Assembly (NCBI GenBank): GCA_024742285.1 | Contig: JANSYR010000004.1 | Span: 186,001 to 250,000, forward strand | DNA: 64,000 nucleotides | Reading direction: 5' to 3' | Source of the DNA: a bacterium | Lineage (GTDB): Bacteria; Myxococcota_A; UBA9160; UBA4427 | Shown here: positions 1 to 64,000 of the stretch, one piece after another | Position numbering within the stretch: position 1 is the stretch's first letter | Layout of the letters: each line of letters opens with the position of its first letter | The notes under the pieces: generated by a model | The model's input: only the letters and a program-made list of their open reading frames with translations | Told to the model about the DNA's origin: nothing | Database searches by the model: none | Made by a program: the position numbers and the translations under genes

Positions 1-1
1 C

Positions 2-1345
2 CAGCGCATCCGCCTGGCCACGCAGATCGGCGCGCGTCTGATCGGCGTGCTCTACATCCTCGACGAGCCGTCGATCGGGCTCCATCCGCGGGACAACGAC
101 CGGCTCCTCGAGAGCCTCGAATCGCTCCGCGACCTCGGCAACAGCCTGATCGTCGTCGAGCACGACGAGGCCACGATCCGCCGCGCCGACCACGTGATCG
201 ACATCGGCCCCGGCGCCGGCATCCACGGCGGCCGCATCGTCGCCCAGGGCGCGCCCGCGACCCTCGCCGACGTCCCGGACTCCACCACCGGCGACTTCCT
301 CGCCGGCCGCCGCGGCTTCGCGGTTCCGGAGCGCCGCCCCGTCGACCCGTCGAGGGTCATCCGCCTCGAGGGCTGTCGCGCCAACAACCTCAAGAACGTC
401 GACCTCGAGATCCCGCTCGGCTGCCTGACCGTCGTGACCGGAGTCTCGGGCTCCGGCAAGTCGACCCTGATCAACGACACCCTCCACCGCGTGCTCGCCG
501 GCGCCCTCCACGGCGCCCTCGCCACCCCGGGCGCCCACGACCGCGTCGTCGGCCTCGACCGGATCGACAAGGTCGTGGACGTCGACCAACGCCCGATCGG
601 CCGCAGCCCTCGAAGCAACCCCGCGACCTACAGCGGCCTCTTCTCGGCGATCCGCAATCTCTTCGCCGGCCTCCCGGAGTCGCGGGTGCGCGGCTGGGAG
701 AGCGGACGCTTCTCGTTCAACGTGAAGGGCGGACGCTGCGAGGCCTGCGAAGGCGACGGCGCGATCCGGGTCGAGATGCAGTTCCTGCCCGACGTGTTCG
801 TGACCTGCGAAGTCTGCGGCGGTCGCCGGTACGATCGCGACACGCTGGCGATTCGCTACCGCGGCAAGTCGATCGCCGACGTCCTCGAGATGACCGTGAC
901 CGAGGCTCTCGAGCTCTTCGACACCGTCCCCGCCGTCGCGCGCCCGCTCCAGAGCCTGGCCGACGTCGGCCTCGGCTACATCCACCTGGGACAGAGCGCG
1001 ACGACCCTCTCCGGCGGCGAGGCTCAGCGCATGAAGCTCGCCAAGGAGCTCGCCCGCAAGAGCACGGGCAGCACGCTCTATCTCCTGGACGAGCCGACCA
1101 CCGGCCTCCACTTCGTCGACGTCGAGCTCTTGCTGGGCCTGCTCTCCCGGCTGGTCGAGCGCGGCAATACCGTCGTCGTGATCGAGCACCACCTCGACGT
1201 GATCCGACACGCCGATCACGTGATCGACCTCGGGCCCGAGGGCGGCGCCGAAGGCGGCGAGATCGTCGCGACGGGCACACCGGAAGCCGTCGCGCGTTGC
1301 GAACGCTCCCATACGGGCCGCGCTCTCGCGGGAGCCTTCGACTGA
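2..1345 (+). CDS. uvrA: UvrA excinuclease ABC subunit A, C-terminal part (5' truncated by window edge)
   Basis: UvrA is the damage-sensing ATPase of nucleotide excision repair; it works in the cytoplasm with UvrB and UvrC. The open frame runs in from the left edge, so the true start is outside the window; the first GTG at base 47 is internal. Visible are the Walker B of the first ATPase module ([13 protein letters not shown]), the second P-loop GVSGSGKST at about bases 440-466, a C-x2-C...C-x2-C zinc-finger pair (CEAC, CEVC) at about bases 739-830, the ABC signature [15 protein letters not shown], and a second Walker [11 protein letters not shown]. About 447 residues are present, roughly the last half of a standard UvrA. 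The stop overlaps the next ATG. Confidence 0.97.
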
Positions 1346-2400
1346 TGTTCCCCTACCAGCCGCCCGAAGACGGAGGTCCCGATCCGAACGAGCCCTATCC
1401 CGGGATCGGTGCGTCGCTCATTCTCGTGATCATGGCGATGTTCGCGTCGGTGTTCACGGCGGTCGCGCTCCTCGGACTCGGCGAGATCGCCGCGCAGGGC
1501 ATCGGCCGCACGATCGGCTTCGGCGCGGTCGCGAGCATGGCCATCCAGCGGATCGGCCCGCCGCAGGGAAGGCGGCTCGGGCTGCGTCGCCTCGAGCCGG
1601 ACGCGATCCCGCTGATCCTGTGCCTGGTACCCGCCGTCTTCCTGATGAGCGAGCTCGACAACTACGCCTACGACTGGGCCCCGGACGAGCCGAACCTGCT
1701 CGAGAGCCTCGCACCGGCGCCCTCGCCGGAAGACGCGACGGACGCGGCCCCGGAGAGGGGTGCGTCCGGCCTCGCCGAAGCGGGGGAAGCCGATCCGACC
1801 GACTCCGACGCGGACGCAGGGGACGCGGGGGTCGGCGAGCGGAGACTGATCGACCCCGAGGATCGCTGGTCGGTGCTGCAGGGGCTGATCCTGATCGCCG
1901 GACTCGTGCCGCTGATCGACGGCTTCTTCTTCTTCGGCGTGATCCAGCAGGGACTGGTCCGCAAGCTCGGCCTCTTCCAGGGCGTCTTCTTCGCCGGGCT
2001 CTTCTGGATGTTGATGCGCGACTATCCCGTGACCGGCGCGACGCGCTTCATGGTCGGCACGGTCTCACTCCTCGGGATGGGCTGGCTCCTCGGCATGGTC
2101 CGCATCGCGACCGGCTCCGTCCTCGGGCCGATCCTGCTCTCGAGCGGCTGGGCCGCGATCGGTTTCGTCGCGGGCGCCTACGAAGGCGTGATCGAATGGC
2201 CCGGGATGAACGTCGAGGGCACGCACCTGCCGTTCACCCTGGTGCTCGCCAGCCTGGGGATCGTCGCCTGGGCAGGCTGGACGGTCGTCGGCGAAGCGAA
2301 GCGTCGACACGAGGCGTTCGTCGCGGCAGAGCCCGCGCCGGACGGACGGCGCACGCGCACGAACGTGCACGAGCTGCGTCCCCCGGACGAGGACGACTGA
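1345..2400 (+). CDS. multi-pass membrane protein, possible degenerate CPBP/CAAX-type protein
   Basis: The ATG overlaps the uvrA stop (ATGA), so the two are probably translationally coupled; a longer frame starting at 1297 would run inside uvrA and is not needed. The 351-residue product has several hydrophobic helices (about residues 20-50, 85-110, 180-290 and 305-330) split by an acidic, low-complexity Asp/Ala/Glu loop at about 120-165. The segment LIDGFFFFGVIQQGLVRK near residue 191 resembles the motif 1 region of CPBP intramembrane proteases (EExxxR), but the paired Glu and the Arg are absent. If related, it is probably catalytically dead. The family assignment is inference; membrane location is clear. 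Confidence 0.7.
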   Translation: MFPYQPPEDGGPDPNEPYPGIGASLILVIMAMFASVFTAVALLGLGEIAAQGIGRTIGFGAVASMAIQRIGPPQGRRLGLRRLEPDAIPLILCLVPAVFLMSELDNYAYDWAPDEPNLLESLAPAPSPEDATDAAPERGASGLAEAGEADPTDSDADAGDAGVGERRLIDPEDRWSVLQGLILIAGLVPLIDGFFFFGVIQQGLVRKLGLFQGVFFAGLFWMLMRDYPVTGATRFMVGTVSLLGMGWLLGMVRIATGSVLGPILLSSGWAAIGFVAGAYEGVIEWPGMNVEGTHLPFTLVLASLGIVAWAGWTVVGEAKRRHEAFVAAEPAPDGRRTRTNVHELRPPDEDD

Positions 2401-2430
2401 CCGGCCTCCGGAGACGCCGCCGCCCCGCTC

Positions 2431-3042
2431 CTAGGGGTCGACGGTCCCGATCTTGGCCTCCACGACGTTCTCCACGTCGCGCGCGATCGACTCCTCGTCT
2501 CGATCGGCGTCGATCCGAACGAGCCCCTCGACGTCGAGCGCCGCGAAGATCGCAGCGACACGCTCTTGAAAGGGCAGGTTCTCGAAGACCGGCTCGCTCG
2601 TCCCGCCCCTCGCGTCGACCCGGGCGAGCCCGGCCTCCGGCGGGATCTCGAAGACGAGCACCAGATCCGGCCGCTCGAACTCGGCCTCGCTGTCGGCGAG
2701 GATCTTCTCCGGGTCGAGGCCGCGCGCGCCCTGATAGGCGACGGTCGAGACGTAGCTGCGATCCGACAGCACGATCCGGCCCGCCTCGAGGGCAGGGGTC
2801 ACGACCTCGCGCATGTGTTCGCGCCGATCCTCGAAGAACCAGGCGAGCTCCGTTTCGGGCTCGACCGCCTCGCCGCTCCGGGCCATCGCCCGGATCTTGC
2901 GGCCCCAGGGTCCATCCGTCGGCTCCCGAGTGACGACCGGATCGAGTCCGCGCGCCCGCAGCGTGTCCGCCAACCGACGGAGCTGCGTCGACTTGCCGCA
3001 GCCGTCGATGCCCTCGAACACGATCAGTTGCCCGCGCTTCAC
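2431..3042 (-). CDS. tmk: thymidylate kinase (dTMP kinase)
   Basis: Phosphorylates dTMP to dTDP with ATP, a cytoplasmic step of dTTP synthesis. The P-loop FEGIDGCGKST lies at residues 9-19, and DRSYVSTVAYQG, the substrate-binding DR(Y/S) region, is near residue 94. TREPTDGPWGRKIR, matching the TREP-G motif, follows the first beta-alpha unit. The length of 203 residues is normal for Tmk. The ATG gives the expected N-terminus just before the P-loop. It is monocistronic here: the 550 bp upstream are non-coding and structured, and a membrane gene converges from the other side 30 bp downstream. Confidence 0.96.
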   Translation of the reverse strand: MKRGQLIVFEGIDGCGKSTQLRRLADTLRARGLDPVVTREPTDGPWGRKIRAMARSGEAVEPETELAWFFEDRREHMREVVTPALEAGRIVLSDRSYVSTVAYQGARGLDPEKILADSEAEFERPDLVLVFEIPPEAGLARVDARGGTSEPVFENLPFQERVAAIFAALDVEGLVRIDADRDEESIARDVENVVEAKIGTVDP

Positions 3043-3235
3043 GTCGCCTCCATGCCCCGCGGTTCACGATTCCCGGAACGCGCCGCCAAGACTAACGCTC
3101 TCGCGCCGCTCAGGCGCTCGCCACCGCGCGCCGACCCCCCGAAACGCGTTGGCACACGCTTCGCAATCCCAATCCACGTCGCCCTCGGGCGAGCCGCGCA
3201 GCACTCCTACAACGGGACCGGGAGCAAGCGCGGCC

Positions 3236-3322
3236 GAGAACGTCGGGCGGGAGCACAGGGTTCGAGTCGGGATTTTTCAATTACGGGGTGAAGCCCCGCC
3301 TCGAGCTCCCGCCCGACGTCTC
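3236..3322. repeat. long inverted repeat, about 18-bp stem with a 50-nt loop
   Basis: The left arm ACGTCGGGCGGGAGC (3240-3254) is perfectly complementary to the right arm GCTCCCGCCCGACGT (3305-3319). Allowing one bulged A extends the stem outward by about four pairs. The intervening 50 nt contain a second small hairpin (CGGGG-TGAAG-CCCCG). It lies between tmk and atpE. It could be an RNA structure or part of a transcription-stop region; there is no U-tract directly beside it. Confidence 0.7.
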
Positions 3323-3385
3323 TCCATCTCTCTACCGCGGACAGCAAGACCCGCCGAGCTGGAAAGTCGCTCCCCGAAAACACGA

Positions 3386-3415
3386 AGAGGGTCGAAGCCA
3401 AAGCTCCGACCCTCT
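3386..3415 (-). terminator. candidate Rho-independent terminator of the atpE-side operon
   Basis: A 9-bp perfect stem (AGAGGGTCG / CGACCCTCT) closes a 12-nt loop that can pair further (AGC/GCT). Read on the minus strand the stem is followed by TCGTGTTTTC, a moderately U-rich tail. It lies about 180 bp downstream of the atpE stop, in the right orientation to end that transcript. Confidence 0.5.
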
Positions 3416-3526
3416 CCGAAAGAGCACTGCGCTCAACCTCTCCCCAACCGCCAGAACGCGCAAAGCGCACGCCCCGCCGCGTCCCGAACGACGTCTGAGG
3501 AGTGGATTCGGGGACAGATCAAGGCA

Positions 3527-3564
3527 GGAATCGTAAGGCGTACTCTTCGTACGCCGTCGATTCC
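3527..3564. repeat. nested hairpin just downstream of atpE
   Basis: The inner stem GGCGTAC-TCTTC-GTACGCC is framed by the outer stem GGAATCG / CGATTCC, giving 14 pairs separated by a small internal loop. It sits 29 bp past the atpE stop on the minus strand. No U-tract follows, so it may protect the 3' end of the mRNA or act as part of a composite terminator. Confidence 0.6.
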
Positions 3565-3592
3565 GAACGCAGAGCTGACCCCGAAGACGCCC

Positions 3593-3895
3593 TCAGATCT
3601 TTCCCTGGAGGAGGAAGGCGATGACGAGGCCGTAAATCGCGATCGACTCGATCAGGACCATGCCGAGGATGAAGTTCGTGAACATGCCGCCCGCGGCGCC
3701 CGGGTTGCGCGCGATGCCCGCGGTGGTGTTGCCCGCGGTGAGGCCCTGGCCGATGCCGCAGCCGAGACCGGCGAGACCGACCGCGAGGCCCGCACCGAGG
3801 CCGGGACCGGTGGCGTCGCCGTCGGCCGCGAACGCGACCGCGGGAACGGCGAAGAAGACGACGGCCCAGACGAGGGTGTTGAGGAAGCGACGCAT
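3593..3895 (-). CDS. atpE: ATP synthase F0 subunit c
   Basis: This is the ring-forming proteolipid of the F0 ion channel. The start at 3895 gives MRRFLNTLV, a 24-residue hydrophobic leader ending AFA-AD, then two transmembrane helices joined by the conserved polar loop ARNP. The ion-binding Glu is in MVLIESIAIYGLVIAF. Gln in GIGQG on helix 1, Ser after the Glu and Tyr four residues on resemble the Na+-type ligand set (Q..ES...Y), though that set is also common in deltaproteobacterial c subunits. The 100 residues exceed the usual 75-90 because of the leader. A purine-rich AAAGGAAAAAC site precedes the ATG. It follows atpB by 241 bp. Confidence 0.95.
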   Translation of the reverse strand: MRRFLNTLVWAVVFFAVPAVAFAADGDATGPGLGAGLAVGLAGLGCGIGQGLTAGNTTAGIARNPGAAGGMFTNFILGMVLIESIAIYGLVIAFLLQGKI

Positions 3896-4136
3896 GATGT
3901 TTTTCCTTTTTCTTTCGTAGGGACCCGGGCAATCGCCGTCGGATCCTTTCCTTTCGAAACCTGCCCGGCGGTCACCCACCGAGCCGACGAGCGGGGCCTG
4001 TCCCCAACCGTCTATTCCCTGCCGCGCGGATTCTTCCCGCGCACAGATTCTTTCGTTTTTCGTGTTCGCGGACTGCCGACCTTCCGGCGAGTGCCCGCAG
4101 CCGGAAAACCAGACGAGCGCCCGCAGCCGAAGGTGT

Positions 4137-4853
4137 CTAGTGCGGCTCCTCGAGCGCCTGTCCGATGTAGATCATCGTGAGCAGCGCGAAGACGAAGGCC
4201 TGCAGGAAGCTGACCAGCAGGCCGAGACCCATGAAGATCGCGGGGACCGCGATCGGCACGAGACCGAGCCAGACGAGGACGACCGTGTGGTCCGCGAACA
4301 TGTTGGCGAGCAGACGAATGCCCAGCGTCAGGATCCGCGCGAAGTGGAGCGGAATCTCGAGGATCAGGAAGATCGGGGCGAGCAGTCGCACGTGATAGTG
4401 CTTTCCGCCGATCTCCTTGTTCATGATCGCGGGACCCATGAACTGGTAGATGTACTTCCAGCCGTGCTGCTTGATCCCGACGAAGTTGTAGACACCGAAG
4501 GAGATGATCGCCCAGGCGAAGGTCACGTTGACGTCGCCCGTCGATCCGAGCATGCCCGGGATCAGGCTCATCACGTTCGAGATCAGCACGAAGAAGAAGA
4601 TCGAACCGACGACGGGGAAGTAGTTCCGCCAGTTCTCGCCGATCGTGGTCTCCCCCAGGTCGCCGAGGGCTTCGATCACGACCTCGACGACGTTGCGGAT
4701 CGACATGCCTTCGTCGGGGACGATCCCGCTCTCGCCAGCCGCCGCGCGGCGGACCGACAGGCCCGCCATCAGGAGCACGAGCGCGGCGAAGATCGCGGAG
4801 AGATAGACCCACGGAATGTGGACAACGTGTTCGAGGCTATGGAAGAGATTCAT
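4137..4853 (-). CDS. atpB: ATP synthase F0 subunit a
   Basis: Stator channel subunit forming the two half-channels next to the c ring in the cytoplasmic membrane. The essential Arg is in LTLGIRLLANMFADHTV, and the C-terminal QAFVFALLTMIYIGQAL is typical of the last helix. The length of 238 residues and about five to six transmembrane helices fit the family. The ATG overlaps the stop of the AtpI-like gene upstream (ATGA), which implies coupled translation. A 241-bp gap separates it from atpE downstream. Confidence 0.96.
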   Translation of the reverse strand: MNLFHSLEHVVHIPWVYLSAIFAALVLLMAGLSVRRAAAGESGIVPDEGMSIRNVVEVVIEALGDLGETTIGENWRNYFPVVGSIFFFVLISNVMSLIPGMLGSTGDVNVTFAWAIISFGVYNFVGIKQHGWKYIYQFMGPAIMNKEIGGKHYHVRLLAPIFLILEIPLHFARILTLGIRLLANMFADHTVVLVWLGLVPIAVPAIFMGLGLLVSFLQAFVFALLTMIYIGQALEEPH

Positions 4854-5515
4854 CGGGTTTCTTCATCCTGCGCAGGGGCGGAGGGCGCGGCGTTCTCGTA
4901 CGCCGCCCGCGCCTGCTCGAATTGAGACCGTTCGAGGGCCTTGTCGTCTGCGGCGAGCTCGGCCGCCGCTTCGCTGAGGAGATCATCGCGTTCGCTCGTG
5001 ATGAGCCGGCCGGGCCGCCAGACGCTGTAGCTCTCCCAGAATTCGTCGTCGCTCTGGTCTTCGGCGAGCGCTGCGGGCCCAGAGAGCGCCGCGGCCCCGG
5101 AAAGCGCCGCGGCCCTGGAAAGAGGCGCGCCCTCGACGAAGGAAGGGAGCGTTGCCGGGTCGACCACCGCCGGCCGGTTCAGCCAGGCGTCGATCACCGT
5201 CGCCGGCATCGTGATCGAAAGACCGATCAGGAGCGCTGCGACGTCGGCGCCGGCCTGCATCGTCACGAAGATCGCGGCGGCCAGCGTGAGGAAGCGCATC
5301 GAGAAGAGCCCGATCCAGGTCCGCGCGCCTTCGATCTCGCCGGTGAAGAGTCGCTTCGCACCGCGATGGATCGCGCCCAGGTTCAGCGCCTCGAGGAAGG
5401 CGCCCGCGGCGAGGCTGCCGGCGAAGTGCGGCGATACCAGGGCGAGCGAAGCGGCGACGGCCCCGGCGGACAGTCCCAGATTCAGTCTCTCGACTCTGGC
5501 AAGCTCGAACTTCAT
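4850..5515 (-). CDS. AtpI-like ATP synthase assembly/accessory membrane protein
   Basis: The first 115 residues hold four hydrophobic helices in the arrangement of the ATP synthase I family, including a NLGAIHRGAKRLFTGE loop. This family is thought to help c-ring assembly or cation supply; the role here is inferred mainly from position, directly upstream of and overlapping atpB. The C-terminal half (about 125-221) is unusual: an Ala/Leu/Ser/Gly repeat (AALSGAAALSGPAAL) and a charged, probably disordered tail. The total of 221 residues is long for AtpI. Confidence 0.7.
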   Translation of the reverse strand: MKFELARVERLNLGLSAGAVAASLALVSPHFAGSLAAGAFLEALNLGAIHRGAKRLFTGEIEGARTWIGLFSMRFLTLAAAIFVTMQAGADVAALLIGLSITMPATVIDAWLNRPAVVDPATLPSFVEGAPLSRAAALSGAAALSGPAALAEDQSDDEFWESYSVWRPGRLITSERDDLLSEAAAELAADDKALERSQFEQARAAYENAAPSAPAQDEETR

Positions 5516-5627
5516 GATTCGCGGCAGCTTCCGCTGCGCTTCCTCGCTTCTCTACTCGGGTCTTCGTCTTGGCTTCGGTCGATCGAGGACGGGGTGGGGC
5601 GCGTGCTTCCGGGCGTCGGCGGCGCGC

Positions 5628-6017
5628 TCAATCCTTCCGCGGGGTCGCGGTCTCGTCTTCGTCTTCCGTCAGGATGTCCGCCAGGCCCGCGTTCTCGCCG
5701 GGTCCCTCGCTCGCATCCCCTTCTTCAGGAGCCGGCGGTTGCGCGTCCGTCTCGCCCGTCCCGTCACCGTGGAGCTGCTTGCCCAGGCGAACGAGTCGGA
5801 GCACGAAGGCCGCGAACCCGATTCCTGCGCCGACGAGAACGCCGGCGGGTGTCGTTTCGTAGTGTTGGTCGAACCAGTATCCGAAGAGCGTCGCGATCAG
5901 GATCGCGCCGACTGCTTCGAAGGCGCCCTCGTACGCGCGACCACCGGGTGCCCCGGACAGCCGCTCGACTTTTTTCTCGAGCTGTCGACGACCGGGATAT
6001 TCCGGGGGCGAACTCAC
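5628..6017 (-). CDS. AtpZ/AtpI-family small membrane protein
   Basis: The chosen start is a GTG at 6017, preceded by the strong site GAGGGGGAG; the open frame reaches further upstream but that part is low in complexity and overlaps the hemL side. The 129-residue product has two transmembrane helices (ILIATLFGYWFDQHY and PAGVLVGAGIGFAAFVLRLV), the classic AtpZ two-helix fold, then an acidic disordered tail. AtpZ proteins sit at the head of F-ATPase operons and have been linked to Mg2+/Ca2+ transport with AtpI. Here it begins the minus-strand atp cluster. Confidence 0.78.
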   Translation of the reverse strand: MSSPPEYPGRRQLEKKVERLSGAPGGRAYEGAFEAVGAILIATLFGYWFDQHYETTPAGVLVGAGIGFAAFVLRLVRLGKQLHGDGTGETDAQPPAPEEGDASEGPGENAGLADILTEDEDETATPRKD

Positions 6018-6111
6018 GCGGGCTCCCCCTCGAGACCCCGCGCGACGAGCGGGTGCCGCCCGGCGAAGTCCCGAAATTCGGCGCGCAAAGTAGCCGTTCA
6101 GGCCCCTTCGC

Positions 6112-7416
6112 TCAACGCAACCGTGCGACGCGGTCGAAGGCGATTTCCGCCGCGTCGAGGGTCTCGGCGATGTCCCGGGGACGGTGGGCCAGGGACACGA
6201 ATCCGGCCTCGTAGGCGGACGGCGCGAGATAGATCCCCTCGTCCAGCATGGCGGAGAAGAAGCGCTTGAAGGCGGCTGCATCAGATTGCTGCGCCTGGGC
6301 GAAGTCGTCGACGGGACCCGTGTGGAAGAAGAACCCGAGCATCCCGCCGACGTGGCGCGCGGTGAACGGGATGTCCCGGGCCTCGGCCCGCTTCGAGAGG
6401 CCCTCGACGAGGGCTCCGGCCCGGGCCGAGAGGATCTCGTAGGTACCCTCGGCCTCGAGGAGCGCCAGGGTCTGGAGCCCCGCGGCGACGGCGAGGGGAT
6501 TCCCGGAGAGGGTTCCGGCCTGGTAGACGTCGCCCGCGGGTGCGATCCGGTCCATCAGGTCCCGCCGACCGCCATACGCCGCCGCCGGCAGGCCGCCCCC
6601 CACGACCTTGCCGAGGGTCGTGAGGTCGGGCTTGACCTTGTAGAGCCGCTGGGCGCCGCCCGGCGCGACCCGGAAGCCGGTCATCACCTCGTCGAAGATC
6701 AGCAGGGCGCCGAACTCGTCGCACAGCTCGCGGAGACCCTTCAGGAACCCGGGCACGGGCGGGATGCAGCCCATGTTGCCCGCGATGGGCTCCACGATGA
6801 TCGCGGCGATGTCCTTTCCCCACTTCTCGAACGCTTTCCGCGTCGCGGCGAGGTCGTTGAAGGGCGCCACGATCGTCAGATCGGTCATCGCCTTCGGCAC
6901 GCCCGGCGACCCGGGGATGCCGAGTGTCGCCACACCGGACCCCGCGCCGACCAGGAGGCCGTCGGAATGACCGTGGTAGCAGCCGTCGAATTTCAGGATC
7001 CGGTCGCGGCCCGTCACCCCGCGCGCCAGCCGGAGGGCGCTCATCGTCGCTTCGGTCCCGGAGCTCACCATGCGGACCTTCTGGACGGAGGGCAGCGCCC
7101 CGCGGATCGCCTCCGCGAGGTCGGACTCCCGGACCGTGGGCGCCCCGAAGCTCGTCCCGAGCTTCATCGCGTCCCGCACCGCCGCGAGCACCTTCGGATG
7201 GGCGTGCCCCAGGATCATCGGTCCCCAGGAACCCACGTAATCGATGAACTCGCGGCCATCGATGTCGCGGAGCCGGCAGCCCCTGGCCGACTCGACGAAG
7301 GGCGGCGTGCCGCCCACGGATCCGTACGCACGTACCGGGCTGTTCACACCGCCCGGAATGCTGCGCTTGGCGCGGGTGAACTCGCGCTTCGAGGCGGAGG
7401 GACGCTTGGGGCTCAT
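6112..7416 (-). CDS. hemL: glutamate-1-semialdehyde 2,1-aminomutase
   Basis: PLP enzyme converting glutamate-1-semialdehyde to 5-aminolevulinate in the C5 pathway of tetrapyrrole synthesis. The N-terminus [20 protein letters not shown] is diagnostic; the PLP lysine is in [17 protein letters not shown], and the cofactor-binding segments [16 protein letters not shown] and [11 protein letters not shown] are intact. The 434 residues match the family. It sits 43 bp downstream of gyrA and 94 bp upstream of the AtpZ-like gene on the same strand. Confidence 0.97.
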
Positions 7417-7459
7417 GGATCTCTCTTCCGGGGCCTTCCGGGGCGACGTGGGCCGGACG

Positions 7460-9979
7460 TTAGCCTTCGGCAGAGTCCCCGCCCCCGCTTTCGCCGTCGT
7501 CCGCGATGTCCTCTTCCGCGAGGCGCGCGATCGACACCAGCTTCTCGTCGGAATCGAGACGCATCACGCGAACGCCCTGGGTCGCCCGACCCATCGACGA
7601 GATGCCGTCGACCGGGCAGCGGAGCACCTGTCCGCCGTCGGTGATCAGCATGACGTCGTCGTCGTCGACCACCTGCGCGATTCCGATCACCGGACCGTTC
7701 CGCTCGTTCGCGCGGATGTTGATGATGCCCTGACCGCCGCGCTTCTGCGGGCGGTAGTCGTCGAGGGGCGTGCGCTTCCCGTAGCCGCGTTCGGTCGTCG
7801 TCAGGATCTGCGCGTCACCGGCCAGGATCTCCATCCCGACGACCTCGTCGCCGGAGGCCAGGGCGATCCCACGAACCCCGGTTGCCGTCCGGCCCATCGC
7901 GCGCGCGTCGGTCTCCGCGAAGCGGATCGACTTTCCGAGGCGAGTCGCCAACAGGACGTCGTCGCCGCCGCCGCTGCGACCCGCCGAGATCAGCTCGTCG
8001 CCGTCGGACAGGTTGATCGCGATGATGCCCGCCTTGCGCGGATTCGAAAACGCCGAGAGAGACGTCTTCTTGATCACCCCTTGTCGGGTGGACAGGATGA
8101 TGAACTCGTCCGCCGCGTCTTCGAAGCTTCGCACCGGAAGCATCGTCTGCACGGTCTCGCCTTCCTGGAGTGCGAGCACGTTCACGATCGCCTTGCCTTT
8201 CGCGGCGCGCCCGAGCTGCGGGAGCTCGTGGACCTTGAGCCAGTGGAGTCGGCCGAGGTTCGTGAAGAAGAGCAGGTAGGCGTGGGTCGAGGCGACCCCG
8301 AGATGGCGCACGAAATCCTCTTCGCGGGTCGCCATGCCCTTCGCACCCTTGCCCCCTCTGCGCTGCGCACGATAGAGGGTGACCGGATTACGCTTGATGT
8401 AGCCCTTGTGGGACAGGGTGACGACCATGTCCTCTTCGACGATCAGGTCCTCGTTCGTGATCCCGTCGATCGCCGGGGCGAGCTCGGTCCGGCGATCGTC
8501 GCCGAACTTCTCCTCGACCTCGCGCAGCTCGTCGATCACCACCTCGAGGATCCGGTCATCGCTCGCGAGCAGGTCCTTCAGGTCGGCGATCTTCGCGCGG
8601 AGCTCTTCGAGCTCGTCGAGGACGCGCTGACGCTCCATCGCGGTCAGGGCGCGCAGGCGCATGTCCAGGATGGCCTGGGCCTGTCGCTCGGAGAGGTCGT
8701 AGCGCTCCATCAACTGCGCGCGCGCCGTCGCGGCGTCCGCCGCCGCGCGGATCAGCGCGATGATCTCGTCGAGATGATCGAGGGCGATCGCGAAGCCCTC
8801 GAGGATGTGCGCCCGCGCCTCCGCCTGCGCGAGATCGTAGATCGCGCGCCGGATGACGACTTCCTTGCGGAACTCGATGAAGTGACGGAGCGCCTCCTTG
8901 ATCGAGAGCGTCTGCGGCCGGCCGTTCACCAACGCCAGCAGGTTCACGCCGAAGGTCGTCTGGAGCGGCGTCATCTTGTAGAGCTGGTTCAGGAGCACGT
9001 CTTCCGACACGTCCTTCTTGAGCTCGACGACCACGCGCATGCCTTCGCGACTCGATTCGTCGCGCAGGTCGGAGATGCCTTCGAGGCGTCCTTCCTTCAC
9101 CAGGTCGGCGATCCGCTCGAGAAGCAGCGCCTTGTTGACCTGGTAGGGGATCTCGGTGACGACGATGCGCATCCCGCGCTTCGTCTCCTCGAACTCGGCC
9201 TTCGCACGCAGCGTCAGGTGGCCGCGTCCAGTCGCGTAGTAGCTGCGGATCCCGTCGGTCCCGCAGAGCATCGCGCCGGTCGGGAAGTCCGGGCCGGGCA
9301 TCTTCTCGAGCAGATCGTCGAGCCCGCAATCCGGATTCTCGGCTTCGAGAATCAGCGCCGCGGTCAGCTCGCGCAGGTTGTGGGGCGGGACGTTCGTCGC
9401 CATCCCGACGGCGATCCCCGCGGAGCCGTTCGCCAGGAGATTCGGGAATCGGGTCGGAAGAACGATGGGCTCTTCCATCTGGCCGTCGAAGTTGGGCTGG
9501 AAGTCGACCGTTTCCCGGTCGATGTCGCGGAGCATCTCTTCGGCGAGCCGGGCCAGGCGCGCCTCGGTGTACCGATAGGCCGCTGCGGAGTCACCGTCGA
9601 TCGAGCCGAAGTTGCCCTGGCCGTCGACGAGCGGATAGCGGAGCGAGAAGTCCTGAGCCATCCGGACCATCGAGTCGTAGACCGCGGAGTCGCCGTGGGG
9701 GTGGTAGTGCTTGAGCACCTCGCCGACGACGCCCGCCGACTTCGAGTAGGGACGATTCGGGAGCAGCCCCTCCTGGTTCATCGCGTAGAGGATCCGGCGG
9801 TGGACCGGCTTGAGCCCGTCGCGCACGTCGGGGAGCGCGCGGCTGATGATGACCGACATGGAGTAGGCGAGGAACGAAGAGCGGACTTCGTCCTCGATGT
9901 TCACCGTCGGGAAGCTGTCGTCCGGCGGCGGGGGCCCCTGGCCTTCGCCGTCGGACGGATCTCTGGGTTCGTCGGACAC
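7460..9979 (-). CDS. gyrA: DNA gyrase subunit A
   Basis: Breakage-reunion subunit of the type II topoisomerase that introduces negative supercoils. The catalytic tyrosine is Tyr137 in AYRYTEARL. The region matching the quinolone-resistance determinant reads [11 protein letters not shown], with the Ser and Asp equivalents of the drug-sensitive form. The GyrA box [10 protein letters not shown] lies at the start of the C-terminal beta-pinwheel. The 839 residues are normal. GTG start; it follows gyrB by 47 bp and is probably co-transcribed. Confidence 0.98.
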
Positions 9980-10026
9980 TGGTGCGGTTTTCCCTGGCCG
10001 GCAGCGTGCCGGCTTCTATATCCGTT

Positions 10027-13053
<3,027 letters not shown>

Positions 13054-14178
13054 TCAGATCCGCATCGGCATCACGACGGCCAGGGTCTTCTCGTCCTCGG
13101 GCGGCGTGATGCGGGACGGCGAGAGCTCGTCCTGGAACGAGAACCGGATTTCCTTCGCCTGGATCGCGTTGATCGCATCCATCAGATAGCGGGCGTTGAA
13201 ACCGATCGTGAGCTCGTCACCGGCGTAGTCGACGTCGAGCTCTTCGCGGGCGTCACCCAGGTCCGGATTGTTCGAGCTGATCACCAGCTGTCCGTCCGAG
13301 AGCTCGAGCTTGACCGCGCGACTTCGTTCCGATGAAAGCAGCGCGACCCGACGCACCGCCTGCACCAGTGAATCGGTCGGAAGCACCAGGTGACGAGTGA
13401 GATCCTTCGGGATGACCTGGTTGTAGTTCGGGAACTCGCCTTCGATCAGTCGCATCACGAGCGTGACGTCGCCCTTGCGCGCGAGGCCACTGTTGTTCGC
13501 GAACGCGAGCTCGATCTCTTCCGCATCGTCTTCGTCGACGAGTCGCTTCAGCTCGCCGAGTCCCTTGCGCGGAATGATCACGCCGCTCGCGAGCGCACTC
13601 GCATCGCCATCGATCTCGCGATCGGCACAAGCGAGTCGATGGCCATCCGTCGCGACGAGCCGGATTTCACCGGTCTCGTCCAGGACCTCGAGGTAGACGC
13701 CGTTCAGGTTGTACCGGGTCTCGTCGACGGAAGCGGCGTACATCGTCCGCTCGATCATCGCCGAGAGCACACCCGCAGAGACGGGAACCGTCTTCTCCGG
13801 GCTGAATTCGGGCAGTGTGGGATATTCCTCGGCGGCCGTGCCGGCAAGGGTGAAGCGGCTGCGATTGCATCGGATCTCGAGATACGAGTTCGCCGTCGCT
13901 TCGAGCTCGATCTTCTCGTCCGACAGCTCACGCACGATCTCGAAGAGCTTCTTCGCGGAAACGGTCAGACCACCGGCTTCGCTTACGTTCGCCGCATGCT
14001 GACTGCGGACGCCGACTTCGAGATCGGTCGCCGCGAGTTGGAGCAGTGCGTCTTCCCCGGTCGTCGGTGCCTCGATCAGCGTGTTCGCCAGGATGGGCAT
14101 CGAGTTGCGCTTCTCGACGATCGATTGGATGCGTCCGAGACCGCGCAGGAATTCGGATTTTGTGATCGAGAGTTTCAT
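13054..14178 (-). CDS. dnaN: DNA polymerase III beta subunit (sliding clamp)
   Basis: Ring-shaped processivity clamp for replication. The start at 14178 gives MKLSITKSEFLRGLGRIQSIVEKRN, the canonical N-terminus, with a GAGAGAG site upstream; the frame extends to 14409 but is not clamp-like there. Typical segments are ATDLEVGVRS, ATDGHRLA and the C-terminal VVMPMRI. 374 residues, three clamp repeats. It is transcribed away from rpmH. dnaA, the usual upstream partner, is not present. Confidence 0.97.
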   Translation of the reverse strand: MKLSITKSEFLRGLGRIQSIVEKRNSMPILANTLIEAPTTGEDALLQLAATDLEVGVRSQHAANVSEAGGLTVSAKKLFEIVRELSDEKIELEATANSYLEIRCNRSRFTLAGTAAEEYPTLPEFSPEKTVPVSAGVLSAMIERTMYAASVDETRYNLNGVYLEVLDETGEIRLVATDGHRLACADREIDGDASALASGVIIPRKGLGELKRLVDEDDAEEIELAFANNSGLARKGDVTLVMRLIEGEFPNYNQVIPKDLTRHLVLPTDSLVQAVRRVALLSSERSRAVKLELSDGQLVISSNNPDLGDAREELDVDYAGDELTIGFNARYLMDAINAIQAKEIRFSFQDELSPSRITPPEDEKTLAVVMPMRI

Positions 14179-14788
14179 CCGCTCTCTCTTCTGCAGGAAG
14201 AAATTTGAATAACAGTAGTCGTAGAGAGTGACAGTCGATCGGACAAAACACGTCCAACCCGGTACGAGGAAAGAGCTTCCCGGGTCGTCCGCACACTGTC
14301 GGGGGGAGGTCGATCGACAGGGCGAGGAGGGGGTGACGTCACGACTCTGCTTCTGTCGGCAGGGTAACACGCGGTCGGCGTTCCAAGCGCCCCGTCGTTG
14401 CGATTCCACGTCGGTCAGCCAGGACTTGCGGCGGGTCCGATGGATGGGAATTCCGCTGGCAGAACCCTTGTTTACTGCATTGACAGGGCCAGCGGCGCGT
14501 CGGTAAGATCCCGCGCTTCCCCGGTCGACCCCCGTTTCGATCCGCGTCGGGCGTCCGTCCGATGAAGTCGGGTCGTGGGTCTCCGGTCGATTCGAGCCCT
14601 GATTCGCCCGATTCGGCTGATCGGGGACCTGACCCTACGATTCCCCGCGTGTTCGAGGCCTTCCGTTCCTTCCGTCCGGCGACTGCCGGTGGAGGGGGCG
14701 TCTTCGACTCGAAGCGCACCGCGACCCGAGTTGCGGCGACCCGGAAATCCGACCGGCGCCGCCAGAAGAGAAGTGAGGATCCGCCCCG
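14179..14788. other. 610-bp divergent intergenic region between dnaN and rpmH
   Basis: No gene is visible. In many bacteria this slot holds dnaA and/or the replication origin. I find no clear DnaA boxes (TTATCCACA type) and no AT-rich unwinding element. It holds a strong sigma-70-like promoter for rpmH (annotated separately) and a perfect palindrome TGACGTCA at 14334-14341. The dnaN promoter must lie in the more AT-rich part near 14190-14250 but is not clear. Confidence 0.55.
14480..14509 (+). promoter_or_regulatory. sigma-70 promoter of the rpmH operon
   Basis: A perfect -35 TTGACA (14480-14485) and a -10 TAAGAT (14504-14509) are separated by 18 bp. Predicted transcription starts near 14516, giving a leader of about 270 nt before rpmH. 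Confidence 0.7.
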
Positions 14789-14938
14789 ATGAAGCGGACA
14801 TTTCAGCCCAGTCGAATCAAGCGCCTCCGCAAGCACGGTTTCCGTGAGCGGATGAAGACCAAGTCCGGCCGCGCGATCCTGAAGCGCCGCCGGGCGAAAG
14901 GTCGTAAGCGCCTCGCCGCGACCGTCGCCTCCAAGTAG
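14789..14938 (+). CDS. rpmH: 50S ribosomal protein L34
   Basis: A 49-residue, strongly basic ribosomal protein. It begins [20 protein letters not shown] and ends with the typical [14 protein letters not shown] segment. A GTGAGGAT site precedes the ATG. It is the first gene of the rpmH-rnpA-yidD-yidC-khpB run, and 13 bp separate it from rnpA. Confidence 0.97.
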
Positions 14939-14951
14939 CGGACTCTCCGTC

Positions 14952-15359
14952 GTGTCGCCCGACGGGACGACCGGCCCCTTCCGGCGGTCGGATCGCCTGC
15001 TCGATTCCAGGGATTTCCGTCGCGTTCTGCGCCGCGGGCGGCGACGTGCGTCCCGCGACCTGGTCGTCGTCACCGCGGATCCTTGGAGAAAACCCAACGA
15101 TTCCGAAGACTTGGGTTCTGGAAGCCGGCTCGGGATCACGATCTCCCGCAAGGTGGGGAACGCCGTGGTCCGGAACCGCTTCAAGCGGCGGGTGCGAGAG
15201 TGGTTTCGCGCCCACCGGGACGAGCTCGGTGCGGACCTCGATCTCGTCGTGATCGCGCGCCGACCCGCAGGTCGGATGGGCCTCGGGGAGCTCGACGGAC
15301 GACTTCGCGATCTGCTCGGGCTGGGCGAACGCCCCGCGACGGAGGCCTCTCGTGGTTGA
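14952..15359 (+). CDS. rnpA: ribonuclease P protein component
   Basis: Protein subunit of RNase P, which trims tRNA 5' leaders. The RNR motif is present in [15 protein letters not shown], preceded by [11 protein letters not shown]. 135 residues with a GTG start, in the standard place after rpmH. The end overlaps the start of yidD by 8 bp. Confidence 0.95.
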
Positions 15360-15672
15360 TCCCCGCGGGATGATGCTTCCTCGATCCGGCGAGTCCAGCG
15401 CGTACGTGGCGTCGGCAGCGTGCTGTTCCAGGCACACGCGCGCGGACGCCGAGGTTCCGGATCCGCCGGCCTGGGTGCGATTCCTGTTTCTTCTCTATCG
15501 CGGCGGACTCCGCCCGATCCTCGGAACGGGCTGTCGCTTCGAGCCGAGCTGCTCGCAGTTCACCGAGGAATCGATCGCGCGCTACGGCGTGCTCCGCGGG
15601 AGCCTCCTCGGCGCTCGACGCCTGCTCCGCTGCCACCCCTTCCACCCCGGCGGCTACGACCCCGTTCCCTGA
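15352..15672 (+). CDS. yidD: membrane protein insertion efficiency factor YidD
   Basis: YidD is a small membrane-associated protein that supports Sec/YidC insertion. The core [24 protein letters not shown], with the invariant Cys and the CxFxPSCS-type motif, is intact, followed by [22 protein letters not shown] start inside rnpA gives a 106-residue product with an N-terminal extension of about 35 residues; ATG codons at 15370-15375 are alternatives. The next gene, yidC, follows after 36 bp. Confidence 0.92.
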
Positions 15673-15708
15673 AGTGCCGCGCCTCGGGCGCGAAGAGGTC
15701 TTCCAAGC

Positions 15709-17412
15709 TTGGACCGCAACACCGCATTCGCGTTCGCGCTCTCGATGCTCGTCTTCGCGGGGTACACGATGTACCAGACGGAGCGGCGCGCGGAGTACGC
15801 GCTCGAGCAGGAGGCGCTGCAGGCTCAGGAAGCGGCTGCGGTCGCCGAAGCCGGCACGACTCCGGCCGAAGCAGCCGAAGGAACGACGGGCGCGATCGCG
15901 GCGCCGACGGATCCGGCTGTGGCGCCGTCGCCGGCTTCGCCCTCTCCGACGCCGCCCGTCGCTCGCGCGATTCCCGTCCGGACGTCGATCCTTCGAAACG
16001 AGAACGTGATCGCGAAGATTTCGAACGGCCCTGCGCTGATCGAGAGCTGGGTCCTGCTCGACTTCTTCGAACGTCTCCCGGGCGGAGACGAGCCGATCGA
16101 GCTCTTGAGCGAGGGCGTACCGGTCTTCACGACGGACGTGGCGGGACTGTCCGGGGCGGACTTCCAGCACGCTCGGTTCGAAGTCGTGAGCGAATCGGAC
16201 CGCGAGGTGGTCCAGCGCGCGACGAACGCGGCCGGTGTGCTCACGCGGACGATCCGGCTCGACACCGATGGCTATGGATTCGAGCTCGACCTCGCCTTCG
16301 AGAGTCGACGCAGCGATCCGGTGGATGCACGTTTTCAGGTCGCGATTCCGGCGCGCGTTTCGACCCGCCCGGATTTCCGGGAACAGTCCGTACTGGCGCA
16401 CACGCGGGAAGACGAAGTCGAGCGTCACTTCGTTCAGGGGTTCGGTTCTTCGGGGTTCCTGGGCTTCGGCGGGACCGGGCTCGTCGAGCCGGTCGAGGCC
16501 TCCGCTGGCTGGGCGGGCTTCGACGTGCAGTTCTTCACGGGGCTCGTCATCGACGCCAGCGGACGCGAGCGCTTCGATGTCCAGTTCGAGGCGGTCGACG
16601 CGGGCGAGAGCGCGCGAGCCGTAGCGACGCTTCCGGCGCTCTCGGTGGGTACGGGAGGCAGCGCGCGCGAGCGGCTTCGCGGCTTCCTGGGGCCGAAGAC
16701 CGAAGCGGCACTCGCCCGGGAGAACGCCGATCTCCAGGCTTCGATCGATCGCGGCTGGAGCTGGCTCGAGCCGCTGACGCGTTTCTTCGAGCTCGCTCTC
16801 GACTGGCTCTACAAGATCATTCCGAACTACGGCTGGGCGATCATCGTCCTGACGATCCTCGTTCGTCTGGTGACCGCGCCGCTCATGGTTCGCCAGATGC
16901 GCAGCGCCGAGCGGATGCGCGAAGTGCAGCCGAAGTTGAAGGCGCTGCAGGAGCGCTACGCAGACGATCGCCAGAAGCAGTCGGAAGAGATGATGAAGCT
17001 CTACCGGGAGGAGAACATCAATCCGCTCGGAGGTTGTCTGCCTCTCATGCTGCAGATGCCGGTGCTGATCGGACTCTTCTACGCGCTTCGGACGTCGATC
17101 GGGTTGCGGCACGCGCCGTGGATTCTCTGGTTCGACGATCTCTCGCAGCCGGCGACGATGTTCGAGGTCTTCGGCTTTCCGTTTCGACTACTGCCTCTGA
17201 TCATGGCGGGCAGCATGTATCTCCAACAGAAGATGATGCCGCAGACCGGGATGGATCCGGTCCAGGCGCGCATGATGCTGATCATGATGCCCGGCATGAT
17301 GCTGCTCTTCTCGTACACCTTTCCTTCGGGCCTCGTGCTCTACTGGACGGTCAGCAATCTGCTCGGGATCGTCCACCAGTACTGGGTCCGCAATCACTTG
17401 CAGAAGGCCTGA
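15709..17412 (+). CDS. yidC: membrane protein insertase YidC/Oxa1
   Basis: Inserts and folds inner-membrane proteins, alone or with SecYEG. The start is a TTG preceded by GAAGAGG and gives MDRNTAFAFALSMLVFAGYTMYQ, the usual N-terminal membrane anchor. A large periplasmic beta domain covers about 70-330 after an Ala/Pro/Glu-rich linker, then the conserved five-helix core follows with NYGWAIIVLTILVRLVTAPL and LPLMLQMPVLIGLFYALR. 567 residues, normal for a Gram-negative YidC. Confidence 0.97.
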   Translation: MDRNTAFAFALSMLVFAGYTMYQTERRAEYALEQEALQAQEAAAVAEAGTTPAEAAEGTTGAIAAPTDPAVAPSPASPSPTPPVARAIPVRTSILRNENVIAKISNGPALIESWVLLDFFERLPGGDEPIELLSEGVPVFTTDVAGLSGADFQHARFEVVSESDREVVQRATNAAGVLTRTIRLDTDGYGFELDLAFESRRSDPVDARFQVAIPARVSTRPDFREQSVLAHTREDEVERHFVQGFGSSGFLGFGGTGLVEPVEASAGWAGFDVQFFTGLVIDASGRERFDVQFEAVDAGESARAVATLPALSVGTGGSARERLRGFLGPKTEAALARENADLQASIDRGWSWLEPLTRFFELALDWLYKIIPNYGWAIIVLTILVRLVTAPLMVRQMRSAERMREVQPKLKALQERYADDRQKQSEEMMKLYREENINPLGGCLPLMLQMPVLIGLFYALRTSIGLRHAPWILWFDDLSQPATMFEVFGFPFRLLPLIMAGSMYLQQKMMPQTGMDPVQARMMLIMMPGMMLLFSYTFPSGLVLYWTVSNLLGIVHQYWVRNHLQKA

Positions 17413-17579
17413 TTCGAACAGGTCTGAGTTTCGGAGGCATTGTTCAAGCCTGTGCGCCCTCACTGCGGGCGCCGAATGGACGACGACTAACATCGCCGGA
17501 AGCCCCTTCGTTCGGTTCCGGCCCACCCGCCCGCGTGCCCTTTCATCCTTGTGGGCGGGCCTGAGAAAGAGAGACCGAC

Positions 17580-18503
17580 ATGTACGATCAGCGCCAGGAA
17601 CCCAACGAGTTCGTTGCCGACAGCGTCGACGAGGCGACCGGTCAGGCGGCCGAGTTCTTCGGGGTCGACGCCAGTGAATTGAAGGTGGTCGTCGCGGCCG
17701 ACGGAGAGATCTTCGGTGCGGGTGGCCGCACCGTCGTCGTCGCGGTGCCGAAGGAAGTTGCGGCGCGGGGACCGCGGCCGAGCAGCGGCGGGGACCGCGA
17801 TCGCGACCGGGACGGAGATCGCGGCCGAGGCCGTGGGCGTGGCCGCGATCGGGATCGAGATCGGGATCGCGATGACCGTGGAGATCGCGGCGGGCGTGGC
17901 CGAGGTCGGCGCGAGCGGGGAGATCGCGGCGGGCGTGGGGACGACCGTGAAGCCCCGCGGGAGAAACTCGACCGCGAACCGCTCCAGGCGGTGGCGGATT
18001 CCAAGGGCACCCCCAAGGGGGAACTCGGCCCGATCGGTGAGTTCCTGCTCGGTGCGGTCGAGCGCATGAAGATCGGAAGCTTCGAGATCTCGGAATCGAG
18101 CGAAGGCGACTTCCTGATCTACCAGCTGAGTGGCCCGGCCGCGGACGCGCTGCAGAGCGGCGACGGTCGAGCGACCGACGCGCTCCAGCTCGTGGCCAAC
18201 CAGGTCTCGATGCGTCAGAGCGAAGACTCGCCGCGGATCGTGGTCGATGTCGAAGGGGGCGGCGACGAGCGTGAACAGACGCTCGGCCGCCTGGCGGACC
18301 GGGCGGTGAAGCGAGCCAAGGAGACGGGTCGGTCGATCGCGCTGGATCCGATGAATGGTCGGGATCGCCGAACGATCCACATCAAGATTCGCGAGATCGA
18401 CGACGTCGCGACGATGAGCATCGGCGAGGGCCGGTATCGTCAGGTCCTGGTGGTGCCGGAAGGTGCGCCGGAATACGACGAGGCGGTCTCCGAGTCGTCC
18501 TAG
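17580..18503 (+). CDS. khpB: RNA-binding protein KhpB (Jag/SpoIIIJ-associated)
   Basis: Three parts are visible: a Jag-N domain (about 8-58), a low-complexity Arg/Asp/Gly linker (about 72-125), then KH and R3H domains (about 140-290, with an R-xx-TIH element near the end). The R3H segment is followed by VPEGAPEYDEA. KhpB binds RNA, usually with KhpA, and affects cell division and envelope genes in other bacteria. It follows yidC after 167 bp, the normal order. The linker is made largely of RD and RG units and is longer than usual, suggesting RNA binding or condensate behaviour. The start has GAGAAAGAGAG upstream. Confidence 0.92.
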   Translation: MYDQRQEPNEFVADSVDEATGQAAEFFGVDASELKVVVAADGEIFGAGGRTVVVAVPKEVAARGPRPSSGGDRDRDRDGDRGRGRGRGRDRDRDRDRDDRGDRGGRGRGRRERGDRGGRGDDREAPREKLDREPLQAVADSKGTPKGELGPIGEFLLGAVERMKIGSFEISESSEGDFLIYQLSGPAADALQSGDGRATDALQLVANQVSMRQSEDSPRIVVDVEGGGDEREQTLGRLADRAVKRAKETGRSIALDPMNGRDRRTIHIKIREIDDVATMSIGEGRYRQVLVVPEGAPEYDEAVSESS

Positions 18504-18552
18504 ACGCCTGGGGGTGCGTGCAGACACTCTTCGGAGCGATCTCCGGTAGAGG

Positions 18553-18566
18553 GTTCCACGGGGAAC
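18553..18566 (+). promoter_or_regulatory. parS: parS-like centromere site 1
   Basis: GTTCCACGGGGAAC, one base away from the perfect palindrome GTTCCACGTGGAAC used by many ParB proteins. It is the first of four such sites between khpB and rsmG. Confidence 0.75.
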
Positions 18567-18588
18567 GTTTTTCCGGTCCGACCGGAGT

Positions 18589-18602
18589 GTTCCACGGGGA
18601 AC
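18589..18602 (+). promoter_or_regulatory. parS: parS-like centromere site 2
   Basis: GTTCCACGGGGAAC, the same sequence and orientation as site 1, centre 36 bp further on. A T precedes it, as in the canonical 16-mer. Confidence 0.75.
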
Positions 18603-18623
18603 GTCGCGCGAAATCCCCCGAAC

Positions 18624-18637
18624 GTTCCCCGTGGAAC
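18624..18637 (-). promoter_or_regulatory. parS: parS-like centromere site 3 (inverted)
   Basis: GTTCCCCGTGGAAC on the plus strand, the exact reverse complement of sites 1 and 2. Its centre is 35 bp from site 2. Confidence 0.75.
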
Positions 18638-18684
18638 GCTCGGGTCGGTGGAAGCCGACCGGGCCGTTCCATTCGGGTTGAAAC

Positions 18685-18698
18685 GTTCCCCGTGGAAC
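18685..18698 (-). promoter_or_regulatory. parS: parS-like centromere site 4 (inverted)
   Basis: GTTCCCCGTGGAAC, same orientation as site 3, centre 61 bp further on. It ends 11 bp before the chosen rsmG start. A half-site GTTCCA lies at 18666-18671. Confidence 0.75.
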
Positions 18699-18709
18699 GG
18701 AGTCCGGAA

Positions 18710-19372
18710 ATGCAAGACGGCGACGCTCGAGAAGAATCCGAGGTCGCCGTCTTTGCCATTCTGGAGCAAGGCTTCGACTCCCTCCCGATCTCGCCGGCGC
18801 TGGAACAGCTGAACCAGCTCGTTGCCCTCGTCCTCCTGCTCGAGGCCTGGGCCGGCAAGATCAACCTTACGGGCCATCGCGACGCCGCCGCCATGACGCG
18901 CGGCCTGGTTCTCGACGCTGCTGCACTGGCGGCTGCACTCCCGGAGCTCGCGGACGCCCGCACCGCCGCAGACCTCGGAACCGGCGCGGGCTTTCCGGGG
19001 ATACCCCTCGCCATCCTTTTCCCGGCGACCGAGTTCTTCCTCGTCGACTCACGGAAGAAGCGGAATCATTTCCAGCGCGAGGTGCGCCGCCGGCTCAGCC
19101 TTGGAAATGTCCGCCCGATGCTGGGGCGCTCCGATCGGATCGAACAGCGCCCCTGTGACCTGGTGCTGGCCCAGGCCATGGCCCAGCCTGCGGAAGCCCT
19201 CGTGCTGATGTCGCAGTGGGCAGGTCGATCGGGGCTCCTGGCACTCCCCGGATCCGAAGCCTCCGTGCCTCCCGATGTACCGGCAGGCTATCGAGAGGCG
19301 GAGCTCCGCCGATACCGCGTCCCGGAATCCGGGACCGAGCGCCGGCTCTGGGTCGTCACGAAAGACCTCTAG
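18710..19372 (+). CDS. rsmG: 16S rRNA (guanine527-N7)-methyltransferase RsmG
   Basis: SAM-dependent methyltransferase of 16S rRNA. The SAM-binding motif DLGTGAGFPGIPLAI and the preceding WAGKINLTGHRD are characteristic. The frame is open back to 18518, but that stretch is occupied by four parS-like sites and translates to repetitive FHGER/SPWNA peptides, so the ATG at 18710 (220 residues) is preferred. parA begins 151 bp downstream. mnmG, often just before rsmG, is absent. Confidence 0.94.
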   Translation: MQDGDAREESEVAVFAILEQGFDSLPISPALEQLNQLVALVLLLEAWAGKINLTGHRDAAAMTRGLVLDAAALAAALPELADARTAADLGTGAGFPGIPLAILFPATEFFLVDSRKKRNHFQREVRRRLSLGNVRPMLGRSDRIEQRPCDLVLAQAMAQPAEALVLMSQWAGRSGLLALPGSEASVPPDVPAGYREAELRRYRVPESGTERRLWVVTKDL

Positions 19373-19523
19373 TCGGACCTCGGGCCTTTCCCTCTCGCAT
19401 TCACACCCGGCTGTGTTACCAACCCGCGACGGCCACCCGTCCGTCTCCGTGGGGCCGTCGAGCGCCGTGCTTCGGGGGAGCGGTGCGGGAGACTCTCGCC
19501 CTCCGTGTCGATCGAGTCCGCAC

Positions 19524-20438
19524 ATGACCGCGAGCCCGTACGTCATTGCCGTCGTCAACCAGAAGGGTGGCGTCGGAAAGACCACCTCCGCCGTGAACCT
19601 CGGGGCCTGCCTTGCGGCCTCTGAACGTCCCGTGCTCCTCATCGACATGGATCCCCAGGCGAACGCCAGCAGCGCTTACGGAATCGTCAACGCCGAGCGC
19701 CAGGTGTACGACGCTCTGATCGATGAAGTCCCGCTCAAGTCTTGCGCCTATGAGACGGAGCTCGAGACCTTGCACGTCGTTCCGGCGGGGCGCGATCTCG
19801 TCGGCGCAGAGATCGAACTCGTCGCCAAGGAATCCCGCGAGTTCCAGCTCGATCGCGCGATCAAGGCGCTCGGCGACGCCTACGAGATCGTGCTGATCGA
19901 TTGTCCGCCTTCGCTCGGACTCCTGACGCTGAACGCGCTCTCCGCAGCCGACGCGGTCCTCATCCCGCTTCAGTGCGAGTACTACGCGCTCGAGGGACTC
20001 GCGAACCTGACCGAGACGGTCGAGATCGTTCGACAGCAGCTGAATCCCCGGCTCGGCATCCAGGGAATCGTCCTGACCATGGCCGACCAGCGAAACAACC
20101 TCGCCCGACAGGTCGAAGCGGAAGTCCGAAGCCATTTCGGGGACAAGGTCTATCGCACCCGAATCCCCCGCAACGTTCGGCTCTCCGAAGCCCCGAGCCA
20201 CGGACAGCCGATCCTGCTCTACGACATCCACTCGAAGGGTGCGGTCGCCTATCAGAAGCTCGCGGAGGAGCTGCTCGCACAGCTCGCGATCACCGAAGCG
20301 CCGCGCCGACCTCCGGCGCTGCCGGTCGTGAAGCACGCAGACGGAGCGGAGGACACCTCGCCCCTCTCCGCTGCGCCGACCAGGACGTCGAGCGCAGCCG
20401 CTCCGACTTCGTCCCCGCCCACGACGGCGAGCCGATGA
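19524..20438 (+). CDS. parA: chromosome partitioning ATPase ParA (Soj)
   Basis: Deviant Walker-type ATPase that binds DNA non-specifically and moves ParB-parS complexes. The Walker A' motif NQKGGVGKTT lies at residues 12-21, Walker A-linked DMDPQANAS near 44 and Walker B VLIDCPPSLG near 120. A 40-residue Pro/Ala/Thr tail follows the core. The start at 19524 places the P-loop at the usual distance; the frame is open upstream to 19275 but overlaps rsmG there. parB follows after 48 bp. Confidence 0.97.
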   Translation: MTASPYVIAVVNQKGGVGKTTSAVNLGACLAASERPVLLIDMDPQANASSAYGIVNAERQVYDALIDEVPLKSCAYETELETLHVVPAGRDLVGAEIELVAKESREFQLDRAIKALGDAYEIVLIDCPPSLGLLTLNALSAADAVLIPLQCEYYALEGLANLTETVEIVRQQLNPRLGIQGIVLTMADQRNNLARQVEAEVRSHFGDKVYRTRIPRNVRLSEAPSHGQPILLYDIHSKGAVAYQKLAEELLAQLAITEAPRRPPALPVVKHADGAEDTSPLSAAPTRTSSAAAPTSSPPTTASR

Positions 20439-20486
20439 TGATCCCCCTCCCTCGAGCCAGCGCCTGGAGCGCTCGGGAGTCCTGAC

Positions 20487-21443
20487 ATGAGCCAGAAGAG
20501 AAGCGCCCTCGGACGTGGCCTCGGAGCCCTGATCTCGAGTCCGCCGCAGACGGCGGAAGTGCCGGCGCCGCCGCAACCCGTCCCGACACAAGATGGTGTC
20601 GACACAGTATTGAGTACGACGCCGGCGAGTTCGGCTGTCTCGAGCCCCCAGGAGCTCGAAATCGCACTTGTCGACCCGAACCCCGAGCAGCCGAGGCGGG
20701 AATTCGATCCCGCCGCCCTCCAGCAGCTCGCGGAGTCGATCGGGCAGCACGGGGTCCTCCAGCCGGTCGTCGTTCGCCGCGCCGGCGAACGCTACGAGCT
20801 GATCATGGGCGAGCGGCGCTTCCGCGCGAGTCAGCTCGCGGGTCGCACACGGATCCCCGCCGTGATCGTCGACGTCGATCCCGCCGAGCGACTCGAGCTC
20901 GCGATCGTGGAGAACGTCCAGCGCCAGGACCTGAATCCGATCGAGCTCGCCCATGCGTACCAGGCCCTCGCCGATGCCGGGCACACCCAGGACGACATCG
21001 GGCGGAAGGTCTCGATGGACCGATCCTCGGTCTCGAACCACATCCGGCTCCTGGACCTGAGTCGCGGCATCCAGACCGACGTCGAGAACGGCCGCCTCAG
21101 CATGGGACACGCCAAGGCACTGCTGCAGGTCTCGGACGTCGAGGCCCGGGAGGGCCTGCGCACGCGGATCCTCTCCGAATCGCTCTCCGTTCGCGCATCC
21201 GAACGAGCCGCGCGAGACATGAACGGAGGAGGGCGCAGGACCCCGCCGACCCGCGAGCCGAAGACGGCGGCACCGACGCTCGATCCCGACACCCGTGCGT
21301 ACGTCGAGCGAATCGAACGCCACCTCCAGACCCGGGTCACGCTCCATCCGAACGCCTCGGGCGGCGGCCGCCTCGAGATCAACTACTTCAACCTCGAAGA
21401 CCTCGAACGTCTGGGCGGGATGCTGCTCGGAGAATCCGAATGA
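20487..21443 (+). CDS. parB: chromosome partitioning protein ParB (Spo0J)
   Basis: CTP-dependent DNA clamp that loads at parS. The N-terminus RSALGRGLGALI is the ParA-stimulating segment; the CTP-binding GERRFRA motif is at about 112-118; the helix-turn-helix that reads parS is in DDIGRKVSMDRSSVSNHIRL; a C-terminal dimerisation domain follows a Pro/Thr linker. 318 residues. The stop overlaps the ATG of the bactofilin gene (ATGA). The sites it should read lie 1.8 kb upstream (18553-18698). Confidence 0.97.
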   Translation: MSQKRSALGRGLGALISSPPQTAEVPAPPQPVPTQDGVDTVLSTTPASSAVSSPQELEIALVDPNPEQPRREFDPAALQQLAESIGQHGVLQPVVVRRAGERYELIMGERRFRASQLAGRTRIPAVIVDVDPAERLELAIVENVQRQDLNPIELAHAYQALADAGHTQDDIGRKVSMDRSSVSNHIRLLDLSRGIQTDVENGRLSMGHAKALLQVSDVEAREGLRTRILSESLSVRASERAARDMNGGGRRTPPTREPKTAAPTLDPDTRAYVERIERHLQTRVTLHPNASGGGRLEINYFNLEDLERLGGMLLGESE

Positions 21444-21808
21444 GCGACGAGGCGAGCGCGCGGCGCCCTGAATCCGCCGCGACGAATCATGCGGGGGGCC
21501 CGCCGCTGGTTCCGGAAGAGGGCCTCTTCGAGGGGCAGATCGCCGTCGTCGGGACCACGCGGATCGCGGGTGCCGTGATCGGGACGCTTCGCGGCCCGGG
21601 CACCCTCGAGCTCGATCCCACGGCCACGATCGAGGGGCCGGTCGATTGCGAGGCGCTCGAGAGCGCCGGCCGGATCGTGGGGACCGTTCAGGTCCGCCAT
21701 CGGGCGCACCTCGGAGCCGGGGCACACCTCGAGGGCGATCTCGTCGCCCCGGTCGTCGAGGTCGACGACGAGGCCGTCTGGAACGGAACGGCCCGAATCG
21801 GGGGCTGA
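21440..21808 (+). CDS. bactofilin (polymer-forming cytoskeletal protein)
   Basis: A 122-residue protein with a Pro-rich, disordered N-terminus and a core of short repeated beta-strands (VVGTTRIAGAVIGTLRGPG, then VDCEALESAGRIVGTV and VRHRAHLGAGAHLEGDL) typical of the bactofilin beta-helix. Bactofilins polymerise without nucleotide at the membrane and act as scaffolds. The start overlaps the parB stop, so it is probably translated with ParB. In Myxococcus xanthus bactofilins position the ParABS machinery; a similar role here is inference from the gene order. Confidence 0.82.
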   Translation: MSDEASARRPESAATNHAGGPPLVPEEGLFEGQIAVVGTTRIAGAVIGTLRGPGTLELDPTATIEGPVDCEALESAGRIVGTVQVRHRAHLGAGAHLEGDLVAPVVEVDDEAVWNGTARIGG

Positions 21809-22338
21809 CCTGGCCCTCGGCCGGGTCCGTCCGCGACGCCCGTGAGCGCTCGAACCGGATCCGATCCCGACGCGCGCGCCGCGATCCCAAGACCCCGATC
21901 CGTGGGCGATTTCAGGCCCTTTCCCCGGTTGATTCGGGCCCCCGGCGGTGCAAGAATCCCGGCGGCCTGCGACCCGCCCACCGACCCGGTGCCGCGAGTC
22001 GGGAATTCCGGCCCGATCAGTCAACAAATCGTTGCGTCTCGCGCGTACTCGGTGCGAGCGCCCCGTGTTTCGTGGTACCCACCCCACCAGCACCCGGGCG
22101 CCCTGCCGGTGCACCGCGAGAACTTCGAGCCAACCTCCGCGAGCGACCGACCGCCCCGCGCGAACTCGACCCTCGCAGTCGCGAACGCAAGCCCGCCGCG
22201 ACCCTCGACCGCGACCGACCGGATCGAAGACCGAATCAGAACAGACGGAACGATGTCCGCGCTGCTCGCTCACGCGACGCACGAGCGCAGACAGAAGCTC
22301 CGACCCAGCTTCCACACGACTCAACGGGAACGCGAAAC
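21809..22338. other. 530-bp gap between the bactofilin gene and the second atp operon
   Basis: No gene is supported; the plus-strand frames are low-complexity Arg/Pro/Ser translations. It separates the par operon from atpF' and probably contains the promoter of the seven-gene atp operon, for which one candidate is given separately. Confidence 0.5.
21929..21957 (+). promoter_or_regulatory. candidate promoter for the atpF'-atpC operon
   Basis: TTGATT (21929-21934) and AAGAAT (21952-21957) are separated by 17 bp; each matches the sigma-70 consensus at four of six bases. It would give a leader of about 375 nt. Weak evidence; no better match was seen in the gap. Confidence 0.3.
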
Positions 22339-22953
22339 GTGAAGAGCCTTCCTTCTCTACTCCATCGCGGCATCGATCGACGAGCGACACAGCATCGTGT
22401 CACCGCCCTCGTCGCGAGCGCGCTCGCCCTCGCGCTCGCCGCACCGGCCTTCGCAGCCGACCAGCTCGTCCTGATCCCCGACTTCGAGCTCCTCGGCGCG
22501 TTCGACGGTCTCTTCGGATACGAGTCCGGCGGTCGCCTCGGCATGCTGTGGGTCATGTTGATCGGCTTCATCGTCCTGATCTACCCGCTCAACTCGCTCA
22601 TGTTCCAGCCGATCTTCCGCGCCCTCGACGAACGCGCCGAGCGCATCCAGGGCGCACGCGATCGTTCGACGCAGCTCCAGTCCGAGGCGGACGACGTTCT
22701 CGATCGCTACGAGACGGCGATTCGCGAGGCCCGCAGCCAGTCGGAATCCGAACGACAGACGGCGCTCGCCAGCGCACGCGACGAGCAGGCCGAGCTGACG
22801 ACCCAGGCACGCGGCGACGCCGAGCAGGAGCTCGAGCGCGCCCGCGGCGAACTCAACCGATCCCTCGACGAAGCGCGCGCGACCCTTCGCGCCAGCGCTG
22901 ACGATCTCGCCACGGCGGCCGCGGAACAGATCCTCGGTCGGTCGCTGTCGTGA
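22339..22953 (+). CDS. ATP synthase F0 subunit b' (first b-type subunit)
   Basis: The start is a GTG with GGGAA upstream; the frame extends further back but without b-type features. A signal-like leader (about 1-40, ending AFA-AD) is followed by one transmembrane helix (LGMLWVMLIGFIVLIYPLNSLMF) and a long charged coiled coil to residue 204, the peripheral stalk. It is followed by a second b-type gene overlapping by 4 bp, so this organism uses a b/b' heterodimer. Which of the two is b and which b' is by order only. Confidence 0.88.
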   Translation: MKSLPSLLHRGIDRRATQHRVTALVASALALALAAPAFAADQLVLIPDFELLGAFDGLFGYESGGRLGMLWVMLIGFIVLIYPLNSLMFQPIFRALDERAERIQGARDRSTQLQSEADDVLDRYETAIREARSQSESERQTALASARDEQAELTTQARGDAEQELERARGELNRSLDEARATLRASADDLATAAAEQILGRSLS

Positions 22954-23624
22954 GCAGCAGCCGCGAACGCGAGGCGACGACTGCGATGAACTCCATGACC
23001 GACAAAGTCCGCTTTCGCGGAGACCACTTCCGCGGACTGCTCCTCTTCCTGGCCTGTCTGACGCTCTCGGGTGTCGCGCAGGCGGCCGGCGGCGGAGACG
23101 CCGATCACGACCCGGTGAAGGAGGCGGTCTTCCAGGGGGTCAATCTCCTGATCCTCCTCGGGCTGATCGCCTACTTCGGTCGTGGTCCGATCTCCGCGTT
23201 CTTCAAGAGCCGACGGGAAGGAATCCAGACGGACCTGTCGGAAGCCGCCGCCCTCCTGAGCGCCGCCGAACAGCGGAACGCCGAGCTCCAGCGGCGGCTG
23301 GTCGACCTCTCGAGCGAGGTCGAGGAGATCCGGGAGGCCGCTTCGCGCCGCGCCGAAGAAGAGTCGGAGCGGATCCTCGCCGACGCGCGTGCGGCGGCGG
23401 ATCGCATCCGGTCCGATGCCCGCGCGGCGGTCGACCAGGAGCTGCGCCGCGCCCAGACCGAGCTGCGTGAAGAGGCCGCGGAGCTCGCGCTCGAGATTGC
23501 GGCGAAGAAGCTCACGGACACGGTGAGCGAAGGTGACCGCGAGCGCCTGATGGACGAATTCATCACGCGCGTCGAGCCGGGCAGCGCCTCCGGCACATCC
23601 AATGCTTCCGAAGGAGCCAACTGA
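22950..23624 (+). CDS. atpF: ATP synthase F0 subunit b
   Basis: The second b-type peripheral-stalk subunit. The GTG at 22950 overlaps the upstream stop; an ATG at 22986 (MNSMTDKV) is an equally good start. After a signal-like leader ending VAQA-AGGG comes a transmembrane helix (AVFQGVNLLILLGLIAYFG) and the coiled coil KSRREGIQTDL... typical of subunit b. The end overlaps the atpH ATG by one base. The leader before the membrane anchor is unusual among b subunits in general. Confidence 0.92.
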   Translation: MSSSREREATTAMNSMTDKVRFRGDHFRGLLLFLACLTLSGVAQAAGGGDADHDPVKEAVFQGVNLLILLGLIAYFGRGPISAFFKSRREGIQTDLSEAAALLSAAEQRNAELQRRLVDLSSEVEEIREAASRRAEEESERILADARAAADRIRSDARAAVDQELRRAQTELREEAAELALEIAAKKLTDTVSEGDRERLMDEFITRVEPGSASGTSNASEGAN

Positions 23625-24166
23625 TGAAGGGTGGAGCCGCCCATCGCTACGCGAAGGCCCTCTTCGGTCTCGCCCAGGACGAGCATCGCCACCGTGAGGT
23701 TCGGGCCGAGATCGAGAATCTCGCCTCCGTCTTCGAGGGCAACCGCGACGCGAGTGCCGCGCTGCTGACGCCGATGCACCCGGCGGACGAGCGGAAGGCG
23801 GCGCTCCGCGCGATCGGCGACAGCACCGGTCTGAGCCCGCTCGTCCAGAACTTCGTCGCCTTCCTGATCGACCAGCGACGCCTGATCAATTTCGCCGCGA
23901 TCGTCGAAGCCTACGGCGAGCTGGCGGATGCCGCCGAGGGCATGGTGACCGCGGAGATCGTGTCCGCGAGCCCCCTCGACGATCGTCGCAAGGATCGTCT
24001 GCGCCGCGCGCTCTCCGAGCGCACCGGTCAGGAGGTTCGCCTCGAGATCAAGGTCGATCCGTCGCTGATCGGCGGCGCGATCGCCAAGGTCGGGGACCTC
24101 GTCTTCGACGGAAGCATCCGCACCCAGCTCGGACAGCTTCGCAACACGCTCACGAAGTCGGCCTGA
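23624..24166 (+). CDS. atpH: ATP synthase F1 subunit delta
   Basis: Connects the peripheral stalk to the top of the F1 head. Typical features are the N-terminal RYAKALFGLA, VQNFVAFLIDQRRL in the middle, and the C-terminal signature DPSLIGGAIAKVGDLVFDGSIRTQLGQLR. 180 residues. It is directly joined to atpF (one-base overlap) and followed by atpA after 76 bp. Confidence 0.96.
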   Translation: MKGGAAHRYAKALFGLAQDEHRHREVRAEIENLASVFEGNRDASAALLTPMHPADERKAALRAIGDSTGLSPLVQNFVAFLIDQRRLINFAAIVEAYGELADAAEGMVTAEIVSASPLDDRRKDRLRRALSERTGQEVRLEIKVDPSLIGGAIAKVGDLVFDGSIRTQLGQLRNTLTKSA

Positions 24167-24242
24167 ACGACTTCCTCAAGTACACCTCTTGTTCCGCATC
24201 CGAACGGAGCACGGACGAAACCCCAAGAAGGGATCCTGAAAG

Positions 24243-25814
24243 ATGGACATCAAGCCCGGAGAGATCACAGACATCCTCAAGCGGGAGATCAAGGACTACG
24301 ATCGCGAGATCGACGTCGCAGAGACCGGCACGGTCCTGAACGCCGGTGACGGCATCGCCCGCGTCTACGGCCTCGACAACGCCCTCGCCGGCGAGCTCGT
24401 CGAGTTCGACGGCGGCCTGCGCGGCATGGTCCTCAACCTCGAAGAGGACAACGTCGGTGTCGCGATCATGGGCTCCGGCCGCGGTGTGAAGGAAGGCGAC
24501 CTCGTTCGCCGGACAGGACGAATCATCGAGGTTCCCGTCGGGGAGGCGCTCCTCGGTCGCGTGGTCGACGCCCTCGGCGTCCCGATCGACGGCCAGGGCC
24601 CGATCGAGGCCGAGGCGACCCGCCAGGTCGAGCTCAAGGCCCCGGGCATCGTCGCGCGGAAGTCGGTGGACGAGTCGATGGCGACGGGCATCAAGGCCGT
24701 CGACGCGATGGTCCCGATCGGCCGTGGACAGCGCGAGCTCATCATCGGCGACCGCCAGACCGGCAAGACGGCGATCGCGATCGATACGATCATCAACCAG
24801 AAGGGCAAGGACGTGATCTGCGTCTACGTCGCGACCGGCCAGAAGCAGTCGACCGTGGCGCAGGTGACCGACAAGCTGAAGCAGCACGGCGCGATGGACT
24901 ACACGATCGTCGTCGCGGCGACGGCGTCGGATCCGGCCCCGCTCCAGTACATCTCGCCCTACACGGGCGTGACGATGGCCGAGCACTTCGGTCACAACGG
25001 CAAGCACGTGCTGATCGTCTACGATGATCTCTCGAAGCAGGCCGTGGCCTACCGCCAGCTCTCGCTCCTCCTTCGCCGGCCGCCGGGCCGCGAGGCGTAC
25101 CCGGGCGACGTCTTCTACGTCCACTCGCGGCTCCTCGAGCGCGCCTGCAAGCTCTCCGACGAGCTCGGCGGCGGCTCGATCACGGCGCTGCCGATCATCG
25201 AGACCCAGGGCGGCGACGTCTCGGCGTACATCCCGACGAACGTCATCTCCATCACGGACGGCCAGATCTTCCTCGAGACCGACCTCTTCAACTCGGGCAT
25301 CCGCCCCGCGATCAACGTGGGTCTGTCGGTGTCGCGGGTGGGCGGTGCCGCTCAGGAGAAGGCGACCAAGTCGGTGGCCGGCCAGCTCAAGCTGAACCTC
25401 GCGCAGTACCGCGAGATGGCGGCCTTCGCGCAGTTCGGCTCGGACCTCGACGCCGCGACCCAGGAGCAGCTCGCCAACGGTGAGCGCCAGACGGAGATCC
25501 TCAAGCAGGGTCAGTACTCGCCGCTGCAGATGGAAGAGCAGGTCGTCTCGATCTACGCCTCGACCCCGCAGCCCGAGAACAACCGCCCGTCCTGGATCCG
25601 TCACCTCGAGCTCGGTGACATCCTGCGCTACGAGCGCGAGATGCTCGATTGGATGCGCTCGAACAAGAGCGACATCCTCGGCGAGATCAAGAGCAGCGGA
25701 AAGTTCGAGGATGCGACCGAGCAGAAGCTGATCGAGGCCCTCGACGAGTTCGCGAAGATCTTCGCGCCGACCCAGGCCAAGGGTTCGACCAACGCCGCCG
25801 GAGAGGCGGCCTAG
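24243..25814 (+). CDS. atpA: ATP synthase F1 subunit alpha
   Basis: Regulatory, nucleotide-binding subunit of the alpha3beta3 head. P-loop [13 protein letters not shown] at about residue 170; the N-terminal [10 protein letters not shown] and the [33 protein letters not shown] stretch (cut here into known parts) are diagnostic, with the catalytic-interface Arg in the last segment. 523 residues, slightly longer than usual because of a short Ala/Gly tail. A GAAGGGATCC site precedes the ATG. Confidence 0.98.
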
Positions 25815-25817
25815 CAA

Positions 25818-26693
25818 GTGGCGAACCTACGCGACATCAAGCGACGCATCGTGAGCGTCCAGTCGACGCAGAAGATCACGTCCGCCATGAAGATGGTGGC
25901 CGCGGCGAAGCTGCGTCGCGCGCAGGAGTCGATCGAGAACGCGAGGCCCTACGCCCAGCGCATGCGATCGACCCTCGAAGAAGTCTCGAAGGGCTCCCTC
26001 GAAGAGGGGCACCCGCTCCTCGACGTGCACGAAGAGCGCAAGAGCCTCGAGCTGGTCGTGATCACCTCCGACCGCGGCCTCGCGGGTGCGTTCAACTCGG
26101 CGGTGCTCAAGGAAGCCGAAGCGGTCCTCGCGGAGCGCGCCGGCGAATTCGAGACGGTCGGCCTCACGCTCATGGGCAAGAAGGCGGGCGAGTATTTCGT
26201 GCGCCGGCGACCCACGCAGATCAATCACAACGCCCCGATCGAGGGCGACGTCGAATACCAGCAGGCGGCGGACGTCGCGCGTGAGCTCGCGCGGCGATAC
26301 GAAGCCGGCGATCTCGACGAGGTGATCGTGATCTTCAGCGAATTCGTCTCGACGATGACGCAGAAGCCGGTCCGCTCGCAGTTGCTGCCCTTCACGCCGC
26401 CCGAAGTGGAAGAGGGTGACGAGAGCGAAGACGCGGGCGGCTACGAGATCGAGCCCGATCCCGAGGCGCTGCTCAAGGCGCTCGTGCCGAAGGCGGTCGA
26501 GATCGAGGTGTTCCGGGCGCTGCTCGAGAACCAGGCCGGCGAGCACGCCGCGCGGATGACGGCGATGGAAGCCGCGACGAAGAACACGGAAGAGCTGATC
26601 GAAAAGCTCACCCTCGAATACAACCGCGCGCGTCAGGCGGCCATCACGGGCGAGCTCGTGGAGATCGTCACCGGCGCCCAGGCGTTGGAATAG
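25818..26693 (+). CDS. atpG: ATP synthase F1 subunit gamma
   Basis: Central rotor shaft. The GTG start three bases after the atpA stop gives MANLRDIKRRIVSVQSTQKI with TSAMKMVAAAKLRRAQ, the conserved N-terminal helix; the C-terminal helix AATKNTEELIEKLTLEYNRA and RQAAITGELVEIVTGA are intact. 291 residues. A 146-bp gap with a strong hairpin separates it from atpD. Confidence 0.97.
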   Translation: MANLRDIKRRIVSVQSTQKITSAMKMVAAAKLRRAQESIENARPYAQRMRSTLEEVSKGSLEEGHPLLDVHEERKSLELVVITSDRGLAGAFNSAVLKEAEAVLAERAGEFETVGLTLMGKKAGEYFVRRRPTQINHNAPIEGDVEYQQAADVARELARRYEAGDLDEVIVIFSEFVSTMTQKPVRSQLLPFTPPEVEEGDESEDAGGYEIEPDPEALLKALVPKAVEIEVFRALLENQAGEHAARMTAMEAATKNTEELIEKLTLEYNRARQAAITGELVEIVTGAQALE

Positions 26694-26752
26694 TCGAGGC
26701 CTTCGGCTTCGCCGATTCCGATGTGCGCTTCACGCGCATGACAACACTCTAC

Positions 26753-26780
26753 TTTCGCGGCCTTCGGCCGCGAGGACAGG
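26753..26780 (+). repeat. intercistronic hairpin repeat, copy 1 (atpG-atpD)
   Basis: Repeat unit TTTCGCGGCC-TTC-GGCCGCGAGGACAGG. An 8-bp perfect stem (26755-26762 with 26766-26773) with a 3-nt loop, followed by the conserved flank GGACAGG. The same unit recurs between atpD and atpC. Confidence 0.8.
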
Positions 26781-26827
26781 ACGAACCGCACAGCTGAGAG
26801 TGACCGATCAACGGACGCTGTGTGTGA

Positions 26828-28261
<1,434 letters not shown>

Positions 28262-28306
28262 CAGAAGCGGGCTTCGGCCTGCTCCGAAAGATCACGGACT
28301 CTTTTC

Positions 28307-28334
28307 TTTCGCGGCCTTTGGCCGCGAGGACAGG
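28307..28334 (+). repeat. intercistronic hairpin repeat, copy 2 (atpD-atpC)
   Basis: TTTCGCGGCC-TTT-GGCCGCGAGGACAGG, identical to copy 1 except for one loop base. An 8-bp stem (28309-28316 with 28320-28327). Confidence 0.8.
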
Positions 28335-28415
28335 CCGGTACAGCAAGCAGGACGGGGCCGTGAAACGGGCGGCCGATTCGGATCAGCGGGCTGACCGGGA
28401 TCGAGAAACGGATTT

Positions 28416-28823
28416 ATGGCAATCGAACTCGTGGTTGTGACGCCGGAAGGCGAGGCGCTTTCCGAGACGGTCGAACAGGTCGTGCTTCCGGGGGAGGCCG
28501 GGGAGTTCGGTGTGCTCGAGAGCCATGAGCGGTTCTTGACGCCGCTGCAGCTCGGACCGATGCAGATCATTCGGGGCTCGGGCAACGAGTGGGCGGCGAT
28601 CACGAGCGGCTTCGCCGAGGTCGACGGGACGCGCTGCGTCGTGCTCGTCGACTCGTGCACGCTCGCCAGCGCCGTCGACACGACCGCGGTGGAGTCCGCG
28701 AAGGCCGAAGCCGACGGGCAGCTCTCGTCGCTTCCCGATGACGACGCGAACGCCGGAGAACGCGCGCGCCTCGCTGGCGTCGTGGCCCGGGCCGAGCTCG
28801 AGCTCGACGTGGCGAGCCGCTGA
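28416..28823 (+). CDS. atpC: ATP synthase F1 subunit epsilon
   Basis: Rotor subunit and inhibitor of ATP hydrolysis. The N-terminal beta-sandwich is recognisable from LVVVTPEGEALSETVEQVVLPG and GEFGVLESHERFLTPL, followed by ITSGFAEVDGTRCVVLVDSC; a C-terminal helical hairpin completes 135 residues. It is the last atp gene of the operon. The next frame begins at or just after the stop. Confidence 0.95.
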   Translation: MAIELVVVTPEGEALSETVEQVVLPGEAGEFGVLESHERFLTPLQLGPMQIIRGSGNEWAAITSGFAEVDGTRCVVLVDSCTLASAVDTTAVESAKAEADGQLSSLPDDDANAGERARLAGVVARAELELDVASR

Positions 28824-28909
28824 GCGCGCCGGCCGAACGCACCCCGATCCAGCTTCATCGCGACCGCTTCCCGGGACGCGCCGTCTTCGACACGGCCGTC
28901 TCCCATGCG

Positions 28910-29671
28910 ATGCTGCGCTCCGTCGCGACGGGGGCGCGTGGCGAGAGCCTCAGGCTCTACGCGCCGGACGACGCGATGCTCTTCTCGAGCCTCGACGCGC
29001 GTCGGCCGGGTTATCCGCGGGCCGTCGAGATCGCGCGCGAAGCGGGCTACGAGCCGGTCACCCGCCTCGCCGGCGGACACGCGGCGGTCTTCCTGCAGGC
29101 GAGCGTCGCGTTCGCCTGGGCCTCTGCCGATCCGGACGCCCATCTCCAGATCCAGCCGCGCTTCGAGCGCCTCACGGGTTGGATCGTCGACGCGCTCCGG
29201 CGGCTGGGGCTCGATGCCCGTGTGGGCGAAGTCCCGGGTGAATACTGCCCGGGGGAGTACAGCGTGAACATCGGCGGCCGCGTCAAGGTCATGGGCGTGG
29301 GCCAGCGGGTGATCCGCGGGGGCGCGCACGTGGGCGGCGTGTTGACGGTGGCGCAGACCGGGGGTCTCCGAGCCATCCTGGAGCCCGTCTACGAAGCGCT
29401 CGATCTCGAGTTCCGGCCCGAGACGGCGGGGGGCGTCGCGGATTTCGATGCGCGTCTCACGCCCGAAGTCGTGATCGCGGCCATCGTCGAGTCGGTGGAG
29501 GCCTCGGGAGCGGTCTGCGAGGCGGCGCGCTTCGGCAGCGACATCGAATCCGCAGCGGAAGCACTCGTTCCCCTTCATGGCGCGCGCCCCGTCCGGAATC
29601 CGGGCGCCGCGTTGCGCGCCGCGAGCGGTGGCAAGGCGATCGTGAACCCGGACAGCGGGTCCGGAACCTGA
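28910..29671 (+). CDS. lipoate-protein ligase / biotin-lipoate ligase family protein
   Basis: The LplA-like fold is visible from LRLYAPDDAMLFSS, RLAGGHAAVFLQASVAFAW (position of the RRxxGG substrate motif) and CPGEYSVNIGGRVKVMGVGQ, where the Lys precedes the GxxQ segment. It probably moves lipoyl or octanoyl groups onto E2/GcvH proteins. The ATG at 28910 is the first standard start, but the same frame is open to the atpC stop and codes for FDTAVSHAM just upstream, a segment that aligns with the normal first helix of this family; translation may begin at a non-standard codon nearer 28820. 253 residues as annotated. Confidence 0.78.
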   Translation: MLRSVATGARGESLRLYAPDDAMLFSSLDARRPGYPRAVEIAREAGYEPVTRLAGGHAAVFLQASVAFAWASADPDAHLQIQPRFERLTGWIVDALRRLGLDARVGEVPGEYCPGEYSVNIGGRVKVMGVGQRVIRGGAHVGGVLTVAQTGGLRAILEPVYEALDLEFRPETAGGVADFDARLTPEVVIAAIVESVEASGAVCEAARFGSDIESAAEALVPLHGARPVRNPGAALRAASGGKAIVNPDSGSGT

Positions 29672-29770
29672 AGCTTCGAACGAACATGTGTTCGCGTGCA
29701 CGAAACGCGACCGCGCTGACGATTGCGAGGCGCTGTGCTTCCCTTCCGGTCTACCCGATCGGAGGTCTCG

Positions 29771-30268
29771 ATGGTTCGTACCGGCTCGCTTCGTGTCTTC
29801 TCCTTCGCGTCCCTGGCGGTCGCGATGGTCCTTCTTCCGGCTTCGCTCGTCTCCGCCGACGCACATGAATCGGGGGAGGCCCAGATCGAATACCGACAGA
29901 AGCTCATGTCGGCGATCGGGGCGAACATGAGCGCCCTCAGCGACATCCTGAAGAACCGGCTCGACGTGCCCGGCGGCGTCGCGAACCACGCCAGCCAGAT
30001 GGCCGACGCGGCCGCGTTGATCGCCCCGGCGTTCAAGAAGCAGCTCACCGACGGCGCGACCGACGCGAAGCCCGAGATCTGGAGCGACTGGACGAAATTC
30101 GAAACCGCCATCGCGGACTACGAGGCGGCGGCCAGGGCGCTGGCTGCGGCGGCCAGTGGAGGCGACCCGAGCGCGGTCGGCCCGGCGATGCGCGGACTCG
30201 GAAAGAGCTGCGGCGGCTGTCACAAGCCTTTCCGCAAGCCCAAGGAAGAGTCCTACAAGAACAAGTAG
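29771..30268 (+). CDS. cytochrome c556-type protein (cytochrome c' family)
   Basis: The ATG at 29771 has an ideal GGAGG five bases upstream; the open frame begins earlier at 29723. A signal peptide (about 1-28) ends near VSADA, then a four-helix-bundle protein follows with one heme motif CGGCH near the C-terminus (KSCGGCHKPFRKPKEE). This arrangement, with the CxxCH at the end, is characteristic of cytochrome c'/c556. A periplasmic electron carrier or ligand-binding cytochrome is likely. Ten bases separate it from the next cytochrome gene. Confidence 0.87.
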   Translation: MVRTGSLRVFSFASLAVAMVLLPASLVSADAHESGEAQIEYRQKLMSAIGANMSALSDILKNRLDVPGGVANHASQMADAAALIAPAFKKQLTDGATDAKPEIWSDWTKFETAIADYEAAARALAAAASGGDPSAVGPAMRGLGKSCGGCHKPFRKPKEESYKNK

Positions 30269-30278
30269 GACCGTTCGC

Positions 30279-31202
30279 ATGCGAACACGGCGAACCCGGA
30301 TCGGGCTGTGCGTCGTCCTCGGTCTCCTTGCCGGCGCGAGCGCGTACGCGGCCGACACCGAGCGCGATCTGGACGCGATCGTCGCCGACCTCGACCGGGG
30401 TGAAAAGATCTTCCGGGCGACCGGAGGCTGCACCTGCCACACGAACTATCCCGCGGAGGGAGCGGACGCGCCGGAGCTCGCGGGCGCGCGCGCGATGGAG
30501 ACCCCCTTCGGTGTCTTCTACAGCTCGAACATCACGCCGGATCCCGAGACCGGGATCGGCGGATGGAGCCGCGCGGACTTCGTGCGCGCCATGCGGGAAG
30601 GGCTCTCGCCGGATGGCGAGCACTACTTTCCGACCTTTCCCTATCCGTCGTTCTCCGGTCTGACCGACGAAGACCTCGTCGACATGTTCGCCTATCTGCG
30701 TGCACGTCCTGCCGTCCGAAGAGAGAACCGCGCCCCCGACGCGCCCTTTCCGTTCTCCTGGCGGGGTTCCGTCGCCGGCTGGAAGTTCGTGAACTTCACG
30801 CCGAAGTCCTTCGACGACGCGCCGGCGCGGAGCGAGGCCTGGCGTCGCGGACGCTACCTCGTCGAGGCAGCCGCCCATTGCGGCGAGTGCCATACGCCGC
30901 GGACCCTGACGGGCGGGCTGGATTCGACGATGCCGCTCGCGGGCTCGGTCGAGGGACCCGAGGGTCAGCTCGCGCCGAACATCACGCCGCACACCGAGAC
31001 GGGAATCGGCGAATGGTCCCGCGCGGACCTCGTCTGGTACCTGCAGATGGGAATCAAGCCCGACGGTGACGATACGCAGGGACTGATGTCCGAGGTGATC
31101 GAGCACGGCTACGCGGAGCTGCCGCCGTCGGACCTGGAGGCGATCGCGGCCTATCTCGCGACGCTGCCGGCGATCGAGAATCGGGTGAAGGCGCCGGACT
31201 AG
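30279..31202 (+). CDS. periplasmic diheme cytochrome c
   Basis: A signal peptide (about 1-24) is followed by two homologous cytochrome c domains. The second has a normal CGECH motif near residue 205 with HTPR behind it; the first reads GGCTCHTNY, where only one residue separates the two Cys (C-x-C-H). Both domains carry the NITPDPETGIGGWS-type loop (second copy NITPHTETGIGEWS) that supplies the distal part of the heme site. This two-domain form resembles cytochrome subunits of alcohol/gluconate dehydrogenases. 307 residues. The stop TAG shares CTAG with the stop of lnt on the opposite strand. Confidence 0.88.
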   Translation: MRTRRTRIGLCVVLGLLAGASAYAADTERDLDAIVADLDRGEKIFRATGGCTCHTNYPAEGADAPELAGARAMETPFGVFYSSNITPDPETGIGGWSRADFVRAMREGLSPDGEHYFPTFPYPSFSGLTDEDLVDMFAYLRARPAVRRENRAPDAPFPFSWRGSVAGWKFVNFTPKSFDDAPARSEAWRRGRYLVEAAAHCGECHTPRTLTGGLDSTMPLAGSVEGPEGQLAPNITPHTETGIGEWSRADLVWYLQMGIKPDGDDTQGLMSEVIEHGYAELPPSDLEAIAAYLATLPAIENRVKAPD

Positions 31203-32704
31203 GTCCGCGTGCGTCGCCGGACCCCGAGCAGGCCGGCGGTGAAGAGCCACCCGACGAGGACGAGTCCGTCTCCGCCGCGGGCGTAGGGCGTCGGATCCGA
31301 GCGCGAGAAGATCGTCGCGCGAAGGGTCGCCGCCTCGAATGGCGGCGTCTGCGCGACGATCCGACCGCCGGGATCGACGACGGCGGAAGGTCCGTGAACG
31401 GCGGCGCGGACGAGCCAACGTCCCTGTTCGATCGCCCGGAGGCGTGCCAGGGCGAGGTGCATCGCCGGCTCCCGCGACACCCCGAACCACCCGTCGTCGG
31501 ACAAGGTCACGATCACCGTGGCGTTCGAAGCCGTGACGAGCTCCGCCACGTCTTCGGAGTGCGTGACCTCGTAGCAGATGGGCGTCGCGATGCGATGCGG
31601 CCCGAGGGTGAGAGCGGTCGGTGCGTCGCCGGCGACGAAGCTGCGCGCGTGGGGCATCCACTCCCGCCGCCAGTCCGCGAACGGCTCACCCGGCCCCGTC
31701 TCCGCGAGAGGGACGAGTCGCCGCTTGTCGTAGGCCTGCGTGATCCGCCCGTCGCGCCCGATCAGGAAGGCGGAGTTGGTCGCGCCTCTTCGCGCCGGGT
31801 CGTCCGTCCTGCGGTTCGCGCCGAAGAGGAGCGGCACGCCGAGATCGGCGCGGATGGGCTGACCGTCGAGGGGAAGCACGCCAGGCAGGGCACGGGCGTA
31901 GGCCCCTTCGGGCCAGACGAGGAGGTCCACGGGACCCTCTGCCAGGAGGCGCCGACTCGCCGCGAGATGCGCGCGATGCCCCGGCGCGGCGTCCATGCGG
32001 GACGCGAGGGGATCCACGTTGGCCTGCACGAGGCCGATCGCGAGCGGCGGGTTCGTCGTCGAGTCCCCGTCGTCGAGGGAAGCAAGACGGATCGAGCCTC
32101 CGATCGCGACGCCCACCACGACCAGGACGGCGAGCAGCGCCCTCCCCGCCCGGGGTCGACCCGCGCTTCGCACGGCGTCGAGGATCAGGCCGTTCGTTAC
32201 GGCGACGAAGGAAGTGAGCAGGAGGGGGCCGCCGAGCGCGGCCGGTTGTGCGAGGACGGGGGTCGTGGCGAGAACGGCCCCCACGCCGGCACCGAACACC
32301 TGCGGTTGGACCCATTCGACCAGGACGAGCGCGAGGGGTCCCGCGAACGCGCTCGGCCAACCCCGACGAAGCAGCGCAGACGAGACCATGCCCGCGACGC
32401 CGAATCCGATCGCGATCCAGGCGCCCTGCGCCAGCCAGAGCGCGAGGCCGACGAACGAGAGCCCTTCACCCGCGCCCGAGAAGCGCGACGCCGTCGGGAG
32501 GAGCCAAGCCATCGCGATCAGGTACGCGCTCGCGCCGAAGACGCACCCACTCCCGAATCCACGTGCGGGTCGCGCTTCCTTCAGGGCGGACCACCAGAGC
32601 GCGAGGCAGGCGAACGCCAGCGGCCACATCCCGATCCCGACCTGGGCGCAGCCGTAGAGGAGACCTCCCCCGATCGCGCGACCGGCTGCCGCGATCCGGT
32701 TCAT
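31199..32704 (-). CDS. lnt: apolipoprotein N-acyltransferase
   Basis: Adds the third acyl chain to lipoproteins in the inner membrane. An N-terminal set of about six transmembrane helices (5-210) precedes a nitrilase-type periplasmic domain. The catalytic triad is visible: Glu in LLVWPEGAY, Lys in AYDKRRLVPLAE and Cys in ATPICYEVTHSE; LSDDGWFGVSREPAMHLALA follows as expected. A last helix closes the 501-residue product. The start at 32704 overlaps the stop of the ankyrin gene (ATGA), so the longer frame to 33064 is not needed. Confidence 0.95.
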   Translation of the reverse strand: MNRIAAAGRAIGGGLLYGCAQVGIGMWPLAFACLALWWSALKEARPARGFGSGCVFGASAYLIAMAWLLPTASRFSGAGEGLSFVGLALWLAQGAWIAIGFGVAGMVSSALLRRGWPSAFAGPLALVLVEWVQPQVFGAGVGAVLATTPVLAQPAALGGPLLLTSFVAVTNGLILDAVRSAGRPRAGRALLAVLVVVGVAIGGSIRLASLDDGDSTTNPPLAIGLVQANVDPLASRMDAAPGHRAHLAASRRLLAEGPVDLLVWPEGAYARALPGVLPLDGQPIRADLGVPLLFGANRRTDDPARRGATNSAFLIGRDGRITQAYDKRRLVPLAETGPGEPFADWRREWMPHARSFVAGDAPTALTLGPHRIATPICYEVTHSEDVAELVTASNATVIVTLSDDGWFGVSREPAMHLALARLRAIEQGRWLVRAAVHGPSAVVDPGGRIVAQTPPFEAATLRATIFSRSDPTPYARGGDGLVLVGWLFTAGLLGVRRRTRT

Positions 32705-33456
32705 CGGGGAGCGTGCACAGGCTCCGCCGAGACGAGCGAACACGCAGGGGCGAGGCCGCGCGCGCGATCCTGCGCCGTTCGTCCGCGATGATCCCGTCGC
32801 TCGGGATCGGCGCCGAGCTCGAGGAGCGTCTGCGCGGCATCGTTCGCGGCCTTCGCGCAAGCGCCGATCAACGGAGTCTCCTTCCGTCGATCGCTCACGT
32901 CGATCGCGGCCCCTCGCTCGGCCAGGAAGCGGACGGCCTCCGGATGATTGCCGATCGCGGCGTAGAAGAGCGGCGTTCGCCCCTGGTCGTCGACGGAATC
33001 GATCGTTGCGCCCGCGTCGATCAACACGCGCATCAGGTCGAGTCGGCCCCGGGCCGCGGACCACGAGAGCGGTGTTCGACCACCGACGTCCGCGCGGTCG
33101 GGCGCTGCGCCTCGCGTGTGAAGGAACGCCACGAGCTCGGGATCCTGCGCATCTCGCGCTGCGAGAAGGAGCGCGCTCCGCCCGAGGTCGTCCCGGCTCT
33201 CGACGTCGACGCCGAGCTCGAGCGCGCGCTCGACCGTCGCGCGGTCGTTCGTGCGAACCGCCTCGAGGAGTCGCTGCTCCCGGGTGAATCGCTCCGGCTT
33301 CCGGACTTCGCCGAGGCCCATCGCCCGGTTCACGTAGCCGGGCCGCACGCCCTCCGCCGGATCCGCAGCGATCGCGGTCCCCCCCGAGAGGGAGACGGCG
33401 ATGGCCGCGATCAGCGATAGCGAGTGGACCCTCCGCCGAGCGCCCGCAGGCGACAA
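32701..33456 (-). CDS. exported ankyrin-repeat protein
   Basis: At least four ankyrin repeats are visible from about residue 80: LGRSALLLAARDAQDPELV, GGRTPLSWSAARGRLDLMRV, QGRTPLFYAAIGNHPEAVRF and RKETPLIGACAKAANDAAQ, each with the TPL-type turn. The N-terminus LSLIAAIAVSLSGGTAIAADP is a signal peptide, so the protein should be periplasmic. No ATG fits; the best start is a TTG at 33456, five bases after the stop of the upstream gene, with GGAAAC upstream. The partners bound by the repeats are unknown. It overlaps lnt. Confidence 0.8.
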   Translation of the reverse strand: MSPAGARRRVHSLSLIAAIAVSLSGGTAIAADPAEGVRPGYVNRAMGLGEVRKPERFTREQRLLEAVRTNDRATVERALELGVDVESRDDLGRSALLLAARDAQDPELVAFLHTRGAAPDRADVGGRTPLSWSAARGRLDLMRVLIDAGATIDSVDDQGRTPLFYAAIGNHPEAVRFLAERGAAIDVSDRRKETPLIGACAKAANDAAQTLLELGADPERRDHRGRTAQDRARGLAPACSLVSAEPVHAPR

Positions 33457-33461
33457 GCGGA

Positions 33462-34793
33462 TCAGTTTCCGGAGATGGCCGCGTCGATCAGCGGTGCCAC
33501 GATCTGGATGCCCGGATCCTGCAGGTTGTACTCGTTCCACGGTTCGACCCAGCGGATCACGTGCCCGTTCTCGATCCATCGATCGATGAATTGGTCCATG
33601 CCGTACTGCGCGACGCCGCCCGGGCATTTCCAGCTCTGGCTCCACGGCCACTGCCATCGCTCGTACCACCGCTTCTTGCGGACGTTCGGGCAAGAGTGGC
33701 TCCCGATGAAGGTGATGATGGTGGAGCAGTGGCTGTCGTTGATCTGCCGGGCCCACGGAATCGAGTAGCTGAAGTTCGGATGGTCGTTCATCTCGTCGAT
33801 CAGCTCGGCCTGGTCTTCCCGCCAGAGCGCGAGGATGTCGGCCTGGCTGAGGTTCGGGTAGAACCGTTCGTAGGAGAACCGCGAGAAGTTGAAGTCGCTC
33901 GAGTAGCCGGTGTAGGCGAGCTGATCGTTCGGGAACTCCGTCGCGACGAGGTCCGTGGCGCTCCCGTAGTCGTTGATGTCGAAGCTCGCGGGCAAGGCGG
34001 CGAATACGGTCTCGAGGCCCCAGGCGTCGGTGATCGTGTCGTGGAGGGGTCGCGAGTTGTCGTTCGCGCTCTCCGCCGGAAAGAGCGGTCCCGAATCGTT
34101 CAGCATGAAGCCTTCGTTCGGATCGAGGGTCGTTCGCGCCTCGTAGTAGCCGGCGGCGGTCGCCACGCCGCCGGCGCTGAAGCCGGAGACGAGGAGTCGA
34201 TCGATGTTCGGGAATCGGTTCGCCAGGTATGCGAGCGCGGCCTGCGTGTTGGTGAAGCCCGCGTGCCGGAACGTGATCGGTGGATTCTGGCCCGTCGGAT
34301 CGGTGTAGGTCTGGACCTCGTTGCCGACGTGCACGTCACCGGTGCAGTAGGGCATGAAGACGACGTCCCAACCCTCGGTCGCGATCGGATCCTTGCTTCG
34401 CAGGGGCAGCCCCGGGTCCGCGCCGTTCATGACGGGGGAGACATACGTCGCCGCGAGCTGCGTCACGTAGTCGTCGGCGATCCCGTTCGGATTCGCGGCG
34501 CCGAGGATTCCGAGCTGTCCGCTGCAGGACTCGTAGTCCCAGCAGGCGCCGCCGCCCTCGAAATAGAGCACGAGATCGCTCGAGGCGAGGTCGTCGTGGA
34601 CGAAGAACTTGTACTGGGAGCCGTCGCTGCAGACGGTGCCGGGGATCTCGATCCGTTCCCAGGCGTAGTCGTTGCCGCCGTTCACGACGTCTTCGATGCC
34701 GATCGCGCCGGCGACCGACGGCAGCCACAGGCAGACCGTCATGGCCACGCCGGCGATCCTCGCCAGCGTCCGCGTCTCCAGAAGCTCCTTCAT
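33462..34793 (-). CDS. pectinacetylesterase (PAE/NOTUM)-family exported hydrolase
   Basis: The ATG at 34793 has an AGGGGG site and gives a signal peptide (cleavage near VAGAIG). The family signature GGGACWDYESC (oxyanion region) lies near residue 77-87; the nucleophile is in VSGFSAGG, and a likely catalytic His is in INDSHCSTIITF. The DVHVG and NDSG elements are typical of bacterial pectinacetylesterase-like proteins. It is probably an extracytoplasmic carbohydrate or lipid esterase; the substrate cannot be read from the sequence. 443 residues, first gene of a three-gene run with the ankyrin protein and lnt. Confidence 0.85.
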   Translation of the reverse strand: MKELLETRTLARIAGVAMTVCLWLPSVAGAIGIEDVVNGGNDYAWERIEIPGTVCSDGSQYKFFVHDDLASSDLVLYFEGGGACWDYESCSGQLGILGAANPNGIADDYVTQLAATYVSPVMNGADPGLPLRSKDPIATEGWDVVFMPYCTGDVHVGNEVQTYTDPTGQNPPITFRHAGFTNTQAALAYLANRFPNIDRLLVSGFSAGGVATAAGYYEARTTLDPNEGFMLNDSGPLFPAESANDNSRPLHDTITDAWGLETVFAALPASFDINDYGSATDLVATEFPNDQLAYTGYSSDFNFSRFSYERFYPNLSQADILALWREDQAELIDEMNDHPNFSYSIPWARQINDSHCSTIITFIGSHSCPNVRKKRWYERWQWPWSQSWKCPGGVAQYGMDQFIDRWIENGHVIRWVEPWNEYNLQDPGIQIVAPLIDAAISGN

Positions 34794-35090
34794 GACCAGG
34801 CCCCCTCTCGCTTCGAGACGGTGCGTCTCCGCCTCGAAGACTGGCGCGGTTCGGATCACGATACGCCCGGCCGTGGCCGACTCCGCGCGCGCTCTGCAAC
34901 GGAGATCAAACTAACACGGCGTCAGAGTCCAACGGAAGCCCGAACACGCGCCGTCGTGCGACCCCGGGACAGGTTTGACCGGAAGTCGGGGCCGATCCCC
35001 GCCGACGAGGACGGGAAGCCTGCGTTTCGTCCGAAAGACGTTTCCTTTCCGCGAAATCGCTCACCCGACGCCCAGACGCGGCGAGACACG

Positions 35091-35789
35091 CTACTCCGAC
35101 GCGTCGCTCGGCGAATCGGTCTCACCGAAGGCCGCCTGGTCCGCCTTCCAGGCGGCGACGGCGTCGGCGTGCGCTGCGCGACGATCGAGGGCTTCCTGCA
35201 GCCGGCGTGGGAGCTCTTCGAGGCGCTGGCGATGCATGCGTCGGGAGAGCTCGACCAGCCCCCGATCGCGGTCCGGCAGGACCGAGCCGTACTCGTCGAG
35301 GAGCCGGGTCGTGAACGTCACGAGATCGCTCGATTCGCGTTGACGTTCGGCATAGAAGGCGCGGACGTCGGCTTCCTGCGCAGTGTTCGAGAGGATCCGA
35401 CCCCACTCACGGTTCTGGACATCGCGCGCCTCGCGCCTCTGCGCGAGCACCGCCGGATCGTCGGTCGGCGCGGCGAGGGTCCAGAACGCGTTGTCCGGCA
35501 TCTCGTCGCGGAGCGCGTCGAGATCGACACGGGACCACGCCCAGGCGGGGTCGTCCGGGGCGAAGAGATCGGCGAGCGCGTCCGCTGCCTCTCCGCGGAT
35601 CGAGGGAACCGAGGTCGCGGCGGGCCCGGACGCCGTCGCCGCCACGGAAGTCCGAGTGTCCTCCGTGCCGGCGGACTCCTCGCGTTCGTTCGGGTTCCGT
35701 TCGAGGAGGGTGATTGCGCCGGCGATCGACAGGGCGATCGCGATCGCGACGAGAAGGAGCGCACGGCGCGGAGGGAGGGCGAAGGCCAT
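35091..35789 (-). CDS. hypothetical protein with one N-terminal membrane anchor
   Basis: Not recognised. The 232-residue product begins MAFALPPRRALLLVAIAIALS, a membrane anchor or uncleaved signal, then has a Ser/Thr/Glu-rich linker (about 35-65) and a charged helical domain with ADLFAPDDPAWAWSRVDLDA and RDVQNREWGRILSN. The end of the chain is strongly helical and Arg/Glu-rich. No catalytic pattern is evident. It is transcribed alone, 67 bp upstream of... the MXAN_5187-type gene end, on the same strand and 297 bp from the pectinacetylesterase-like gene. Confidence 0.65.
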   Translation of the reverse strand: MAFALPPRRALLLVAIAIALSIAGAITLLERNPNEREESAGTEDTRTSVAATASGPAATSVPSIRGEAADALADLFAPDDPAWAWSRVDLDALRDEMPDNAFWTLAAPTDDPAVLAQRREARDVQNREWGRILSNTAQEADVRAFYAERQRESSDLVTFTTRLLDEYGSVLPDRDRGLVELSRRMHRQRLEELPRRLQEALDRRAAHADAVAAWKADQAAFGETDSPSDASE

Positions 35790-35856
35790 GCTCCACCCCT
35801 ACCAGCGCACCACGAACGGAGCAAGCACGATCGATGGGTGGCGCGTCCCGCCGACG

Positions 35857-36435
35857 TCAGCCCGCCGCGGCCTTCAGCTTCACCTTGCCGTCGGTGACGA
35901 CCACCTTGAAGTCGACGCTGTCACAGCCGTACTTCTGCTTGATGGCCGCTTCCTGCTTGGCGATCGCCTTCTGCAGCTTCTCCGGCGTGAGCCCCTTGGT
36001 GTTCTGACCGGTCGCCATCATGGCGTCGCGATAGGTCTCGAAGAGCTCGCCGCGGTCATTGCCCTTCGCGCCGCCGCCCGTTGCGCTCGCGCTCCCCGGA
36101 GTCGCGCCGTCGAGGCCGCGCTCGCGATCGCGGAGGTCGGCCTTGAAGACATGGCGCTTGTAGGTCCCCGCCTCGATCTGGCGGAGCGTGTTGTCCCACT
36201 GTCGCTTGAACGCCTGGTAGCGCCCGTTCAGACTATTGAACTTGAAGCGCTGGGCCGTGTTCGTGATCCGCATGTTCGAGAACTTGAGGACGGACTTCTG
36301 GACCTCGGCGCGCTGCTGCGCGGGCTCGGTCGGGCGCGAACCGAGGAAGTACTTCTCGTACTCGAGCTTGAGCTGGGTCAGCCGGACCTCGAGGATCTTC
36401 AGCTCTTCTTCGGTGGTCGGGGGGGCCAGTTCCAT
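35857..36435 (-). CDS. MXAN_5187 C-terminal domain-like protein
   Basis: The product of 192 residues has an N-terminal helix-rich region with LKLEYEKYFLGSRPTEPAQQR and NTAQRFKFNSLNGRYQAFKRQWDNTLRQIEAGTY (given here in parts), which matches the domain described from Myxococcus protein MXAN_5187. A Gly/Ala/Ser linker follows at about 105-125, then a lysine-rich C-terminal segment with QKYGCDSVDFKVVVTDGKVKLKAA. Function unknown; cytoplasmic, no signal. The ATG at 36435 is chosen because upstream sequence is not family-like. Confidence 0.75.
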   Translation of the reverse strand: MELAPPTTEEELKILEVRLTQLKLEYEKYFLGSRPTEPAQQRAEVQKSVLKFSNMRITNTAQRFKFNSLNGRYQAFKRQWDNTLRQIEAGTYKRHVFKADLRDRERGLDGATPGSASATGGGAKGNDRGELFETYRDAMMATGQNTKGLTPEKLQKAIAKQEAAIKQKYGCDSVDFKVVVTDGKVKLKAAAG

Positions 36436-36673
36436 CGACGGGTGGATCGGAGTTTCGCCTCGACGTCTTGATGGGTTTTGGCCCCGTTTCAGTTGGGCGG
36501 ACCTTCTGCCCACCGGTTGCACGCGTTGTTCCGCGCGAATTCACGCTCTCTGCCACTCCGGGCCAGACCCTGTAGCCCTGTAGGGAAAGCGGCGATTCCG
36601 ACGAAGGACCAGCCGGTGCGCGCGCCCGCGCCGGCTTCGTTCGGGACATCGCGCGCGGCGCTCGAGAGACGTG

Positions 36674-36708
36674 CGTCGAACGGCCGGGGCCCAGCGGGCC
36701 GTTCGACG
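36674..36708 (-). terminator. terminator-like hairpin after the PEP-CTERM gene
   Basis: A 12-bp perfect stem (CGTCGAACGGCC at 36674-36685 with GGCCGTTCGACG at 36697-36708) ends directly at the stop codon of the PEP-CTERM gene. No U-tract follows on the minus strand. Confidence 0.55.
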
Positions 36709-36709
36709 G

Positions 36710-37408
36710 CTAGCTACGACCAGCCGAAATGCGCCCTCGGCGGGCGATGACGGCGAGACCGAATCCCAGGAGCAGCGCCGTCGAAGGCTCGGGAACGATC
36801 CAGATCACCTCCAGCGTTCCTTCGCCTGCCGCCGGGAGACCGACGATGTCCCCGTAGTCGAAGGCGCCGACCCGAATCGTCGATCCGGGGATCCAGAACA
36901 TCGGCCCGCCGACCACGTCGAAGAAGAGCCGTGCGTGCGGACTGCTCGTGGTCCCGTCGAGCCCCAGGTCCTGTTCACCGGTTGCGGGGATCGGCGTCGG
37001 CAGGTCGATGTAGGCGAGGGCGGGTACGCTGGGGCCGCCGGGGAACGTGTTCAGCTCGGCCGGCTTTTGGTCCACCGTTCCGAATCCGGGATCCATGCCG
37101 CCCGAACACTGGGGAACCGAGGCATCGCAGAACGGCGCGAAGAGCCAGGGCGTCGCCTCGCCCGACGCGAAGGCGAGTCCGTTCGCGGCGTAGTCGACGG
37201 CCGAAACCTGCAACGCGAGGACGGTCGTCTCGTCCTTTCGCGCGCGCAGGTCGAGTTGGATCCGGTCGCCGGGTGTGAGAAACGCGCCGGGATTCAGGAC
37301 CTCTCCCGACGCGTCACGCGGGGTGACGGTCACGGTGACCTGCGCGTGTGCCGCGGACGCGGACAGGAGCAGGACGAGCAGAGAAAGTCTCGACAGTGGA
37401 AGACGCAT
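36710..37408 (-). CDS. PEP-CTERM sorting-domain exported protein
   Basis: A signal peptide (about 1-22, ending AHA-QV) is followed by a beta-rich domain of about 180 residues and a C-terminal PEP-CTERM anchor: VPEPSTALLLGFGLAVIARRGR, i.e. the PEP motif, a transmembrane stretch and a basic tail. Such proteins are processed by an exosortase (EpsH family) and usually end up in the envelope or exopolysaccharide. No exosortase is encoded in this window. The substrate or role of the beta domain is unknown. 232 residues. Confidence 0.85.
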   Translation of the reverse strand: MRLPLSRLSLLVLLLSASAAHAQVTVTVTPRDASGEVLNPGAFLTPGDRIQLDLRARKDETTVLALQVSAVDYAANGLAFASGEATPWLFAPFCDASVPQCSGGMDPGFGTVDQKPAELNTFPGGPSVPALAYIDLPTPIPATGEQDLGLDGTTSSPHARLFFDVVGGPMFWIPGSTIRVGAFDYGDIVGLPAAGEGTLEVIWIVPEPSTALLLGFGLAVIARRGRISAGRS

Positions 37409-37492
37409 CGGATTCCTCGAGCAGAAATGAACGGCGCGGGCGCCTCCAAGCTACCCCGGCGGCGGATTCCGATGGGAGAATTCCTCGATCCG

Positions 37493-38401
37493 TCACGCGC
37501 GCTGCAAGGGCTCCGAGTGATCCCAGTCCGCGAGGATCGCGTTTAGCGCCGAGATCAGCAGCAGCGGCTGGTCGAGCATCAGGTGGTGGCCCGCCAGCGG
37601 GATCTCGATCACCGGGTTCACGCGTCCCATCAGGTCGTACATGTACCGGCCGATCTCCTTGTTCACGAGCCCGCACTCGGAGGCGAGGAGCGCCATCCGG
37701 CAGGTGATCTTCGGCAGGTAGGGGCGGGCGGCGACGCGCGGGTTCTCTTCGAACGCGCTGAAGGCGTTGTGGTCGAATTTCCAGCGCCAGCCCTCGGTCT
37801 CCTCCTTGAGGGAGTGCCAGCCGACGTCCGCCATGACGTAGTCGAGGTAGTGCTCCTGGGGCGGAACGGTTCGGAAGCGGGTGAGGCCTTCCTCTCGTGA
37901 GGGGTAGTGGCGCGGCTTGCCGAAGGCCTGGCCCATGCGATGGGCGTCGACCTCGGGGTCCGGGGCGCTGACCGGGGAGTCGCAGACGACGATGCCGGCG
38001 AGAGCGTCGGGGTGGAGCGCGGAGGTCGCGATCGTGACGAAGCCGCCCATGCTGTGGCCGACGACGACGGGCTTGCCTTCCATGCCCGAGTCGCCGACGA
38101 CGGCCATGACTTCGTTCGTCCACTGCTCGAGGCTGTACTTGTCCCGGCGGTCCGAGTCACCGTGGCCCGAGAGGTCGATCGCCGCGACCCGGAACCGGTT
38201 CGCGTAGCGCGCGGCCACATGGGTCCACCAGTGGCTGTGCGCGCCGCCGCCGTGGACGAAGACGAGGCCGCGGCGGCCGCGCTCGCCCCAGGCGAGGTAG
38301 TGGATGGCGGCGCCGTCGACCTCGACCGTTTCGTCGGTTCGCGGGACGTCGATCGCGTTCCGGTACCACTCGGGGGCTTCGGGATGGCGGGCTTCGGTCA
38401 T
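37493..38401 (-). CDS. alpha/beta-fold hydrolase
   Basis: The fold is clear: FVHGGGAHSHWW (oxyanion hole) near residue 48, the nucleophile elbow GHSMGGFV near 115, an acidic residue in VVCDSPVSAPDPE or later, and the catalytic His in LAGHHLMLDQP near 275. 302 residues, no signal peptide, so cytoplasmic. The substrate is not apparent; related enzymes include C-C bond hydrolases, dehalogenases and epoxide hydrolases, but no halide- or epoxide-specific residues are evident. Confidence 0.85.
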   Translation of the reverse strand: MTEARHPEAPEWYRNAIDVPRTDETVEVDGAAIHYLAWGERGRRGLVFVHGGGAHSHWWTHVAARYANRFRVAAIDLSGHGDSDRRDKYSLEQWTNEVMAVVGDSGMEGKPVVVGHSMGGFVTIATSALHPDALAGIVVCDSPVSAPDPEVDAHRMGQAFGKPRHYPSREEGLTRFRTVPPQEHYLDYVMADVGWHSLKEETEGWRWKFDHNAFSAFEENPRVAARPYLPKITCRMALLASECGLVNKEIGRYMYDLMGRVNPVIEIPLAGHHLMLDQPLLLISALNAILADWDHSEPLQRA

Positions 38402-38434
38402 GAGTTTCCTTCTTCCGGGGCGCGGGGACGCAGT

Positions 38435-38998
38435 CTATCCGAGGTCGGCACCGCCGGACGCGACGATGCCTTCGAGGCGTGTGAGGCGGGTCCGCTCTGG
38501 TCCGTCGATCCGCTCCAGCCAGCCGCGGACGTAGTCGAAATCGAGGGGCGCTTCGCAGGCGAAGACGACGCCGGCGATGTCGACCCAGTCCTTGTGTCGA
38601 TCGAAGGTCGCCTTGTAGACGATCAGGTCCTCGGCGGAGAGGACGTGGATCGCGTCGCCGAAGAAATCGACGCGTCGTCGCCGCGCCATCGAGCTCAGGT
38701 GGAGCGGGTCGTAGGCGAAGAAGAGGTCGACGGGCGTCGCGTCCCAACGGATGCGGACCTGCTCGTCCCGCTCGGCGAGACGTTTCAGGCCCGGGTTGTC
38801 GACCGCCGCGCCGAGATCGCCCAGGACCCCGAAGACGCGATCGACCTCGGTCACCGGCAGGAAGACGTTCACGTCGATGTCGTGCGTGGCGCGGATGCTC
38901 CCGTAGTAGGCGAGCGCGTGCGCTCCGCCGAACGCGTGGGGAATCCCGGCATCGTCGAAGGCGCGCTCGAGCGCGACGATCTGTTCGTCGAGGAGCAC
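38435..38998 (-). CDS. minimal nucleotidyltransferase (AbiEii/MNT-like)
   Basis: A 187-residue DNA polymerase beta-type nucleotidyltransferase: FGGAHALAYYGSIRATHDIDV contains the G-G/S motif and the DxD catalytic pair, followed by VDLFFAYDPLH with a third acidic residue and SAEDLIVYKATFDRHKDWVDI, the conserved DLxxxK-x-R-xKD segment of the AbiEii-like group. It is preceded on the same strand by a 168-residue gene 15 bp upstream, an arrangement seen in many two-gene nucleotidyltransferase modules, some of them toxin-antitoxin pairs. Whether this pair is one is inference. Confidence 0.8.
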   Translation of the reverse strand: MLLDEQIVALERAFDDAGIPHAFGGAHALAYYGSIRATHDIDVNVFLPVTEVDRVFGVLGDLGAAVDNPGLKRLAERDEQVRIRWDATPVDLFFAYDPLHLSSMARRRRVDFFGDAIHVLSAEDLIVYKATFDRHKDWVDIAGVVFACEAPLDFDYVRGWLERIDGPERTRLTRLEGIVASGGADLG

Positions 38999-39013
38999 CG
39001 ACCGGTCCTGGGC

Positions 39014-39520
39014 CTAGGCGGCGTCCCGATCCGTCGTGGACCGGAAGCGCGGAAAGGTGTCGGCGGCCGCCTCGCGGACATCTTCGCGGCCCTGCGCCGC
39101 ACGACTCGCGGCGCGGGTGAGTCCGCGCAGCGCTTTCCCTCGCTCCGCCTCCGAGCGTCCGACCCACTCGGCGGCGTCGGCGAGATGCTCGGGAAGCGCA
39201 CGCGATTCCTGCAGCGCGAGCGCGTCCTGGAGGAGCGAGACGACGGTCGGATCGAGCAGGGCACCGGCGCGCAGCTCCGCCAGGAGCTGGCGGGCGGCGT
39301 CGCTTCGACGGACCGTGCCGACGGGGATGCCCGCCGCGTGCGCACGCTCGACCACGAGTTCGCGGTCGAAGGGGCGCTGGGCGCGGGCGGCCGCGGTGTC
39401 GAGTACATCGGGCGTGAGGACACCGCGGAAGCGGGCGAGCACGACCTGCCGCGGACCGTCTTCGGTCATGCGGCACTCGCGAATCTCGGCGCGGTCGCCG
39501 CGGGCTCTGATCGAGGGCAT
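39014..39520 (-). CDS. partner protein of the nucleotidyltransferase (unknown function)
   Basis: Not assignable to a named family. The N-terminus MPSIRARGDRAEIRECR and TEDGPRQVVLARFRGVLT reads as a small beta-rich domain, followed by PDVLDTAAARAQRPFDRELV and a helical, Arg/Ala-rich C-terminal half. 168 residues. It is directly upstream of the nucleotidyltransferase gene with a 15-bp gap, so the two are almost certainly co-expressed. It could be an antitoxin, a DNA-binding partner or a substrate adaptor; nothing in the chain decides. Confidence 0.7.
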   Translation of the reverse strand: MPSIRARGDRAEIRECRMTEDGPRQVVLARFRGVLTPDVLDTAAARAQRPFDRELVVERAHAAGIPVGTVRRSDAARQLLAELRAGALLDPTVVSLLQDALALQESRALPEHLADAAEWVGRSEAERGKALRGLTRAASRAAQGREDVREAAADTFPRFRSTTDRDAA

Positions 39521-39675
39521 GCGGGGTCTCCGTCTCCATGGGCACGCTCACTTCCGTCCCATCGGACAGGCGCCCGGATAGATTAGTCCAAATTGTACTA
39601 GAACGACACACACCCGCGGGGCAACTGCGAACGAGCCGATCAGGCCGGATGCGCGCGAGCACGCGGTGCCGAGGC

Positions 39676-40599
39676 TCAGCCCCCGAAGGGCGAGCGGTTC
39701 ATGTACGCCGGCATCGGCTCATGCCGCTCACGCTCCTCGAGGGCGGTGTCCACCTCGCGCGTCAGCTGGCGCATCTGGCGATGCACCACCGTCTGCTCGG
39801 CGCCGTTGAGGATCGCGTGCGCGCGACCCTCCGGGTTCGTGTAGAGGGACTCGACCTTCGGACTGCGCGAAATGAAGGTCTCGAACACCGGGTACTCGAG
39901 ACGTCGAATCTCCGTCAGGAGATGCCCCAGCACGTCCTCGGCTTCGCCGTCGCGATACTTCACGCGAAGATCCACGAGGGACAGGAGTACGCGTGCCGCC
40001 GATCGAGGTCGGCCGTTCGCCTCGAGCAGATCGAAGACGCGCTTCGCCTCGATCAGCGAGGCCTGATCCTTCACGATCACGACCGCCAGGTCGCTCGAGA
40101 GGATCGACGCCTGGGTCAACACCTCGAAGTCGCTCTTGGTGTCGAGCACGACGGTGCCCGTTCGATGCGACGCCAGCAGGATCCGCTGGAGGGCGGCGGG
40201 TCCGTCCAGGAGGGCGCGCAGCGTGGGGACGTCGCGACTCGAAGGCACGTACTCGACGCCGTACTGACCGAAGCGAACGACTTTCGAGAGCGTCCGCATC
40301 CGGAGCCCCGCCTCGAGATCCTCGCCCGCCGTCGGTGCGTCGAGGTCGAGGGCGAACATCCGGTCGAGGCTCGTCTGGTCGTCGAAACCGACCATCAATA
40401 CGGGATCGTCCTCGCGAAGCGCACGGAGGTAGACCGCCAGGTTCGCGGCCACCGTCGTCTTCCCGACCCCGCCCTTGTTGCTCGACACGGACAGGACGCG
40501 GAACGGACGATCGCCGCGCCAGCCGGGAAGATCCTTCTGTCGGAGACCGCTCGCGGCGGCCGACTCCGCTCGCATCAAGGCGTCGAGTGTCCTGCTCAT
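39676..40599 (-). CDS. orphan ParA/MinD-like ATPase
   Basis: A deviant Walker A motif SNKGGVGKTTVAANLAVYL lies near residue 40 and Walker B VVLDTKSDFEVL near 150, placing it in the ParA/MinD superfamily. It differs from the chromosomal ParA: the DxDPQ motif reads GFDDQTSLDRMF and the N-terminal 35 residues carry an Ala/Arg-rich segment. The C-terminus HEPMPAYMNRSPFGG is conserved-looking and free of a MinD-type amphipathic helix. No parB-like partner is adjacent. Such orphans often position protein complexes such as chemoreceptor arrays or carboxysomes; the cargo here is unknown. 307 residues. Confidence 0.82.
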   Translation of the reverse strand: MSRTLDALMRAESAAASGLRQKDLPGWRGDRPFRVLSVSSNKGGVGKTTVAANLAVYLRALREDDPVLMVGFDDQTSLDRMFALDLDAPTAGEDLEAGLRMRTLSKVVRFGQYGVEYVPSSRDVPTLRALLDGPAALQRILLASHRTGTVVLDTKSDFEVLTQASILSSDLAVVIVKDQASLIEAKRVFDLLEANGRPRSAARVLLSLVDLRVKYRDGEAEDVLGHLLTEIRRLEYPVFETFISRSPKVESLYTNPEGRAHAILNGAEQTVVHRQMRQLTREVDTALEERERHEPMPAYMNRSPFGG

Positions 40600-40681
40600 C
40601 GACCTCTACCCAGCGTTCGTGGCGAATCGATCAAGGTACTGTGTCGCGCCCTCGGTCGCGACGGGGCGTGGGCCCCCCGGT

Positions 40682-43416
<2,735 letters not shown>

Positions 43417-43420
<4 letters not shown>

Positions 43421-44523
43421 GTGCGCGCGATCTCCGGCTTGAGGAGCTGGTCGCTGCCGTCCGGGATCCGGAACTGGCCGCCGTGCTGGCCGCCGTTCTG
43501 GTGGGACTGCGCCTCGTGATAGGCGTCGTTGCCGTCGATCTCGAAGCCCGCGTCGCGGATCATCGCGTAGGTGTCCTCGACCGGGTCGCCCTTGGTCGTC
43601 AGGTAGCCCTCGACGAAGAGCGAGTTGGCCGGGTAGAGGCCCAGGGGCTGCATGGATCGGAGGTGGCCCTCGCGCCCACCGGCGATCCGGATCTCCGCGG
43701 TCGGGTTCACGAAGCGCATGAGCGCCAACGCGCGCAGGCAGCGCTCCGGCGTGAGCGAGCCGTCCTCCTGGACCTGGTTGCCGTCGATCGGAATCAGGAA
43801 GTTGACCGGGATCGACGGGACCTCGAGCTCGCGCAGCTTGTAGGCGACCTCGACGATGTCGATCGACTCCTCGCCCATCCCGACGATCATGCCCGAGCAG
43901 CTCTCGATGCCCGCGCGCTTGGCCGCGCCCAGGGTGGCGACGCGATCGGCGTAGGTGTGGGTCTGGGTGATCTCGGCGTAGCGGCGCTCGCTCGTATTCA
44001 GGTTGTGGTTCATGCGGTCGAGGCCGGCTTCCTTGAGGATCGCCGCGTGCTCGTCGCCCATCAGTCCCGCGGAGAGGCAGACCTCGATCGGCCAGCGCTC
44101 CTTGATCTCGCGAACAAGCTTCGCGATGCGTTGTGTGCGGTTGATAGACGGCCCACGACCCGAGAGCACCATGCAGTACCGGCTCGCGCCGGACTTCGCG
44201 GCGGCCTCGGCCTCGTCCATGATCTGCGCGTCGCTCTTCATGGCGTACTTCTTGATCGCCGCGGCCGAGTCCTTGTTCTGGGAGCAGTAGCCGCAGTCCT
44301 CGGGGCAGAGTCCGTTCTGCACGTTGTTGAGGACGTGGACCATGACCTTGCGGCCGAAGGCCCGACGGCGCGGCTCGAAGGACGCCTGTAGAAGAGGAAG
44401 GAGCTCGACGTCGTCGCCGTCGAGGATCCAGAGCGCCTCGGCTTCGGACGGTGCCTCCCCGGCGAGGGCGCGGGTGGCGAGTTCGGTGTAGCGGGCGAGC
44501 GAGGTCGGAGCGGGTGCGGTCAC
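43417..44523 (-). CDS. bioB: biotin synthase
   Basis: Radical SAM enzyme inserting sulfur into dethiobiotin. The 4Fe-4S motif C-x3-C-x2-C is in NGLCPEDCGYCSQNKD near residue 72-80; the conserved NHNLNTSERRYAEI and SGMIVGMGE segments are present, as is the Arg in the RIAGGRE segment that ligates the 2Fe-2S cluster. GTG start; the 368-residue chain ends with a His/Gln/Gly-rich tail. It is the first gene of the operon, 100 bp downstream of a BirA-like operator. Confidence 0.97.
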
Positions 44524-44607
44524 GGAGTCTCCAGGGAGGGACGGAGGGGGTGGCGCTGCAGCGGGGCCGCGAGTGGGCCTTCCGGCTGCTTCGGCGGAGC
44601 AGCCTAC

Positions 44608-44630
44608 CGAGCCTCGAAGAGGGCTGTCAA
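44608..44630 (-). promoter_or_regulatory. candidate bioB promoter
   Basis: On the minus strand a perfect -35 TTGACA (44630-44625) is followed after about 18 bp by TAGGCT as a -10 (44606-44601 region). The -35 lies inside the left arm of the BirA-like operator, so a bound repressor would block it. The leader to the bioB GTG is about 70 nt. Confidence 0.5.
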
Positions 44631-44656
44631 CCAGCGTTCGCGAGCGAGTTGACAGC
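44623..44656. promoter_or_regulatory. BirA-like biotin operator
   Basis: Arms GCTGTCAAC (44623-44631) and GTTGACAGC (44648-44656) are perfect inverted repeats separated by 16 bp. The known BirA consensus is TTGTAAACC-N14/15-GGTTTACAA, that is, TTGTAAAC-N16-GTTTACAA; the spacing is the same and the cores TGT-AAC/GTT-ACA agree. It lies between bioB and radA. Confidence 0.75.
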
Positions 44657-44805
44657 GATTCTCCCCTGCCCAGATCGCGCGAGAGGGCCTATGTTCACCT
44701 TGTTTTCGCGCTTCGGGATCGCCTTCGAGGACGGGCCGGGCATTCTGCGAACACGGTCGCGATTTCGCCCGGGCGGGCGGTGCGGTCGGGAGGGGGGATC
44801 CGTCG

Positions 44806-46242
44806 ATGGCGAAGCGCCGAACCGTCCACGCCTGCCAGGCCTGCGGTGCCCAGCATCCGCGCTGGCACGGCCGCTGCCCCGACTGCGGGCAGTGGGACAG
44901 CCTGGTCGAGGAGACCTACGCGGCGCCGAGTGCGAAGGAAAAGGGGACCGGGCGCGGGGCGAACGGCCTGGCGGCGCTGGTCCCGGCGGCCGACGACGAG
45001 AAGCCGAGGCGGCTCGGCGAGATCGATGCCGACGCGAGTCCGCGGATCGCGTCGGGCGAGGGCGAGCTCGACCGGGTGCTCGGCGGCGGCTTCGTGCCGG
45101 GCTCGGTCGTGCTGCTCGGCGGGGATCCGGGAATCGGCAAATCGACCCTCGCGCTCCAGGTCGCCGGCGGGCTCGCGGCGGCGGGACAATCGGTGCTCTA
45201 CGTGAGCGGTGAGGAGAGTGCGGAGCAGATCCGGCTGCGCGCGGAGCGCCTGCCCGGGCTCGGCTCGGACATGCAGGTGCTGACGACGACGCGGGTCGAG
45301 GCGCTGGCCGGTCCCTGGCAGGAGCTCGCCCCGAGCTTCGTCGTCGTCGACTCGATCCAGACGATCCAGACCGACGCGATCGAGAGCGCCGCGGGCTCCG
45401 TCGCGCAGGTACGCGAATCGGCGGCGCAGCTCGCGGCGACGGCGAAGAAGGTCGGCTCGGTGCTGCTCTTGATCGGACACGTGACCAAAGAAGGAAGCCT
45501 CGCCGGGCCGCGCGTGCTCGAGCACCTCGTCGACGTCGTGCTGACCTTCGAAGGCGATCGGGCCCATGCATTCCGTCTCCTGCGAGCCGCGAAGAATCGT
45601 TTCGGCTCCACCCAGGAGATCGGCGTGCTCACGATGGCGGGTCACGGGCTCGAAGCGGTGGAGAACCCGAGCGAGCTCTTCCTCGAAGAGCGGAGCACGC
45701 GGGCACCGGGGAGCTGCGTGATTCCCATGCTCGAGGGATCGCGTCCGATGCTGGTGGAGCTTCAGGCGCTCGTCGCCCCGGCGCCCTACGGGACGCCACG
45801 GAGGACGACGCTCGGACTCGAGGATGCGCGAGTCGCCTTGTTGCTCGCGGTGCTCGACCGGCGGAGTCCCGTCGACATCCTTTCCCAGGACGTCTACGCG
45901 AAGGCGGCGGGTGGGGTCCGCGTAGCGGAGCCGGCGGCGGATCTCGGGATCGCGCTCGCGATCGCTTCGAGTCGTCTCGACCAGGCGGTCCCGGCGGATA
46001 CCGCCGCCGTCGGAGAGATCGGACTCGGCGGCGAGGTCCGGCGGGTGTCGCGCCTCGACGTGCGCGTCGCCGAGGCGGCCCGGCTCGGCTTCAAGCGGTT
46101 GCTCGTTCCGGCGGTCTGCTTCGAGGAGCAGAGATCACGGGCGAAGGGGCGTCGGAAGGGAAGCGATCCGGTTTGCGAACTCGTTCCCATTGAAGAGGTG
46201 GCGCAGGCGGTCGACTGGCTTCGCGAGCACGGCGTCGGCTGA
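44806..46242 (+). CDS. radA: DNA repair protein RadA (Sms)
   Basis: Helps branch migration in homologous recombination. N-terminal C4 zinc finger (CQACGAQHPRWHGRCPDCG), RecA-like ATPase with Walker A GGDPGIGKSTLALQVAGG near residue 104, the RadA-specific KNRFGSTQEIGVL near 263 and a C-terminal LonP-like domain with VGEIGLGGEVRRV. 478 residues. It starts 149 bp from the BirA-like operator on the opposite side from bioB. Confidence 0.96.
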   Translation: MAKRRTVHACQACGAQHPRWHGRCPDCGQWDSLVEETYAAPSAKEKGTGRGANGLAALVPAADDEKPRRLGEIDADASPRIASGEGELDRVLGGGFVPGSVVLLGGDPGIGKSTLALQVAGGLAAAGQSVLYVSGEESAEQIRLRAERLPGLGSDMQVLTTTRVEALAGPWQELAPSFVVVDSIQTIQTDAIESAAGSVAQVRESAAQLAATAKKVGSVLLLIGHVTKEGSLAGPRVLEHLVDVVLTFEGDRAHAFRLLRAAKNRFGSTQEIGVLTMAGHGLEAVENPSELFLEERSTRAPGSCVIPMLEGSRPMLVELQALVAPAPYGTPRRTTLGLEDARVALLLAVLDRRSPVDILSQDVYAKAAGGVRVAEPAADLGIALAIASSRLDQAVPADTAAVGEIGLGGEVRRVSRLDVRVAEAARLGFKRLLVPAVCFEEQRSRAKGRRKGSDPVCELVPIEEVAQAVDWLREHGVG

Positions 46243-46295
46243 GACCGTGCGACGAATGCGTCGAGTCGTTGCACCCGATCTTCGAGAACGCTGGT

Positions 46296-46307
46296 AAACG
46301 TACGTTT
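46296..46307. promoter_or_regulatory. 12-bp palindrome upstream of the prenyl synthase promoter
   Basis: AAACGTACGTTT, perfectly self-complementary, followed by a run of T. It lies 28 bp upstream of the -35 box. It may be an operator or part of an AT-rich UP element; also within reach of the radA 3' end. Confidence 0.45.
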
Positions 46308-46334
46308 TTGAAGCGTTTTTGGAGATTTCCAGCT

Positions 46335-46363
46335 TTGACACCCGGTTTGGGCGCGGCTAGATT
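46335..46363 (+). promoter_or_regulatory. strong promoter of the polyprenyl synthase gene
   Basis: Perfect -35 TTGACA (46335-46340), 17-bp spacer, -10 TAGATT (46358-46363). Transcription should start near 46370, at or next to the ATG at 46371, so the mRNA is predicted to be leaderless. Confidence 0.7.
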
Positions 46364-46370
46364 GCCCGGC

Positions 46371-47435
46371 ATGTCACGCCCCCTCTTCGACGCCGCCAAC
46401 GAATCGCCCGCTTCTCTCGAGGAGAGTCTCGGTCTCGCCTTCCAGCGGATCGGTCCGGCGATGGAGCTGGTCGAAGTCGCGCTCCGCGACACGGTCGAGT
46501 CCCGCTCGCAGGTCGTCGGCGACGCCGGGAACCACCTCCTCGACTCCGGCGGCAAGCGGCTGCGCCCTGCCCTCGTGCTCCTCGCGGCCGAGCTCTGCGG
46601 CTACACGGGTCCGCGGCGGATCGAGCTCGCGGCCGCCCTCGAGCTCCTCCATACGGCGACCCTCGTCCACGACGACGTCGTCGATCTCGCGGACGTCCGT
46701 CGCGGTCGACCGTCGGCGAACGCGATCTGGGGAAACCGGCGCGCGGTCCTGGCGGGCGACTTCTTCTACGGCCGCGCTTCGTCGATCGTGATCCAGGACG
46801 GAAACCTGGCGATCGTCGAGAGCTACGCGGAAGCGATCCGGCTCCTGGCCGAGGGCGAGCTGCTCCAGCTCGAACGGAGCTTCGACGTCGACATCACGGA
46901 GAAGCACTACTACGAGGTGATCGAGCGGAAGAGCGCCGCGCTGCTCGCGACCTGCTGCGAGATCGGCTCGCTGCTCGGCGAGGTCACCCGTGGCGAACGC
47001 AACCGGATCACCGAGTTCGGCAAGCAGCTCGGAACCGCCTTCCAGCTGAAGGACGATTGCCTCGACTACAAGGCCGACCTCGCGACCATGGGCAAGGCCC
47101 CCTTCGCCGATCTGCGCGAAGGCAAGATCACGCTTCCGCTGATCCTGACGCTGAAGCGCGCCCGGGTCGCCGAGCGCGATCACGTGGCGAGCGTCCTGAA
47201 GAGCGCCGCGCGACTGGCGGACGAACACGGCGGCAAGGCGCCCGAAGGTGCGCCGGAGCTCGAGTTCGAGGAGATCGCCTCGCTCGTCGATCGCCATCAC
47301 GGCGTGGTCGATACCCAGAAGCGCGCCGAGGAACACATCGGCCGGGCGCTCGAAGCGATCGCGCCCTTCCCGGACGGCCCCGCCAAGGAAGCGCTCTTCG
47401 CGGCGGCGAAGTTCTCGGTCCTCCGCGATCGCTGA
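46371..47435 (+). CDS. ispB: polyprenyl (octaprenyl-type) diphosphate synthase
   Basis: Trans-type isoprenyl chain elongation for quinone side chains. GGKRLRPALVLLAAEL near residue 56, the first Asp-rich motif HDDVVDLADVRRGRPS near 100 and the second KDDCLDYKAD near 223 are intact; residues before the first Asp motif (HTATLVHDD) lack large aromatic side chains at the chain-length position, consistent with a long product, though the exact length cannot be read. 354 residues. The ATG lies about 7 bases after the -10 box; no Shine-Dalgarno is seen. Confidence 0.9.
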   Translation: MSRPLFDAANESPASLEESLGLAFQRIGPAMELVEVALRDTVESRSQVVGDAGNHLLDSGGKRLRPALVLLAAELCGYTGPRRIELAAALELLHTATLVHDDVVDLADVRRGRPSANAIWGNRRAVLAGDFFYGRASSIVIQDGNLAIVESYAEAIRLLAEGELLQLERSFDVDITEKHYYEVIERKSAALLATCCEIGSLLGEVTRGERNRITEFGKQLGTAFQLKDDCLDYKADLATMGKAPFADLREGKITLPLILTLKRARVAERDHVASVLKSAARLADEHGGKAPEGAPELEFEEIASLVDRHHGVVDTQKRAEEHIGRALEAIAPFPDGPAKEALFAAAKFSVLRDR

Positions 47436-47516
47436 ACGCATGGGTCGCCTGCGGCTCATCGTTCGCCGGCGAGCGCTCGGCGAACAGGGTGCTCGCCCGA
47501 CGTTCCGGAATTCCCC

Positions 47517-47915
47517 GTGAAGAGATTCGCCCCAGGTCCCGGGGAGATCGATTCCATGTCCTCCATCCACACGGGTGCCTCGCGGTCGCGTTCAGGCGCT
47601 TTTCGGAACGTGTTCGCATTCCTGCTGGTGGCGTTCATTCTCGGCTTCGGCGGAACCTCCGCCGTGGCCGCGGATGCGAAGAGCCCCCTCGACCTCAACG
47701 CAGCGACCGCCGAGCAGCTCGAGGCGCTGCCGGGGATCGGCGAGGTGAAGGCAGCGGCGATCCTCGCGGTGCGCGCGGAGCGCGGCGGCTTCCGCTCCGT
47801 CGACGAGCTCGAGAGCGTGCGCGGGATCGGGCCGGCGCTGCTCGGCAAGCTGCGCGGTCAGGTGAAGGTCGGGCCGCCCCGGGGCGGTCAGGCCCGGAAG
47901 GTCGCCACGAAGTGA
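47517..47915 (+). CDS. exported ComEA-type helix-hairpin-helix protein
   Basis: A signal peptide (ending AVAADAK) precedes the classic helix-hairpin-helix pair LDLNAATAEQLEALPGIGEVKAAAIL and DELESVRGIGPALLGKLR, then a basic tail. This is the minimal ComEA form, which binds DNA non-specifically in the periplasm and acts in natural transformation in other bacteria. A GTG at 47517 gives 132 residues; the ATG at 47556 (MSSIHT) is a plausible alternative. No other competence gene is adjacent. Confidence 0.85.
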   Translation: MKRFAPGPGEIDSMSSIHTGASRSRSGAFRNVFAFLLVAFILGFGGTSAVAADAKSPLDLNAATAEQLEALPGIGEVKAAAILAVRAERGGFRSVDELESVRGIGPALLGKLRGQVKVGPPRGGQARKVATK

Positions 47916-48033
47916 GAGCGGACCGCCGGGGCCTCGTGCTCCGGCGGTCCTGCAGCCCGATCCACGCCGAAAATGCCGGGTTCGGGCGTGCCGACTATGA
48001 TGGGCCGGCTCCGGCGGCGGGGCCGCGCGCGCT

Positions 48034-49071
48034 GTGCGCCGAGTCCGAGCCGCCTGCGACCGGACGCCACTCCCTCGGGCGCCCGCGCCAGAGGCCCCCT
48101 TGGTCCCGCTCCCCCGAAGCTCTCAGCGACCGAACGAAGTCCGTCCGCACCTCCTGGCGCCGGCGGCGGTCCTGGTCCTGGTCCTATCCGCGCTCTGCGC
48201 GCCGGCGCCGGCCGCTGCGCGCGAGGACGGGCGGCCTCCCCTTCCCCGCCTGATCTCCCTCAACCCGTCGTTGACTTCGATCATCGTGCGCCTCGGCGCG
48301 GCGTCGGCGCTCGTCGGGGTCGACGACTACTCGGCGCAGGTCGTGCCCGAGGTGGCCGATCTTCCCCGCGTCGGGGGCCTCTTCGATCCGAGTCTCGAGG
48401 CCGTGGTCGCGCTCGGTCCCGACCGGGTGCTGCTCGTGGCCGGGGTCGATCAGGAGGGACACGCTTCGCGACTCACCCGCGCCGGCGTCGCGGTCGACGT
48501 CTACCAGAACGAGCGTCTCGGTCAGGTCCTCGAGAACATCGAACGTCTCGGACGACTGCTCGGCCGCGAGACCGAGGCCGCGGCGCGAATCGCCGCGATC
48601 CGAGCCATGCAGGCCGCGGTCGAGATCGCCACGGCGGCTCGCCCCCGGCCGACGGCGATCGCGGTCGTCGATCGCTCGCCGCTCTACCTGGTCGGGCGCG
48701 ACACCTTTCTCGACGAGATGCTGGCGGCGGTCGGAGCGGAGAACCTCACGCAGTCACTGGCACCGGGCTATCCCCGCGGCTCGATCGAATGGCTGATCGC
48801 CGCGCGCCCGGAGCTCGTGCTCGACATGACGCCGGGCGCGTCGGAGGCTCGCGCCTTCTGGAGCCGGTGGCCGAGCCTGCCCGCGGTCGCGAACGGTCGG
48901 GTCGTGACCGTCGAGGCGAGCCGGGTGAGCATGCCGGGGCCGGATCTCGACGCCGCGATCCGTGCGCTCGCGATCCTGGTGCACGGCGAAGAGATCGCTT
49001 CGCCGATCGACGCGGCGCTGACCGAGGCATCGACCGGGGCCCCCGACGCCCTCGCGGAGCCGGCTCCATGA
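48034..49071 (+). CDS. periplasmic metal-chelate (BtuF/FhuD-type) binding protein
   Basis: Class III solute-binding protein of ABC importers for cobalamin or siderophores. A signal-like region (about 40-62) follows a basic N-terminal extension from a GTG start; the start is uncertain. The first lobe carries RLISLNPSLTSIIVRLGAAS and LVGVDDYS, followed by the long helix GLFDPSLEAVVALGPDRVLL linking the lobes. The second lobe ends near AILVHGEEIASP. The ATG of the permease overlaps its stop. Cobalamin is the likelier cargo (BtuF-like gene order), but iron chelates are possible. Confidence 0.8.
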   Translation: MRRVRAACDRTPLPRAPAPEAPLVPLPRSSQRPNEVRPHLLAPAAVLVLVLSALCAPAPAAAREDGRPPLPRLISLNPSLTSIIVRLGAASALVGVDDYSAQVVPEVADLPRVGGLFDPSLEAVVALGPDRVLLVAGVDQEGHASRLTRAGVAVDVYQNERLGQVLENIERLGRLLGRETEAAARIAAIRAMQAAVEIATAARPRPTAIAVVDRSPLYLVGRDTFLDEMLAAVGAENLTQSLAPGYPRGSIEWLIAARPELVLDMTPGASEARAFWSRWPSLPAVANGRVVTVEASRVSMPGPDLDAAIRALAILVHGEEIASPIDAALTEASTGAPDALAEPAP

Positions 49072-50092
49072 TGCGCCTCTCGCGATCCCGGCTCGTCTTC
49101 GTCCTCGGCGGGCTCGTCGCCGCCGTCGGCGCGATCACCCTCGTGGCGCTCGCGACCGGCCCCTCGGAAGTCGGCTGGTCGGACGTCGTCCGGATCGTCA
49201 CGGGCGAATCGAGCGAGGTCGATGCGGCGACGCGGGACATCGTGCTCCGGGTACGCGGCCCGCGGGTGGTGCTCGGGCTTCTGGTCGGTGCGGCGCTCGC
49301 CACCGCGGGCGCGGTCTTCCAGGCCCTGCTTCGCAATCCACTGGCCGATCCGTACGTCCTCGGCGTCTCCGGCGGCGCGGCCCTCGCGGGCATCTCCGTG
49401 CTCGCGCTCGGAACCGCCTTCGCGCTTCCGACGTCTTCCGTTCCGATGGCGGCGTTCGGCGGCGGTCTCTTCGCGACGGCGCTCCTCTATTGGGTCTCCG
49501 GCGGTCGCGGTCGCAGCTCGCCGACGGGGCTCCTCCTGACCGGCGTCGTCTTCAATGCCTTCGCCTCCGCCGGGATCGTCTTCCTCGCCTCCGTCGCCGG
49601 CTTCTTCGAGGGCTCGCGCATCTTCCTCTGGCTGATCGGGCACCTCTCCGCCGTCGAGATCGACGCGGTCGGCGTCGTCGGCGCGAGCGTCGTGCTCGGG
49701 CTCGTGACCGCGTTCCTGCTCTCGCGCAGTCTGAACCTGCTCGCGCTCGGGGACGAGTCGGCGTCGCATCTCGGTGTCCCCGTCGAGGCCCATCGGCGAT
49801 GGCTGCTGCTCGCCACGTCGCTGATGGTCGGCGCCGCCGTCGCCGTCTCCGGGCTGATCGGCTTCGTCGGATTGATCGTCCCGCATTCGCTCCGCCTCAT
49901 GATCGGCAGTGACCACCGTCTCCTGCTGCCGGCGACGGCGCTGACCGGCGCGGGCTTCCTCGTCCTCTCGGACACCGTCGCGCGGACCGTGCTCGACGGG
50001 CGGGAGCTTCCGGTGGGCGCGGTGACCGCGATCGTCGGCGGGCCGCTCTTCATCTACCTGCTGCGGCGCGCGCAGGCGCGGGGTCCACTGGC

Positions 50093-50096
<4 letters not shown>
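49068..50096 (+). CDS. FecCD/BtuC-family ABC transporter permease
   Basis: About ten transmembrane helices in 342 residues. The family signature ALLRNPLADPYVLGVSGGAALAG lies near residue 85; GFVGLIVPHSLRLMIGSDHR in the second half is the ATPase-coupling loop. Two ATGs in tandem (49068, 49071) overlap the stop of the binding-protein gene. The stop overlaps the ATPase gene start. Confidence 0.92.
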
Positions 50097-53335
<3,239 letters not shown>

Positions 53336-53432
53336 AAAGCCCCCGACGCTTCCCCGGATCGTCGATTTCCGGCTTCGGGCGGAGCCCCGTCTCCGCGGAA
53401 TGCCTGAAAGATTCCAATAAACCACTAATGCC

Positions 53433-53452
53433 GATCGGGTGAATCACCGATC
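53433..53452. promoter_or_regulatory. palindrome upstream of the REC-XRE regulator
   Basis: GATCGGGTGAATCACCGATC is an inverted repeat (GATCG-GTGA / TCAC-CGATC) with one bulged G and a central A. It is a candidate operator for the helix-turn-helix regulator encoded 127 bp further on. Confidence 0.45.
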
Positions 53453-53578
53453 TCATCGGCAAGTGATGCGCAGGAAGCGCGCAGCCCGTAGCGCGCCCGT
53501 CCTGCCCGACCCGAATTCTCCGTCCCTGGTGTGGGGCAGCGGCGGAGTTCCGGGTCGAACAATCCGGAATCTTTGGAA

Positions 53579-54181
53579 ATGGCGAACCAGCAGACTCTCA
53601 ACATTCTCGTCGTGGACTCGGAAGAAGAGGCCCGCCTACAGCTGAAGGACGTGCTCACCGAGCAGGGCTTCGGCGTCACCACCCTCTCCGAGCCGCTCCG
53701 CGCGCCGGAAGAGGTCCGACAGAATCGCTTCCAGATGATCGTGCTCGACGTCTCGCCCGGGAGCGGGGGGACCGAAGCGCTCGCGGCGATCCGCGGCTTC
53801 GACGACGACATCTGCGTGATCGCGACGACCGGCGTGGCCTCGGTCGAGGCCGCGGTCGCGACCATGAAGCACCAGGCGTTCCACTATCTCCAGAAGCCGA
53901 TCGACAACGACGAAGTCCTCGCCGTCGTCCAGGAGGCGATCAAGGATCGCGGACTGCTCGTGGACCTCGAGACCCACCTCAATACCGAGGTCGGTCGCCG
54001 CATCCGCGCAAAGCGTCACGAATCCGAGCTCACGCTCAAGCAGCTGGCCAATCGAACCGGTCTGTCGGTCAGCCTGATCTCCCAGATCGAGCTCGGCAAG
54101 AGCGCCGCCAGTATGTCGACCATGCACAAACTGGCCGCCTCGCTCGGTGTCCGAATGACGTACTTCTTCGAAACGATCTGA
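53579..54181 (+). CDS. receiver domain fused to XRE-type helix-turn-helix regulator
   Basis: The N-terminal 125 residues are a CheY-like receiver: VVDSEEEAR acidic pair, phospho-acceptor Asp in MIVLDVSPGSGG, Thr in VIATTGVAS and Lys in YLQKPIDNDEV. The C-terminal 65 residues are a Cro/C1-type helix-turn-helix: LTLKQLANRTGLSVSLISQIELGK, then SMSTMHKLAASLGVRMTYFF. Receiver-XRE fusions are much rarer than OmpR or NarL types. No sensor kinase is adjacent. The ATG at 53579 gives 200 residues. A terminator-like hairpin follows. Confidence 0.9.
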   Translation: MANQQTLNILVVDSEEEARLQLKDVLTEQGFGVTTLSEPLRAPEEVRQNRFQMIVLDVSPGSGGTEALAAIRGFDDDICVIATTGVASVEAAVATMKHQAFHYLQKPIDNDEVLAVVQEAIKDRGLLVDLETHLNTEVGRRIRAKRHESELTLKQLANRTGLSVSLISQIELGKSAASMSTMHKLAASLGVRMTYFFETI

Positions 54182-54239
54182 GTCGTACCGGGCGCGCTGA
54201 GCACCGCATCTTTCCGCGCTTCTCACTACGCCCGTCCTC

Positions 54240-54257
54240 GACGTACGGGAGTACGTC
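54240..54257 (+). repeat. hairpin downstream of the REC-XRE gene
   Basis: GACGTAC-GGGA-GTACGTC, a 7-bp perfect stem with a 4-nt loop, framed by outer GCCCG/CGGGC. 58 bp past the stop; part of the transcription stop region. Confidence 0.5.
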
Positions 54258-54298
54258 TGCGGCGGGCTCCGTTCCGAGGCGCGAAAATCTACGGCACT

Positions 54299-54336
54299 CA
54301 TCACGCCCTCAGGCCTTTGGGTCTGGGGGCGTAATG
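54299..54336 (+). terminator. terminator-like hairpin before the aldolase gene
   Basis: A 17-bp imperfect stem (one mismatch, two G-U pairs) with a TTTG loop; the right arm ends GGGGGCGTAATG and is followed by CGTTTCT. It overlaps the ATG at 54334, which argues against that codon as the real start of the aldolase. Confidence 0.5.
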
Positions 54337-55518
54337 CGTTTCTGGGGCCCGAATCCGGGGCGCTCGCGAGCCCGCTATCATGCGTCCGCGCGCGGACCTC
54401 GCGCGGAGGATGCTTCCATTCGTTCCGTAGAGACTTCACGACCGAAGCCCGGGTTGTCGGTTCCGGTGCTTTCCATTCTCGACGAGGAGGGGAAGCTGAT
54501 CGAGGAGGATCAGCGGGCCCTCGTGCGTCACGTGGTTCAGGACGGGTACGGGGCGGACATCCTCTTCTCGGCGGGGACGACCGGGGAGTGGGACAAGGTC
54601 GACAACGCGACGCGGCAGGCGGTGATCCGGGTCTGTGCGGAGGAAGTCGCCAAGCTCAATCTCGGGCTCGTCTCGAACGGGTCGAGCGCGGTCGAGAGCT
54701 GGGCGGGCGTCACGGCGCCGACGGCGGGGGATACGCTCGCGAACCTCGAGCATGCGATCGACTGCGGGGTCGATGCGGCGGTGATCGCGCCGCTCTCGAT
54801 CGAGGGCGTGGCCGATCCGGTGCGCTTCATGCTGCGTGACGTGTCGGATCTGCTCGACACGAAGATGCGCCGCATTCCGATCTTCCTCTACGACAACGCC
54901 GATATCGCGATCGACCCCGCCGTGCCGCACATTCGCACGAAGCAGGTGAAGGCGATGAGCCGGCTCGACTTCGTGCGGGGGATCAAGGTCTCGGCGTCGA
55001 ACAAGGTGCTCGGCAACTACACGCGCGCGGCCAAGAGCTTCAAGGATCGCGGCGAGTTCGGGATCTACGTCGGGAACGCGAAGCTGATCTTCGACATCTA
55101 CCGTCCCTACCAGGGCTTTTTCGGCGTGATCCAGGAACACTGGGATCGCTGGCGGCGCGCGGGCGGGATGCCCGTCGGTGTCGTGGCGGGGCCGGCGAAC
55201 GCCATGCCGCGCGAGTGGGCCTACGCGTGGCAGGTCTGCCGCGCCGGTGACGAGGAGCGCATGGAGGCGGCGCAACGCGTGGTCGATGCGTTCCGGGATC
55301 TCTGCGTGGTGGCGAGCGGCAAGCGCACGCTCGCCTGTCTCAAGCGGGCACTCTACGCCGAAGGCGTGATCTCGAGCCCCTGCGTGGCGCCGGGCACACC
55401 GGAGCTCGCGCCTGGCGAAGCCGAGGATTTCGATGCGAAGTTCGCCGTGCTCAAGGAGACGACGCGGCGCGAGCTCGGGGAAGTCGCGATGACGCGCTTC
55501 GAGAAGAGGATCGACTGA
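54334..55518 (+). CDS. DHDPS/NanA-superfamily aldolase
   Basis: A class I aldolase of the dihydrodipicolinate synthase/N-acetylneuraminate lyase family. SAGTTGEWDKV (the GTTGE motif) is near residue 79, and the Schiff-base Lys is in RGIKVSASNKV near 217, followed by YVGNAKLIFD. Such enzymes cleave or form 2-keto(-3-deoxy) acids using pyruvate. The annotated ATG lies in a terminator-like hairpin, and the first 40 residues are not family-like; a start near 54418 (ATT with GGAGGA upstream), 54454 (TTG) or 54466 (GTG) is likelier. It is followed one base later by the kinase-isomerase fusion, suggesting a shared catabolic route. Confidence 0.85.
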   Translation: MRFWGPNPGRSRARYHASARGPRAEDASIRSVETSRPKPGLSVPVLSILDEEGKLIEEDQRALVRHVVQDGYGADILFSAGTTGEWDKVDNATRQAVIRVCAEEVAKLNLGLVSNGSSAVESWAGVTAPTAGDTLANLEHAIDCGVDAAVIAPLSIEGVADPVRFMLRDVSDLLDTKMRRIPIFLYDNADIAIDPAVPHIRTKQVKAMSRLDFVRGIKVSASNKVLGNYTRAAKSFKDRGEFGIYVGNAKLIFDIYRPYQGFFGVIQEHWDRWRRAGGMPVGVVAGPANAMPREWAYAWQVCRAGDEERMEAAQRVVDAFRDLCVVASGKRTLACLKRALYAEGVISSPCVAPGTPELAPGEAEDFDAKFAVLKETTRRELGEVAMTRFEKRID

Positions 55519-55519
55519 C

Positions 55520-57166
55520 GTGACGGACTCCGGAGCGACGGACGAAGAGAAGCTCGAGCTCGTCGGCATCGGCAGCATGGTCCTAGACCGCATGCACCGG
55601 ACCCGGCGCGTGCTCGGACCGAACGAGAAGGGCCTGCTCGACGACGTCGACTCGGGTGGCCCGGTCCAGACCTGCATCGGGGGCGTGCTGCTGAACCAGG
55701 CCGGCTGGGCTGCGCTCTTCGGTGCGCGCGTCGGCCTCTTCGGGCGGCAGGCGGACGACGACGCCGGACGGACGCTGCGCGCCGCCATGAAGCAGGCAGG
55801 GATCGAGACGAGTCTCGATCTCACCGGCAGCGCCAGCTCCCTCGCCGAGATCTTCGTCGACGCCGAGGGCGAGCGGGCGATCTACATGGCCGCGGGCGCC
55901 ACGGCGGAGACGACCCCCGCCCACGTGCGCGACGACCACGCGGACTTCATCGCCCGCGGCGAACGGCTCACGACCGAGGTCTCGCAGCTGCCCCTCGACA
56001 CGACCCTCGAGGCGCTTCGGGTGGCCCACGAGCGCGGCCTCGAGACCGTCGTCGACCTCGACGTGTTGCCGAGCGATGCGGTCCAGGGGCTCGGTGATCG
56101 AGAGACCCTCGACGCGGTCCTGCGCGAGGCGGATCTGCTCAAGCCGACCGCCCTCGCGGCGCGCGAGCTCTTCCCGGAGATCGATGCGCTCGAAGCGCTC
56201 GTCGCGGCGATTCGCGAGGCGTACGACATCGCGACGGTCCTGCTGACCGACGGCGAGCGGGGGGCGCTCTGCAGCGACGCGAGCGGTACGCGATGGATCG
56301 CGGCCTATCCGGTGCGCACCATCGTCGACACGACCGGCGCCGGGGACGCCTTCTTCGGCGGGTTCCTCGCCGGGCAGGCGCTCGGACTCGACGTGGACGA
56401 GGCCGCGAAGCTCGGAAACGCGTGCGGGGCGGCGTGCGTCGAACGGATGGGCGCGTTTCCCGAGGCCGCCGATGCGCTCCGCGCCCGGGCGATCGAGCTC
56501 TACGACGGCGCGACGCCGACCGACGAACGGTGGGCCTCGCTGACTGCGCGCGCGACGACCGAGTCCGTCCCGGGCGCCGCGGGGCGCCGCGTGCTCGACG
56601 TGGCGGCGCGGGAGCTCGGCGCGCTGGCGGAGCGACACGACGGTGTGTCGCTCCAGGCGGCGGCGGAGCTGATCGAGGCGGCGGAGGCGGCGGGCAATCG
56701 CGTGCACGTGACCGGCGTCGGCAAGCCCGAACACGTGGCGCACTACGGGGCGAGCCTGCTCTCCTCGACGGGCGTCCCGGCGACCTTCCTTCACGCGACC
56801 GAGTCCCTTCACGGCAGCCTCGGGCAGCTCGTGCCCGGCGACGTGGTGATCGCGATCAGCAACAGCGGGACGACCTCCGAATGCCTGCTCGCCGCCACCG
56901 CGATCCGCGGGTACGGCGGAAAGCTGATCGCCGTCACCGGCGGGCTCTCCTCACCCCTCGCCGAGGCGGCGGACGTGACCCTGGATGCGGGGGTGAAGGA
57001 GGAAGGCGGCCCGCTCGGCCTGGCGCCGCGCGCGAGCGTGGCGGCGGAGATCCTGGTGATCGCCGCGCTGGGGGCCGTCCTGCAGGAGCGCCGGGGGCTC
57101 GACCGAAAGGACTATGCCGCCCGCCATCCGGCGGGCGCGCTGGGGAAGCAGGCCCGGGGCGAGTAG
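55520..57166 (+). CDS. PfkB-type sugar kinase fused to a KdsD-like sugar isomerase (SIS) domain
   Basis: Two enzymes in one chain. Residues about 12-320 are a ribokinase/PfkB kinase: IGGVLLNQAGWAALFGARVG near 50 and the catalytic DTTGAGDAFFGG at 270-281. Residues about 350-548 are a SIS domain most like arabinose-5-phosphate isomerase: TGVGKPEHVAHYGASLLSSTG, TESLHGSLGQLVPGDVVIAI, SNSGTTSE, GGPLGLAPRASVAAE and ARHPAGALGK with the conserved His near 535. The CBS pair found in KdsD is absent. The order, kinase then isomerase, fits phosphorylation of free arabinose followed by isomerisation to ribulose-5-phosphate. 548 residues. Confidence 0.88.
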   Translation: MTDSGATDEEKLELVGIGSMVLDRMHRTRRVLGPNEKGLLDDVDSGGPVQTCIGGVLLNQAGWAALFGARVGLFGRQADDDAGRTLRAAMKQAGIETSLDLTGSASSLAEIFVDAEGERAIYMAAGATAETTPAHVRDDHADFIARGERLTTEVSQLPLDTTLEALRVAHERGLETVVDLDVLPSDAVQGLGDRETLDAVLREADLLKPTALAARELFPEIDALEALVAAIREAYDIATVLLTDGERGALCSDASGTRWIAAYPVRTIVDTTGAGDAFFGGFLAGQALGLDVDEAAKLGNACGAACVERMGAFPEAADALRARAIELYDGATPTDERWASLTARATTESVPGAAGRRVLDVAARELGALAERHDGVSLQAAAELIEAAEAAGNRVHVTGVGKPEHVAHYGASLLSSTGVPATFLHATESLHGSLGQLVPGDVVIAISNSGTTSECLLAATAIRGYGGKLIAVTGGLSSPLAEAADVTLDAGVKEEGGPLGLAPRASVAAEILVIAALGAVLQERRGLDRKDYAARHPAGALGKQARGE

Positions 57167-57290
57167 CCCGCCGCGCATCCCCTGCCGGCAGCCGAAGTCG
57201 GCACGCCATCGCCGCGTCGGCGGTGCGCCTCGTTCCCGAGGGGCGGGCGCGGTGCTCGCCGACCCGGGACCGGCTGCCTGCCCCCTGCCA

Positions 57291-57319
57291 TTGACGCTGG
57301 GAGGGCCTCGCTCTAAGGT
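57291..57319 (+). promoter_or_regulatory. promoter of tRNA-Ala
   Basis: TTGACG (57291-57296), 17-bp spacer, TAAGGT (57314-57319). Predicted start near 57326, about 80 bp before the mature 5' end. Confidence 0.65.
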
Positions 57320-57406
57320 CCGCCGCTCGAAATCTCGCGATCGCGGGGCGAATCCGCTTCCCAGAGCGGAATCACCGACTCCCGACGCGCACGAAACCAC
57401 GCTCAT

Positions 57407-57482
57407 GGGGCCGTAGCTCAGCTGGGAGAGCGTCGCGTTCGCAACGCGAAGGTCGGCGGTTCGATCCCGCTCGGCTCCACCA
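57407..57482 (+). tRNA. tRNA-Ala, anticodon CGC, CCA encoded
   Basis: A full cloverleaf: acceptor GGGGCCG with CGGCTCC (one G-U), D-arm GCTC...GAGC, anticodon stem TCGCG/CGCGA with loop TTCGCAA giving anticodon CGC (codon GCG), T-arm GGCGG TTCGATC CCGCT-type, discriminator A and a genomic CCA. 76 nt including CCA. Confidence 0.96.
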
Positions 57483-57495
57483 TCTATGCGACGAG

Positions 57496-57526
57496 GAAGC
57501 CGCGGGCCTGATCGGCCCGCGGCTTC
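57496..57526 (+). terminator. Rho-independent terminator of tRNA-Ala
   Basis: A 13-bp perfect stem (GAAGCCGCGGGCC / GGCCCGCGGCTTC) with a TGATC loop, followed by TTGCGTTT. It starts 14 bp after the tRNA. Confidence 0.85.
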
Positions 57527-57540
57527 TTGCGTTTCGGGTG

Positions 57541-57661
57541 GTGCGTGGCGGCGAGGCGGGAGGCGACGCCGAGCGGGATGGGGCGGCTTGCTTCTCGATG
57601 GGCTGCGGGTCCTTTCGTTTCAGCGGGTGCGTGGCGACGCGGCTCGAGGCGACGCCGAGCG
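57541..57661 (+). repeat. imperfect 35-bp direct repeat pair downstream of the tRNA
   Basis: Copies at 57541-57575 and 57627-57661, 86 bp apart, share 31 of 35 bases; both begin GTGCGTGGCG and end GAGGCGACGCCGAGCG-like. No open frame of interest covers both. Purpose unknown. Confidence 0.6.
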
Positions 57662-57749
57662 CGTCCTTGGCATGCGCCTCGCGGAGCGCGCGCCGAGGCG
57701 CTCCCCCCGTGAGACGTTCTCCCTGACCGTTCGCGCCGAGCTTCGCTTG

Positions 57750-58541
57750 TTAGGCGATCGCCACGTGCGCGAGGGTGGCCAGGCCGCCGGCGAGGAGGGC
57801 GCCGTCGACCGCCAGGTGGCCGTAGTGTTCGGTGGGGCGGAAGGTGGCGAGGGCGAGGAGCTCGAAGGCGGGGATCCAGGCCAGCGGGGTCAGGGCGTCG
57901 GGGACGAGGGCCGCGGCCAGCGCGAGGACGAGGGCGCTGCGGGCGAGAGCGAGGGCTCGCGTCGGATGGACGGCGGCTTCGTCGTCGCGCAGGTTCGAGG
58001 CGACCAGGTTGGCCCAGAAGGTCGGGAAGAGGATGATGGCGAGGGTCACGGCGTCGCTCGCGGTGGCGTCCGGGGCGGCGAGCCAGGGAAGGCCGACGCA
58101 GATGCCGGTCCAGGCGATCGAGACGTAGAGACTCTTGAGGGCGGGCAGACGCTTGAGGCGGCGGTGCAGGAGACCGAGGGCGCCGATGGCGATGCAGAGC
58201 GCGAGGCTCTCGCTCGAGCTGCCGACGGCGGTGATTCCGAGGAGGACGGTCGCGGCGGCGAGGGCGATCCGGAAGCCGGTGAGGTTTCGCTCGATGAACG
58301 CGGTTCGCCGGGGAGACGTATGACGATCCCGGTCGAGGTCGCGGAGGCGGTCCACGCCGTAGACGACGAAGCAGCCCGAGGCGGCGAGGACGGCCCAGCG
58401 GCCGAGATCCGCGGCCTCGATGACGGTCCCCACGGCCGCCGACAAGGTCGCCGCGACGGCGGCGGGGAGCCAGAGCGTGAAGGCGACGCGATCGGCCAGG
58501 GTCGTCGTCGCGGATCGGGTGTCGGGGGGGCCGAGCGACAC
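57750..58541 (-). CDS. UbiA-superfamily prenyltransferase-like membrane protein
   Basis: About eight hydrophobic helices in 263 residues. The first Asp-rich motif reads YGVDRLRDLDRDRHTSPRR near residue 60, resembling the NDxxDxxxD prenyl-diphosphate site in spacing; a second acidic cluster NLRDDEAAV lies near 178. UbiA-type enzymes join prenyl chains to aromatic or other acceptors in the membrane. The acceptor here is unknown, and the altered first Asp motif leaves some doubt about activity. The GTG at 58541 is chosen because the longer frame would overlap the divergent dodecin gene and is low in complexity. Confidence 0.7.
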   Translation of the reverse strand: MSLGPPDTRSATTTLADRVAFTLWLPAAVAATLSAAVGTVIEAADLGRWAVLAASGCFVVYGVDRLRDLDRDRHTSPRRTAFIERNLTGFRIALAAATVLLGITAVGSSSESLALCIAIGALGLLHRRLKRLPALKSLYVSIAWTGICVGLPWLAAPDATASDAVTLAIILFPTFWANLVASNLRDDEAAVHPTRALALARSALVLALAAALVPDALTPLAWIPAFELLALATFRPTEHYGHLAVDGALLAGGLATLAHVAIA

Positions 58542-58743
58542 GGGGAACGAAGACCTCGGGTGGGGAGCGGAGAGCGCGGCGCCGGGTGCGCCGTCGTGGC
58601 GGGGATTGCCCGGAGTATGCCAGCGGGTTCGCGCGTGCCCATGCGACGCGAAGGCGGGCCGCGACGCGCGGGTGGCGGACCTCGCGCTAGATTCCCGGTC
58701 GAGTGCCCGTTTTCGGGCGCTCGCCTGCGCGGAGTCGGACCGG

Positions 58744-58965
58744 ATGTGGGTCAGCAAGATCAGTGAAATCATCGGGTCGAGCCCCGAGAGCTTCGAAGCC
58801 GCGGCGGCGGAGGTCGTGGCTCGTGCGAACCGGACCCTGCGCGGAATCACGGGCATCGAGGTGCTCGACAAGCGCGTGAAGGTCGAGGACGGCCAGATCG
58901 CCGAGTATCGCGTGCGCCTGCGCCTCTCCTTCGACGTCGCCCCGCGCGGCGAGATCCACTGGTAA
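58744..58965 (+). CDS. dodecin-family protein, copy 1
   Basis: A 73-residue protein with the one-helix, three-strand dodecin pattern: VSKISEIIGSSPESFEAAAA, VVARANRTLRGITGIEVLDK and VEDGQIAEYRVRLRLSFDV. Dodecins form 12-mers that bind flavins or related molecules. The Trp that stacks on flavin in the studied members is replaced by Ile (GITGIEV). It starts an operon with a second dodecin and three further genes; it is too short for most gene finders' length cut-offs only in its true form, the open frame being longer. Confidence 0.88.
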   Translation: MWVSKISEIIGSSPESFEAAAAEVVARANRTLRGITGIEVLDKRVKVEDGQIAEYRVRLRLSFDVAPRGEIHW

Positions 58966-58990
58966 GCGCGATCCCAGGAGTCGACCCCCG

Positions 58991-59218
58991 ATGGCCATCG
59001 CTTCCGTCTCCACGATCACGAGCGCCTCGCCGAACAGCTGGCAGGAAGCGGTCGAGTTCGGCCTCGAACGCGCGCGCCAGACCCTTCGCGGGATCACCGG
59101 CATGAAGGTCCTCGAAGAGAAGGCGATGGTCGAAGACGGGGAGATCGTCGAGTACCGGGTCACCCTCCAGGTGATCTTCCTGCTCGACGAGACCGATCCG
59201 ACCGAGGGCGGGGCCTAG
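58991..59218 (+). CDS. dodecin-family protein, copy 2
   Basis: A 75-residue paralogue of the preceding gene: SASPNSWQEAVEFGLERARQ, TLRGITGMKVLEEKAMVEDG and EIVEYRVTLQVIFLLDE. The helix contains a Trp, but at the flavin-stacking position there is Met (GITGMKV). It is followed one base later by the nucleotidyltransferase gene. The two dodecins share the GITG turn but differ over most of the surface, so they may form different or mixed shells. Confidence 0.88.
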   Translation: MAIASVSTITSASPNSWQEAVEFGLERARQTLRGITGMKVLEEKAMVEDGEIVEYRVTLQVIFLLDETDPTEGGA

Positions 59219-59219
59219 C

Positions 59220-60272
59220 GTGGCGAGCGCTGCGCAGACCGCTCCGACCGGCCCCGCGACGCGGCCGGTTCCGGCGATCGTGACCGCCGGCGACAGCCGG
59301 GCGGCGAAGGCCGTCTACGGCAAGAGCAAGGTCTACCTGGAGGTCGACGGCCTGCCCCTCGTCGCCCACGTCGTGCGCGTGCTGCAGGACTGTCCGGAGA
59401 TCTCCGCGGTCTGGGTGGTCGGGGATCCCGGTCGCCTCGAGAGCGCCCTCGGCGGAAAGCAGTTCCGGGCGTCGCTCTCCAAGCCCCTCTACATCGTCGA
59501 GCAGCAGCGCGATCTGATCGCGAATTGCTGGGAGACCTATCGGCGGATCCTCGCGGACGACCCGACCCGGGGCCACGACCCCGTGAGCGAGGCGGACATG
59601 GACCAGGAGGTGCTCTTCCTCTCCGGTGACCTTCCCCTCGCGACGCCCCAGGAGATCTCGTCGTTCGTCAAGCAGGCGCGGGTCCAGGGCGACGATCACG
59701 TCCTCGGTCTCTGTCCGGCGGAGTCCCTCGACGTCTTCCGCCCGAAGCACGAGGGCGAGGCCGGAATCACCGTCGCCTACTTCAATCTTCGCGACGGTCG
59801 CTTCCGCCAGAACAATCTCCACTACGCCCGCCCGGCCCGGATCGGCCGTCGCGAGCGACTCGAGGAGATGTACGAGATGCGCCATCAACGGCGCTTCTGG
59901 AACATGTTCACGCTCACGCTGCGCCTACTGCTCGATCGCGTCGGCGGGCTGAAGATCGCGTTCCTCTTCGGGATGATGCACATGGCGGGCGTTGCGGACC
60001 GCAACGGCCATCCGCGCCTCGCGCGGATCCTGGCGCGCTCGGTGACCCTCGACATCAACCGCACGACCATCTGCAAGCTGCTCGACACGCGATTCTCCTT
60101 CGCCGTGACCGAGAGCGTCGGTCCGGCCCTCGACGTCGACACCGAAGAGGAATACGACGCGATCTGCGAGAAGTACGACGAGTGGATGGCGGAGCAGCGG
60201 GAACGGAGCGAACGACTCCACGGCCCGATTCCGCCGCGAATCGCGCCGCCGCAGGGAGAGACGGGTGTCTGA
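59220..60272 (+). CDS. MobA-like NTP transferase-family protein
   Basis: The N-terminus PAIVTAGDSRAAKAVYGKSKVYLEVDG is a variant of the AGGxSxRMG-x-K nucleotide-binding motif, followed by LPLVAHVVRVLQDCPEISAVWVVGD; FLSGDLPLATPQEI near residue 140 supplies the metal-binding Asp. It should activate a sugar, alcohol or cofactor phosphate with CTP, GTP or similar; the substrate is not evident. 350 residues, much longer than MobA, with a helical C-terminal half. GTG start one base after the dodecin stop; the end overlaps ygfZ by 8 bp. Confidence 0.78.
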   Translation: MASAAQTAPTGPATRPVPAIVTAGDSRAAKAVYGKSKVYLEVDGLPLVAHVVRVLQDCPEISAVWVVGDPGRLESALGGKQFRASLSKPLYIVEQQRDLIANCWETYRRILADDPTRGHDPVSEADMDQEVLFLSGDLPLATPQEISSFVKQARVQGDDHVLGLCPAESLDVFRPKHEGEAGITVAYFNLRDGRFRQNNLHYARPARIGRRERLEEMYEMRHQRRFWNMFTLTLRLLLDRVGGLKIAFLFGMMHMAGVADRNGHPRLARILARSVTLDINRTTICKLLDTRFSFAVTESVGPALDVDTEEEYDAICEKYDEWMAEQRERSERLHGPIPPRIAPPQGETGV

Positions 60273-61269
60273 GCACGAAGCGATCCAGGCCGTCCGCGAG
60301 CGCGCCGCGCTCTTCGACATGACCGGAGCCCGCGGACTGATCGAGGTCCGAGGGGACGACCGGACGCGTTGGCTGGACGGGATGATCTCTGGCGACGTGA
60401 CCCGACTCGACGCGGACGGCGAAGGCGCGGGGTGTTACGCGACGCTGCTGACGAATCGGGGCGCGATCGTGGCGGACCTTCACGTCGGCCGCATCGCGGA
60501 GACCTACCTGCTCGAGAGTCTCGGGAGCGAGATCCCGCGGATCATCGAGACCCTCGAGCGCCTGCTGATCGCCGACGACGTGACGCTCACCGATCGCAGC
60601 GGTGACTTCGCGACGCTCGGGCTCGAAGGGCGCGGCGCGCGTGCGATCCTGGCCGCGGCGGTGGAAGGCGAGGCGCCGGCGCCGGAGCGCTGGGCCGCGC
60701 TGGAGCTCGGCGGCGCCGACGTCCTGGTCGGCGCCTTCGGTTGGACGGGCGAGTCGGCGTTCCAGGTGCGCTGCGCGCCCGGCGATCGCGACGCCGTCGA
60801 GGCCGCCCTCGACGCGGCGGCCGGCCAGGCGCTGGTCCGCGGCGACGAGACGGCCCTCGAGATCCTGCGCGTCGAGGCCGGGGTTCCGGCGCTCGGACGC
60901 GAGCTCGACGAGGAAGTGCTGCCGCCGGAGGCGAGGCTCGAGCGCGCGATCGCGACCGAAAAGGGTTGCTATGTGGGCCAGGAGATCGTGGCGCGTCTGC
61001 GGGCGCGCGGGCAGGTCAATCATCTGCTCGTCGGTCTCGATCTCGAGCTCGAGGGGGCGGAGACACCGGAGGTCGGAACGGCGCTCTCGGCCGATGATCG
61101 CGAGACCGGCGAGCTGACGAGCGTCACCGTCTCGCCCCGCCGCGGACCCATCGCCCTCGGCTACGTCCGACGCGAACACGCCGAGCCGGGAACCGAGGTC
61201 TGCTTCGACGGAGGAACCGCGCGGGTCGTCGACCTGCCCTTCGTCGAGGTCGGCGAGGCGCCCGCGTGA
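60265..61269 (+). CDS. ygfZ: YgfZ/GcvT-like folate-binding protein (Fe-S cluster repair)
   Basis: The family signature KGCYVGQEIVARLRARGQVN is intact near residue 233-252 with the essential Cys. The N-terminus FDMTGARGLIEVRGDDRTRWLDGMISGDVT resembles GcvT; YgfZ proteins use folate to help maintain some Fe-S enzymes. 334 residues. The GTG start lies inside the previous gene, and its stop overlaps the next start (ATGA-like, 4 bp), so the operon is tightly coupled. Confidence 0.92.
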   Translation: MSEHEAIQAVRERAALFDMTGARGLIEVRGDDRTRWLDGMISGDVTRLDADGEGAGCYATLLTNRGAIVADLHVGRIAETYLLESLGSEIPRIIETLERLLIADDVTLTDRSGDFATLGLEGRGARAILAAAVEGEAPAPERWAALELGGADVLVGAFGWTGESAFQVRCAPGDRDAVEAALDAAAGQALVRGDETALEILRVEAGVPALGRELDEEVLPPEARLERAIATEKGCYVGQEIVARLRARGQVNHLLVGLDLELEGAETPEVGTALSADDRETGELTSVTVSPRRGPIALGYVRREHAEPGTEVCFDGGTARVVDLPFVEVGEAPA

Positions 61270-61952
61270 CGCGTGGCTGGCTGATCGTGTTCGCGAAGGC
61301 CCCTCGTCCAGGCCTCGTGAAGACGAGGATGGCGCCGCCGCTCAACCTCGGTCAGGCCGCCCGGCTCTACGAGGCGATGCTCGCGGACGTACTCGACGCG
61401 AGCGCGCGCTTCGCCGCCGCGCTCGATCTCGAGGCGGTGCTCGCCTTCCATCCCCCGGACGCGGTCGCGGAGATGATCGGGGGGACGCCGCCCGCGTTCC
61501 GGCTGCAGGTCCAGCGGGGTGTCGGGCTCGCGGAGCGAATGGCGAACGCGTTCGCAGAAGCGGCCGCAGCGGGGGCGCCCTTCGCGATCCTGCGCGGGAG
61601 CGACAGCCCTGGGCTGGAACAAGCGCAGATCGAGGCTGCAACCCTACATCTCGACGGGAGAGCCGATGTCGTTCTCACACCCGATGCGAGCGGAGGCTAC
61701 GCCCTCGTGGGTCAGCGCGCCCCCGATCCGCGGATCTTCGATGTGCCGATGTCGACCCACGACATGGTCGATCAGACGGTCGCGAGATGTGAGGCGCTCG
61801 GTCTCCGCGTCCACCAGACGAAACCCACGTTCGATCTCGATGAAGCCGGGGATCTGACCGCCCTGGATGCCTGGCCGCCGGAAAGATCGTCCGACCTTTG
61901 CCCCCTCACAGTCGAAGCGATCGCGGATTTGCGAAAATCTGGTGTGCTATAG
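61266..61952 (+). CDS. TIGR04282/DUF2064-family glycosyltransferase-like protein
   Basis: FAKAPRPGLVKTRMAPPL at the N-terminus and ILRGSDSPGLEQAQI in the middle are diagnostic for this family, followed by TPDASGGYALVG. Members often sit with arsenosugar genes or in sugar-nucleotide clusters; there is no arsS here, so the arsenic link cannot be assumed. 228 residues. It is the last gene of the dodecin operon; an extended -10-like sequence overlaps its stop. Confidence 0.88.
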   Translation: MTRGWLIVFAKAPRPGLVKTRMAPPLNLGQAARLYEAMLADVLDASARFAAALDLEAVLAFHPPDAVAEMIGGTPPAFRLQVQRGVGLAERMANAFAEAAAAGAPFAILRGSDSPGLEQAQIEAATLHLDGRADVVLTPDASGGYALVGQRAPDPRIFDVPMSTHDMVDQTVARCEALGLRVHQTKPTFDLDEAGDLTALDAWPPERSSDLCPLTVEAIADLRKSGVL

Positions 61953-62584
61953 ATCACCCCCTCGGCGGACGACGCCGAAGACCCCCCGAAAACGAGCGGA
62001 CCCGAGGCCGACGCATTCATCGTCGAAGTCGACGAATCGAAGCCGGCGCAGCGTCCAGCAAAAGCCCAACGGATCCCGAGCGCCGCGCTCTCCCCGACCC
62101 GGGGATGTGCGCCGAACGCTGACGCGGAACCGAATGCAAACGACCCCCCGTCGGAGCATGTGGCGAGCTTGAGTTTCGAGCCTCCTCGACAATCGAACGA
62201 ATCGCGGCCGCTTTCGGCCGAAGCGCGCTCGCACGGGCGCGTGCGGATCGGTGTGCTGCGCCGCGATCTGCGCACCTGCCTCGCAGACGCGCACGCCATG
62301 GCGTTCGATCGGGCAGACCGCTTCTCAGTGGAACCCCCGGACGCCGCGTCGCCCACGTTGAGGGCCTTCTCGCGCGATTCCGGTGTCGGTTCGAGCCGGC
62401 ACGGCACTTGCTCTTCCGAAGCGGGACGAAATCGTCCCGAACAAGATTCCTCCGCGCCCGTGGGCACGGAGTCAGGGGGCGGCTCGCCCCACACGATTCC
62501 CTCGGCGCCGCACGGGGATCCCGATTTTCGGGACCTCGCGAGGTTCGAGTGGAGAGTCCGACAACCTAGTAGGAGAGATTCCCA
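61953..62584. other. 632-bp gap upstream of the porin gene
   Basis: No gene is supported. Features seen: a TGCTATAGAT extended -10-like element over the preceding stop (TATAGA at 61948-61953), a small hairpin TCGGCG-GACGA-CGCCGA at 61962-61978, and an AGGAGAG site just before the porin ATG. The long space would allow a long regulated leader or a small RNA, but neither is shown. A plus-strand frame at 62160-62600 overlaps the porin start and looks random. Confidence 0.5.
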
Positions 62585-63934
62585 ATGCGTTCCAAATTGA
62601 TCACCGTCGTCACGGCGGTCGCGAGCACGTTGCTCGTGGCGCACGTGGCAGCCGCCGACCAGGTCCAGGAGCAGCTGATGCTCATGGAACAGCGAATGGC
62701 GGAGATGGAGGATCGTCTCCAAGCGACCTCCGACGAGCTTGCGGCCGCACAGGCCACCGTCGTCGAGCAGCAGGATCTGCTCATCGATTCCGGTCTCTAC
62801 GAGGAAGAGGGGCTTCGCTCCGGCGCCGGCGGCTTCTTCGAGTCCGTCGATGTCTCGGGTGTTGCGGCGGCCAGCTACAACCACCGTCTCATCAAGGCCA
62901 AGGACGCCTTCAACGGGGCGACCCCCGGTGGCGGTGGCGGTAACGGTTCCTTCTTCAAGAACCCGAACGCGAACACGTTCCAGGTCGACCAGATCTGGAT
63001 CACCCTCGACAAGGCCCCGACGGACGAGAGCCGCGGCGGTTTCCACGTCGAGTTCGCGACCGGTACTTCGTCCGCCGCCCAGGGTGCGCGGAACGGCAAC
63101 CCGGACGTGCCGTACCTGTACTCCGGCTTCGTGAGCTATCTCGCTCCGATCGGGAACGGCGTCCAGGTCGACCTCGGTAAGCTCGGCACCGTGCTCGGCG
63201 CCGAAGTCGTCCAGACCAACGGCAACTACTTCATCACCCAGGGCGCGGTCTTCAGTCTCCAGCCGGTGACCTACAACGGCGTCTCCTTCTCGACCCAGCT
63301 GACCGACGAGCTCGGCTTCTCGGCCGGCGTCGTGAACGACGTCTACAGCGACACCGACGTCTCGGCGGACAACGACAAGGCCTACTTCGGTCAGTTCCAG
63401 TTCGCGGGAGACGGCTTTGGTCTGAACGTCGGCGGCATCATCGGCGACAGCGACGCGTCGAGCTGCGGTACCGTCGATGCGCGCAGCACGGACTGTCAGG
63501 TGTCGGTCGTCGACGTGGTCCTGACCGCGAACCCGACTGACAACCTGAGCCTCTGGGTCAACTACGACTGGGTGCACGTCAGTGGTCGGAACACGGGCGC
63601 GTCGACCTCGCCGGGCAACGTCAACGTCCACGGTGACACGCACGGCATCTCCGCTGCCGGTCGATTCGCGATCACCGACGATATGGGTGTGGCGACGCGC
63701 GTCGAGTACATCAACGCCGAAGACAACGTGAACGGCACGGCGGACGACGGTGAGCTCCTCACCCTCACGGGTACCGTCGACAAGACCCTCGCCGAGGGTC
63801 TCGTCGGACGGATGGAGCTGCGCTGGGACACGATCCTGGACGACACCGGCGCCGGATTCACTCAGAACGGCAACGGGGTGGGTACGAACAACGACCAGCT
63901 CGTCGCACTCTGGCAGCTCTACTACGAGTTCTGA
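62585..63934 (+). CDS. outer-membrane beta-barrel porin with N-terminal coiled coil
   Basis: A signal peptide (about 1-23, ending HVAA-ADQ) is followed by a coiled coil (VQEQLMLMEQRMAEMEDRLQ, to about residue 62) and then a beta-barrel with alternating strands, Gly/Asn-rich turns and a C-terminal YYEF, the usual assembly signal ending in Phe. It resembles porins of the BBP2/Slp-like group whose coiled coil spans toward the cell wall. Substrate unknown. 449 residues, high Asn/Gly/Thr compared with its neighbours, as expected for a porin. AGGAGAGATTCCCA precedes the ATG. Confidence 0.88.
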   Translation: MRSKLITVVTAVASTLLVAHVAAADQVQEQLMLMEQRMAEMEDRLQATSDELAAAQATVVEQQDLLIDSGLYEEEGLRSGAGGFFESVDVSGVAAASYNHRLIKAKDAFNGATPGGGGGNGSFFKNPNANTFQVDQIWITLDKAPTDESRGGFHVEFATGTSSAAQGARNGNPDVPYLYSGFVSYLAPIGNGVQVDLGKLGTVLGAEVVQTNGNYFITQGAVFSLQPVTYNGVSFSTQLTDELGFSAGVVNDVYSDTDVSADNDKAYFGQFQFAGDGFGLNVGGIIGDSDASSCGTVDARSTDCQVSVVDVVLTANPTDNLSLWVNYDWVHVSGRNTGASTSPGNVNVHGDTHGISAAGRFAITDDMGVATRVEYINAEDNVNGTADDGELLTLTGTVDKTLAEGLVGRMELRWDTILDDTGAGFTQNGNGVGTNNDQLVALWQLYYEF

Positions 63935-63944
63935 TGCCTGAGTA

Positions 63945-63996
63945 GTTGGACTCTCCCCCGGCCTACGCGGCTCGCCGCGTAGGCCGGGTGTCCAAC
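63945..63996 (+). terminator. long hairpin after the porin gene
   Basis: A 14-bp perfect inner stem (CCCGGCCTACGCGG / CCGCGTAGGCCGGG, loop CTCG) is framed by an outer stem GTTGGAC / GTCCAAC. It starts 11 bp after the stop. The window ends too soon to see a T-tract. Confidence 0.75.
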
Positions 63997-64000
63997 GAGT

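Follow-up and report, generated by a model that had tools for sequence, protein, structure and literature searches.

A conserved gene pair encoding a divergent aldolase and a kinase-isomerase fusion, with a possible role in Kdo salvage

Do a divergent aldolase gene and, immediately behind it, a gene in which a sugar kinase is fused to an isomerase encode a route for the breakdown of Kdo? Kdo is a sugar of nearly all Gram-negative outer membranes that also occurs in plant rhamnogalacturonan II; KdsD is pursued as an antibacterial target. We know of no settled gene for Kdo degradation; Kdo aldolase (EC 4.1.2.23) is familiar to us as a biochemical activity. In the literature that we searched, we came upon no relevant account of a PfkB-SIS fusion, of KdsD fusions or of a Kdo aldolase pathway with known sequences. 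The genes in question lie in a stretch of 64,000 nucleotides (the window) from a 6.5 Mb genome (G000) of a Myxococcota lineage, the nearest named relatives of which are deltaproteobacterial/Myxococcota MAGs. An earlier note on the window had described an aldolase followed by a PfkB-SIS fusion and had proposed a route from Kdo to ribulose 5-phosphate. In this study, we assessed the two proteins and their distribution among bacterial genomes.

Both reading frames were found on the forward strand as the earlier note had described them. The aldolase (54334..55518; 394 aa as read from an ATG) is separated by one base from the fusion (55520..57166; 548 aa, GTG start). The start codon of the aldolase is uncertain because the first ~28 residues of its reading frame are poorly conserved, and in most relatives not conserved, in a 38-sequence alignment. 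Upstream, on the same strand, lies a gene for a protein that combines a response-regulator receiver with an XRE-type HTH (53531..54181; PF00072 and HTH_3). Members of this regulator family also adjoin the pair in several families and are also retained in relatives that lack it; the protein is a possible regulator of the pair.

The linkage of the two genes extends far beyond the window. When we scanned 84,980 species genomes, we obtained 79 aldolase loci in Myxococcota, Binatota, Acidobacteriota and Planctomycetota. Directly downstream of the aldolase in 65 of them is either the PfkB-SIS fusion (57 loci, one cut by a contig end) or a lone SIS gene (8 loci), and the junction between aldolase and fusion is often a 4-base overlap. 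These counts run against a fusion found mostly beside unrelated genes, the outcome that would have spoken against the proposed route. Two other loci stop at a contig edge, and most of the remaining 12 are from Acidobacteriota, where the aldolase follows aroC, def, fmt and rsmB. In Acidobacteriota with unlinked genes, the partner is located elsewhere in the genome, in some as a PfkB-SIS fusion (e.g. G302, G304, G309, G310), in others as a CBS-less SIS gene (e.g. G300, G301, G305, G306). Adjacency, which the earlier note had proposed to check, is frequent but not constant; besides these unlinked cases, one genome (G222) carries the fusion near enolase without the aldolase.

Co-occurrence gives the same picture. 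Among 284 Myxococcota genomes, 43 carry aldolase and SIS, 2 carry SIS only, none carries the aldolase only and 239 carry neither; the aldolase count is that obtained after one match at 8.8e-4 was dropped, and 45 genomes have the fusion or the SIS half of it, the two without aldolase being G222 and G115. Found on a 3.7 kb contig cut at its start, the fusion of G115 shows a suspicious closeness (77%) to the window's genus and is probably a contaminant. In the Acidobacteriota class of G302 (147 genomes), the aldolase is present in 25, in one of them (G455) only at 40% identity. A CBS-less SIS occurs in 20 of the 147, and all 20 are aldolase-positive (Fisher p 2e-20, a value inflated by kinship within the class, although other phyla show the association as well). 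Because the carriers of any one class are kin, the genome counts do not stand for independent events. In G303, G307, G308, G311 and G343, the aldolase was present but no SIS was detected. In five relatives (G099, G250, G197, G154, G012), the flanks are kept, with enolase, a DUF gene and the receiver-HTH regulator on one side and a membrane protein and an NTP transferase on the other, and the pair is absent between them, which fits the two genes having been gained or lost together. We conclude that the pair forms a genuine and conserved unit. A chance arrangement is excluded by the fact that gene order and catalytic residues are kept from phylum to phylum, and what the earlier note had noticed is true and unusual.

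The core of this unit is the aldolase and the isomerase, and the kinase is dispensable. It is missing in 8 of the 65 adjacent loci, which are SIS-only (L134, L137, L143, L147, L150, L156, L177, L178), and in G159 it is an unfused gene on a different contig. Fusion as a necessary feature was rejected, since lone SIS genes occupy the same position. By parsimony, the fused/unfused state switches about 9 times on the tree, a count that scored L176 as unfused although the locus data show it fused. The functional link that had been drawn from a pyruvate aldolase to a pentose-type kinase and an A5P-type isomerase holds widely, but with the kinase outside the core.

The aldolase belongs to the DHDPS/NAL superfamily. 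The Pfam DHDPS model (PF00701) scores 34.2 bits against a gathering score of 22.1, and its match is restricted to residues 40-106, the N-terminal third; the protein is therefore a divergent member. An AlphaFold2 model built from 38 sequences (pLDDT 88.2) aligned by VIA-align with 4xky over 293 residues (Z 34.9, 2.1 A, 22% identity), covering the whole DHDPS/NAL barrel, and with 5c54 at Z 34.5. The GTTGE motif (residues 81-85; 54574..54588, forward strand) corresponds to the pyruvate-carboxylate-binding loop of DapA and NanA. It was aligned by hhalign to GSTGE of NanA, and its G81, T82, G84 and E85 are invariant in the alignment of 38 relatives. The putative catalytic Tyr186, in a YDNAD motif that hhalign pairs with the YN motif of NanA (54889..54891, forward strand), and the putative Schiff-base Lys218, in an RGIKVSA motif (54985..54987, forward strand), are invariant in all relatives, both in this alignment and in a wider set of 20. 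The Pfam score, the TIM-barrel fold, the GxxGE loop, the tyrosine and the lysine all agree with membership in the superfamily. Because GTTGE, Tyr186 and Lys218 are kept across relatives, the enzyme should, by analogy with the superfamily, be of the class I type and form a Schiff base with pyruvate.

Its substrate is less readily assigned. A characterised family with another substrate had been named as an outcome that would weaken the Kdo reading; among the NCBIfam models, no characterised subfamily reaches its cut-off and all scores are far below, and phmmer against the PDB gave no match at 1e-3. The protein shares with NanA, DapA and YagE the barrel and the GTTGE/Tyr/Lys set, but identity is ~20%, and it is longer, with inserts. 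Identity as sialic-acid lyase was rejected because the sugar-chain binding pair of NanA after strand 7, Asp191/Glu192, is not kept: hhalign pairs IYVGNAKLIF of the aldolase with LYNGYDEIF of NanA, placing Ala249 and the variable Lys250 at these positions. DapA was likewise rejected, since YDNADIA replaces YNVPSRT, Ile191 stands at the position of Arg138, and TIGR00674 reaches 19.7 bits against a cut-off of 206 bits. No residue or neighbour of the aldolase pointing to Kdo was found.

The N-terminal domain of the fusion (residues 40-312; 55637..56455, forward strand) is a PfkB, ribokinase-like domain. PF00294 matches at 139 bits, and in the AlphaFold2 model of the fusion (pLDDT 92), the nearest folds of the domain are ribokinases. 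The PfkB fold is accompanied by a GAGD motif, whose Asp276 is invariant among relatives. Of the E. coli RbsK residues, Asp16, Gly41, Gly42, Asn46 and Asp255, the catalytic one, have their equivalents here, but Lys43 is lost, the position being mostly Val. Identity to RbsK/PfkB kinases is 24-30%, those kinases are without the fused isomerase, and the ribokinase equivalog TIGR02152 scores 104 bits, well under its cut-off of 299.65 bits. From these features, we consider a specificity for pentoses somewhat favored.

The C-terminal domain (residues ~354-544; 56579..57151, forward strand) is a KpsF/GutQ/KdsD-type SIS domain. PF01380 scores 63.6 bits, and the best NCBIfam match of the fusion is kpsF (TIGR00393; 119.8 bits over residues 394-544, with the cut-off of 203.7 bits not reached). 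Lys402, His431, Glu454, Glu495 and His536 of the fusion correspond to Lys59, His88, Glu111, Glu152 and His193 of E. coli KdsD, the proposed catalytic residues of that enzyme; all five are conserved. In the alignment, E. coli KdsD runs on into two CBS domains, whereas the fusion stops where the SIS domain of KdsD stops, which bears out the description of a CBS-less isomerase. The nearest solved relative in PDB sequence matches is 5uqi, a CBS-less phosphosugar isomerase. The annotated phosphosugar isomerase 5uqi/5vhu and the capsule-associated 3etn, the best PDB matches, are likewise stand-alone KdsD-type SIS proteins without CBS, but they have no kinase fusion; both are linked to A5P isomerase activity. 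In a tree of SIS domains, all aldolase-associated SIS, fused or lone, fall in one clade (SH-aLRT 97) on a long stem, apart from the canonical KpsF of the same groups. Despite this separation, the absence of CBS, the usual position behind a PfkB kinase and the link to an aldolase, the KdsD/KpsF/GutQ family is the nearest by HMM, and the domain very probably has A5P isomerase activity.

The distribution of canonical KdsD indicates a further role for this isomerase. In the class of G302, full-length KpsF over the cut-off is present in 116 of 147 genomes, of which only G455 is aldolase-positive, and KdsA is present in 22 of the 25 aldolase carriers, with none detected in G302, G304 and G343. In the window's order, 37 of 41 fusion carriers have KdsA, and canonical KpsF accompanies the fusion in a single carrier, G285, where a second KdsA lies on the same contig as KpsF and contamination is 7%. 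G000 itself has KdsA and WaaA and therefore needs A5P, and its fused SIS is its only KdsD-type isomerase. The CBS-less isomerase thus appears to replace canonical KdsD in genomes that retain KdsA. Since it is the only KdsD-family isomerase in most KdsA-positive carriers, it probably feeds A5P into the synthesis of Kdo as well; we consider such a role likely, with less assurance than the activity itself. The domain is probably the A5P isomerase of the lineage, serving synthesis as well as breakdown. However, 11 KdsA-positive relatives have neither fusion nor KpsF, and another source of A5P therefore exists in the group. Order-wide, the fusion is weakly associated with KdsA or WaaA alone (p 0.07 and 0.05).

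Taken together, the three activities suggest the following scheme. The substrate of the aldolase would be a 2-keto-3-deoxy sugar acid, most likely free Kdo, which the enzyme would split into pyruvate and D-arabinose. D-arabinose would be phosphorylated to arabinose 5-phosphate (A5P) by the ribokinase-like domain, and the KdsD-type domain would interconvert A5P and ribulose 5-phosphate. The two genes would then make up a small unit for the salvage or catabolism of sugar acids, with A5P at its centre, at the node of Kdo breakdown and synthesis. Kdo is proposed because an A5P isomerase and a pentose-type kinase fit the release of D-arabinose, and Kdo yields pyruvate and D-arabinose. Known NALs are able to join D-arabinose and pyruvate into Kdo, with an activity that is 1-1.5% of their main one (PMC4016182), which places Kdo chemistry within the superfamily. 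On this reasoning from the partners, the chance that the substrate is Kdo or a close relative falls just short of even, and the complete scheme of Kdo salvage or catabolism is slightly more tentative. A consideration against it is that free Kdo could be reused directly by KdsB without cleavage. The route proposed in the earlier note is the best available reading and single explanation, and its gene linkage and isomerase assignment are well supported, but Kdo itself was deduced from the partners and not from the aldolase.

Our results do not favor the purely catabolic form of that route, because the isomerase seems to stand in for KdsD in KdsA-positive genomes and so probably serves Kdo synthesis. 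A purely catabolic operon is not supported by the surroundings either: the usual context of the pair is housekeeping (radA, ispA, comEA, btuFCD, enolase), and neither a Kdo hydrolase nor a transporter was seen in the neighbourhoods, except for the importer of the sister family f11. In f11, the operon reads SBP-DppB-DppC-aldolase-(kinase-)isomerase, with a family-5 ABC importer upstream. For at least one lineage, this supports the import and degradation of a compound from outside, but it does not prove a sugar acid because the ligands known for family-5 importers are mostly peptides, nickel and the like.

The replacement of KdsD also lends itself to another explanation. The isomerase might simply be the lineage's KdsD for LPS, with the aldolase acting on a different 2-keto-3-deoxy acid (e.g. 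KDG or 2-keto-3-deoxy-pentonate) and the two paired through pyruvate/pentose metabolism or regulation. The strength of the replacement pattern, the presence of YagE, the E. coli KDG aldolase, among the best fold matches of the aldolase model, and the Acidobacteriota aldolases standing alone beside rsmB/fmt/def/aroC are consistent with it. However, the tight operon with its frequent overlaps, the joint absence and the co-occurrence even of unlinked genes argue for a shared pathway, and the aldolase scores far below the cut-offs of the KdgD and dapA models of NCBIfam. We consider this explanation unlikely, though the most plausible of the alternatives.

It is also conceivable that the trio handles a different sugar, in which the aldolase or a dehydratase frees another aldehyde and the PfkB-SIS protein phosphorylates it and then isomerises or cleaves the product, much as the kinase FrlD and the SIS deglycase FrlB act on fructosamines. 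Members of the PfkB and SIS families act on many substrates, the kinase has lost Lys43 of ribokinase, and the f11 importer is of the peptide/opine/nickel type. On the other hand, the SIS domain clearly resembles KpsF/GutQ and has each of the five proposed catalytic residues of KdsD, and it replaces KdsD in Acidobacteriota, so that we regard this reading as distinctly improbable. Least probable of all is an aldolase that splits Kdo 8-phosphate into A5P and pyruvate, or that works synthetically and makes Kdo from D-arabinose and pyruvate, tuning or bypassing KdsA: a dispensable kinase would be expected with direct A5P release, and G302, G304 and G343 carry the aldolase without detected KdsA, but KdsA is present in most carriers, these three assemblies may be incomplete, we found no phosphate-binding motif in the aldolase, and no Kdo-8-phosphate aldolase is known to us.

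If the Kdo reading is correct, the aldolase gene would encode the activity of EC 4.1.2.23, known mainly from biochemistry, and the pair would predict how environmental bacteria recycle or eat Kdo and show a displacement of KdsD. We tentatively suggest, as possible rather than probable, that Myxococcota, Binatota, Acidobacteriota and Planctomycetota share a widespread, dedicated pathway of Kdo degradation or recycling, in which the isomerase displaces KdsD and synthesis and breakdown use one enzyme. Genes of this kind would be labeled 'dihydrodipicolinate synthase family', 'sugar kinase' and 'SIS domain protein'. Whether or not the proposed substrate is right, an aldolase family that spans several phyla and is found together with an A5P isomerase marks a clear and testable annotation gap.

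In the sister family f11, the aldolase and isomerase genes share a five-gene operon with those for a family-5 solute-binding protein and two Dpp-type permeases (L043:5494-11021 and L159:3925-10840). This arrangement recurs in other f11 loci, and no linked ATPase gene was found at any of these operons. Among relatives, KdsA, an enzyme of Kdo synthesis, was found in G012, G066, G080, G099, G154, G197, G240, G250, G288, G290 and G291, from which both the canonical, CBS-bearing KpsF and the CBS-less isomerase were absent.

The gene just upstream of the aldolase in the window (53531-54181) encodes a response-regulator receiver domain and an XRE/Cro-type HTH in one protein, a pairing that is seldom met. 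Its position immediately 5' of the aldolase is conserved in several families, and the gene is also present in relatives that lack the aldolase/fusion pair.

At several loci, a gene for a ferritin-like/AurF-like diiron protein lies a short way 3' of the pair. The protein at L160 (12005-13027) was typed by Pfam; the putative counterparts at L050 (12095-13108) and L053 (13038-14078) form their own cluster, and their resemblance to it was judged by eye only. In Acidobacteriota locus L205 (1744-3288 and 5893-6927), and similarly in L207, a fusion gene unlinked to the aldolase follows GlcD-like glycolate oxidase and isocitrate dehydrogenase-like genes.

Within the window, three overlapping genes beyond the pair (59220-61952) encode a MobA-like NTP transferase, a folate-binding protein resembling GcvT, and a protein of the TIGR04282 "arsenosugar" glycosyltransferase-like type (DUF2064), a cluster that is kept in relatives. 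On the other side, radA, ispA (polyprenyl synthase), a comEA-like gene, genes for a B12 importer resembling btuF/C/D, the enolase gene and a DUF gene (44806-53335) make up a long neighbourhood conserved across the order.
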